Source: Chryseobacterium gleum (lineage in GTDB: Bacteria > Bacteroidota > Bacteroidia > Flavobacteriales_D > UBA2798). From it: a stretch of 34,828 nt of DNA. The notes beneath the pieces were generated by a model. It searched no databases, was not told where the DNA came from, and saw only the letters and a program-made list of their open reading frames with translations. A program made the translations under genes and the position numbers. The stretch lies in NCBI GenBank assembly GCA_945865695.1, contig CAMBFX010000012.1, forward strand, positions 1 to 34,828, in the 5' to 3' direction. Positions 1-34,828 of this stretch are shown piece after piece. Every line of letters begins with the position of its first letter. The stretch's first letter is position 1.

Positions 1-654
1 GTGATTCGTGAAGATTCAGAAAATGAAAATTTGATATTCATTGGAACCGATCAAGGCATTTATTTTTCGTTGGATAAAGGAAATACATTTCAAAATTTAG
101 ATAGTGATTTGCCTCATGTGGCAGTTCACGATATGGTGATTCAAAAAAAAGCAAATGACTTAGTGATTGGAACACACGGAAGATCTATTTGGATTGCGAA
201 TATCTCGGAATTAGAAAAAATGAATGATTCGATTCAGAAATCAGAAATATATGTTTTTGACGATGAATCCATTTATTTTTCTAAAAGTTGGGGAAAGAAA
301 GATGATTTTTGGTCGGACGTAAAAGAACCTATCGTTCGATTTTCCTATTATGTAAAAGGTAATTCGGAAGTAACGGTAAAGGTAAGTGCTTGGGATGGAC
401 AGGAATTATTTTCGGAAATTCTGAAAGCTGAAAACGGAATTAATTTTTACGATTACCATTTGTTAATAGATGCAAAATACAAGGATGCTTTCACAAAATC
501 TTTATGGAATGAAAAAGATTCCGCTAAACCCGAGCATTTACCTGAAGCTGCTGAAAATGAAAAATTTTATTTGATTCCAGGAAAATACAATGTAGAATTT
601 ACAGCCAATGGAAAAACAGTGAAAAAAAGTTTAGAAGTAAAGGAGAAGAAATAA
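1..654 (+). CDS. BNR/sortilin-type hydrolase-like protein, C-terminal part (5' truncated)
   Basis: The reading frame is open from the first base, so the gene starts outside the window; the GTG at position 1 is probably not its real start. The 217 visible residues begin with a beta-propeller blade (GTDQGIYFSLDKG, a BNR/Asp-box-like repeat) followed by the THGRSIWIANI segment. Both are typical of the last blade of the VPS10/sortilin-like proteins annotated as glycosyl hydrolases in Bacteroidota. The remaining ~140 residues look like a beta-sandwich tail, and no T9SS sorting domain is obvious. These proteins are usually exported, but the signal peptide would be outside the window. The substrate is unknown. 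Assignment to the family is fairly secure; enzymatic activity is inference. Confidence 0.7.
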   Translation: MIREDSENENLIFIGTDQGIYFSLDKGNTFQNLDSDLPHVAVHDMVIQKKANDLVIGTHGRSIWIANISELEKMNDSIQKSEIYVFDDESIYFSKSWGKKDDFWSDVKEPIVRFSYYVKGNSEVTVKVSAWDGQELFSEILKAENGINFYDYHLLIDAKYKDAFTKSLWNEKDSAKPEHLPEAAENEKFYLIPGKYNVEFTANGKTVKKSLEVKEKK

Positions 655-777
655 ATGCGAATTCTCATATATATTCTTTTTTTAAAGCTTCTCTTTTGCT
701 GTAATTCAGCAGTTAAAGAAAAACCTCTAGATTTAGAGCAAGTAGATGATATTTGTATTATCGAAATTAAAATATGA
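655..777 (+). pseudogene. Collapsed remnant of a SpoIIE-phosphatase paralogue (40 codons)
   Basis: A 40-codon frame starts directly after the preceding stop codon. Its first ~15 residues form a hydrophobic leader (MRILIYILFLKLLFCC) that resembles the start of the next gene. Its last residues, LEQVDDICIIEIKI, closely match the C-terminus of that gene (LEQVDDVCVIGVRI), also at DNA level. The ~600 codons between are missing. The simplest reading is a tandem copy of the TPR-SpoIIE gene that lost its middle by deletion, leaving start and tail joined in frame. Its TGA overlaps the ATG of the next gene (ATGA), so it could still act as a translated leader. Function as a protein is unlikely. Confidence 0.6.
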
Positions 778-2762
778 GAAAAATATTACTTTATATATTC
801 ATAATTGTATTTCAGATAAATTGGGCAAAAGCACAAATGTCTTCTGAAAACTATTTTGTTATTTATTCTAAATTTGTTTCTGAAGATTCAGTTGGACTCT
901 TTGATCAAATATTTCTAAATAAAAACAAGGATAATTTTTATTCTCATTTAGCAAAAGGGGATTATTATCTTTTAAAACATGATAATAAAAATTCACTAAG
1001 TGAATATAGTTTAGCCGGCAAATTGTTTCCAGATGCAGATTCAATTAAAGCATTTTATCAATACAAAATTGGATATTTTTACTTTTATAATGATAATTAC
1101 CCAGAAGCCTTGAGGTATTTTAACAAGGCGGCACACTATGTAAATAACAAACTTAAAAACAATTGGCATGCTCGACTTTACATGCAAATTGGAAACGTAA
1201 ATATGACCTTAGGAAGCAACAAAAAAGCAACTGATAATTTTCTTTTAATCCTAAAATTCTATCGCAAAAAAAATGATATGAAACGACTATTCAATACTAT
1301 GAATAATTTAGCTATTGGAAATATGAATATGGGAGAATTTAAAAAAAGTGAAATTTATTTTGATAGCTGCCTTAATTACAGAATTCAACAAAATGATTTT
1401 TATGGAATCGGACAAGTTCAAAATAATAAAGGTACTCTTAATTATAAGCAAGGTAATTACGAAAAAGCATTAGAATACTATCTTATTGGATACGAAAATC
1501 GACAAAAAGGAAATGTGCCGCTCCCTGGAATTATAGAATCTAAAATAAATATTGGAAAAACCTATCTTCAATTAAGAAATTTTAAAGAAGCTGTGAAATG
1601 GTTGGAAATTTCATACGAATTAGCTAAAGATATTGATCATACAGATTTACAAAAACGGGTGACTGAACAACTCAAATCTGTTTATTATGAAATGAAGGAA
1701 TTTCAAAAAGCGTATTTAATTCAAGAAAAATATTTTCAATTATATGACACGCTATATGGTTTAGATAAAAAGCTAGAAGTGGAAAATATTAGTATGCAAA
1801 ATGAGCTTCAGTCAAAAATTTATCAAGATAGCGTCATTACCTCTGAAAAAATCAAAAACGAAAAGATTCTTAATGAAGAAAAAGAAAAAAGAAATTGGAT
1901 TATTTTATTTTCATTAGGAGCTGGAATATTATTTCTATCCTATTTTGTTTTTCAACTTTATCGTTCCAATAAACAAAGAAAAGATACTAACAGTATTATT
2001 TTAGAACAAAAAAATATATTGGATCAAAAACAAAAAGAAATTATAGATTCCTTTCATTATGCTAAAAGAATTCAATTTACATTACTGGCGCATGATGAAT
2101 TTTTGAAACAAAATTTACGCGAACATTTTGTTCTTTTTATGCCAAAAGATATTGTAAGTGGAGATTTTTATTGGTCTACTAAAAAAGGGAATGATTTCTA
2201 TTTAGCCATTTGTGATTGTACAGGACATGGAGTTCCGGGCGCTTTTATGAGTTTATTAAATATTACATTTTTGAATGAAGCTATTAATGAAAAAAATATT
2301 CCTGACCCTCATCTTGTTTTAAATCATGTGAGAGAACGATTAATATTAAATATGGAGGGCGCACAAGATGGAATGGATGGAACACTTATAAAAATAAGTG
2401 GCAATAAAATGTATTATTCTTCTGCACAAAATAAACCGATTCTTATTAGAAAGAATGAAATAATTGAATTAAGTACGGATAAAATGCCAGTAGGAAAAGG
2501 AGAACGAAAGGATTCCTTCCAACTTTTTGAAATAGATTTAATAAAAGGAGATGTATTGTATTTTTATACGGATGGTTTTGCCGATCAATTTGGTGGGCAA
2601 AAGGGAAAAAAATTTAAATATTCTAACCTTCAGAAATTATTACTAGAAAATTCAGATAAGGTCATGAATTTTCAATTGCAAAACCTTAAAAACAAATTCA
2701 TCGAATGGCAAGGGAATTTAGAACAAGTAGATGATGTTTGTGTAATTGGAGTAAGAATTTAA
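774..2762 (+). CDS. TPR-repeat, membrane-anchored SpoIIE (PP2C-type) serine phosphatase
   Basis: A 662-residue protein with a signal peptide (residues 1-20, ending WAKAQ), a periplasmic TPR array (~55-330), a transmembrane helix (~373-396), a short coiled coil and a cytoplasmic SpoIIE/PP2C phosphatase domain (~430-662). Metal-binding motifs of the PP2C fold are visible: VSGDFYW, CDCTGHGVPGAFMS, DGMDGTL, FYTDGFADQFGG and the terminal DDVCVIGV. The family couples sensing by the TPR region to dephosphorylation of Ser/Thr targets, often anti-sigma-factor antagonists; the partner here is unknown and no such gene is adjacent. The ATG overlaps the stop of the preceding remnant, suggesting translational coupling. 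Assignment is strong; the signal sensed is not known. Confidence 0.9.
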   Translation: MRKILLYIFIIVFQINWAKAQMSSENYFVIYSKFVSEDSVGLFDQIFLNKNKDNFYSHLAKGDYYLLKHDNKNSLSEYSLAGKLFPDADSIKAFYQYKIGYFYFYNDNYPEALRYFNKAAHYVNNKLKNNWHARLYMQIGNVNMTLGSNKKATDNFLLILKFYRKKNDMKRLFNTMNNLAIGNMNMGEFKKSEIYFDSCLNYRIQQNDFYGIGQVQNNKGTLNYKQGNYEKALEYYLIGYENRQKGNVPLPGIIESKINIGKTYLQLRNFKEAVKWLEISYELAKDIDHTDLQKRVTEQLKSVYYEMKEFQKAYLIQEKYFQLYDTLYGLDKKLEVENISMQNELQSKIYQDSVITSEKIKNEKILNEEKEKRNWIILFSLGAGILFLSYFVFQLYRSNKQRKDTNSIILEQKNILDQKQKEIIDSFHYAKRIQFTLLAHDEFLKQNLREHFVLFMPKDIVSGDFYWSTKKGNDFYLAICDCTGHGVPGAFMSLLNITFLNEAINEKNIPDPHLVLNHVRERLILNMEGAQDGMDGTLIKISGNKMYYSSAQNKPILIRKNEIIELSTDKMPVGKGERKDSFQLFEIDLIKGDVLYFYTDGFADQFGGQKGKKFKYSNLQKLLLENSDKVMNFQLQNLKNKFIEWQGNLEQVDDVCVIGVRI

Positions 2763-2769
2763 GAATTAT

Positions 2770-3777
2770 TTACTCTTCTATCACTTCCATCACAAACCTA
2801 AATCCGCGTGAACTGGTAGCTTCATTTTTTGCTTGATAAGTTTCAATTACCGTATTTCTTAAATAATATCCTGGATCTTGCCAGCTTCCACCCTTAGTGA
2901 TTCCATATTCCGAAACAAACTCTTCTACATTTCCAGCCATATTATAAATTCCTAAATCATTTGGCCAATAAGAAGAAACGGGGGCAGTAATATCGTTTGC
3001 ATCATTTAAACTTCCCGCCACTCCCATATAGGAACCTGTTTCGGCAACATATCGCAGTCTAATAGATTTTCTTCCATAAATACTCATTACCGAATCATAT
3101 TCTCGATGAATGCTTGTTTCATCCAGTTGCATATAATTAGCCCTAGGTTTTCCATCGTTGTTTCTTAAATAAGTCCCATCCCAAGGAAAAAAACTATCGT
3201 CATATATACTGAAGTCTTTTATATCCTTCGATTTCCCTTTCTCTGCTTTTCTATAAACAGCTGCTGCGTACCATTCATATTTTGTGGGTAATCGAAATTT
3301 CACTTTTTTATGTTTTCTTTTTTCTGTGCTATTATATTTTTTAGTGAGCCATTCACAATACCTTATACATTGATTTTGTGTAACACCAACTAAAGGATAA
3401 TCGCGATAAGCTGGATGTCGTAAATAATACTTAACGTAAGGTTCATTATATGCTAAAGGTTCTACCCAAACTAATGAATCCGGTAATGCTTTTTTCCAGG
3501 TTGTGTCATTATTTAATTTTAAATCATGAATATATTCCAAATATTGTCCATTACTTACTTCGTATGTAAACATATAAAATTCTTTCATCGAATAAGTATT
3601 CGGCAGTGAATAATCCATGATTAGCGTATCTGCCTCGCGATAACTAAACGACATATTGGGCACATAAACCATCAATTTATCCAAATCAGGCGATTGGTAA
3701 ATGGATTTTCCCTTAGGACTCGGAAAAGTAAAAGAAGCTGCAAAAATTAAGGTAAAAATGAGTAGAATCAGTTTCAT
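2770..3777 (-). CDS. Exported SUMF1/formylglycine-generating-enzyme-like domain protein
   Basis: From the ATG at 3777 the product has 335 residues and begins with a clear signal peptide (MKLILLIFTLIFAASFTFPS). An upstream in-frame ATG at 3816 would add 13 residues in front of that leader, so 3777 is preferred. The body has the SUMF1/FGE-sulfatase C-type lectin-like pattern: EVSNGQYLEY near the start, GVTQNQCIRYCEWLT, FRLPTKYEWYAAA, NMAGNVEEFVSE, a KGGSWQDP turn and a final SSRGFRFV. This fold is also found in the gliding/T9SS proteins GldJ and GldK, but the protein is shorter and no other gld gene is nearby. There is no lipobox cysteine. It converges on the SpoIIE gene with only 7 bp between stops. 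Role unknown, probably structural or binding rather than catalytic. Confidence 0.8.
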   Translation of the reverse strand: MKLILLIFTLIFAASFTFPSPKGKSIYQSPDLDKLMVYVPNMSFSYREADTLIMDYSLPNTYSMKEFYMFTYEVSNGQYLEYIHDLKLNNDTTWKKALPDSLVWVEPLAYNEPYVKYYLRHPAYRDYPLVGVTQNQCIRYCEWLTKKYNSTEKRKHKKVKFRLPTKYEWYAAAVYRKAEKGKSKDIKDFSIYDDSFFPWDGTYLRNNDGKPRANYMQLDETSIHREYDSVMSIYGRKSIRLRYVAETGSYMGVAGSLNDANDITAPVSSYWPNDLGIYNMAGNVEEFVSEYGITKGGSWQDPGYYLRNTVIETYQAKNEATSSRGFRFVMEVIEE

Positions 3778-3932
3778 GTATTGGTTTTTACCAATCATAA
3801 CGTCAAAATCTTTCATTAGTTACAAACCGTCCTTCAACTATTCAAAATACCCTTTTAAACTGTCAAAAATCATTCTTAGTAAAAAACAAAAAAAAATCAG
3901 GCTCTCACTGTAAAGTCAATAATGAAATTACA

Positions 3933-3940
3933 TACATTTG
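3933..3940 (+). promoter_or_regulatory. Putative -7 box of the glutamate dehydrogenase promoter
   Basis: TACATTTG fits the Bacteroidota -7 consensus TAnnTTTG and lies 35 nt upstream of the ATG at 3976. No convincing -33 TTG is seen at the expected distance. If real, transcription starts downstream of the alternative ATG at 3922, which argues for the 3976 start. Confidence 0.45.
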
Positions 3941-3975
3941 GGCGTCTTAAAATTCAAAAAGAAACACAAAATCAT

Positions 3976-5376
3976 ATGGCCACTAAAACAGTAGCAAAAA
4001 AAGCAGCCGCTAAGCCGGCTTCCAACGGAGCTTCTATCGAGGCGAAAGTTGATGCATTCATGAAATCAGTGAAAGCGAAAAACCCGAATGAAAAAGAGTT
4101 TTTACAAGCCGTTCACGAAGTTGCAGAAACCGTAATTCCTTTCATGGAAAATCATCCAAAATACAACAACACTAAAATGTTGGAACGTATGGCCGAGCCT
4201 GAGCGTGTTATTATGTTCCGTGTTCCATGGATTGATGATAAAGGCGATTGGCAATTGAACCGCGGTTACCGTATTCAAATGAATAGTGCAATCGGACCTT
4301 ACAAAGGTGGACTTCGCTTCCATCCTTCTGTAAACCTTTCTATTTTAAAATTCCTTGCTTTCGAACAAGTATTTAAAAATTCACTTACTACATTGCCAAT
4401 GGGCGGTGGAAAAGGTGGTGCTGATTTTGATCCAAAAGGAAAATCAGATAATGAAATCATGCGTTTCTGTCAATCATTCATGACTGAACTTTCTAAGCAT
4501 ATCGGTGCAGATACCGATGTTCCTGCAGGTGATATCGGAGTGGGTGGTCGTGAAGTAGGATATATGTTCGGACAATACAAGCGTCTTCGCAATGAATTTA
4601 CAGGTGTTTTAACTGGTAAAGGAATTTCTTTCGGTGGGTCTTTGATTCGTCCAGAAGCTACTGGCTACGGTTGTGTTTATTTCACTGAAGAAATGATGAA
4701 GACCAAAAAACAATCTTTGAAAAATAAAATTGTTGTAATTTCTGGTTCTGGAAATGTGGCTCAATATGCTGCAGAAAAATGTATTCATTTAGGTGCGAAA
4801 GTAATTACCTTAAGTGATTCTTCTGGATATATCGTAGACAAAGATGGAATCAATGCTGAGAAATTAGCTTACGTAATGCATATCAAAAATGAATTACGTG
4901 GACGTATCGATGAGTATTGTGCTAAATACAAAAACGCAAAATTCGTTAAAGGAAAAACTCCTTGGGGAGAAAAATGTGATATCGCACTTCCTTGTGCAAC
5001 ACAAAACGAATTGAACGGAGAAGATGCTAAGAAATTAGTTAGAAATGGAGTTACTGCAGTAGCTGAAGGTGCAAATATGCCTTCTACTCCTGAAGCAGTA
5101 AATTATTTCATTGCACGTAAAGTTCTTTTTGCTCCTGGTAAAGCATCAAATGCTGGTGGTGTTGCCACTTCTGGTTTAGAAATGAGTCAAAACTCCCTTC
5201 GTTTAAGCTGGACAAGTGCTGAAGTAGATGAAAGATTACATAACATCATGAAAAATATTCATGCAACTTGTGTGAAGTATGGTAAAGATGGAGATTATGT
5301 AAATTACGTTAGAGGTGCTAATGTTGGAGGCTTCGTGAAAGTAGCTGAAGCAATGTTAGGACAAGGACACGTATAA
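3976..5376 (+). CDS. gdhA: Glutamate dehydrogenase (GdhA type, probably NADP-specific)
   Basis: Catalyses the reversible reductive amination of 2-oxoglutarate with ammonium to glutamate in the cytosol. The 466-residue product contains the family signatures: GPYKGGLRFHPSVN, LPMGGGKGGADFDPKGKS with the catalytic lysine region, DVPAGDIGVGGREVGYM, the Rossmann segment VVISGSGNVAQYAAEK, and AEGANMPSTPEAV. The start at 3976 is chosen over an in-frame ATG at 3922 because a -7 box lies between them and the shorter form fits family length (~445) better. The N-terminus carries an unusual lysine/alanine-rich tail (MATKTVAKKAAAKPAS). The first half uses many CGT and GGT codons, as expected for a highly expressed gene. 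A strong terminator follows. Cofactor preference is inferred from length and family. Confidence 0.95.
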   Translation: MATKTVAKKAAAKPASNGASIEAKVDAFMKSVKAKNPNEKEFLQAVHEVAETVIPFMENHPKYNNTKMLERMAEPERVIMFRVPWIDDKGDWQLNRGYRIQMNSAIGPYKGGLRFHPSVNLSILKFLAFEQVFKNSLTTLPMGGGKGGADFDPKGKSDNEIMRFCQSFMTELSKHIGADTDVPAGDIGVGGREVGYMFGQYKRLRNEFTGVLTGKGISFGGSLIRPEATGYGCVYFTEEMMKTKKQSLKNKIVVISGSGNVAQYAAEKCIHLGAKVITLSDSSGYIVDKDGINAEKLAYVMHIKNELRGRIDEYCAKYKNAKFVKGKTPWGEKCDIALPCATQNELNGEDAKKLVRNGVTAVAEGANMPSTPEAVNYFIARKVLFAPGKASNAGGVATSGLEMSQNSLRLSWTSAEVDERLHNIMKNIHATCVKYGKDGDYVNYVRGANVGGFVKVAEAMLGQGHV

Positions 5377-5414
5377 TAAATACGAAGTAAGATTTAAGAA
5401 ATATGAAGTAAGAG

Positions 5415-5458
5415 TCCTCGCTAGTCCCGATAATTATCGGGATAGCGGGGATTTTTTT
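5415..5458 (+). terminator. Rho-independent terminator of gdhA with a nested 18-bp palindrome
   Basis: Outer arms 5415-5423 and 5443-5451 pair (one G-T) around a perfect 18-bp palindrome (5425-5442, TCCCGATAATTATCGGGA), followed by seven T residues. The same palindrome core, with one central change, recurs in the terminator at 25956-26019. Confidence 0.85.
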
Positions 5459-5475
5459 ATTTTGGTCTCAAGTGC

Positions 5476-5545
5476 GGTCATCCTGAGTAGAACTTACTCA
5501 CGACCGGAGGAAGTAATCGAGTCTTCGAGATTCGTATCGAAGGAT
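5476..5545 (+). repeat. REP-like intergenic palindromic element (GTCATCCTGAG...GAAGGAT type)
   Basis: The element begins GTCATCCTGAG and ends TCGAAGGAT, a signature of short repeats common between genes in Bacteroidota. It contains a 6-bp hairpin (TGAGTA/TACTCA, 5483-5499) and a smaller TCGA/TCGA hairpin (~5518-5529). It fills much of the 216-bp gap after gdhA. Confidence 0.5.
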
Positions 5546-5592
5546 TAAATGTATCACTACTTTTTTCTTATCTTAGTAATCTAATTTCATCT

Positions 5593-6438
5593 ATGAAAAA
5601 CCTACTCTACTCTTTGCTATTCCTCACTTTAATCTTTCATTCCTCCTGCGGATCAGATGAAAAAACAGAAAAAGAAATTTCTAAAACAGAAAAAAAAGAT
5701 ACTTTGGATTCTGCTGGAGATACAATTGTAGAAAAAGAAAAAATACCTAGAGAAAGATTACCCAAACATACTGGCTCTTGGATAGATCAAAATTTAGACA
5801 ATGATTTTTTCTATAGTGAAAAAGTAGATGAAATTGTAACAAATTCCAAAAATAAAATAGAGGCTCCCGATGGGGAAATAATGGATTACATCAATGATTA
5901 TATTACTGCAAAGAATTTGAAAAAATTAAATGTACGTGAAGTAATTTACTACGCCTTAGCCTACCCTGCTTCTTTTTCTCAAGTTTGCGCAGAAGGATTT
6001 TATGATTCTACAGCAAACATTCCTAAAATAAATGGATATATCCCTTTTAGCTATGAAGCCGAAGAGTTGAGCGATTTACAATGGAACGAAATTAATAGAA
6101 GAAGAGATTCAGTGATTATGGCAATTACCGAATACATGGAAGAAAATCCAGATAAAATAAATTTAGAATATTTACGCTTATTAAAAAGACTGGATGCCGT
6201 TGAAGCTTTCCCCGTAGTGATGGCAACAGCTTCAAAAGATAATCTTGCTAATTATTCGTATTTATTGGAATTCATGCATGCCAATGAATTTGCACCTTTG
6301 AGGGAAACGGAATTTTATGATGCGATGTACGGAGATAATTCTTATTATACTAACAATAGTGTAAAGGCAACTCCCACTGTAAGAAAAAAAATTATTCAAT
6401 TGGCAAAAGCGTTTTATAGTGATATGAATGGAGACTGA
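5593..6438 (+). CDS. Hypothetical lipoprotein
   Basis: A 281-residue protein with a lipoprotein signal peptide (LLFLTLIFHSSCGSD, lipobox cysteine ~20), then a charged, low-complexity Lys/Glu/Asp linker (~22-50) that would lift the globular part off the membrane. The mature part (~60-281) is acidic and mostly helical by composition; I recognise no domain. A possible -7 box (TATCTTAG, 5569-5576) lies 16 nt upstream of the ATG. The next gene, also a lipoprotein, starts 14 bp after the stop, so the two are probably co-transcribed. Function unknown; probably anchored in the outer membrane. Confidence 0.75.
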   Translation: MKNLLYSLLFLTLIFHSSCGSDEKTEKEISKTEKKDTLDSAGDTIVEKEKIPRERLPKHTGSWIDQNLDNDFFYSEKVDEIVTNSKNKIEAPDGEIMDYINDYITAKNLKKLNVREVIYYALAYPASFSQVCAEGFYDSTANIPKINGYIPFSYEAEELSDLQWNEINRRRDSVIMAITEYMEENPDKINLEYLRLLKRLDAVEAFPVVMATASKDNLANYSYLLEFMHANEFAPLRETEFYDAMYGDNSYYTNNSVKATPTVRKKIIQLAKAFYSDMNGD

Positions 6439-6452
6439 TTCGGAAATTAAGA

Positions 6453-7328
6453 ATGAAAAATTTAAAATTAAAAATCAAAGAATTACTGGCAGTAATTTTC
6501 ATTTCCCTTTTTTTCTCTTGTAATTCTTCTATCGAAAGAAAAACAGTAGAAAAACCAAAACCCGAATTCGAGTGGGTAAAAATTCCAGCTGGAGAATATG
6601 TTTTGGGAGGAGAAAATTCATCTGTCAATCCAATTCATGAAATAAAATCAGATGAATTTTACATCACTCCTAATGAAATCACCAATGAGCAATTCAGGAA
6701 ATTTGTAAACGAAACAAAATACATTACCACTGCTGAAAAATATAAAAACGCCAAAACATTTCATGTTGGCTTAGGAGAATTTGAATGGGTTCAAGATTCT
6801 ACCGCTAATTGGAAATTTCCATTTGGAGAAAAAAATGGCGGAATAGAAGGAAAAGAAAACTATCCTGTTACCTGTATCAGTTTCATTGATATTTTAGAAT
6901 ATTGCCAATGGGCAGAAGTGCGATTACCTACTTTAGATGAATGGGAAATTGCTTCGCGTTGTGGTTCTCGGGATAAATATTTTTTCGGAAAAGATTCTAC
7001 TTTGCTCAATGAATATGCCAATATATGGTTAAGCAGAACGCATGATACATTAAATGTAGAAGATGAATTTTTATATCATTCTCCAATAGAAACATTCAAC
7101 CCTAATAAATGGGGATTGTATGATATGTATGGAAATAATTTCGAATTCTGCTCCGATCAATTTTCCCAATTAAAAAATAATCCTCGTCAAGTTTGTGCGC
7201 GTGGCGGCTCTTGGTGGTGTTCAAAAAATTCCTGTAACTTTTTTAATTCTATAGATATTGGTAGCGTAAATAAAATGGCTAGTTTTTCCAATCATGGATT
7301 CAGGGTAGTGAAAATAATTAAGAATTAA
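6453..7328 (+). CDS. SUMF1-domain lipoprotein
   Basis: The 291-residue product has a lipoprotein leader (ISLFFSCNSS, cysteine ~23) and a SUMF1/FGE-like domain: VKIPAGEYVLGGENSS, ITNEQFRKFVNETKY, YPVTCISFIDILEYCQWA, VRLPTLDEWEIASRCG, GLYDMYGNNFEFCSD, ARGGSWWCSKNSC and the closing NHGFRVVKI. A cysteine-rich turn near the end (WWCSKNSC) resembles the position of the copper-binding cysteines in true formylglycine-generating enzymes, so catalytic activity cannot be excluded, but no sulfatase gene is in the window. It follows the previous lipoprotein gene by 14 bp and is likely in the same operon. It is a second SUMF1 protein within 4 kb, not obviously a recent duplicate of the one at 2770-3777. 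Confidence 0.85.
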   Translation: MKNLKLKIKELLAVIFISLFFSCNSSIERKTVEKPKPEFEWVKIPAGEYVLGGENSSVNPIHEIKSDEFYITPNEITNEQFRKFVNETKYITTAEKYKNAKTFHVGLGEFEWVQDSTANWKFPFGEKNGGIEGKENYPVTCISFIDILEYCQWAEVRLPTLDEWEIASRCGSRDKYFFGKDSTLLNEYANIWLSRTHDTLNVEDEFLYHSPIETFNPNKWGLYDMYGNNFEFCSDQFSQLKNNPRQVCARGGSWWCSKNSCNFFNSIDIGSVNKMASFSNHGFRVVKIIKN

Positions 7329-7490
7329 TAATTAAGAATGAAAGACCAGAGATTTAAAATATTGTTGTTTTTACTTATTTTGATAATGGTCTCTAGGGGA
7401 AGAGCAAGAAAGTCTCCGAATGTAAACTTTAAAATCTTAACAAAGCTCTTTAAATTAAATACTGAATTTTTAAGCGCCCTTGTCTTTATT

Positions 7491-7537
7491 CCTCCCCTTG
7501 ATAAGGGGAGGTGGCTCGTCTTCGAGACGGAGGGGTC
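7491..7537 (+). repeat. Cloverleaf-family palindromic repeat, copy R1
   Basis: Hairpin 1 (CCTCCCCTT/AAGGGGAGG, loop GAT, 7491-7511) is followed by hairpin 2 (GTCT/AGAC, loop TCG) and then GAGGGGTC. This is the order seen in R2 and R3. The 5' half of the outer stem is missing. The element directly abuts the inverted repeat at 7538-7571. Confidence 0.7.
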
Positions 7538-7571
7538 CGTGAAATAGAAACTAAACAGTTTCTATTTCACG
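7538..7571. repeat. Perfect 15-bp inverted repeat spanning the ispG stop codon
   Basis: Arms 7538-7552 and 7557-7571 are exact reverse complements separated by the 4-nt loop AAAC. The right arm is the coding end of ispG; the left arm is an inverted copy lying immediately next to repeat R1. It could end transcription of ispG, though there is no clear T-tract. Confidence 0.85.
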
Positions 7572-9524
7572 CCAATCTCCATTCTCCTTGATTAACTCTA
7601 TTAATTCTTTCACTGCATTGTCAGAAGAAACATTTTTCTTCACCACTTCTCTTCCTTTGTAGAGGGAAATTTTTCCAACACCTGTTCCCACATAACCATA
7701 ATCGGCATCGGCCATTTCTCCTGGGCCATTCACAATACATCCCATGATTCCGATTTTTATTCCTTTCAAATGATCGGTCACACTTCTTATTTTTTGAGTA
7801 GTTTCTTGCAAATCGAAAAGTGTTCGTCCGCAAGAAGGACAAGAAATATATTCTGTCTTAGAAATTCTGGTTCTCGTTGCTTGTAAAATACCAAAAGCAG
7901 TTCTATTATTTAATTGCGGATTGCTGCATTCAATAGTCTTCATCCAAATTCCATCTCCGAAACCATCTAAAAAAAGAGCACCGAAATCAGTAGAAGAATA
8001 TAATTGTACGTTCTCATCATCCAACTTCGAATAATTTCTTTTGATAATCACAGGAAGAGTAACTTCCTTCAATAATAATTTAAAAAACAAAGCACGTTGC
8101 TCTGTCATTCCATTCTCGGAAAAAGTATCGAGAACTAAAACGACATTCGTATACTCTTTGATTTTAGCAATGAATTCTTCGTTCAATGAATTAATTTCTA
8201 CTGCCACAAAATTCAAATCCGGATGTTGTTCCTCAGTAAAAAACTCAGAGGCGCAGAACAAAGGATAACTTCGTACTTTCTTATTATTCTTCCAAACTAA
8301 ATTATTATAAATAATTCCCAATGTTCCAGGAATTTCAAAATCTAACAAATTATCTCCCGCATAAATATAATCGCAAGCTTGGTCAGTCAAATTCCATTTA
8401 TCAAGAGGAACAGAATAATTATATCCAACAGCAAATAATGAAGCTGCCGTAATTTTTTCTTTAACGCTAAAATCTGCCAAAACAACTGGAACATGTTTTG
8501 CTCCTATATTCGAAACTTCATTGGTATTTCTTCGCTGATATTCGAATGGTGAGAATATTTTATATAATGCGTTCAAATCCGCGATGCATCGCGGATCTAC
8601 TGAATTATTAATCGATCTTTTCGAATATCTATCTGCCAATCTCTTCGCAACTGGCATTTCAAATTCTGGATCTTCGGTTAATGAAACGCGAATCGTGTCT
8701 CCTAATCCATCTTCTAATAACGTTCCAATTCCTACTGCCGATTTTATTCTTCCATCTTCGCCATCGCCTGCTTCTGTTACCCCTAAATGCAAAGGATAAT
8801 TCATTCCTTCCTTTTTCATTTTTGCAACGAGCAAACGATAAGCTTGTACCATTACTTGCGCATTACTTGCTTTCATGGAGAAAACTAATTCATGAAAATC
8901 ATTGTCACGACAAATTCTGGCAAACTCTAATGCACTTTCTACCATTCCTAGTGGAGTATCACCATAGCGACTCAAAATACGATCACTCAACGAGCCATGA
9001 TTCGTACCTATGCGCATGGCTGTTTTATTTTTCTTGCATAATAAAACTAGTGGCGTAAATTTTTCTCGGATTCTTTTTAGTTCCGCTTCATAACTCTCAT
9101 CCGAAAAATCGATCTCATCAAATTTTTTCTTATCGGCATAATTTCCTGGATTCACTCGCACTTTTTCTACAATTCCTGCGGCAACTTCAGCTGCATTAGG
9201 TGTAAAGTGAATGTCGGCCACCAATGGTGTCTCGTATCCTTTTTCAACTAATAATTCTTTGATTTTGGCTAGATTTTCTGCCTCTTTTTTACTTGGGGCG
9301 GTGATTCGCACTAATTCGCATCCCGCTTCAATCATTCTTATGGATTGCTCTACCGTTGCTTCGGTGTTCATGGTATCCGTTGTCGTCATTGATTGAATAC
9401 GAATGGGATTTTTTCCTCCAAAGCCCACTTTTCCAACTAAAACTTCTCGAGTTAAAAAACGAGAATACGAAAACAAGTCGTTGCAATATTCTCTTCCCGC
9501 ATAACTAAATAAATCTAATTCCAT
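7551..9524 (-). CDS. ispG: 4-hydroxy-3-methylbut-2-enyl-diphosphate synthase (two-domain-plus-insert IspG)
   Basis: IspG (GcpE) is the [4Fe-4S] enzyme of the MEP isoprenoid pathway that converts MEcPP to HMBPP. The 657-residue length is the long form with an extra central domain known from Bacteroidota, Chlamydiae and plants; the short bacterial form has ~370-400 residues. An N-terminal TIM-barrel (~25-280) includes GKNPIRIQSMTTTDT, LVADIHFTPNAA and RVNPGNYADKK. The insert domain spans ~290-530. The C-terminal cluster-binding domain has SCPSCGRTL and GIMGCIVNGPGEMADADYGYVG, giving three cysteine ligands and the conserved glutamate. A TATTTTTG box 5 nt before the ATG suggests a near-leaderless mRNA. 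The stop codon lies in a perfect inverted repeat. The gene is complete. Confidence 0.97.
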   Translation of the reverse strand: MELDLFSYAGREYCNDLFSYSRFLTREVLVGKVGFGGKNPIRIQSMTTTDTMNTEATVEQSIRMIEAGCELVRITAPSKKEAENLAKIKELLVEKGYETPLVADIHFTPNAAEVAAGIVEKVRVNPGNYADKKKFDEIDFSDESYEAELKRIREKFTPLVLLCKKNKTAMRIGTNHGSLSDRILSRYGDTPLGMVESALEFARICRDNDFHELVFSMKASNAQVMVQAYRLLVAKMKKEGMNYPLHLGVTEAGDGEDGRIKSAVGIGTLLEDGLGDTIRVSLTEDPEFEMPVAKRLADRYSKRSINNSVDPRCIADLNALYKIFSPFEYQRRNTNEVSNIGAKHVPVVLADFSVKEKITAASLFAVGYNYSVPLDKWNLTDQACDYIYAGDNLLDFEIPGTLGIIYNNLVWKNNKKVRSYPLFCASEFFTEEQHPDLNFVAVEINSLNEEFIAKIKEYTNVVLVLDTFSENGMTEQRALFFKLLLKEVTLPVIIKRNYSKLDDENVQLYSSTDFGALFLDGFGDGIWMKTIECSNPQLNNRTAFGILQATRTRISKTEYISCPSCGRTLFDLQETTQKIRSVTDHLKGIKIGIMGCIVNGPGEMADADYGYVGTGVGKISLYKGREVVKKNVSSDNAVKELIELIKENGDWREIETV

Positions 9525-9529
9525 GAAAG

Positions 9530-9537
9530 CAAAAATA
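9530..9537 (-). promoter_or_regulatory. Putative -7 box of ispG (near-leaderless)
   Basis: On the minus strand the box TATTTTTG ends 5 nt before the ispG ATG (9524), matching TAnnTTTG. Transcription from it would begin at or within a few bases of the start codon. Confidence 0.5.
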
Positions 9538-9666
9538 CAGAATAGAATTATTCATGAAGCAATAATTAATAAGAAATGCCAATTTTAATTAACATACATT
9601 AAGAGAAAACGATATTGAAGCAATAAAACTAAAATCATTCCTTTCAATCTATAAAATTTAGCTCAT

Positions 9667-9692
9667 AAAAAACCCCGATTGTTAAACCAGGG
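9667..9692 (-). terminator. Terminator of the TonB-family gene
   Basis: On the minus strand a 5-bp stem (CCCTG/CGGGG, one G-T pair, loop of 10 nt) is followed by six T residues. It sits 48 bp downstream of the TonB-family stop codon. The stem is short, so termination may be partial. Confidence 0.55.
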
Positions 9693-9739
9693 ATAAAAAA
9701 CAAGAAAACTTGGTTATTTTTTAAAACTTAGAATGAATC

Positions 9740-10492
9740 TTAATTCCTCGAAATTTTGAAATAAACAGGAATGGTATAACGAACATTGACTGCTTTATCC
9801 AATTGTTTACCAGGAACCATTTTAGGTAAAGATTTTACTGCTCGAATAGCTTCTGCATCCAAATCTTCATGTACGCTTCTTTTAATTTTTACACTGGTAA
9901 TATCACCTTCAGTATCCACGATGAATTCAACGTAAACTTTTCCTTCAATTCCTGTAGCTAAAGCCATTTCAGGATACTTCACTTTCTTATTGATATGGCT
10001 CAGTAATTCTTTTTCAGTTTCTGATTTTCTCTTCACTTTATCCTTTATAGTTAAAAGGTTTTGGTAGGTTGGCATTTCTTCAACAATATCAAAAATCTCA
10101 TTGGTAATCGGTCCAACGGGTGTCCAAGTATCAATTATCACAATGGTTGTATCTCCAGGAACGCCAATAGTTGTAGATACTTGATTTTGATTTTGGGTAG
10201 TTTGAACATTAGTGGATACTTGTTGGGTATTAGAAGTATTACTCCTATTCTGGTTATTTGTGTTCTGCGGATTACTCGGTTTAGGGGCATCTGGCTTCTT
10301 GATATCATAATCGATAATATTTTCCATTTCTACCGCATCCATTTTTCCGGTAGTTACTTTATCTCTTTTAATATCCACGGTGGCATATTCAAAGCCTACC
10401 AGAGTGATACCTAACGAAAAGATAAGACCTAACTGTAATAAGGTCGCAGGCTTCATGCCTTTTTTAATTACGTTTTGAGTGGGAGTTTTCAT
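9740..10492 (-). CDS. TonB-family energy transducer
   Basis: The ATG at 10492 gives a 250-residue protein; an upstream in-frame ATG at 10534 would add 14 residues lacking leader character. An N-terminal helix anchors it in the inner membrane (ATLLQLGLIFSLGITLVGF, ~residues 16-34). A linker follows, and the C-terminal ~95 residues form the TonB domain: INKKVKYPEMALATGIEGKV, YVEFIVDTEGDITSVKI, LDAEAIRAVKSLPKMVPGKQ and VRYTIPVYFKI. TonB couples the proton motive force, with ExbB/ExbD, to outer-membrane receptors; neither partner gene is in the window. The linker is unusually rich in Asn, Gln, Ser and Thr and has few Pro-Lys/Pro-Glu repeats. The gene is monocistronic and divergent from lysS. Confidence 0.9.
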   Translation of the reverse strand: MKTPTQNVIKKGMKPATLLQLGLIFSLGITLVGFEYATVDIKRDKVTTGKMDAVEMENIIDYDIKKPDAPKPSNPQNTNNQNRSNTSNTQQVSTNVQTTQNQNQVSTTIGVPGDTTIVIIDTWTPVGPITNEIFDIVEEMPTYQNLLTIKDKVKRKSETEKELLSHINKKVKYPEMALATGIEGKVYVEFIVDTEGDITSVKIKRSVHEDLDAEAIRAVKSLPKMVPGKQLDKAVNVRYTIPVYFKISRN

Positions 10493-10625
10493 AGCAACAA
10501 GTTTTGAGGTTAAACAATCAGCATCCAAGGACATTTATTTGTTCTTAAGATGATTTAGTAGAGATTGCTTATAACTTGTGCTTTTAGGGGGTTAATGTGT
10601 TTATAACGGATGATATTTAAAAAAG

Positions 10626-10654
10626 TTGTACTTGAACTAAAAAAAATATCTTTG
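10626..10654 (+). promoter_or_regulatory. lysS promoter (-33 TTG, 18-nt spacer, -7 TATCTTTG)
   Basis: TTG at 10626-10628 and TATCTTTG at 10647-10654 match the Bacteroidota promoter pattern with an 18-nt spacer. The predicted start lies ~14 nt before the lysS ATG. Confidence 0.65.
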
Positions 10655-10674
10655 GGGACTGAAAAAATACCCTT

Positions 10675-12216
10675 ATGCAAATTGAACAACTTAGCGAACA
10701 AGAAATTATTAGACGCCAGAAATTAGATGAAATCAGAGCTTTAGGCATTGACCCTTATCCGGCTCCAGAATTTAATGTGAATGCTTTTGCTGCGCATATC
10801 AAACGTGATTTCGTTCCAGAAGCTGCAGGGTTCGAAAATGTAACTCTTGCAGGTCGTTTAATGGGCGTTCGCGATATGGGTAAAGCTTGTTTTGCCGAAT
10901 TGATGGATTCTTCTGGAAGAATTCAATTATATATTCGTAGAGATGATATTTGCCCGGGTGAAGACAAAACTTTATTCGATTCTCTTTTTAAAAAATTAGT
11001 GGACATCGGAGATTTTATTGGAATTACCGGATATGTTTTTGTGACGAAAGTTGGAGAAACTTCTGTTCACGTAAAAGAATTTAAATTATTAGGTAAATCT
11101 TTAAAACCACTTCCTATTGTTAAAACAGATGCCGATGGAAATGTTTTTGATGCTGTAAGTGATCCTGAATTTAGATACCGTCAGCGCTATGCTGATTTAA
11201 TTGTTAATCAAAATGTAAAAGAAGTTTTCATTAAGCGAACAAAAATGGTAAACGCCATTCGTTATTTCCTCAATGAAGAAGGTGCATTGGAAGTAGATAC
11301 TCCGGTATTGCAAAGTATTCCGGGTGGAGCAACGGCTCGTCCTTTCATTACACATCATAATGCATTAGATATTCCATTGTATTTGAGAATTGCCAATGAA
11401 CTTTATTTAAAAAGATTAATCGTTGGTGGATTTGATTGGGTGTATGAATTCTCGCGTAATTTTAGAAATGAAGGAATGGACAGAACGCACAATCCTGAAT
11501 TCACCATTCTTGAATTTTACGTGGCCTACAAAGATTATTTCTGGATGATGAATACCACAGAAAGTTTATTGCAATTCGTGGCGCAACAAACCAACGGTAC
11601 ACATGAAGTGAAAATGGGTGAGAATTTAATTTCTTATAAAGCTCCCTTCAAGCGCATTTCTATTTACGATGCGATTAAAGAACATACGGGTATTGATGTT
11701 TCTCAAATGAACGAAGATCAATTACGTGAAACATGTAAGAAATTACATATCGAAGTAGATAACTCGATGGGAAAAGGAAAATTAGTAGATGAATTATTCG
11801 GAGGGAAATGTGAATCACATTATATACAACCCACCTTTATTATTGATTATCCAGTGGAGATGAGTCCGCTCACCAAAAAACATAGAAGCAAAGAAGGATT
11901 AGTAGAGAGATTCGAATTAATCATCAATGGAAAAGAAATTGCCAATGCTTATTCGGAGTTGAATGATCCGATTGATCAGCGCGAACGTTTCGAAGATCAA
12001 GTAAAATTAATGGAGCGCGGTGATGATGAAGCCATGTTCATCGATTATGATTTCTTGCGTGCCTTAGAATACGGAATGCCGCCTACTTCTGGAATTGGAA
12101 TTGGTATTGATCGATTAGCCATGTTGATGACAGGACAAGTGAGTATACAGGATGTTTTGTTGTTTCCGCAGATGAGGCCAGAGAAGAATATGGAAGAAGC
12201 GGAGAAAGGGGAATAA
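10675..12216 (+). CDS. lysS: Lysyl-tRNA synthetase, class II
   Basis: Charges tRNA-Lys with lysine in the cytosol. The 513-residue product matches full-length class II LysRS. An N-terminal OB-fold anticodon-binding domain (~55-150) includes LAGRLMGVRDMGKACFAELM. The catalytic core (~170-505) includes FRYRQRYADLIVN, motif 1 around LNEEGALEVDTPVLQSIPGG, motif 2 FRNEGMDRTHNPEFTILEFY, ELINGKEIANAYSELNDP and motif 3 GIGIGIDRLAMLMT. Residues contacting lysine in the family (the AYSELNDP region) are intact. The gene is alone on its strand with its own promoter, and tandem repeat units start 24 bp after its stop. Confidence 0.98.
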   Translation: MQIEQLSEQEIIRRQKLDEIRALGIDPYPAPEFNVNAFAAHIKRDFVPEAAGFENVTLAGRLMGVRDMGKACFAELMDSSGRIQLYIRRDDICPGEDKTLFDSLFKKLVDIGDFIGITGYVFVTKVGETSVHVKEFKLLGKSLKPLPIVKTDADGNVFDAVSDPEFRYRQRYADLIVNQNVKEVFIKRTKMVNAIRYFLNEEGALEVDTPVLQSIPGGATARPFITHHNALDIPLYLRIANELYLKRLIVGGFDWVYEFSRNFRNEGMDRTHNPEFTILEFYVAYKDYFWMMNTTESLLQFVAQQTNGTHEVKMGENLISYKAPFKRISIYDAIKEHTGIDVSQMNEDQLRETCKKLHIEVDNSMGKGKLVDELFGGKCESHYIQPTFIIDYPVEMSPLTKKHRSKEGLVERFELIINGKEIANAYSELNDPIDQRERFEDQVKLMERGDDEAMFIDYDFLRALEYGMPPTSGIGIGIDRLAMLMTGQVSIQDVLLFPQMRPEKNMEEAEKGE

Positions 12217-12239
12217 TATTTTTAGTTATCGGTTTTTCG

Positions 12240-12446
12240 TTTGAAATATATTGAACAATAATTTCAACAACTATTTTATTTTACACAACTCCAATTCTCC
12301 CCTTGTCTGAGGGGAGATGTCGAGTCTTCGAGACAGAGGGGTCTTTTGTTTGAAATATATTGCACAATAATTTCGACAACTATAATACAAAAACGTACCC
12401 CAATCCTCCCCTTATCTTAGGGGAGGTGCCCGCAGGGCGGAGGGGT
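12240..12446 (+). repeat. Two tandem ~109-bp units, each carrying a cloverleaf palindrome (R2, R3)
   Basis: Each unit opens with nearly the same ~35-bp AT-rich leader (starts 12240 and 12349; TTTGAAATATATTG then A/CACAATAATTTC) and ends in a palindromic element: R2 at 12288-12342 and R3 at 12397-12446. In each element an outer 5-bp stem (ACTCC or ACCCC with GGGGT) encloses hairpin 1 (CTCCCC.../...GGGGAG) and hairpin 2. Hairpin 2 is GTCT-TCG-AGAC in R2 and GCCC-GCA-GGGC in R3, so both sides changed together. R3 ends 1 bp from the stop codon of the adjacent minus-strand gene. Confidence 0.8.
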
Positions 12447-12447
12447 T

Positions 12448-13809
12448 CTACTCTTTTACTTCCATCAACTTCCCACTGCCCTTCTCCTCCACCACTCCAT
12501 TTCCATTCCCAACCGCTTTTCCATTTTTTACTTTCTTACATTTCACTATTCCTTTCCACGATGTTTGTGATGCAGAAGCAAGATTGGCATTATCCAAAAT
12601 TAATTTGGCGCCTTTCTCGAGGTAAATAGTAGAACCTTCGGTGAGAAAACAATTTTTTGTTATGGTTAATGTTTTGTTTTTCTTCACCACCATATCGCCT
12701 TGGAAAACGGTATGCTTATCAATTGTTTTATTGAAACGATAAATTTCTGTTTTATTTTTATCGTAATTTACCAATGTAGTAGTGCGAATTCTTGATGCAT
12801 CACTTCGGTATAATTTATGGATGAATGCAATTTGCTTAGGAGAAAGATATCTTCTGCAAACATTATATCCCATAATATTATTTGAAACAGCAACGCTATC
12901 GCACATCAACCAACCAAACTTATCTTTAGTAGGTAAATCATCAAACTGCGGATAATCGGTATGATTTAATCCTATGCAATGTCCAATTTCATGTGCGATT
13001 AATTGTGATCCTACCCATTTGTAATCAGGGCCCCAATTGGTCATATTCAAATAATAAGGGTTAGGTCCGCAACCAAAACCCTGCTTTGGATCAAAAGTTC
13101 CTGTAGCTAAAATATGTATATAATTTTTATCCGAATTTAATTTATCTACCCAAATATCCGAATCACAATTTCTACTAACATCTACCAAATGTGAAATTGC
13201 ACCTAGAGAATCTCCTGTTTGAAGCTTCTTCCCTTTCAGTCGTAAATAAGTTATTTTATTTTCTTTCCAAGCACTATCAATTTTATATCCTCCATTATTA
13301 TTAGTTGAACGGAATATAATGATAGAATCAATATTCTTCTTAAATGGCTGCGGACCTAAACCAGTAAAACCAATTATATTTTTTTGACTATCTACAGACT
13401 TAATATTGATGGGAAAACCTCCACTTTCATTTAATCCTCTAGACCATCGAAGCCAAGAAACGGAATCGGTGTAAAATTTTATATCTACTAATTTAAATCG
13501 AATTCTACTATCATAAATAAATGGAATTTCTTCATGATTCTCTACTTTCAAAGTGGGTTTATCAAAAGTGCTATAAAAACCATTCATATTTTCAAAATGC
13601 TTTTGAATAATAACCGTATCAGCCAAAATAAAATTTTTAGGGTCCTCTTTTTTATAATGAAAAACATGAACCTTCACTTTAAATGTCAATGGTTCATCAT
13701 TTGGCGATGGATAATAATCGGGTAAATCCACCTTATTATTTTGAGCGTTCGCAACAGTTCCCAAAAAAAGGAAAAAAGAAATGACAAGTAGTTTACTGAT
13801 AGATATCAT
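12448..13809 (-). CDS. Exported zinc metalloprotease with HEIGH motif (M57-like)
   Basis: A 453-residue protein with a signal peptide (SFFLFLGTVANAQ, cleavage ~22). The zinc-binding motif HEIGHCIGLNH (H273, E274, H277, H283) followed by a probable Met-turn (NIMGYN, ~313) places it among metzincin-like peptidases; HEIGH wording is characteristic of the M57 'dual-action HEIGH' family. The N-terminal ~220 residues are beta-rich and unrecognised. The last ~100 residues (after ~345) contain short repeated strands such as VVKKNKTLTITKNCFLTEGS, like the stacked-strand regions of T9SS cargo, but the usual type-A sorting tail is not evident. A TAAATTTG box lies 4 nt before the ATG. The stop codon directly abuts repeat R3. 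Substrate unknown. Confidence 0.8.
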   Translation of the reverse strand: MISISKLLVISFFLFLGTVANAQNNKVDLPDYYPSPNDEPLTFKVKVHVFHYKKEDPKNFILADTVIIQKHFENMNGFYSTFDKPTLKVENHEEIPFIYDSRIRFKLVDIKFYTDSVSWLRWSRGLNESGGFPINIKSVDSQKNIIGFTGLGPQPFKKNIDSIIIFRSTNNNGGYKIDSAWKENKITYLRLKGKKLQTGDSLGAISHLVDVSRNCDSDIWVDKLNSDKNYIHILATGTFDPKQGFGCGPNPYYLNMTNWGPDYKWVGSQLIAHEIGHCIGLNHTDYPQFDDLPTKDKFGWLMCDSVAVSNNIMGYNVCRRYLSPKQIAFIHKLYRSDASRIRTTTLVNYDKNKTEIYRFNKTIDKHTVFQGDMVVKKNKTLTITKNCFLTEGSTIYLEKGAKLILDNANLASASQTSWKGIVKCKKVKNGKAVGNGNGVVEEKGSGKLMEVKE

Positions 13810-13813
13810 ACTT

Positions 13814-13821
13814 CAAATTTA
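13814..13821 (-). promoter_or_regulatory. Putative -7 box of the HEIGH-metalloprotease gene
   Basis: TAAATTTG on the minus strand ends 4 nt before the ATG at 13809. A weaker plus-strand counterpart (TACTTTTA, 13864-13871) lies 4 nt before the divergent gene at 13876. Confidence 0.45.
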
Positions 13822-13875
13822 ATCAGAATACATATTAATATTTCATTTGATTGTTTTTAATTTTACTTTTATCTT

Positions 13876-14298
13876 ATGAATCTCCCAGAAATTCTAAAAT
13901 CGGCTAAAAAATACCATTCTGATCAAGAAATTATTCAGATGACGGCCGATCAATTAATTAAAGATATGGGTGATTTTTCTATCCCCATTCAATTTAAAGC
14001 CCGTCTGAACGAATCATTCGGGCAGGGAGATAAAGAAACTCCCTATCGCGAACTTTTCGATCAAGTAGAGCCAGTCATCTATACATTAGAAATGATGCAA
14101 CCCGAAAAGTTAAAATCTTTACTCTACCGAATAGATATCTCAGAAAATGAAATCAAAAAACATATTTCATCGGCAAATCCAAATTTAGCTAAAACCAAAA
14201 CCGATTTATCTTCGTTCATCACCGATTTAGTTCTACAAAGAGAACTGCAAAAAGTACTCACAAGAATATACTTTAGCTCACCTGAACGCTTGGTCTGA
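13876..14298 (+). CDS. Conserved-looking hypothetical cytoplasmic protein
   Basis: A 140-residue protein without signal peptide or membrane helix. It is mainly helical by composition: IIQMTADQLIKDM, PVIYTLEMMQPEKLKSLLYR and SSFITDLVLQRELQKVLTRI look like amphipathic helices. I do not recognise a family. Codon and base use match the surrounding chromosomal genes. It is divergent from the metalloprotease gene, with only 66 bp between start codons, so the two probably share a regulatory region. The downstream region holds two nearly identical ATGCATGCAT palindromes and no further gene on this strand before the nuclease gene. Function unknown. Confidence 0.7.
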   Translation: MNLPEILKSAKKYHSDQEIIQMTADQLIKDMGDFSIPIQFKARLNESFGQGDKETPYRELFDQVEPVIYTLEMMQPEKLKSLLYRIDISENEIKKHISSANPNLAKTKTDLSSFITDLVLQRELQKVLTRIYFSSPERLV

Positions 14299-14305
14299 CT
14301 TATTA

Positions 14306-14362
14306 TTATGCATGCATAACAATTTACCAAATTTTCTTTTCTTAGTATGTATGCATGCATAA
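14306..14362. repeat. Two ATGCATGCAT palindromes 43 bp apart
   Basis: A perfect 14-bp palindrome (TTATGCATGCATAA, 14306-14319) recurs as GTATGCATGCATAA at 14349-14362. They may pair as hairpin arms or serve as dimer-binding sites; no function is established. Confidence 0.6.
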
Positions 14363-14606
14363 AATTAGCCTATTTTTCAAAAATAATGCAGTAACTCTTA
14401 GCACAACGATTCGACCGTTCGTTGAACTGATTAAGTGCTTTAGATATTTGAAGGAAGTAGTATTTAAAATTACAATTGTTGATGTAGGTTAACATTCATA
14501 AGAAATTTAGGTGGTTTAAAGTTTGCTTTCCTGAATGTTTCATCAGAATAATCACAGATGGAAACCTGCAACTTTTAGTAGGAAGAAATCAGAAAGAAAA
14601 AGAACT
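14363..14606 (+). other. Gene-free stretch ending in a terminator; possible small RNA
   Basis: No convincing protein gene lies here. The stretch leads into the strong terminator at 14607-14649 although the upstream gene ended ~300 bp earlier, so a small RNA using that terminator is possible. Short local stems are visible (e.g. CTGA/TCAG near 14531-14546) but no known RNA family and no clean TAnnTTTG box. A 39-codon basic frame (14535-14654) runs through the terminator and is not considered a gene. Confidence 0.3.
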
Positions 14607-14649
14607 AAAACTTTTGAAGGCTCTGCGAGGTGGCAGGGCCTTTTTGATT
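14607..14649 (+). terminator. Terminator hairpin, left copy of a 43-bp direct repeat (DR1)
   Basis: GGCTCTGC and GCAGGGCC (14619-14626, 14633-14640) form an 8-bp stem with one T-G pair and loop GAGGTG, followed by TTTTT. The whole 43 bp recurs at 15425-15467 with one difference (GCAGGGCC to GCGGGGCC). Confidence 0.8.
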
Positions 14650-14674
14650 TATAATTTACATTAGAATTAATATG

Positions 14675-14741
14675 GACTCACCCCTGTCAAACGAAGTTTG
14701 ACTTCCCCCTCTCTTGAAAGAGAGGGGGCAGGGGGTGAGTC
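14675..14741 (-). repeat. Cloverleaf-family palindromic repeat, copy R4 (67 bp)
   Basis: The outer stem GACTCACCCCTG/CAGGGGGTGAGTC encloses two hairpins: GTCAAAC/GTTTGAC (loop GAA) and CCCCCTCTCT/AGAGAGGGGG (loop TGAA). On the minus strand the order matches R1-R3: GC-rich hairpin, variable hairpin, closing GGGGT. R6 is the same length. Confidence 0.85.
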
Positions 14742-14850
14742 ACGAAAATAAAATGATTTTTTACCTCAATAATTTTCAGGTGCTATCAACATGATACTAT
14801 TCAATTTTAAATATTATTTTGACTTGCTTTCTCAAATTACAAAATAATTA

Positions 14851-14858
14851 TATTTTTG
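14851..14858 (+). promoter_or_regulatory. Putative -7 box of the DUF559 nuclease gene
   Basis: TATTTTTG lies 5 nt before the ATG at 14864, the same box and spacing as at ispG. It supports the 14864 start over the in-frame ATG at 14819. Confidence 0.5.
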
Positions 14859-14863
14859 CCTCC

Positions 14864-15256
14864 ATGAGTAATTATATAGAAATACTTCAACGCTCCCGTT
14901 CACTTAGAAAAAATCAAACACTTGAAGAAAGAGTTGTTTGGGAAATAGTTCGAAGTCGTAGGTTGATGAATTTGAAATTTACAAGACAACTTCCAATTAT
15001 ATACAATCGAATGAAAACATTGAATTATTATATTGTTGATTTCTATTGCCACGAAAAAAAATTGGTACTTGAAATAGATGGTAAAATTCATGATTTTCAA
15101 AAAGAATATGACCGAGAAAGAGAATCAATTATTGTTGATTTTGGATTAACTATTATCCGTATTAAAAATGAAGAAACTAAAGATAAAAATGAGTTGAAAA
15201 AGAAACTGATTGAGTTAATTAGTAAATTGGACTCACCCCTGTCAAACGAAGTTTGA
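14864..15256 (+). CDS. DUF559 (Vsr-like, PD-(D/E)XK fold) endonuclease-domain protein
   Basis: From the ATG at 14864 the product has 130 residues, usual for stand-alone DUF559 proteins, and begins with the family pattern RSRSLRKNQTLEERVVWEIV. An upstream ATG at 14819 would add 15 unlike residues. Core motifs are present: LKFTRQLPI, YYIVDFYCHEKKLVLEIDGK (D59, E70, D72 as candidate metal-binding residues) and a final beta strand with GLTIIRIKNEE. The segment after RQLPI carries ~8 extra residues (IYNRMKTL) compared with the usual spacing. Family members are distant relatives of the Vsr mismatch endonuclease; their role is unestablished. The last eight codons (DSPLSNEV) and the stop are made of repeat R5 sequence, so the original C-terminus may be altered. 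Confidence 0.85.
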   Translation: MSNYIEILQRSRSLRKNQTLEERVVWEIVRSRRLMNLKFTRQLPIIYNRMKTLNYYIVDFYCHEKKLVLEIDGKIHDFQKEYDRERESIIVDFGLTIIRIKNEETKDKNELKKKLIELISKLDSPLSNEV

Positions 15257-15276
15257 CTTTTGCCTCTCTCGAGAGA
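15230..15276 (-). repeat. Cloverleaf-family palindromic repeat, truncated copy R5
   Basis: The first 28 bp are identical to R4 (outer arm plus the GTCAAAC/GTTTGAC hairpin). The second hairpin is reduced to TCTCTCGAGAGA and the other outer arm is lost. The nuclease stop codon (15254-15256) lies in the first hairpin. Confidence 0.8.
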
Positions 15277-15326
15277 AACTGAATAAGTTCTATTTTAACA
15301 AGAAAGAAAAATGTATTTGTTTTTTT

Positions 15327-15393
15327 GACTCACCCCTGTCGATCGTAGGTCGACTTTCCCCTCTCTTTCAAGAGAGGGGGCAGGGGGTGAGTC
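15327..15393 (-). repeat. Cloverleaf-family palindromic repeat, copy R6 (67 bp)
   Basis: Same length and outer stem as R4. The variable hairpin is GTCGATC/GGTCGAC (loop GTA), with changes on both arms that keep pairing. The GC-rich hairpin has loop TTCA, the reverse complement of the R4 loop TGAA. R4 and R6 are both followed by ACGAAAA. Confidence 0.85.
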
Positions 15394-15424
15394 ACGAAAA
15401 CATTTACATTGTCAAGTTCCAATC

Positions 15425-15467
15425 AAAACTTTTGAAGGCTCTGCGAGGTGGCGGGGCCTTTTTGATT
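15425..15467 (+). terminator. Terminator hairpin, right copy of the 43-bp direct repeat (DR2)
   Basis: Same stem-loop and T-run as DR1, with one base change in the stem that turns a mismatch-free T-A pair into a T-G pair. No gene on this strand ends close by apart from the nuclease. Confidence 0.75.
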
Positions 15468-15551
15468 ACTATAAATTAATTATGGACATATTAGTATAAA
15501 ATGTTCTGATTCCCCTAAAAATTGCAATTTAATGTCAACTTAATTGTTAAT

Positions 15552-16175
15552 TCAATACGAAATTGAATAGGTTTTTTCCTCAGCAGGGTTCAAGTAAAAA
15601 GAATCATAATGATCTGTTGTCACTCCGTTTTCAATTACCTGCCAATGTAGATTCCATTCATGATAAGGGACCGCATCGAATTGTAAACCTTGAAATGATT
15701 CACAACCAACTAAAATAATCGTATTGGTAAATGGATAACCATCCATTACATTATCCACCCATAATTTAAATGTATCGGTTGGCTGACAATTTGCATTTGA
15801 CAAATCCCATTTAAGATATGACTTATAACAAAGGGTAAATATCACATCTTGTCTGCCTCGATCCATATCTATATCCGAATCCAAACCTCTTTCTGGAGAA
15901 TCTGGCATAAATTCACCACTAGTGGATACATTGCAACTATATGATGAAAATGAATGATACCAAACGCGTATTTCAAACTCTCCATTTTCATCCGTATTAT
16001 CAGCATCTGCGGTTGAAGTATTACGGAATGCTGGAGTTCTAGCAGCATAGACTCTCATATTTACCATAGGCTGCCCTGTAGCAAAATCGATTACTTTTCC
16101 TTTTACTGTTGTGCCGCCAATTTTATTGCATGCAGAGAAAGTAAGTGCCAAAAATACGAAAACTAAATACTTCAT
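15552..16175 (-). CDS. Lipoprotein with a carboxypeptidase-regulatory-like beta-sandwich domain
   Basis: A 207-residue protein with a lipoprotein leader (LVFVFLALTFSACNK, cysteine ~16). The mature start, TVKGKVIDFATGQPMVNMRV, followed by DENGEFEIRV is the pattern of carboxypeptidase-regulatory-like / CNA-B-type beta-sandwiches. The remainder contains four cysteines and is unrecognised. The ATG overlaps the stop of the preceding gene by one base (TAATG), so translation is probably coupled to the large T9SS cargo protein. It is the last gene of the cluster. A surface or periplasmic accessory role is inference. Confidence 0.75.
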   Translation of the reverse strand: MKYLVFVFLALTFSACNKIGGTTVKGKVIDFATGQPMVNMRVYAARTPAFRNTSTADADNTDENGEFEIRVWYHSFSSYSCNVSTSGEFMPDSPERGLDSDIDMDRGRQDVIFTLCYKSYLKWDLSNANCQPTDTFKLWVDNVMDGYPFTNTIILVGCESFQGLQFDAVPYHEWNLHWQVIENGVTTDHYDSFYLNPAEEKTYSISY

Positions 16176-18946
16176 TATATAACTATAAATTTAGCATGAT
16201 GGTAATAATTCTCATCCTTCAAGACAAGAATATATACTCCTACTGATAATACCGAAATGTCAATTGTTTTGGAATTACTTTCATTATACAATACTACATT
16301 GCCTAAGATATCCGTAATAGTAATTTTTGTATAATTTATATTCGTGATTATTGAAATCGAACCTGATGATGGGTTCGGATAAACAGTGATTGGTAAAGAT
16401 TTAGTGCTAACCGAAAACTCTTCTATTAAAGTTGCAACTTGTCTTGTCTCATTCTCCTCATTGAAATAATATTCATCATCTAATTTCATTTCAGCACAAG
16501 GATATCCCTTTATTTTAGCTAGAAATCTACTTCCTTGTTTTGCACAAAAACCCGGTTTCAACAAGATTTGATCTTTAGCATAAAAAGTACTTTCTGCTGC
16601 ATTTAATATTTCGAAATTTCCTGATGGAGTAGAATAAGTAACGTTAGCTCCTGCTATAATTCTTTCTCTTGCTTCAAAATCTGCACGATAACCGACAGGC
16701 ACTAAACCTATCGATTTATTTTGTAAGTAAAGATTTTTAGAAGAGATTTCATCTAAAATAAATTCTGAAGTTTCTAATCCTTCCCCATCAACATGTTTTT
16801 CATTTTCTGGCGAGGCGTAAATTGCATCGTAAGGAGTGTAATCATAATGGTCATTTGGATGTTTAATATGTGGGTATCCTTTATCATCAGTTTCTAAACT
16901 TGGATTTACCCAAGTTAAATCATCATTTCTTACATCATATACAAAATCATTGCCAGTATAATTTTTAATATCCAATGTACTTACAGTTGGAGTAAAACAA
17001 TCATCTGATTGATTTAATATTAAACTAAAAAAAGGAGAAGGAGGTAAACTTGTATAGGCAATTGATGAAAAAATATTTACCGTAGGAGATAAACCTGAGG
17101 ATCCAGAGGGTGCATTATCAATTTTTAATGAGTTTGATGTCCATTTAGATGTTGAATAAATATTTAATGTAACAAAGCCGAATAAAGTAACTACTCCTGT
17201 TGATCGATTAAATACATTATTTATTCCAATATCAGATGCTTTTGCATGAACCTTATTTCGAATGGCAGGAAAAAGTATTTGTAAGGGAGGTATCGGAAGT
17301 GGATTAAAATTTGTGTTTTGAAGAAAAAATATAGTCTCGCCATCCAAATAATCTCTCCTTGTGCCAATAGAACTACCATTGGCAACACCAATGTTGCGTG
17401 TAAAAGCTGGATAGCCAATATTACTTGTAAACGAATGAGAAAATGAGTTCAATCTTCCTAATAATATTGTTCTGTCGAAATGATGTCCTTGTCCAGCTGC
17501 AAAATTAGAATTACCCGTCATGCTATAATGATAAATAAGTAATTCTTTAGCTGCTGCACTTCCTAACAACCGATTGTGAGTTAGGTTCACAAATAAATTT
17601 GCAACTATTCCTAAAGCATTTAAAGGCGGAAAATCACCAATACTTCGTAGGTTATGTTGTGTTCCCAATGGAATATTTGCTCCCTGAGATTCTCCCTCAT
17701 AGGAAATATATGTACGAACTTTATGATAATCTAAAATACCATCCATGAAATCTTTTTCATATTCATTTAACATCAGTCTCGTAGAAAAAGAACCAGCACT
17801 AACACCTGTATAGGTAATTTCATAGTTCTCAGGACCAGGCGTGATTAATTTTAAATATTCATTGATTTCATACAAAAGTTCTGCATTGTGATGAGCCCTT
17901 CCTGTGCCGTCTTTAAATCTAACTATAATTACATCGTATCCATCATTTCGTAATACATCCAATAATCTATTGTAATTATACTTTTTATAATATTTCTTGA
18001 TGCTGGTTCCAAACGGATTGAATCCTGTAACATACACTAATGGCTTTCTTAATTTATACGAATTTGGATCAAAACAATTGGTATAAATTCCAATTTTTGC
18101 CTCTTGTTCCTCTCCATCGATTGTAACACTAAAAGTCTGCTCCCGGTCTGGATTTGGTGCATTTGCACGATCTGGAGAATTATCCAAAAACAAATTTGAT
18201 CGAACAATGAACTCTTCGTTATTAATGAGATTTAATTTAACTTTTAATTCAATAAATCCCCCACTTCCATAATTAACCAAATAATAATTACCAATGGTTA
18301 CCTCTTGAAATCCTAACCCATCACCAAAATCCACATCTATACTCTGTATTTCATCCTGAATGTTTGTAAAAATAAACTGATCTGAAATTTTAAAATTAAT
18401 TGAAGAAGAAAATTCCTCATCAATTAATGGAGAAGCGCCAAATACAAATTTTTCATCAAAAACATTAGCAGTTCCAATTTCATTAAATTGTCTATCATTA
18501 ACAATTTCCAAAAGATTTGAATCAATTGCATATGGCTTAATTTGATGGTATTTAAAAGCCATAACTCCAATAGCGACAGTTGGAATTTCGGAAGTCGCAA
18601 AATTATCGGTATAAGTATCAGCGATTCGATCAAATAAATCTATCAATTTGGGCATTGCAAATCTATTTTTGTGTGCGATTTGCATTTCACCATACATACC
18701 TAACCAACTATTAGCATTTAAAATAGTATCGGAATTAAAACCATTCATTTGCCCAACCTTACTTACACCAGCACACCTGTTATATAGTATCTCTGATGGA
18801 TAATTGGTAATATCTAATAAATCATATCTTTCATCCATCGCATCATAAAAATCAATTCGATTTGTTGTATCAATACCATCCCAAAAATTCTGTGCATTTG
18901 AATTTACAAATAGAAAGATAAATAATATAGTTTTAAATATTTTCAT
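16175..18946 (-). CDS. Large secreted protein with alpha/beta-hydrolase-like region and T9SS sorting domain
   Basis: A 923-residue protein with a signal peptide (IFKTILFIFLFVNSNAQ). Around residues 300-420 it resembles an alpha/beta hydrolase: RKPLVYVTGFNPFG as an early strand/oxyanion region, DVIIVRFKDG, and TGVSAGSFSTRL carrying a GxSxG nucleophile elbow. Near 750-810 is a stacked-strand segment (ARERIIAGANVTY ... LLKPGFCAKQGSRFLAKI) common before T9SS tails. The final ~75 residues form a type-A sorting domain (ITVYPNPSSGSISI ... LSVGVYILVLKDE). It is therefore probably exported through the outer membrane and attached to the surface. Esterase or lipase activity is inferred only from the elbow; the acid and histidine were not located. 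The next gene overlaps by one base. Confidence 0.8.
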   Translation of the reverse strand: MKIFKTILFIFLFVNSNAQNFWDGIDTTNRIDFYDAMDERYDLLDITNYPSEILYNRCAGVSKVGQMNGFNSDTILNANSWLGMYGEMQIAHKNRFAMPKLIDLFDRIADTYTDNFATSEIPTVAIGVMAFKYHQIKPYAIDSNLLEIVNDRQFNEIGTANVFDEKFVFGASPLIDEEFSSSINFKISDQFIFTNIQDEIQSIDVDFGDGLGFQEVTIGNYYLVNYGSGGFIELKVKLNLINNEEFIVRSNLFLDNSPDRANAPNPDREQTFSVTIDGEEQEAKIGIYTNCFDPNSYKLRKPLVYVTGFNPFGTSIKKYYKKYNYNRLLDVLRNDGYDVIIVRFKDGTGRAHHNAELLYEINEYLKLITPGPENYEITYTGVSAGSFSTRLMLNEYEKDFMDGILDYHKVRTYISYEGESQGANIPLGTQHNLRSIGDFPPLNALGIVANLFVNLTHNRLLGSAAAKELLIYHYSMTGNSNFAAGQGHHFDRTILLGRLNSFSHSFTSNIGYPAFTRNIGVANGSSIGTRRDYLDGETIFFLQNTNFNPLPIPPLQILFPAIRNKVHAKASDIGINNVFNRSTGVVTLFGFVTLNIYSTSKWTSNSLKIDNAPSGSSGLSPTVNIFSSIAYTSLPPSPFFSLILNQSDDCFTPTVSTLDIKNYTGNDFVYDVRNDDLTWVNPSLETDDKGYPHIKHPNDHYDYTPYDAIYASPENEKHVDGEGLETSEFILDEISSKNLYLQNKSIGLVPVGYRADFEARERIIAGANVTYSTPSGNFEILNAAESTFYAKDQILLKPGFCAKQGSRFLAKIKGYPCAEMKLDDEYYFNEENETRQVATLIEEFSVSTKSLPITVYPNPSSGSISIITNINYTKITITDILGNVVLYNESNSKTIDISVLSVGVYILVLKDENYYHHAKFIVI

Positions 18947-18958
18947 TCTTGTAAATAG

Positions 18959-19822
18959 TTAAATAATTATTTTTTTAACAGTGTTTCCGATTTGAACCAA
19001 GTATATTCCTTTTGGTAAATCAGCAATTGAAATAGTTTCAAATGAAGTATTCAATTGTTTTACAAAAATCAATTTTCCATCCAATGATAACATCTGCAAT
19101 TGTTCAAGTTCATTTATATTTCTATTTATAAATAAGTTTCCATTATACGTGTGAACTGAAAAGTCAACAGCATTCTCATTCACTGATGTCACTATTTGTC
19201 CAGCTAGAATTCCTTGATTTGGAACAGAATTGAAGGCATAATCTTTAATGATGATAGAATCACAATTGGCAGTTACATCCATTCTAATCCAACCATAGTG
19301 CATATTCGAACCGATTTGAAATCTTAATCCGAGGTATTTATCGGTTTGACCATGCCAAACACCAGTGAGACTTGTGCTACTAAAAGAAACTGTTTGGGCT
19401 ACTCTGGTATTTTTAAAAGCTAATGGAGTTAAGTATGTATAAAAATTATTGAACTGTTGTAAGGCATTGATAGAAGAATTAAAGTTTAGTGCATCATTGT
19501 TATTTGATGAATCAACTATAAATTCGTTGTTTATATTTATGGCTCCTGCCATTGCACCATTTTGGTAATCAATAAAAGCTAGACCGTAATAGGGGCCCGT
19601 TGAAAACAATCCGGTTTGACTTCCAAAACCAGCAAAGAAATTAAAATCATCTTGCAGATCTCCATCAAAGTCTATTGGATATACATTAGTCATATCATGT
19701 AATATTAAATCAGGAGATAAATCCGTATAGGAAATTTGTGCCTGCAAATTAATATTACCTAAAAGCATTGCTCCAGATACTGTAGAGTATTTTTTTAGTT
19801 TTTTATTAAGTTCTTTTTCCAT
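18959..19822 (-). CDS. Secreted T9SS type-A sorting domain protein
   Basis: The ATG at 19822 gives 287 residues; an in-frame ATG at 19834 would add four. The leader KKLKKYSTVSGAMLLGNI ... QAQ is the atypical, lysine-rich signal sequence of a Bacteroidota family whose mature part opens with 'YTDLSPD' and 'DFDGDLQDDFNF'. The middle (~45-205) is beta-rich and includes an HYGWIRMDV strand. The last ~75 residues are a sorting domain (NGNLFINRNINELEQLQMLS ... LPKGIYLVQIGNTVKKIII). It lies 12 bp upstream of the large hydrolase-like gene and is probably co-transcribed with it. Ligand or substrate unknown. Confidence 0.8.
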   Translation of the reverse strand: MEKELNKKLKKYSTVSGAMLLGNINLQAQISYTDLSPDLILHDMTNVYPIDFDGDLQDDFNFFAGFGSQTGLFSTGPYYGLAFIDYQNGAMAGAININNEFIVDSSNNNDALNFNSSINALQQFNNFYTYLTPLAFKNTRVAQTVSFSSTSLTGVWHGQTDKYLGLRFQIGSNMHYGWIRMDVTANCDSIIIKDYAFNSVPNQGILAGQIVTSVNENAVDFSVHTYNGNLFINRNINELEQLQMLSLDGKLIFVKQLNTSFETISIADLPKGIYLVQIGNTVKKIII

Positions 19823-19890
19823 TCTATTTTTCATTATTCAAATAAATACTAAGTGTATAATATTCCAATTTTTTCCATTCTCTTAGAAAA

Positions 19891-21435
19891 TCAATCATTA
19901 GAGTCTTCTAATAACATTTTTTCAATTTTGGTTAGTCTTTCAAGTAGTTTATCATTGTTATCTTGTATTAGTGCATTTTGTTCCTTTAATGTTTCGATTT
20001 CTTCATTCTGTTCTGCTAAATAGATGGTTAGTTTTTCAATATGTTCCTGTTGAAGTCGGGTAATTTCACCCAAACCAAAGGATTTTTTTTGATCTATATC
20101 CTGGGAAGATGGAAACCCTGGTAAATGTTTTTCGCTGGTATAAAATTTCTTAACTTCACTGATGGGAGTTAAAACAAATTTTTCATCAAAGACATAATCA
20201 GGCCAAGGCCAATCAGCTCTTAGTCTTACATCAATTTCCTCAGCAATTACTTTTCCGTGCACGGCTAATTTATAGCCTTCTGGAATAAAAGTGGTTGCAA
20301 TTCCAACTGCACCTGTTTCATTATTACCATTTGATTTAGAAATAAAAAAAGTTGGGATATTACTATTAAAACCAATCATTAATGAATTGGATTGATTATT
20401 GCTTAATCTATTTGTTGTATTAATTCCTGATCCAATTACAAATGATTGAAATCCACTAACTGAAACGTTGGTGCCCAAGGCGATTGAGTTATTTCCAGTG
20501 GCAATTGAATTACCTCTGCCTAATGTAAATCCTTGAATTTGTAAGAATAGTGAAGGATTAGAGGGGTTGCTGTAAATTGTATTTGTCCAACTAATTTGAT
20601 TTTTGTTATCCTGTATTGTAATAGAACTATCTCCAAAATGAATAATACTATCAGTACTTGTAATCCTATTCGTATAAATCTTATTAGTAAAAATATCCTG
20701 ATCAAATCTCGCCTTCACTCCCACATGAAAATCTTCGGTTGGCATCACTCCAATTCCAACTTTACCCACATTACCGTAATTGATAACGGTATTATAATTT
20801 GCATTGGTGCTTTGCACAAATAAATCTCCATTTAATCCACATAATTCGTTACGCGAACCGGGAGTATTAACATCAATACCTTTCAAGCATAAAGACGTGG
20901 AGATTTTGAATTCTTTACCGCTGGTTACGATATCAATTACATTTAAGGCTGTTCCGCTAATACTTCCCGCAGCAAGAATGTTTCCGCTTGTAAGAATGTT
21001 TCCTGCAACTGTTAATTTCTCGGGCGCTAGATTGGTTCCAATCGCCACATTTTTGGTGTGGTCAGAATACAAAACAGAATTTAAAATGTTCCAACCACTG
21101 GTATTGGATATTGGCCCAAATGTTCCGTCACCATGCAGAACGTCATTATTATTTCCTGTATAATCTATTCTATAAATTAAACCATCATCTTTAATCCCTA
21201 AAAGTCCATTTGAGATTCCAGTTAAATTATTTAAAAAATATTCTCCATTGGGGGCAATTCTCAAACGTTCTGTTCCATTTGTAACAAATCTCAAAGATTC
21301 ATTATTGGAAGTTCCAACAGCAGAGGAGCCGGAAGCTACATTAGTACCATCTAATTTCCACCATAAAGATGGAGCCTGCGAATAAGAATAATAAGAAAGG
21401 GAGAATAACCCTAACATAAGAATGATTTTTTGCAT
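19891..21435 (-). CDS. Exported tail-fibre/adhesin-like protein with YadA-like head repeats and C-terminal coiled coil
   Basis: The 514-residue product has a signal peptide (KIILMLGLFSLSYYSYSQ). The middle resembles phage tail-fibre and trimeric-adhesin sequences: GNILTSGNILAAGS, VGIGVMPTEDFHVG and the YadA-head-like GNSIATGNNSIALGTNVSVSG. The C-terminal part has the segment DYVFDEKFVLTPISEVKKFY and a long coiled coil (~455-510: ITRLQQEHIEKLTIYLAEQN and heptads after it). Such proteins occur widely in Bacteroidota and are thought to form trimeric surface fibres. No peptidase S74 chaperone signature (catalytic Ser-Lys) could be identified. It is the first gene of the minus-strand cluster, 57 bp from the next start. 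Confidence 0.75.
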   Translation of the reverse strand: MQKIILMLGLFSLSYYSYSQAPSLWWKLDGTNVASGSSAVGTSNNESLRFVTNGTERLRIAPNGEYFLNNLTGISNGLLGIKDDGLIYRIDYTGNNNDVLHGDGTFGPISNTSGWNILNSVLYSDHTKNVAIGTNLAPEKLTVAGNILTSGNILAAGSISGTALNVIDIVTSGKEFKISTSLCLKGIDVNTPGSRNELCGLNGDLFVQSTNANYNTVINYGNVGKVGIGVMPTEDFHVGVKARFDQDIFTNKIYTNRITSTDSIIHFGDSSITIQDNKNQISWTNTIYSNPSNPSLFLQIQGFTLGRGNSIATGNNSIALGTNVSVSGFQSFVIGSGINTTNRLSNNQSNSLMIGFNSNIPTFFISKSNGNNETGAVGIATTFIPEGYKLAVHGKVIAEEIDVRLRADWPWPDYVFDEKFVLTPISEVKKFYTSEKHLPGFPSSQDIDQKKSFGLGEITRLQQEHIEKLTIYLAEQNEEIETLKEQNALIQDNNDKLLERLTKIEKMLLEDSND

Positions 21436-21642
21436 ACTGTTTAGTTTTAAACAGCACCTAAATTGAAAAAAAAAAAATCACATACACAAGTTTATTATGT
21501 TAAAAGATTTTTGTGTTCTGACCAAATTACCTTAAATTCCTATTTTTTAAAACCATAAATCCGCATTTCACTTTATACCATAAGCTAATAATATTGGAGA
21601 ACTTATTTCACCAAAAAATGCAATTTCTTTTCAACTAATTCA

Positions 21643-21674
21643 CTAATTGGCTAATTGGCTAATTGGCTAATTAG
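21643..21674. repeat. 8-bp tandem repeat (CTAATTGG x4) in the polA promoter
   Basis: Three exact CTAATTGG units and a fourth ending AG occupy 21643-21674, with partial copies upstream from ~21631. Each exact unit contains a TTG that could act as a -33 element. Confidence 0.85.
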
Positions 21675-21682
21675 TATCTTAG
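21655..21682 (+). promoter_or_regulatory. Putative polA promoter
   Basis: The box TATCTTAG (21675-21682), one base off TAnnTTTG, lies 4 nt before the polA ATG. A TTG at 21655-21657 within the tandem repeat gives a 17-nt spacer. Other repeat units offer TTG at 25 or 9 nt. Confidence 0.4.
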
Positions 21683-21686
21683 TCCC

Positions 21687-24542
21687 ATGAACGAAAACTC
21701 TCACCCAGCCGAAGCCACAAAAAAGCTCTTCCTCCTCGATGCATTTGCTTTAATATACCGCGGATATTTTGCCTTGAATGCCAATGGAAAATTCAATCCT
21801 ATTAATTCCAAAGGTGTAGATACTTCCGCTATCCTCGGTTTCACAAATACGTTAATGGAAGTTTTACAGAAACAAAAACCAACCCATATCGCTGTTGTTT
21901 TTGATATGGCTGGCCCTACTCAACGTCACGAAGATTTTTCTGATTACAAAGCCAACCGTGAAGAAATGCCGGATGCTATTAAAATATCCATTCCCTATAT
22001 CAAAGATATCATCAAGGCATTCAAAATTCCTGTTCTCGAATCAGCAGGTTATGAAGCGGATGATGTGATTGGTACATTGGCAAAAAAAGCAGAGCAACAA
22101 GGATTCGTCACCTATATGATGACTCCCGATAAAGATTTTGGTCAACTCGTTTCAGAAAATATTTTCATTTACAAACCGGGGCGTTTTGGCAATGAATCGG
22201 AAGTTTTAGGAGTGAAAGAAGTTTGCGAAAAGTTTGAAGTAGAAAATCCATCGCAGGTAATAGATATTTTAGGATTATGGGGCGATGCCGTAGATAATAT
22301 TCCAGGAATTCCAGGTGTGGGAGAAAAAACAGCGAAGCAATTAATCAAGCAGTTCGGCTCAATGGAAAACATGTTGCAAAACACTTCCGAGCTTAAAGGA
22401 AAACTAAAAGAAAAAGTAGAAGCAAATGTGGAGCAAGCATTAATGTCGAAAAAATTAGCTACTATTCTTTTGGATGCACCCGTTGATTTCAAAGAAGAAG
22501 ATTTAATTCTCGAAGAGCCCGATAAAGATAAAGTTTTAGAAATATTTTCAGAATTGGAATTCCGTACGCTAGCAAAAAGAATTTTAGGAAAAGAAATCGG
22601 TTCTACTGCAATGACTCCAGCCGCAGTTGCTGCAGTAAATAAAAACGGACAGTCGGATTTATTTGCACAAGGTGAAATTCAGAGCGAGAATGAGAACGAG
22701 AGCGTAGCAGAAATAAAACTAGAAGATTTCAAAACCATTGAAACTGTTTCTCATAATTACATCGTATTGAATGAAGAAAATGAAATTCGTTCACTCGCTG
22801 AAAAAATTAAAACTAAAAAAGAATTTTGCTTCGATACCGAAACTACAGGATTAGATTCTCTCACTGCAGAAATTGTAGGAATGTCGATTAGTATTAAAGC
22901 GCACGAAGCCTATTACATTCCTTTCGCTGAAAATAAAGAGGAAGTGATGAAAAAATTATCCTGGCTAAAAGATATTTTTGAAAATGATTCCATTATGAAA
23001 ATCGGACAAAATATCAAATATGATTATTCTATTCTTAAAAACTATGGAATAGCATTAAAAGGAAAATTGTTTGACACGATGCTTGCTCACTACCTCATCG
23101 AGCCCGATAAAAAACATGGAATGGATTTTCTAGCAGAATCATTTTTGAATTATAGTCCGGTTTCAATCGAAGATCTTATTGGTAAAAAAGGGGCGGCTCA
23201 AGGAAATATGCGCGAAGTTCCATTGGAGCAAATCAAAGAATATGCGGCTGAAGATGCAGATATAACTTATCAATTAAAAGAGATCTTCGCTCCTGAAATA
23301 GAAAAAGAAAATTTTACTTCTTTGTTTTTCGAAATAGAAACTCCGCTTATCACTGTTTTATCCGAAATGGAAAGACAAGGCGTAAAAATCGATAAACAAA
23401 TGTTGAACGATTATTCTGCTAAACTGGATGGTGAAGCAAAAGAATTAGAAAAAGATATTTTTAGACTCGCTACTACTGAATTTAATATCGATTCTCCCAA
23501 GCAAATGGGACAAATACTTTTTGAAATTTTAAAAATTGATGATAAAGCGAAAAAAACTAAAACGGGGCAATATGCCACCGGCGAAGAAATATTGAGCAAG
23601 CTTGTAGATAAACATGAAATTATTCCAAAAATTTTAGAATACCGTGAAGTAAAAAAATTAAAATCAACTTATGTTGATGCGCTTCCTGAAATGATTAATT
23701 CTGCTACAGGAAAAGTACATACCAATTACATGCAAGCGATTGCTGCTACTGGGAGATTGAGTTCTAATCATCCCAATCTTCAAAATATTCCTATTAGAAG
23801 TGAGCGCGGAAAATATATTCGCAAAGCTTTTATTCCTACAGATGAAAATCATGTTATTCTCTCTGCCGATTATTCGCAAGTAGAATTACGAATCATTGCC
23901 GCATTAGCCAATGATGAAAATATGATTCAAGCTTTTCAAAATAAAATAGATATTCATACTGCAACTGCAGCAAAAGTTTTCAATGTAGAAATAGCAGAGG
24001 TAACTAAAGATATGCGAAGTCGTGCAAAAGCAGTTAACTTCGGAATCATTTACGGACAAACGGCATTTGGTTTATCTCAAACATTAAGCATCCCGCAAAA
24101 AGAAGCGAAAGAAATTATTGATTCTTATTTTGCCCAGTATCCTGCCATAAAAGAATATATTTCGGACAATATCCAAAAAGCACATAAAGATGGATTTGTA
24201 AAAACGATTATGGGCAGAAGAAGACAATTACCCGATATTCATTCGGGAAATGCCACTGTGAGAGGTTTTGCCGAACGAAATGCCATTAACGCCCCTATAC
24301 AAGGTTCAGCAGCTGATATTATAAAAATTGCAATGATTAATATCCACAAATCGTTGTGTGAACAAGAATTCAAAAGCAAGATGATTCTTCAAGTACATGA
24401 TGAATTGGTTTTTGATGTGCCTAAAAATGAGGTGGAAAGACTTAAAATAGTAGTAAAAGATAAAATGGAAAATGCAGTAAAACTCTCCGTTCCACTTGAG
24501 GTTGAAATGAATACCGGTAACAACTGGTTGGAAGCACATTGA
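21687..24542 (+). CDS. polA: DNA polymerase I
   Basis: A 951-residue three-domain enzyme for Okazaki-fragment processing and repair. The 5'-3' exonuclease (~10-310) has FLLDAFALIYRGYFA, ESAGYEADDVIGTLA, PDKDFGQLV and the helix-hairpin-helix GIPGVGEKTAKQLI. The 3'-5' proofreading domain (~350-560) keeps its acidic residues: FDTETTGLDS (~383), GQNIKYDYSIL and EYAAEDADITYQ. The polymerase domain has motif A LSADYSQVELRIIAALA, motif B RSRAKAVNFGIIYGQTAFG and motif C LQVHDELVFDV (~900). Intact proofreading differs from Taq-like forms. The linker at ~305-340 is low complexity and acidic. The stop codon overlaps the likely -33 box of the next gene. Confidence 0.98.
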   Translation: MNENSHPAEATKKLFLLDAFALIYRGYFALNANGKFNPINSKGVDTSAILGFTNTLMEVLQKQKPTHIAVVFDMAGPTQRHEDFSDYKANREEMPDAIKISIPYIKDIIKAFKIPVLESAGYEADDVIGTLAKKAEQQGFVTYMMTPDKDFGQLVSENIFIYKPGRFGNESEVLGVKEVCEKFEVENPSQVIDILGLWGDAVDNIPGIPGVGEKTAKQLIKQFGSMENMLQNTSELKGKLKEKVEANVEQALMSKKLATILLDAPVDFKEEDLILEEPDKDKVLEIFSELEFRTLAKRILGKEIGSTAMTPAAVAAVNKNGQSDLFAQGEIQSENENESVAEIKLEDFKTIETVSHNYIVLNEENEIRSLAEKIKTKKEFCFDTETTGLDSLTAEIVGMSISIKAHEAYYIPFAENKEEVMKKLSWLKDIFENDSIMKIGQNIKYDYSILKNYGIALKGKLFDTMLAHYLIEPDKKHGMDFLAESFLNYSPVSIEDLIGKKGAAQGNMREVPLEQIKEYAAEDADITYQLKEIFAPEIEKENFTSLFFEIETPLITVLSEMERQGVKIDKQMLNDYSAKLDGEAKELEKDIFRLATTEFNIDSPKQMGQILFEILKIDDKAKKTKTGQYATGEEILSKLVDKHEIIPKILEYREVKKLKSTYVDALPEMINSATGKVHTNYMQAIAATGRLSSNHPNLQNIPIRSERGKYIRKAFIPTDENHVILSADYSQVELRIIAALANDENMIQAFQNKIDIHTATAAKVFNVEIAEVTKDMRSRAKAVNFGIIYGQTAFGLSQTLSIPQKEAKEIIDSYFAQYPAIKEYISDNIQKAHKDGFVKTIMGRRRQLPDIHSGNATVRGFAERNAINAPIQGSAADIIKIAMINIHKSLCEQEFKSKMILQVHDELVFDVPKNEVERLKIVVKDKMENAVKLSVPLEVEMNTGNNWLEAH

Positions 24543-24568
24543 TTTTTAAAAAAGCCTTACTATCTTTG
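24539..24568 (+). promoter_or_regulatory. Promoter of the 24589-25935 gene pair
   Basis: TTG at 24539-24541, overlapping the polA stop codon, and TATCTTTG at 24561-24568 are separated by 19 nt and match the Bacteroidota pattern. The leader to the ATG is ~15 nt. Confidence 0.6.
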
Positions 24569-24588
24569 ATAAAATAAAACCCAACTAA

Positions 24589-25488
24589 ATGAAGTGCATT
24601 TACATTTTAATGACCGGAATTGCAATTTCTTCTTTGATTTTCACTTCATGTGGAGGTGATAACAAACAAGAAGCTGGTGACTCAGATACAACCGAAAACG
24701 AAGATCCAGATTTGAAGACCAAAGTCGAACACACTAAAAAAATTATTTACAGTGTTCCTGCTCCTGCTGAAATGGTAAATATTTTGCAAAATGCAGGTGC
24801 AAAATACAATTTCAAACTTCTGAACGATGTAAAAAATGTTGATAGTTATACTTCTTCAAAAAGTCGTGGAATTAATTTAGGTATTTATGGTGCTGATTTG
24901 AATTATGCGAATATTTTTGATAATACGCAGGAAACCATGTTTTATTTACAATGCACTCAAAAGCTTGCTGAAGCACTTGGAATAGAAAATGCCATCAGTG
25001 AAAATACTGTTGCTCGTGCTCAAGATAACATTGACAATAAAGATTCGATTCTCAATATCTTTTCAGAAATGTTTTGGGAATTACAGGATTATTTAGAGCA
25101 AAATGATAAAATGGATATAACAGCACTTATTGTAACAGGAGGTTGGGTAGAAGGATTGTTTTTAGCCACTCAAACGGTTACTGATGCAAAACCAAATATG
25201 GAAATTGTTCAGAAAGTAGCTGACTTAAAATTATCTCTAGAACACTTATTAGGATTATTAAATTCTTATGAAAAAAATGATAATGTCGATTTAATGATTG
25301 CTGATATGAACAAATTCAAAGTTGTATATGACAAACTGGAAGTAACATCTGAGGAAACCAGTGTGAAACAAGAAGGAGAAACTGCAGTAATAAATGGCGG
25401 AAAAAAGATTTCTATCACGATGGAGCAATTTATTGAAATAAAAGCTTTAGTACTTGAAGTTAGGACAAATTACATTTCATCAAATTAA
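24589..25488 (+). CDS. Hypothetical lipoprotein
   Basis: The 299-residue product has a lipoprotein leader (GIAISSLIFTSCGGD, cysteine ~21) followed by an acidic linker (~25-45). The mature part is predominantly helical by composition: VPAPAEMVNILQNAGAKY near the start, then several long amphipathic segments. I recall similar sequences only as uncharacterised Bacteroidota lipoproteins and recognise no catalytic motif. It has its own promoter and is followed after 9 bp by a second exported protein, so the two probably form an operon. Function unknown. Confidence 0.75.
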   Translation: MKCIYILMTGIAISSLIFTSCGGDNKQEAGDSDTTENEDPDLKTKVEHTKKIIYSVPAPAEMVNILQNAGAKYNFKLLNDVKNVDSYTSSKSRGINLGIYGADLNYANIFDNTQETMFYLQCTQKLAEALGIENAISENTVARAQDNIDNKDSILNIFSEMFWELQDYLEQNDKMDITALIVTGGWVEGLFLATQTVTDAKPNMEIVQKVADLKLSLEHLLGLLNSYEKNDNVDLMIADMNKFKVVYDKLEVTSEETSVKQEGETAVINGGKKISITMEQFIEIKALVLEVRTNYISSN

Positions 25489-25497
25489 AAATAGAAT

Positions 25498-25935
25498 ATG
25501 CGTACTCTAAAAATATTTTCATTGGCATTGATAATGGTTGTTACCACTGCTACACAATTAAATTCACAATGCAAAAGTTATATCAAGCGCTCTTGCGTTC
25601 CTAAATTAGCTCCTTACATTCATTCAGGGCAATTAAATAAAACTGTTTTATTTCCTGGAGATAAAGCCGAAATCATGCTTACTTTTTATAGTGGAATGGA
25701 TTATCGTATACTAGTTTGTTCAGAATTAATTTTAGGAAAAGTAACTTACAAAGTAATGGACATGGATCGTAATTTAATTTTCGATTCAGCAAAAGATAAA
25801 GCCAAAACTAGCTTTGATTTTAAAGTGGCTTCTACCCAACAATTGTTGATAGAAATTAATGTTCCAACGCCATTAGTTCAGCCAGAAATCGAACCCCAAG
25901 GTTGTGTTGCCGTTGTGGTAGGTTATAAAGACTAA
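25498..25935 (+). CDS. Hypothetical exported protein
   Basis: A 145-residue protein with a signal peptide (SLALIMVVTTATQLNSQ) and a mature part that looks like one small beta-sandwich (LFPGDKAEIMLTFYSGMDYR, VTYKVMDMDRNLIFDS, LLIEINVPTP, CVAVVVGYKD). It contains four cysteines, two close to the mature N-terminus (QCKSYIKRSC). No family is recognised. It lies 9 bp after the lipoprotein gene, suggesting a shared transcript ended by the terminator at 25956-26019. A periplasmic partner of that lipoprotein is possible but unproven. Confidence 0.7.
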   Translation: MRTLKIFSLALIMVVTTATQLNSQCKSYIKRSCVPKLAPYIHSGQLNKTVLFPGDKAEIMLTFYSGMDYRILVCSELILGKVTYKVMDMDRNLIFDSAKDKAKTSFDFKVASTQQLLIEINVPTPLVQPEIEPQGCVAVVVGYKD

Positions 25936-25955
25936 AATTAAATTCTAGATTATTT

Positions 25956-26019
25956 ATCCCCGAAGTCATTCTGTCCCGATAGTTATCGGGATTGTTTCAG
26001 AATCTCGGGGATTTTTTTT
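25956..26019 (+). terminator. Long three-tier terminator with nested palindrome core
   Basis: Outer arms ATCCCCGA/TCGGGGAT (25956-25963, 26005-26012), middle arms ATTCTG/CAGAAT (25968-25973, 25998-26003) and the inner core TCCCGATAGTTATCGGGA (25974-25991) stack into one hairpin followed by a T-run. The core matches the gdhA terminator at 17 of 18 bases while the outer arms differ. Confidence 0.85.
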
Positions 26020-26025
26020 GAGTAT

Positions 26026-26718
26026 ATGAAAACAAAATTGATCTTACTATTCATCATTTTTCACAATTCGCTGTTTTCACAAATCGCCTATGAAGATGAT
26101 GTAAAATCAGGATTACTTCTTCGTGGTAAAGTATTAGGATTCGTAGTGGTTGAAGATTGGTGGGTGCTAAATGCAACCGCGGGAGTTGAATTTCGTTTTG
26201 CCAAAAATTTTTCATTAGGAGCCGACTTTGTTCACCTGCACAATATTTATGAGCAAGAAGATTATTACGATTCATTAAATCCAGATAAATACCGAGAATA
26301 CGCTAAAAAAAACAAAAGAAATTGTTTATTAGTTGATTTGCGTTTTTATCCTTTTCAAAAATCTTTCTCTGGAAAAAAAATCAAACCCTATTTAACTGTT
26401 TTTGGAAAATTTGGAGGAGCACATCAATATGCAAAAGAAGAATGGAAATTTATAGACAGTGAAGTAGTTCGACAAAATGAAAATTTTTTTGATTTAGGAT
26501 TAACGGCAGGTGCACACCTGAATTTCGAAAATCGTAAAGGAGGCTTAGATTTTAATATCGGTTATTGCCAAAGATTCATCACCGAAAATGTAGAATATTA
26601 TTCAGAAACCGGATCTAATCGTTTTGTTTATGACCAAAAGGTGAGTCGGGATAAGTTGGCTGGAAGATTGAATTTATATTTTTATTTATGGAAGCGAAGA
26701 ACGATAACCGAAAAATAA
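26026..26718 (+). CDS. Outer-membrane beta-barrel-like protein
   Basis: The 230-residue product has a signal peptide (LILLFIIFHNSLFSQ) and a mature region of alternating hydrophobic strands rich in aromatic residues: VLNATAGVEFRFAKNFSLGA, KPYLTVFGKFGGAHQY, FDLGLTAGAHLNFENRKGG, LDFNIGYCQRFI and LAGRLNLYFYLW. This is the pattern of small (about eight-stranded) outer-membrane barrels of the DUF3575/OmpA-barrel kind, although the usual terminal aromatic is replaced by a basic tail (KRRTITEK). It starts 7 bp after the terminator T-run and must be expressed from its own promoter or by read-through. Converges with the M43 protease gene. Function unknown. Confidence 0.65.
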   Translation: MKTKLILLFIIFHNSLFSQIAYEDDVKSGLLLRGKVLGFVVVEDWWVLNATAGVEFRFAKNFSLGADFVHLHNIYEQEDYYDSLNPDKYREYAKKNKRNCLLVDLRFYPFQKSFSGKKIKPYLTVFGKFGGAHQYAKEEWKFIDSEVVRQNENFFDLGLTAGAHLNFENRKGGLDFNIGYCQRFITENVEYYSETGSNRFVYDQKVSRDKLAGRLNLYFYLWKRRTITEK

Positions 26719-26748
26719 AAATCCCCCAGTATTTCTACTGAGGGATTT
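26719..26748. terminator. Bidirectional terminator between convergent genes
   Basis: A 12-bp stem (26719-26730 with 26737-26748, one C-A mismatch, loop ATTTCT) with A-rich left and T-rich right ends separates the barrel gene from the M43 protease gene. Confidence 0.8.
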
Positions 26749-26768
26749 ACAAAAATCAAAATTCTGTT

Positions 26769-28883
26769 TTATTGTAGAATCACTTTCATTACTTTTTCTG
26801 AGTTACCTGCTTTTAGCTTTACGAAATAAACTCCCGCGCCTAAATCAGATCCATCAATAATATAAGTATGTTCTCCTGCTGATAAACTTCCTTTCGTTAA
26901 ATTCATTACTTGCTTTCCAATTACATCATAAACGTTCAACTCCACATCTTTTTCATTATCTAAAGAAAATGAAACCGTTGTTTGTGAATCAAATGGATTT
27001 GGATAAGCAGTTAATCCAAAATTAGCATTCAAATCATCTACATTAAGGGCGCTTGAAATATTAATATCATCAATATAAACATTATTGCCAAGACCTGAAG
27101 TAAGTTCAAATTTAAGACGGAAACTTGAGGTTAAATAAGAAGCGGATAAATTCGTTATTTGACCTTCCTCCCATTGAGAAATAGATGAAGGTGTAAAAGA
27201 ACTGGTTTGATTTCCTGAGGTAGAAAGTGTGGCTGCTGGAAATTGTTTTCTCATTGACCAATTAGCACCACAATCATTACTTGCATAAACTTTTAAAATA
27301 TCTGTACTATTTGAATTCTTCATGGCATAAGCATACTTAAAAATAACCACAACCGAACTCAAACTTGAAAGATCAATTGTACCCGAAATTAATTCATCCG
27401 TATGTCCTGCTGCAATTTGAGAGTTACTCAATTTTGCAGATTTCGTTCCGCTATATGCAGCGGTTGAAGTTACGGTCCATGCTTGTCCGTTGTCAGGATT
27501 AAAAATCATCCAATTATTGCTTGGCAAAGTAGTTTCTGTTTCAAAGCCTTCTACCAATGGAGCAGGACGACCTGTAGAGGGAAGAACGGTGATATAAGCA
27601 TTTTTCGTCTCAGTATCATTTGATGTTCCATCAGTAGCAGTTAATGTTACTGCATAAGTTCCAGGTGTGTTATAAGCAACCGTTTCTGTAGCATTGGTTC
27701 CTGTAGATGGTGTTCCTCCAGTAAACGTCCAATTCCACCCTGTAGCAGCATTAAATGACATATCCGTAAAATCAACTGATTCTCCTTGGCAAATAACCAA
27801 ATTATCTGCCGTAAAGTTGGTTGTACAAAGCGTTGGAGATTGTAATACACCGGTTGCATTTAAGTTTGAATTTTGCCACAACTCATTTCTCTGTCCCACA
27901 CTGCTATTTAGTGCGGCAACCATTCTTGCTTTTTGTCCGTTTGTATACATTCTAGAACAATAAGAATAATCCATATAATTTTGAACGTTATCTACTGGTG
28001 AAGGATCTGCTGAACATGTTTTCCCTGATAAATTACAAGTAGTCCATCCTATGGTTTGTGGGGTATCAGAAACATTATCATTTCCACAAGAAACACCAGG
28101 ATCATTGGTACCACCCCAAGTGTGACTTAAATTAAACCAATGCCCTACTTCGTGCGTTATTGCTCTACTTCTAAACACACTGCCTGTTCCAATAGAACCA
28201 GTATAAGCATGCTGAATCCAAATTCCATCATACTTTGCAGAGTTCCAGCTATTCGGTGTATTGGTATATCCTGCCGCATCACCTAAATCATTACAAACCC
28301 AAATATTCAAATACATATCTCTTGGATAGCGAATAGCATTTGTATTGGTTGATGAACCATTTAAATTTCTATTTACATCATCAACTGTTGAATTATCTCC
28401 TCCATCCGTATTCAATGAAAAAGTACGAGTAATTCCATTCACACAAGTTCCTAACGCATCTTTTTGAGCCAAACGAAATTCAAATCCTACATTTGCAATA
28501 TTATTTACAAATGTGCTCACCACATTGGATGTATCAGCATTCATTTTATTGAAATCTTCGTTTAATATTCTTACTGCGTCAATAACTTGCGCATCCGAAA
28601 TATTTTCTTGTCCGCCTTTATGCACAATATGAAAAACAATTGGAATAATATAAATAGTAGATCCGCCTCTTTGGTAAGAACCACTAGAGATAGTAGGATC
28701 AAAATTTTGAGTGAATTGTTCCAAAGCTTGAATGCTTGGATCATGGTCAGGATCGAAACCCTCGGCTTTCAATCTTTCTAAGTAAGCTTTTTGACCACAG
28801 AACAATAATTCATTTTGTTGCGCTTGCAAAAAAGTGATTCCGAAAAAAAACATTGTTGCAACAAGTAAAAATTTTTTCATCAT
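26769..28883 (-). CDS. Secreted M43 (pappalysin/cytophagalysin-type) metalloprotease with PKD and T9SS sorting domains
   Basis: A 704-residue extracellular zinc protease. The signal peptide is residues 1-21 (FFFGITFLQAQ). The peptidase domain (~75-335) contains HEVGHWFNLSH (H244, E245, H248, H254) followed by TWGG, and a Met-turn-like NYMDYS (~302). A PKD domain follows at ~355-435 (VDFTDMSFNAATGWNWTFTG ... NTPGTYAVTLTATD). Next is a jelly-roll-like region (~445-610, ending NNVYIDDINIS). The last ~75 residues are a type-A sorting domain (LTAYPNPFDSQTTVSFSLDN ... LGAGVYFVKLKAG). The layout is the standard one for Bacteroidota cytophagalysins. Probably degrades extracellular protein. Terminated by the hairpin at 26719-26748. 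Confidence 0.93.
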   Translation of the reverse strand: MMKKFLLVATMFFFGITFLQAQQNELLFCGQKAYLERLKAEGFDPDHDPSIQALEQFTQNFDPTISSGSYQRGGSTIYIIPIVFHIVHKGGQENISDAQVIDAVRILNEDFNKMNADTSNVVSTFVNNIANVGFEFRLAQKDALGTCVNGITRTFSLNTDGGDNSTVDDVNRNLNGSSTNTNAIRYPRDMYLNIWVCNDLGDAAGYTNTPNSWNSAKYDGIWIQHAYTGSIGTGSVFRSRAITHEVGHWFNLSHTWGGTNDPGVSCGNDNVSDTPQTIGWTTCNLSGKTCSADPSPVDNVQNYMDYSYCSRMYTNGQKARMVAALNSSVGQRNELWQNSNLNATGVLQSPTLCTTNFTADNLVICQGESVDFTDMSFNAATGWNWTFTGGTPSTGTNATETVAYNTPGTYAVTLTATDGTSNDTETKNAYITVLPSTGRPAPLVEGFETETTLPSNNWMIFNPDNGQAWTVTSTAAYSGTKSAKLSNSQIAAGHTDELISGTIDLSSLSSVVVIFKYAYAMKNSNSTDILKVYASNDCGANWSMRKQFPAATLSTSGNQTSSFTPSSISQWEEGQITNLSASYLTSSFRLKFELTSGLGNNVYIDDINISSALNVDDLNANFGLTAYPNPFDSQTTVSFSLDNEKDVELNVYDVIGKQVMNLTKGSLSAGEHTYIIDGSDLGAGVYFVKLKAGNSEKVMKVILQ

Positions 28884-29068
28884 TTGGCTTTTTATGAATG
28901 TGGATATTTATGATTGAACCCGTTTTAAAGTCACAGTTCAGACTCAATCAAATTATTTTGCGCCTCTAATTTACAAGAATAACGAGTTAAAAACAATTAA
29001 TCATCGTGAAGAATTAAGCATTCCGAGAATACGGTTTCGAATCTTGGGTGAACGGTAGAAGAAAAGGA

Positions 29069-29770
29069 TTATTGGTTTATTTCTATGAATCGAGCAACAT
29101 CATAACGCGTTCCGAAAACTACTAATGTATCTGTTTCATAAACGATAGTTTCAGAATTAGGAACCCCCAAAATATGATTTTCTTTAATCATATCTTTTCC
29201 TTCCTTTACTTCAAATTGACGTTTTATGGTAACCAAAGTGAGATGATATTTATTTCTTAATCCTATATCCGTCAAACTTCGGTTGACAATTGCTTTTGGT
29301 GCTTTTAATTCTGCAATTTCATAATCATCTGGCAATTGCAAATAAGAAATAATACTAGGATTTAATAATCGTTCTGTAACCACAAAGGCTACCTCATCTT
29401 CTGGTGAAAGTATTTCTTTTATTCCAATCTTTTCTAAAATCATTTTCTGCTGGGCACCGTGTGCACGAGCAATAATTCTCTTGCAACCTAAATCTAATAA
29501 ATGTGCGGCTGTTAAAATAACCGCTTCAAAATTTTCTCCAATAGAAACAACCACAGCATCTACATCTTGAATATTCATTTGCGATAAAGCTTTTTGATCT
29601 GTAGAATCAATAGTGGCCGCAAAGAAAACTTGATCTTTTAAACTATCAATTTTTTCTTCATCCAAATCAAATGCAAATACTTGAGCACCTCTTTGGGAGA
29701 GACGCATAGCGATAGTGGAACCATACTTTCCAACTCCAATAACCGCAAATTTATTACCGTGTAATGGCAT
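29069..29770 (-). CDS. TrkA/KtrA-type potassium channel regulatory subunit (RCK protein)
   Basis: The 233-residue product binds NAD(H)/nucleotide and gates a TrkH/KtrB-type K+ transporter from the cytoplasmic side. An N-terminal Rossmann RCK domain (~5-135) starts FAVIGVGKYGSTIAMRL (GxGxxG) with an acidic strand end (FAFDLDEEKID), then contains VDAVVVSIGENFEAVILT and RIIARAHG. A TrkA-C domain follows (~145-230; VNRSLTDIGLRNKYHLTLV, DTLVVFGTRYDVARF). A single RCK pair (~230 aa) fits KtrA rather than the duplicated ~450-aa TrkA. The gene lies 11 bp after the trans-sulfuration gene and is probably co-transcribed with it. No membrane subunit is in the window. Confidence 0.92.
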   Translation of the reverse strand: MPLHGNKFAVIGVGKYGSTIAMRLSQRGAQVFAFDLDEEKIDSLKDQVFFAATIDSTDQKALSQMNIQDVDAVVVSIGENFEAVILTAAHLLDLGCKRIIARAHGAQQKMILEKIGIKEILSPEDEVAFVVTERLLNPSIISYLQLPDDYEIAELKAPKAIVNRSLTDIGLRNKYHLTLVTIKRQFEVKEGKDMIKENHILGVPNSETIVYETDTLVVFGTRYDVARFIEINQ

Positions 29771-29781
29771 ATTCGTTTAGA

Positions 29782-30936
29782 TTAGTTTAATGCTTGCTTT
29801 AAATCTTCTAATAAATCTTCGATATCTTCAACTCCAACACTCAATCGCAATAAAGAATCAACCACACCAGCCTTTTCTCGCTCTTCTTTTGGGATAGAGG
29901 CGTGTGTCATGGTAGCAGGATGATTAATTAATGATTCAACACCACCTAAAGATTCTGCCAATGAAAAAACATGAAAAGAAGAGGCTAGTTTGAAAGTTTC
30001 TTCCTTCGTTCCTTTGAAAACAAAAGATATCATTCCACCAAAATCACGCATCTGCTTTTTTGCTATATCATGATTAGGATGATCTTCAAAACCTGGCCAA
30101 TATACTTTTGAAATTTTCGGATGGTTTCTTAAAAAATGTGCAATTTGTTTTCCATTCGAACAATGTCTCTCCATTCTCAAATGAAGTGTCTTGATTCCGC
30201 GAATTACCAAAAATGAATCCATCGGTCCTGGATTGGCTCCACATGAATTCAAAATAAAATATAAACGGTCAAATAATTTATCATCATTCGTACATAATGC
30301 TCCCATAACCACGTCTGAATGTCCGCCTAAATATTTTGTTACCGAATGCATAACGATATCTGCGCCAAAATCTATTGGATTCTGTAAATAAGGAGAAGCA
30401 AATGTATTATCTACCGCCAATAATAAGTTATTCGCTTTTGCAATTTTCGAACAAGCTGCAATATCCACAATTTGCATGGTAGGATTAGTAGGTGTTTCAA
30501 TCCAAATCAATTTCGTTTTTGCATTTATATATTTCGAAATAGTATTGGCATCGGTAAGATTGATGAAATGAAATTTAATTCCAAACGGTTCATAAATCTT
30601 TGTGAACATTCTATAGGAACCACCATACAAATCATCTCCAGTAATAACTTCATCACCTGGTTGCAAAAGTTTCATCACAGCATCCGTTGCCCCCATTCCA
30701 CTCGAAAAACATAACCCGTGTTTAGCATTTTCTAAAGCTGCAATATTTTTTTCTAAGGCCGAACGAGTGGGATTTTTACCTCGCGCATAACCATAACCTT
30801 TATTTACTCCAGGAGATTCTTGTACATAAGTTGAAGTTTGAAAAATAGGAGTCATAATCGCTCCAGTTGAAGGGTCAGGCTCCATTCCTGCATGAATGGC
30901 TTTGGTGCCGAATTTTACTTTACTAGTGTCTTTCAT
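29782..30936 (-). CDS. Trans-sulfuration enzyme (cystathionine gamma-synthase/lyase family, PLP)
   Basis: A 384-residue PLP-dependent enzyme of the Cys/Met metabolism family. Visible motifs are YGYARGKNPTRSALEKNIAA, SSGMGATDAVMKLL, GDDLYGGSYRMF (the PLP-phosphate region), IETPTNPTMQIVDI, AVDNTFASPYLQNP (D185) and SVTKYLGGHSD, in which K201 is the Schiff-base lysine. Length and motifs cannot separate cystathionine gamma-synthase (MetB) from gamma-lyase or beta-lyase (MetC), so no symbol is assigned. It would act in transfer of sulfur between cysteine and homocysteine. A -7 box TACCTTTG lies 5 nt before the ATG. The TrkA-like gene follows after 11 bp. Confidence 0.93.
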   Translation of the reverse strand: MKDTSKVKFGTKAIHAGMEPDPSTGAIMTPIFQTSTYVQESPGVNKGYGYARGKNPTRSALEKNIAALENAKHGLCFSSGMGATDAVMKLLQPGDEVITGDDLYGGSYRMFTKIYEPFGIKFHFINLTDANTISKYINAKTKLIWIETPTNPTMQIVDIAACSKIAKANNLLLAVDNTFASPYLQNPIDFGADIVMHSVTKYLGGHSDVVMGALCTNDDKLFDRLYFILNSCGANPGPMDSFLVIRGIKTLHLRMERHCSNGKQIAHFLRNHPKISKVYWPGFEDHPNHDIAKKQMRDFGGMISFVFKGTKEETFKLASSFHVFSLAESLGGVESLINHPATMTHASIPKEEREKAGVVDSLLRLSVGVEDIEDLLEDLKQALN

Positions 30937-30941
30937 AGAAA

Positions 30942-30949
30942 CAAAGGTA
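30942..30949 (-). promoter_or_regulatory. Putative -7 box of the trans-sulfuration gene
   Basis: TACCTTTG on the minus strand ends 5 nt before the ATG at 30936, the same arrangement as at ispG and the DUF559 gene. Confidence 0.5.
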
Positions 30950-30971
30950 TGAAGTTGCGGGAAATGCCGAC

Positions 30972-32168
30972 TTATTTTTGATTTTTATTCCTTAACCATC
31001 TAGGAAGAATAATGGCCCCAATAAATAAATAAGGGTAATAACTAATTAAGCGCCAAAGAATAGCCAAAATTGCCACGAGACCAAAAGGAATAAAATCATT
31101 TAAAAAACCAGAAAAGGCAAATTCAGCAATTCCACTGCCTCCAGGTGTTGGACTTATCAATAAAATCACCCACATGCTCAATTGACGAGCAAAAACCAAA
31201 AGTTGATCCGCCATCGGTGAAAAAGCCCAAACTAAGCAATTGATCACCATAAATCGTCCCATCCATGAAAAAACAGTGGCTCCAAAAACAATACCCCAAA
31301 ATGAAATAGACTTTCGTTTAAATTCTTTGGAAGCAACTATAATATCATTACCTGTTTTTTCAACTCTAGATTTAAATCTTTTTAGAAAAAATAGTTGGCA
31401 AAAAAACAATAGAAATTTTTTAAACCAATAAGGCGCAATAAAAATGGCCACTAATAAAAATAAAACGATTAAAAAAATGACAGAAAAAGCAATTAAGAAC
31501 AAAGTGAATGGATTTAATGTCCATCCGAATAAATGGGTAGTAAATTCATTAGGAAAAAAGGCTTCAGTGCCCACCAACAAAATAGTTATAGGAACAATTA
31601 AGATATAGAATAACTCATCCAATAAAGCCGTTATTAAAACAATCGCAGTTGATTTCCCAAGGTTAATTCCTTCCCTTTTTAAAATGAACATGGCCACAGA
31701 CGCTCCTCCAACAATGCCTGGGGTCATGGCAGACGCAAATTCCCAAATCATAATAACACGAAAAGATTGTTTCCAAGATAATTCCTTTCCCGTTAAATGG
31801 CGAATACGAATCATATAACCTATGTCCCTAACACACATCATCACTAAAGCCAAGAAAAGGAAAAAAATGGTAGTAGAATTTAGTTCAATTTCCGTTAACG
31901 CATCAGTAAAATTTCTCTTGGAATAATTACCATTATCCGATTTTTTAAATTCACTTTCATTCGTAAAATCAACTATTTTGTTCCCGTTGGTATCTAACCA
32001 CACATATTCGCCTTTACTATCCTCTGTTTTATAAAATTCCACTTCAGAAACTGCACCATACAAAAGCCAAGAAGCAAACATAATACCCAAAATGATAGGA
32101 ATAAAAATTTTCCAGTTCAATTTAATTGGTGAGGTTTCTTTTTTTTCGGATGTTTGTACTTCTTTCAT
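30972..32168 (-). CDS. UPF0104 / LPG-synthase-TM family integral membrane protein
   Basis: A 398-residue multi-pass membrane protein. A short lysine-rich cytoplasmic N-terminus precedes the first helix (IFIPIILGIMFASWLLYGAV), then a periplasmic segment of ~55 residues and about seven further helices. The motifs SAMTPGIVGGASVAMFILKR and LISPTPGGSGIAEFAFSGFL are diagnostic of the membrane domain found in lysylphosphatidylglycerol synthases (MprF) and UPF0104 proteins. The soluble aminoacyl-transferase domain is absent, so a flippase-like or unknown lipid-related role is more likely than LPG synthesis. The extra soluble loop between helices 1 and 2 (~35-90) is unusual for the family. A -7 box (TAATTTTG) lies 17 nt upstream. 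Divergent from the ArsC-like gene. Confidence 0.88.
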   Translation of the reverse strand: MKEVQTSEKKETSPIKLNWKIFIPIILGIMFASWLLYGAVSEVEFYKTEDSKGEYVWLDTNGNKIVDFTNESEFKKSDNGNYSKRNFTDALTEIELNSTTIFFLFLALVMMCVRDIGYMIRIRHLTGKELSWKQSFRVIMIWEFASAMTPGIVGGASVAMFILKREGINLGKSTAIVLITALLDELFYILIVPITILLVGTEAFFPNEFTTHLFGWTLNPFTLFLIAFSVIFLIVLFLLVAIFIAPYWFKKFLLFFCQLFFLKRFKSRVEKTGNDIIVASKEFKRKSISFWGIVFGATVFSWMGRFMVINCLVWAFSPMADQLLVFARQLSMWVILLISPTPGGSGIAEFAFSGFLNDFIPFGLVAILAILWRLISYYPYLFIGAIILPRWLRNKNQK

Positions 32169-32185
32169 TCAGGTTTGCGAAGAAA

Positions 32186-32193
32186 CAAAATTA
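32186..32193 (-). promoter_or_regulatory. Putative -7 box of the UPF0104 gene
   Basis: TAATTTTG on the minus strand fits TAnnTTTG and lies 17 nt before the ATG at 32168. No -33 TTG is visible at the expected distance. Confidence 0.4.
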
Positions 32194-32202
32194 ACTATTT
32201 AC

Positions 32203-32565
32203 ATGAAGAAAATTTATCATTTAGCCAATTGCTCCACCTGCCAAAGAATCTTGAAAGATTTAAAACCTGGCAAAGATTTTATCCTTCAAGACATCAAAAC
32301 CGAAAAAATCACTTCTGAACAGCTTGAGGAAATGAAAAAAATTGCCGGTAGTTATGAATCTCTTTTCAGTCGCGTAGCGCTTAAATTTCGATCAATGGGG
32401 TTAAATGAAATGAATTTAACAGAAAAAGACTATCGAAAATATATCCTTGAAGAATACACTTTCCTTAGAAGACCTGTGGTGATTATCGAAAATGAAATCT
32501 TCATCGGCAATGCCAAAAGTGTAACAGAAGCCGCTAAAAAATCCATGCAAAAGAAAAAGCCTTGA
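32203..32565 (+). CDS. ArsC/Spx-family thioredoxin-fold protein
   Basis: The ATG at 32203 gives 120 residues, the normal length for the ArsC/Spx/YffB family; an in-frame ATG at 32092 would overlap the divergent gene and is rejected. The thioredoxin-like fold begins KIYHLANCSTCQRILKDL with a CxxC pair (Cys9, Cys12), as in Spx; most arsenate reductases of this family have a single Cys. The Arg-Pro at the conserved cis-Pro region (FLRRPVVIIENEIFIGN) is present. No other ars genes are nearby, so arsenate reduction is not supported by context; a thiol-redox or Spx-like role is equally possible. The stop codon lies inside the terminator hairpin of the opposing gene. Confidence 0.85.
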   Translation: MKKIYHLANCSTCQRILKDLKPGKDFILQDIKTEKITSEQLEEMKKIAGSYESLFSRVALKFRSMGLNEMNLTEKDYRKYILEEYTFLRRPVVIIENEIFIGNAKSVTEAAKKSMQKKKP

Positions 32566-32591
32566 TTCTTATAACAAAAAAAATCAAGGCT
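32558..32591 (-). terminator. Terminator of the peptide-binding protein gene
   Basis: A 10-bp perfect stem (AGCCTTGATT/AATCAAGGCT, 32558-32567 and 32582-32591) is followed on the minus strand by TTTTTCTTTT. It overlaps the stop codon of the ArsC-like gene. Confidence 0.8.
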
Positions 32592-32630
32592 CTCTAATAT
32601 TATTCTAAAGATAATTTATTTTGGTTTCTT

Positions 32631-34439
32631 TTATTTTGCTTTTTTCTTGACTTCTTCAGCAGTATATTCTTTCATATAAATATCACTTAAATCAAAATAA
32701 TCCATTGAATTATTATAGAAGTTATGTACTTCTGATTTAATTAAACGATAATTCATTGCGTACCATAAGATAATAACTGGACAGTCGTCCAACATGATTC
32801 TTTCTGCTTGCGCAAAATATTTCAATCTTTCCTCTTCTGTTTTTGCAGCTATACCTTTTTCATACAACTCATCAAACTTTGGATTTTTGTATCTCATAGA
32901 ATTTGGATGAGATGGCTCCTCTAATGACTCTGGAACGTTTTTTCCATAGGCTAAACTCAAAAATGTTTCTGGACTTGGAAAATCTGCAACCCATGCCGAA
33001 CGGAAAATATCTGCCTTACCAAATTTTGCATCTTCCATCTTTTGTTCTCTAGAAACTTGGTTCAATTCAACATTTACACCTAGCGTTCTTGTCCACATAT
33101 TGGCAATAGCATTGGCAACTCTAGAATTTACAGAACCTCCATAATTCAACTCTAGATTAATAGTAGGAAATCCTTTTCCATTTGGATAACCCGCCTGCGC
33201 CATTAATTTTTGAGCCATTTCCGGATTATAAGTATAACCACGAGTCATTGAAGTGTCATATTTATTAAACTGATAAATAGGTGGAACTAATCCATAATTT
33301 CCAGTTCTATTTTGACGTGGACCATTTCCAGCAGCTTGCTCCTTCAATACATCTTCATACAATTTTGTACGATCTACAGACATGGCTAATGCCTTTCTTA
33401 CTCTCACATCTTGAAATTGCTTTCGAGTTAAGTTCATTTCATAATAATGAGCCACCATTTCAGATTGATTTAACAAAATGAATTTAGGTGGTTTAGAAGC
33501 GAAGTCGGTATAATTACTTTGTACAATTTCAGATACTTTCTCAGATGGTAAACCATAAATCATAGATAAATCTCCGTTCATAAATTGATCTAATGAAGTA
33601 ATATCTTCTTCCACAATTCTTACTTCTACTCCTGCTAAATACGGTAATTGATTATCGAATTTATCTTTAACATGATAGTTGGGATTACGATCTAATACTA
33701 ACTTCGTCTTATTACTTTTCTTTTCATTAAAGACAAATGGGCCAGTACCTACAGTAGATTTTAAACCATATTTTTCATAAGCTTCTTTTGGAATAATAGA
33801 GGTAGTTGGATTTGCAACTATATATAAAAATGATGAGGATGATTTTACCGTTTTCAAAACAATAGTATAATCATCTTTTATTTCAATTCCAGTAATTGTT
33901 TTAGCCTCTCCATTATAAAATTCTGTTGCCCCTAATAAACGATCTTTAAAAGAATTTTGAAATACATTATCACTTACTCCTTTTGAACAAAGCAATTCAT
34001 ACGAAAATTGAACATCTGAAGCCAATAATTCGCGACCTTTTCCATCCTTGAAGCAGGCGTTATCATGAAACTTCACTCCCTTTTTAAGTTTAAAAGTAAA
34101 TTCAGTCATTTCATCATTAACCGCCCATTCGGTAGCGATTGCCCCTGTAATAGAAAGATCTTTTTGAACTAATTTAAGCAGGCCTTCGTACATTTGTGAA
34201 ACCACATGGGCTGAAGCAATATCCTCAACTATAGCAGGAAATAGAGTTTGAATTTTTTCATCTTCGGAATAAACGAAGTAACTGCCATAAGAAACATCTC
34301 CTTTGGCTGGAGGTAGTTTTAATTCTGTTTGTCCGGATTTATCTTTGCCAACGTCTTTATAATCAGACTCATTTCCGCCACCACAAGCGGCTAAAAATAG
34401 GGCTCCAGAAAGGAGAAAAAAATGTGTTTTTCTTAACAT
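32631..34439 (-). CDS. ABC-transporter peptide-binding lipoprotein (SBP family 5, OppA/DppA-like)
   Basis: A 602-residue protein with a lipoprotein leader (FFLLSGALFLAACGGG, cysteine ~19) and the family 5 solute-binding fold. Typical segments are DIASAHVVSQMYEGLLKL, ITGAIATEWAVNDEMTEFTF, TFKLKKGVKFHDNACF, TVGTGPFVFNEKKS, RKQFQDVRVRKALAMSVDR and MLDDCPVIILWYAMNYRLI. Family members capture oligopeptides, dipeptides or nickel for an ABC importer. No permease or ATPase gene is adjacent, so it acts with a transporter encoded elsewhere or as an orphan binding protein; in Bacteroidota it may be held at the inner membrane. The terminator lies 40 bp downstream. Ligand unknown. Confidence 0.92.
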   Translation of the reverse strand: MLRKTHFFLLSGALFLAACGGGNESDYKDVGKDKSGQTELKLPPAKGDVSYGSYFVYSEDEKIQTLFPAIVEDIASAHVVSQMYEGLLKLVQKDLSITGAIATEWAVNDEMTEFTFKLKKGVKFHDNACFKDGKGRELLASDVQFSYELLCSKGVSDNVFQNSFKDRLLGATEFYNGEAKTITGIEIKDDYTIVLKTVKSSSSFLYIVANPTTSIIPKEAYEKYGLKSTVGTGPFVFNEKKSNKTKLVLDRNPNYHVKDKFDNQLPYLAGVEVRIVEEDITSLDQFMNGDLSMIYGLPSEKVSEIVQSNYTDFASKPPKFILLNQSEMVAHYYEMNLTRKQFQDVRVRKALAMSVDRTKLYEDVLKEQAAGNGPRQNRTGNYGLVPPIYQFNKYDTSMTRGYTYNPEMAQKLMAQAGYPNGKGFPTINLELNYGGSVNSRVANAIANMWTRTLGVNVELNQVSREQKMEDAKFGKADIFRSAWVADFPSPETFLSLAYGKNVPESLEEPSHPNSMRYKNPKFDELYEKGIAAKTEEERLKYFAQAERIMLDDCPVIILWYAMNYRLIKSEVHNFYNNSMDYFDLSDIYMKEYTAEEVKKKAK

Positions 34440-34557
34440 GTGTTTAGATTTAGACCAAGTTCAATAATACTTCAATATGGAGCAAAATTGCAAAAAATTC
34501 GGCTTAATGACTATTTAATCTCATGATTTTAATGATTCATAGTGATATATTTAAATA

Positions 34558-34828
34558 CACTGTTGTCCGATATACTTCAAATATAGCAAATAGATTTCTG
34601 AAACCACTTGATTTTAAAGGGTTTTTAATTTGACATTTAAAAGTAAGCTCCCAATTCAACTTGTGTTTATTTGCAATAACAATTGTTTTGACTCAGTTTT
34701 TATCCAATCTTTTTCTGGATTTTCAAGAAATTTTATCAGGTTGATATAATTGAATAAATGTAATCGGCAAAAGCTGGTGAGATTAGAAAACGACCATTTT
34801 CGTTTAAGTTTTTTATTGATTACGGTCA
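34558..34828 (-). mobile_element. Probable end of an insertion sequence entering from the right edge
   Basis: The tail of a transposase-like gene (stop at 34656) is followed by ~100 bp of AT-rich DNA. A candidate terminal sequence, CACTGTTGTCCGATA, begins at 34558. I recall similar ends on IS4-like elements of Bacteroidota, but the other end and any target duplication lie outside the window, so the boundary is uncertain. The stretch between the peptide-binding gene and 34558 (~115 bp) shows nothing else. Confidence 0.4.
34656..34828 (-). CDS. Transposase-like protein, C-terminal fragment (5' part outside window)
   Basis: The frame is open from the window edge to a TGA at 34656-34658 and gives 56 residues with no start codon in view. 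It contains KLKRKWSFSNLTSFCRLHLF followed by NYINLIKFLENPEKDW. The run of basic residues followed by 'SFCRLHLFNYINL' resembles the last helices of IS4-type DDE transposases of Bacteroidota, where the tail follows the catalytic glutamate. The DDE residues themselves would be outside the window. Base composition is like the host. Family assignment is tentative. Confidence 0.5.
   Translation of the reverse strand, partial: TVINKKLKRKWSFSNLTSFCRLHLFNYINLIKFLENPEKDWIKTESKQLLLQINTS

Follow-up and report, generated by a model that had tools for sequence, protein, structure and literature searches.

Why does a small nuclease gene of the DUF559 family lie embedded among copies of a palindromic repeat in Chryseobacterium gleum, and are the gene and the repeat parts of one system? 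The locus is located in a contig stretch of 34,828 nucleotides, which was analysed as a whole (the window). A preliminary description had taken REP elements and their RAYT transposases as a precedent and suggested that DUF559 could process or spread the repeat family; as checks, it had proposed counting the repeat copies genome-wide and looking for enrichment near DUF559 genes and for co-variation of the two sequences. Based on the comparison of solo DUF559 loci from several bacterial phyla, we consider it probable that the DUF559 gene and its flanking repeats, which are read here as intrastrand triplex motifs (ITMs), constitute a compact mobile module, an analogue of REP/RAYT in which a non-homologous nuclease acts on the ITMs.

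Table 1. Features of the window with their positions, strand and the evidence for each (ITM, intrastrand triplex motif)
Feature	Position	Strand	Evidence
R1, solo ITM, CCCCTT family	7491-7536	+	ITM detector, genome pattern search
R2, solo ITM, CCCCTT family	12296-12342	+	ITM detector, genome pattern search
R3, solo ITM, CCCCTT family	12405-12446	+	ITM detector, genome pattern search
T1, left copy of 43-nt direct repeat, terminator-like hairpin	14607-14649	+	98% identical to T2
R4, full palindromic element	14675-14741	+	triplex-type core at 14707-14740
DUF559 (PF04480) Vsr-like nuclease gene, 130 aa	14864-15256	+	Pfam E=1.3e-26
R5, truncated copy of R4-type element	15230-15276	+	89% identical to R4 over 47 nt
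R6, second full element, 89% identical to R4	15327-15393	+	triplex-type core at 15359-15392
T2, right copy of 43-nt direct repeat	15425-15467	+	identity to T1, copy count

The DUF559 block and the identity of its repeats

The gene (coding codons at 14864-15253, with the stop codon ending at 15256) and its surroundings are arranged as the preliminary description had stated: the full element R4 lies upstream, with 122 bp between it and the start codon, the truncated R5 overlaps the 3' end, where it encodes the C-terminal residues (..SPLSNEV) and the stop codon, R6 begins 70 bp downstream, and all three share one orientation, so that the copies around the gene are direct and not inverted. The entire block is bounded by T1 and T2, which were absent from the rest of the 3.34-Mb genome when up to three mismatches were allowed. 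R4 consists of an outer 10-bp stem (GACTCACCCC/GGGGTGAGTC), a short hairpin (GTCAAACGAAGTTTGAC) and a long hairpin (CCCCCTCTC-loop-GAGAGGGGG), and the Watson-Crick fold that was predicted for R4 and R6 (-46 kcal/mol each) is a three-stem, i.e., three-way, junction. Judging from their sequence, the window repeats fit the ITM, which is called TM_ECO in E. coli and is composed of a hairpin and a third G-rich strand. In this motif, the hairpin S1-loop-S2 is followed by S3, which can associate with S2 in antiparallel orientation (G on G-C, T or A on A-T), and triplex formation in solution was demonstrated for TM_ECO (PMC4666352). Because of this layout, the three-stem palindrome that had been described is retained as one possible fold only, beside duplex and triplex alternatives. 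Read as an ITM, R4 is CCCCCTCTC-TTGAAA-GAGAGGGGG-CAG-GGGGTGAGTC, which is near E. coli TM type B; the type B core, CCCTCTCCC-TGT-GGGAGAGGG-CCG-GGGTGAGGG, closely resembles R4/R6 (PMC4666352). The PIT elements/TM_ECO that were characterised by Holder et al. (2015) share the S1-loop-S2-loop-S3 layout, the doublets and the strain-variable sites with the repeats studied here, but were published without an associated enzyme, and the authors found no mobility gene near the motifs (PMC4666352). Repeats of this kind are known from hundreds of bacterial genomes, where their sites are unstable (PMC4666352).

For the search, a script (the ITM detector) required, in this order, a C-rich S1, a complementary G-rich S2 and a mirror-type third strand S3; it was built after the window and the published motif had been seen, and the controls were run with the identical detector. 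Over the 34.8-kb window, it returned exactly five matches, R1, R2, R3, R4 and R6, with a score of 16/16, whereas shuffled locus DNA (905 kb) gave no match. A detector restricted to Watson-Crick three-way junctions, which was also tried, missed most of the related elements, and the ITM reading, in which the third strand mirrors S2, was adopted instead. In other Bacteroidota ITMs, a short hairpin often intervenes between S2 and S3. Rickettsia palindromic elements and CGTC-tagged REPs are comparable as in-frame palindromes in genes and in that no transposase is known for them, but they represent another sequence class with a CGTC tag and an AT-starting stem (PMC3733652); the identity of the CGTC-REP class with ITMs was rejected because the sequences differ.

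The relatives of the repeat that had been placed near 7491, 12288 and 12397 exist and belong to the same structural class, but not to the same sequence family as R4/R6: R1-R3 belong to a CCCCTT..AGGGGAG family, members of which flank the DUF559 genes found on contigs 79, 110 and 28. The genome-wide count gave 2.5 copies of the R4/R6 family, all of them at this block, and 52 places of the CCCCTT family (0 in the reversed-pattern control), nine of them at a distance of no more than 1 kb from a DUF559 gene (p=2e-13). The source genome has five DUF559 loci, four of which have such repeats on both sides, and no ITM was found at the locus C107; its DUF559 genes fall into two clades, each with its own ITM family. 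At positions 12231-12446 of the window, a 44-nt sequence and an ITM are duplicated in tandem (109 bp), the two ITMs being R2 and R3. Tandem arrays of DUF559-plus-repeat units were observed at L001 (C110) and L004 (C28), where contigs end inside the arrays and the assembly may therefore hide copies.

Linkage and co-variation of DUF559 and ITMs

The loci that were tested with one detector comprised 40 from other Flavobacteriales, 80 named ones from a GTDB scan and 16 from plasmid and phage records, and the final sample consisted of 134 solo DUF559 loci, mostly from Bacteroidota but also from Acidobacteria, Patescibacteria, Proteobacteria, Cyanobacteria and Deinococcota. DUF559 genes and ITMs were physically linked: an ITM was present within 500 bp at 113 of the 134 loci compared with 24 of 619 control ORFs from the same loci, and ITMs on both sides were found at 75 of the loci and at none of the control ORFs. 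The ITM density was 1.9 per kb near DUF559 vs. 0.025 per kb elsewhere (77x), and the linkage was stable over three detector settings, two of which were relaxed. In a detector-free test, the upstream flank resembled the downstream flank in 51 of 73 named loci vs. 20 of 478 ORFs (p=6e-38). Throughout, the p-values overstate independence, since many loci come from related species. The linkage was also specific; for a second small accessory family in the same order, 23S_rRNA_IVP (PF05635), an ITM was found in 0 of 30 cases compared with 30 of 43 for DUF559. The repeats of the two-sided loci were mostly inverted, with 47 of 72 in the (+,-) and 10 in the (-,+) arrangement (together 57/72). ITM-positive loci were found in Acidobacteria, Patescibacteria, Sphingomonas, Sphingobium, Sinorhizobium, Azospirillum, Methylobacterium, Neisseria, E. 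coli, Photobacterium, Deinococcus and Synechocystis, while the same detector gave no ITM at the DUF559 loci of Parageobacillus and of a P. aeruginosa plasmid.

Several side observations were made in this sample. In Photobacterium sp. GJ3 (L310, 3388-4970), 18 ITMs, mostly in alternating orientation and BIME-like, lie directly downstream of the DUF559 gene. The locus L127, which is labelled as a Rickettsiales MAG, has 71-97% protein identity and synteny with Marinoscillum (L118) and is probably a mis-binned Bacteroidota contig. NZ_CP141089.1 (4.9 Mb) and NZ_CP119142.1 (2.2 Mb) are labelled as plasmids and are apparently chromosomes (E. coli and N. gonorrhoeae). Genes of PF05635 occur up to ten times per genome, and other, unrelated repeats sometimes flank L379, L384, L387, L397 and L406.

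The sequences of the repeat and the nuclease co-vary, as ITM similarity increased with DUF559 similarity (Mantel rho 0.33, 0/999 permutations). When only cross-phylum pairs with within-phylum permutation were used, rho was 0.343 vs. a permutation maximum of 0.338 (0/1999), a comparison in which shared ancestry partly remains. Among 113 loci, L062 was closest to the window both in its protein and in its ITM, and the second closest protein was that of Synechocystis. A passive association, in which DUF559 would be a chance cargo at ITMs that serve as transcription terminators or as a landing zone, could account for the many solo ITMs without DUF559, such as most of the CCCCTT places mentioned above. 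Against it stand the control ORFs (4% with an ITM on any side, 0% on both), the PF05635 result, the co-variation and the in-frame modules described below, and we regard it as highly improbable.

In random 20-kb pieces of Flavobacteriales DNA, only two ITMs were found in 1.54 Mb, and the density in DUF559-positive vs. DUF559-negative Flavobacteriales was one in 780 kb vs. one in 759 kb, although this comparison is underpowered. Since ITMs are scarce and equally so in genomes with and without DUF559, spreading throughout the genome is not a general feature, and the ITM of Flavobacteriales is more like a module end than a genome-wide repeat. The proposal that DUF559 spreads its repeats therefore finds support as joint mobility but not as a general genome-wide spread. 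The enrichment, the co-variation and the joint mobility lend strong support to the underlying idea of a link between DUF559 and a palindromic family like that between RAYTs and REPs.

Occupied, empty and in-frame sites

The gene and its repeats were present or absent together at individual sites. Three states of the site behind bioA were seen among the species of one flavobacterial genus: two species have neither gene nor repeat there, others have an ITM pair, and two have ITM-DUF559-ITM; at a second site, the module was present in two genomes and DUF559 was not found in ten other genomes examined. In leuS of one species, ITM-DUF559-ITM is inserted in frame, the termini of the insert being the outer ITM arms, whereas a congener is empty and has the short loop VEGHEAK instead. 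Moreover, in-frame modules were found inside or beside Eco57I, N6_Mtase, Methylase_S and type ISP domains, DUF559 being located inside Eco57I domains and beside those of HsdM/HsdS and type ISP. The Eco57I domain of two proteins is split by DUF559, and a Bacteroides finegoldii homologue matches the joined flanks without interruption. Because the empty alleles of leuS and Eco57I are without any ITM, the ITMs arrived with the gene. On the strength of these allele comparisons, the DUF559 gene and the ITMs move together, in-frame insertions included. The leuS modules are located at 9480-10153 of L040 (G117) and 9790-10250 of L078 (G030) and adjoin the editing-domain motif FTTRPDT; the congener G024 is without a module. 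Those in restriction-modification ORFs (Eco57I/TaqI-like, HsdM, HsdS, type ISP) are at L091, L101, L105, L107, L111, L113, L116, L132, L139, L142 and L145, and a target preference for defence genes is a possible reason for them.

The presence of ITM doublets without DUF559 varies among E. coli strains; five pairs are inverted and REPIN-like, and at two doublet insertions the local sequence was replaced. A published TM_ECO copy of MG1655 (1,351,204-1,351,239; PMC4666352) lies in the gap between fabI and ycjD, which is a DUF559 gene. As an empty-site test, ycjD was unsuitable, since its alternative allele carries the eef operon. Evolution experiments with Legionella pneumophila are reported to have found three repeated transposase/DUF559 segments as recombination hotspots (PMC12308824). 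Insertion sequences with TIR/TSD have the inverted terminal repeats in common with most two-sided loci, those of R4/R6 being direct, but their short target-site duplication is not matched by the DUF559 modules. No consistent target-site duplication was detected, and long direct repeats outside the outermost ITMs, comparable to T1 and T2, were found in only 3 of 86 loci; a long target duplication was therefore dropped as a rule.

These sites also bear on homing as the only process. DUF559 would then be a free-standing homing endonuclease that targets a resident ITM pair, the gene would enter between the arms of the doublet by break repair and the ITMs would spread otherwise. This would agree with the closest solved functional relative, the homing endonuclease I-Bth0305I, and with the doublets of E. 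coli and the bioA site, which share the inverted layout that is seen around DUF559. It is made rather unlikely by the leuS and Eco57I empty alleles, which have no ITM that could have served as a target, and by the near absence of ITMs elsewhere in most DUF559-carrying Flavobacteriales.

The nuclease and a proposed route of mobility

Nucleases of the DUF559 family are widespread, and hardly any function is known for them. The window protein matched the Pfam profile with 93 bits (curated cut-off 20.6), its AlphaFold model had a pLDDT of 89.5, and the Foldseek matches were 3hrl (a gonococcal DUF559 protein), the catalytic domain of I-Bth0305I (3r3p; E=5.9e-4, TMt 0.70; hmmsearch profile E=2.2e-4) and then PvuRts1I and AbaSI. 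In the family alignment, E, D, ExDG, H and D are nearly invariant; E22, D59 and D83 are invariant and H76 nearly so, which makes them candidates for the E, D, H, D catalytic residues of EDxHD homing endonucleases. The EDxHD homing endonuclease I-Bth0305I has the same Vsr-like catalytic fold and is likewise a selfish-gene nuclease, but it is a long multi-domain phage intron enzyme, whereas solo DUF559 lacks an additional DNA-binding domain and brings its own palindromic ends. Enzymes of the PD-(D/E)XK superfamily hydrolyse DNA without a covalent intermediate; an enzyme of this type therefore cannot transpose DNA alone, and mobility would need host repair or replication.

YcjD was predicted to be a Vsr-related PD-(D/E)XK nuclease by 2005 (PMC1189080). 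More recently, VsrA of Caulobacter, itself a DUF559 protein and a member of the Vsr/PD-(D/E)XK superfamily, as is Vsr, was found to cause DNA damage when a cytosine methylase is absent; its proposed task is mismatch nicking at deaminated methylcytosine, and no repeats were reported with it (PMC12907096). The earlier statement that DUF559 has no established role is thus slightly outdated. VsrA acts in a VSP-like setting (PMC12907096), which, together with the Vsr fold of DUF559 and the instability of E. coli ITM loci (PMC4666352), would be in line with a guarding role, i.e., DUF559 cutting or removing harmful secondary structures or mismatches at ITMs in a Vsr-like repair, with adjacency arising from co-transfer or selection near substrates and not from mobility. 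However, two-sided ITMs, in-frame insertions and tandem ITM-DUF559 arrays would be left unexplained, and ITMs are too rare elsewhere for much guarding, which renders this role quite improbable.

For the mobile module that we favour, REP/REPIN and RAYT (TnpA_REP) offer the nearest comparison, as short palindromes flank a single small nuclease gene and there are gene-less inverted doublets and intergenic solo copies. Using the ITM detector, the same layout was found here, with the nuclease gene flanked by its repeats and gene-less inverted doublets. The two systems differ in the enzyme, which is an HUH tyrosine (Y1) transposase in RAYT and a Vsr-fold nuclease here, and in the repeat, as REPs carry a GTAG tag and the DUF559 repeat is a hairpin plus third strand. 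No HUH tyrosine transposase signature was found in the window protein, DUF559 being its sole match among Pfam profiles and its fold Vsr-like, and the GTAG tag is absent at the feet of the R4/R6 hairpins. The module, of approximately 0.5-0.8 kb, may accordingly be likened to the 'REPtrons' of REP/RAYT, built on a non-homologous enzyme. Its ITMs would serve both as ends and as recognition sites; DUF559, as a Vsr-fold hydrolytic nuclease near the EDxHD homing endonucleases, would recognise the folded or duplex ITM and nick or cut there, and host repair or replication would copy the ITM-bounded DNA to a new site. Such copying could give rise to complete modules, to REPIN-like ITM pairs without the gene and to single ITMs. 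For the mobility as such, we infer a homing-like route in preference to others.

Since DUF559 is, across many bacterial phyla, nearly always flanked by ITMs and the gene and repeats move as a unit, it is the first good candidate for spreading ITMs. In titles, abstracts and selected passages of the searched literature that names DUF559, PF04480 or ycjD, we found no link to ITM repeats, and in the literature searched on ITMs no mobility gene was reported near the motifs. It may be, with the chances about even, that DUF559-ITM modules are a distinct pan-bacterial mobile class that moves itself by means of its own triplex-forming ends and is the source of the PIT/TM repeats in E. coli, Neisseria and cyanobacteria. 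If this is true, REP/RAYT and IS/MITE would be joined by a third system of repeat and nuclease. The leuS and restriction-modification modules illustrate how small nuclease domains come to be embedded in unrelated proteins, and the link between DUF559 and ITMs gives each of them a testable role, in E. coli K-12 via ycjD.
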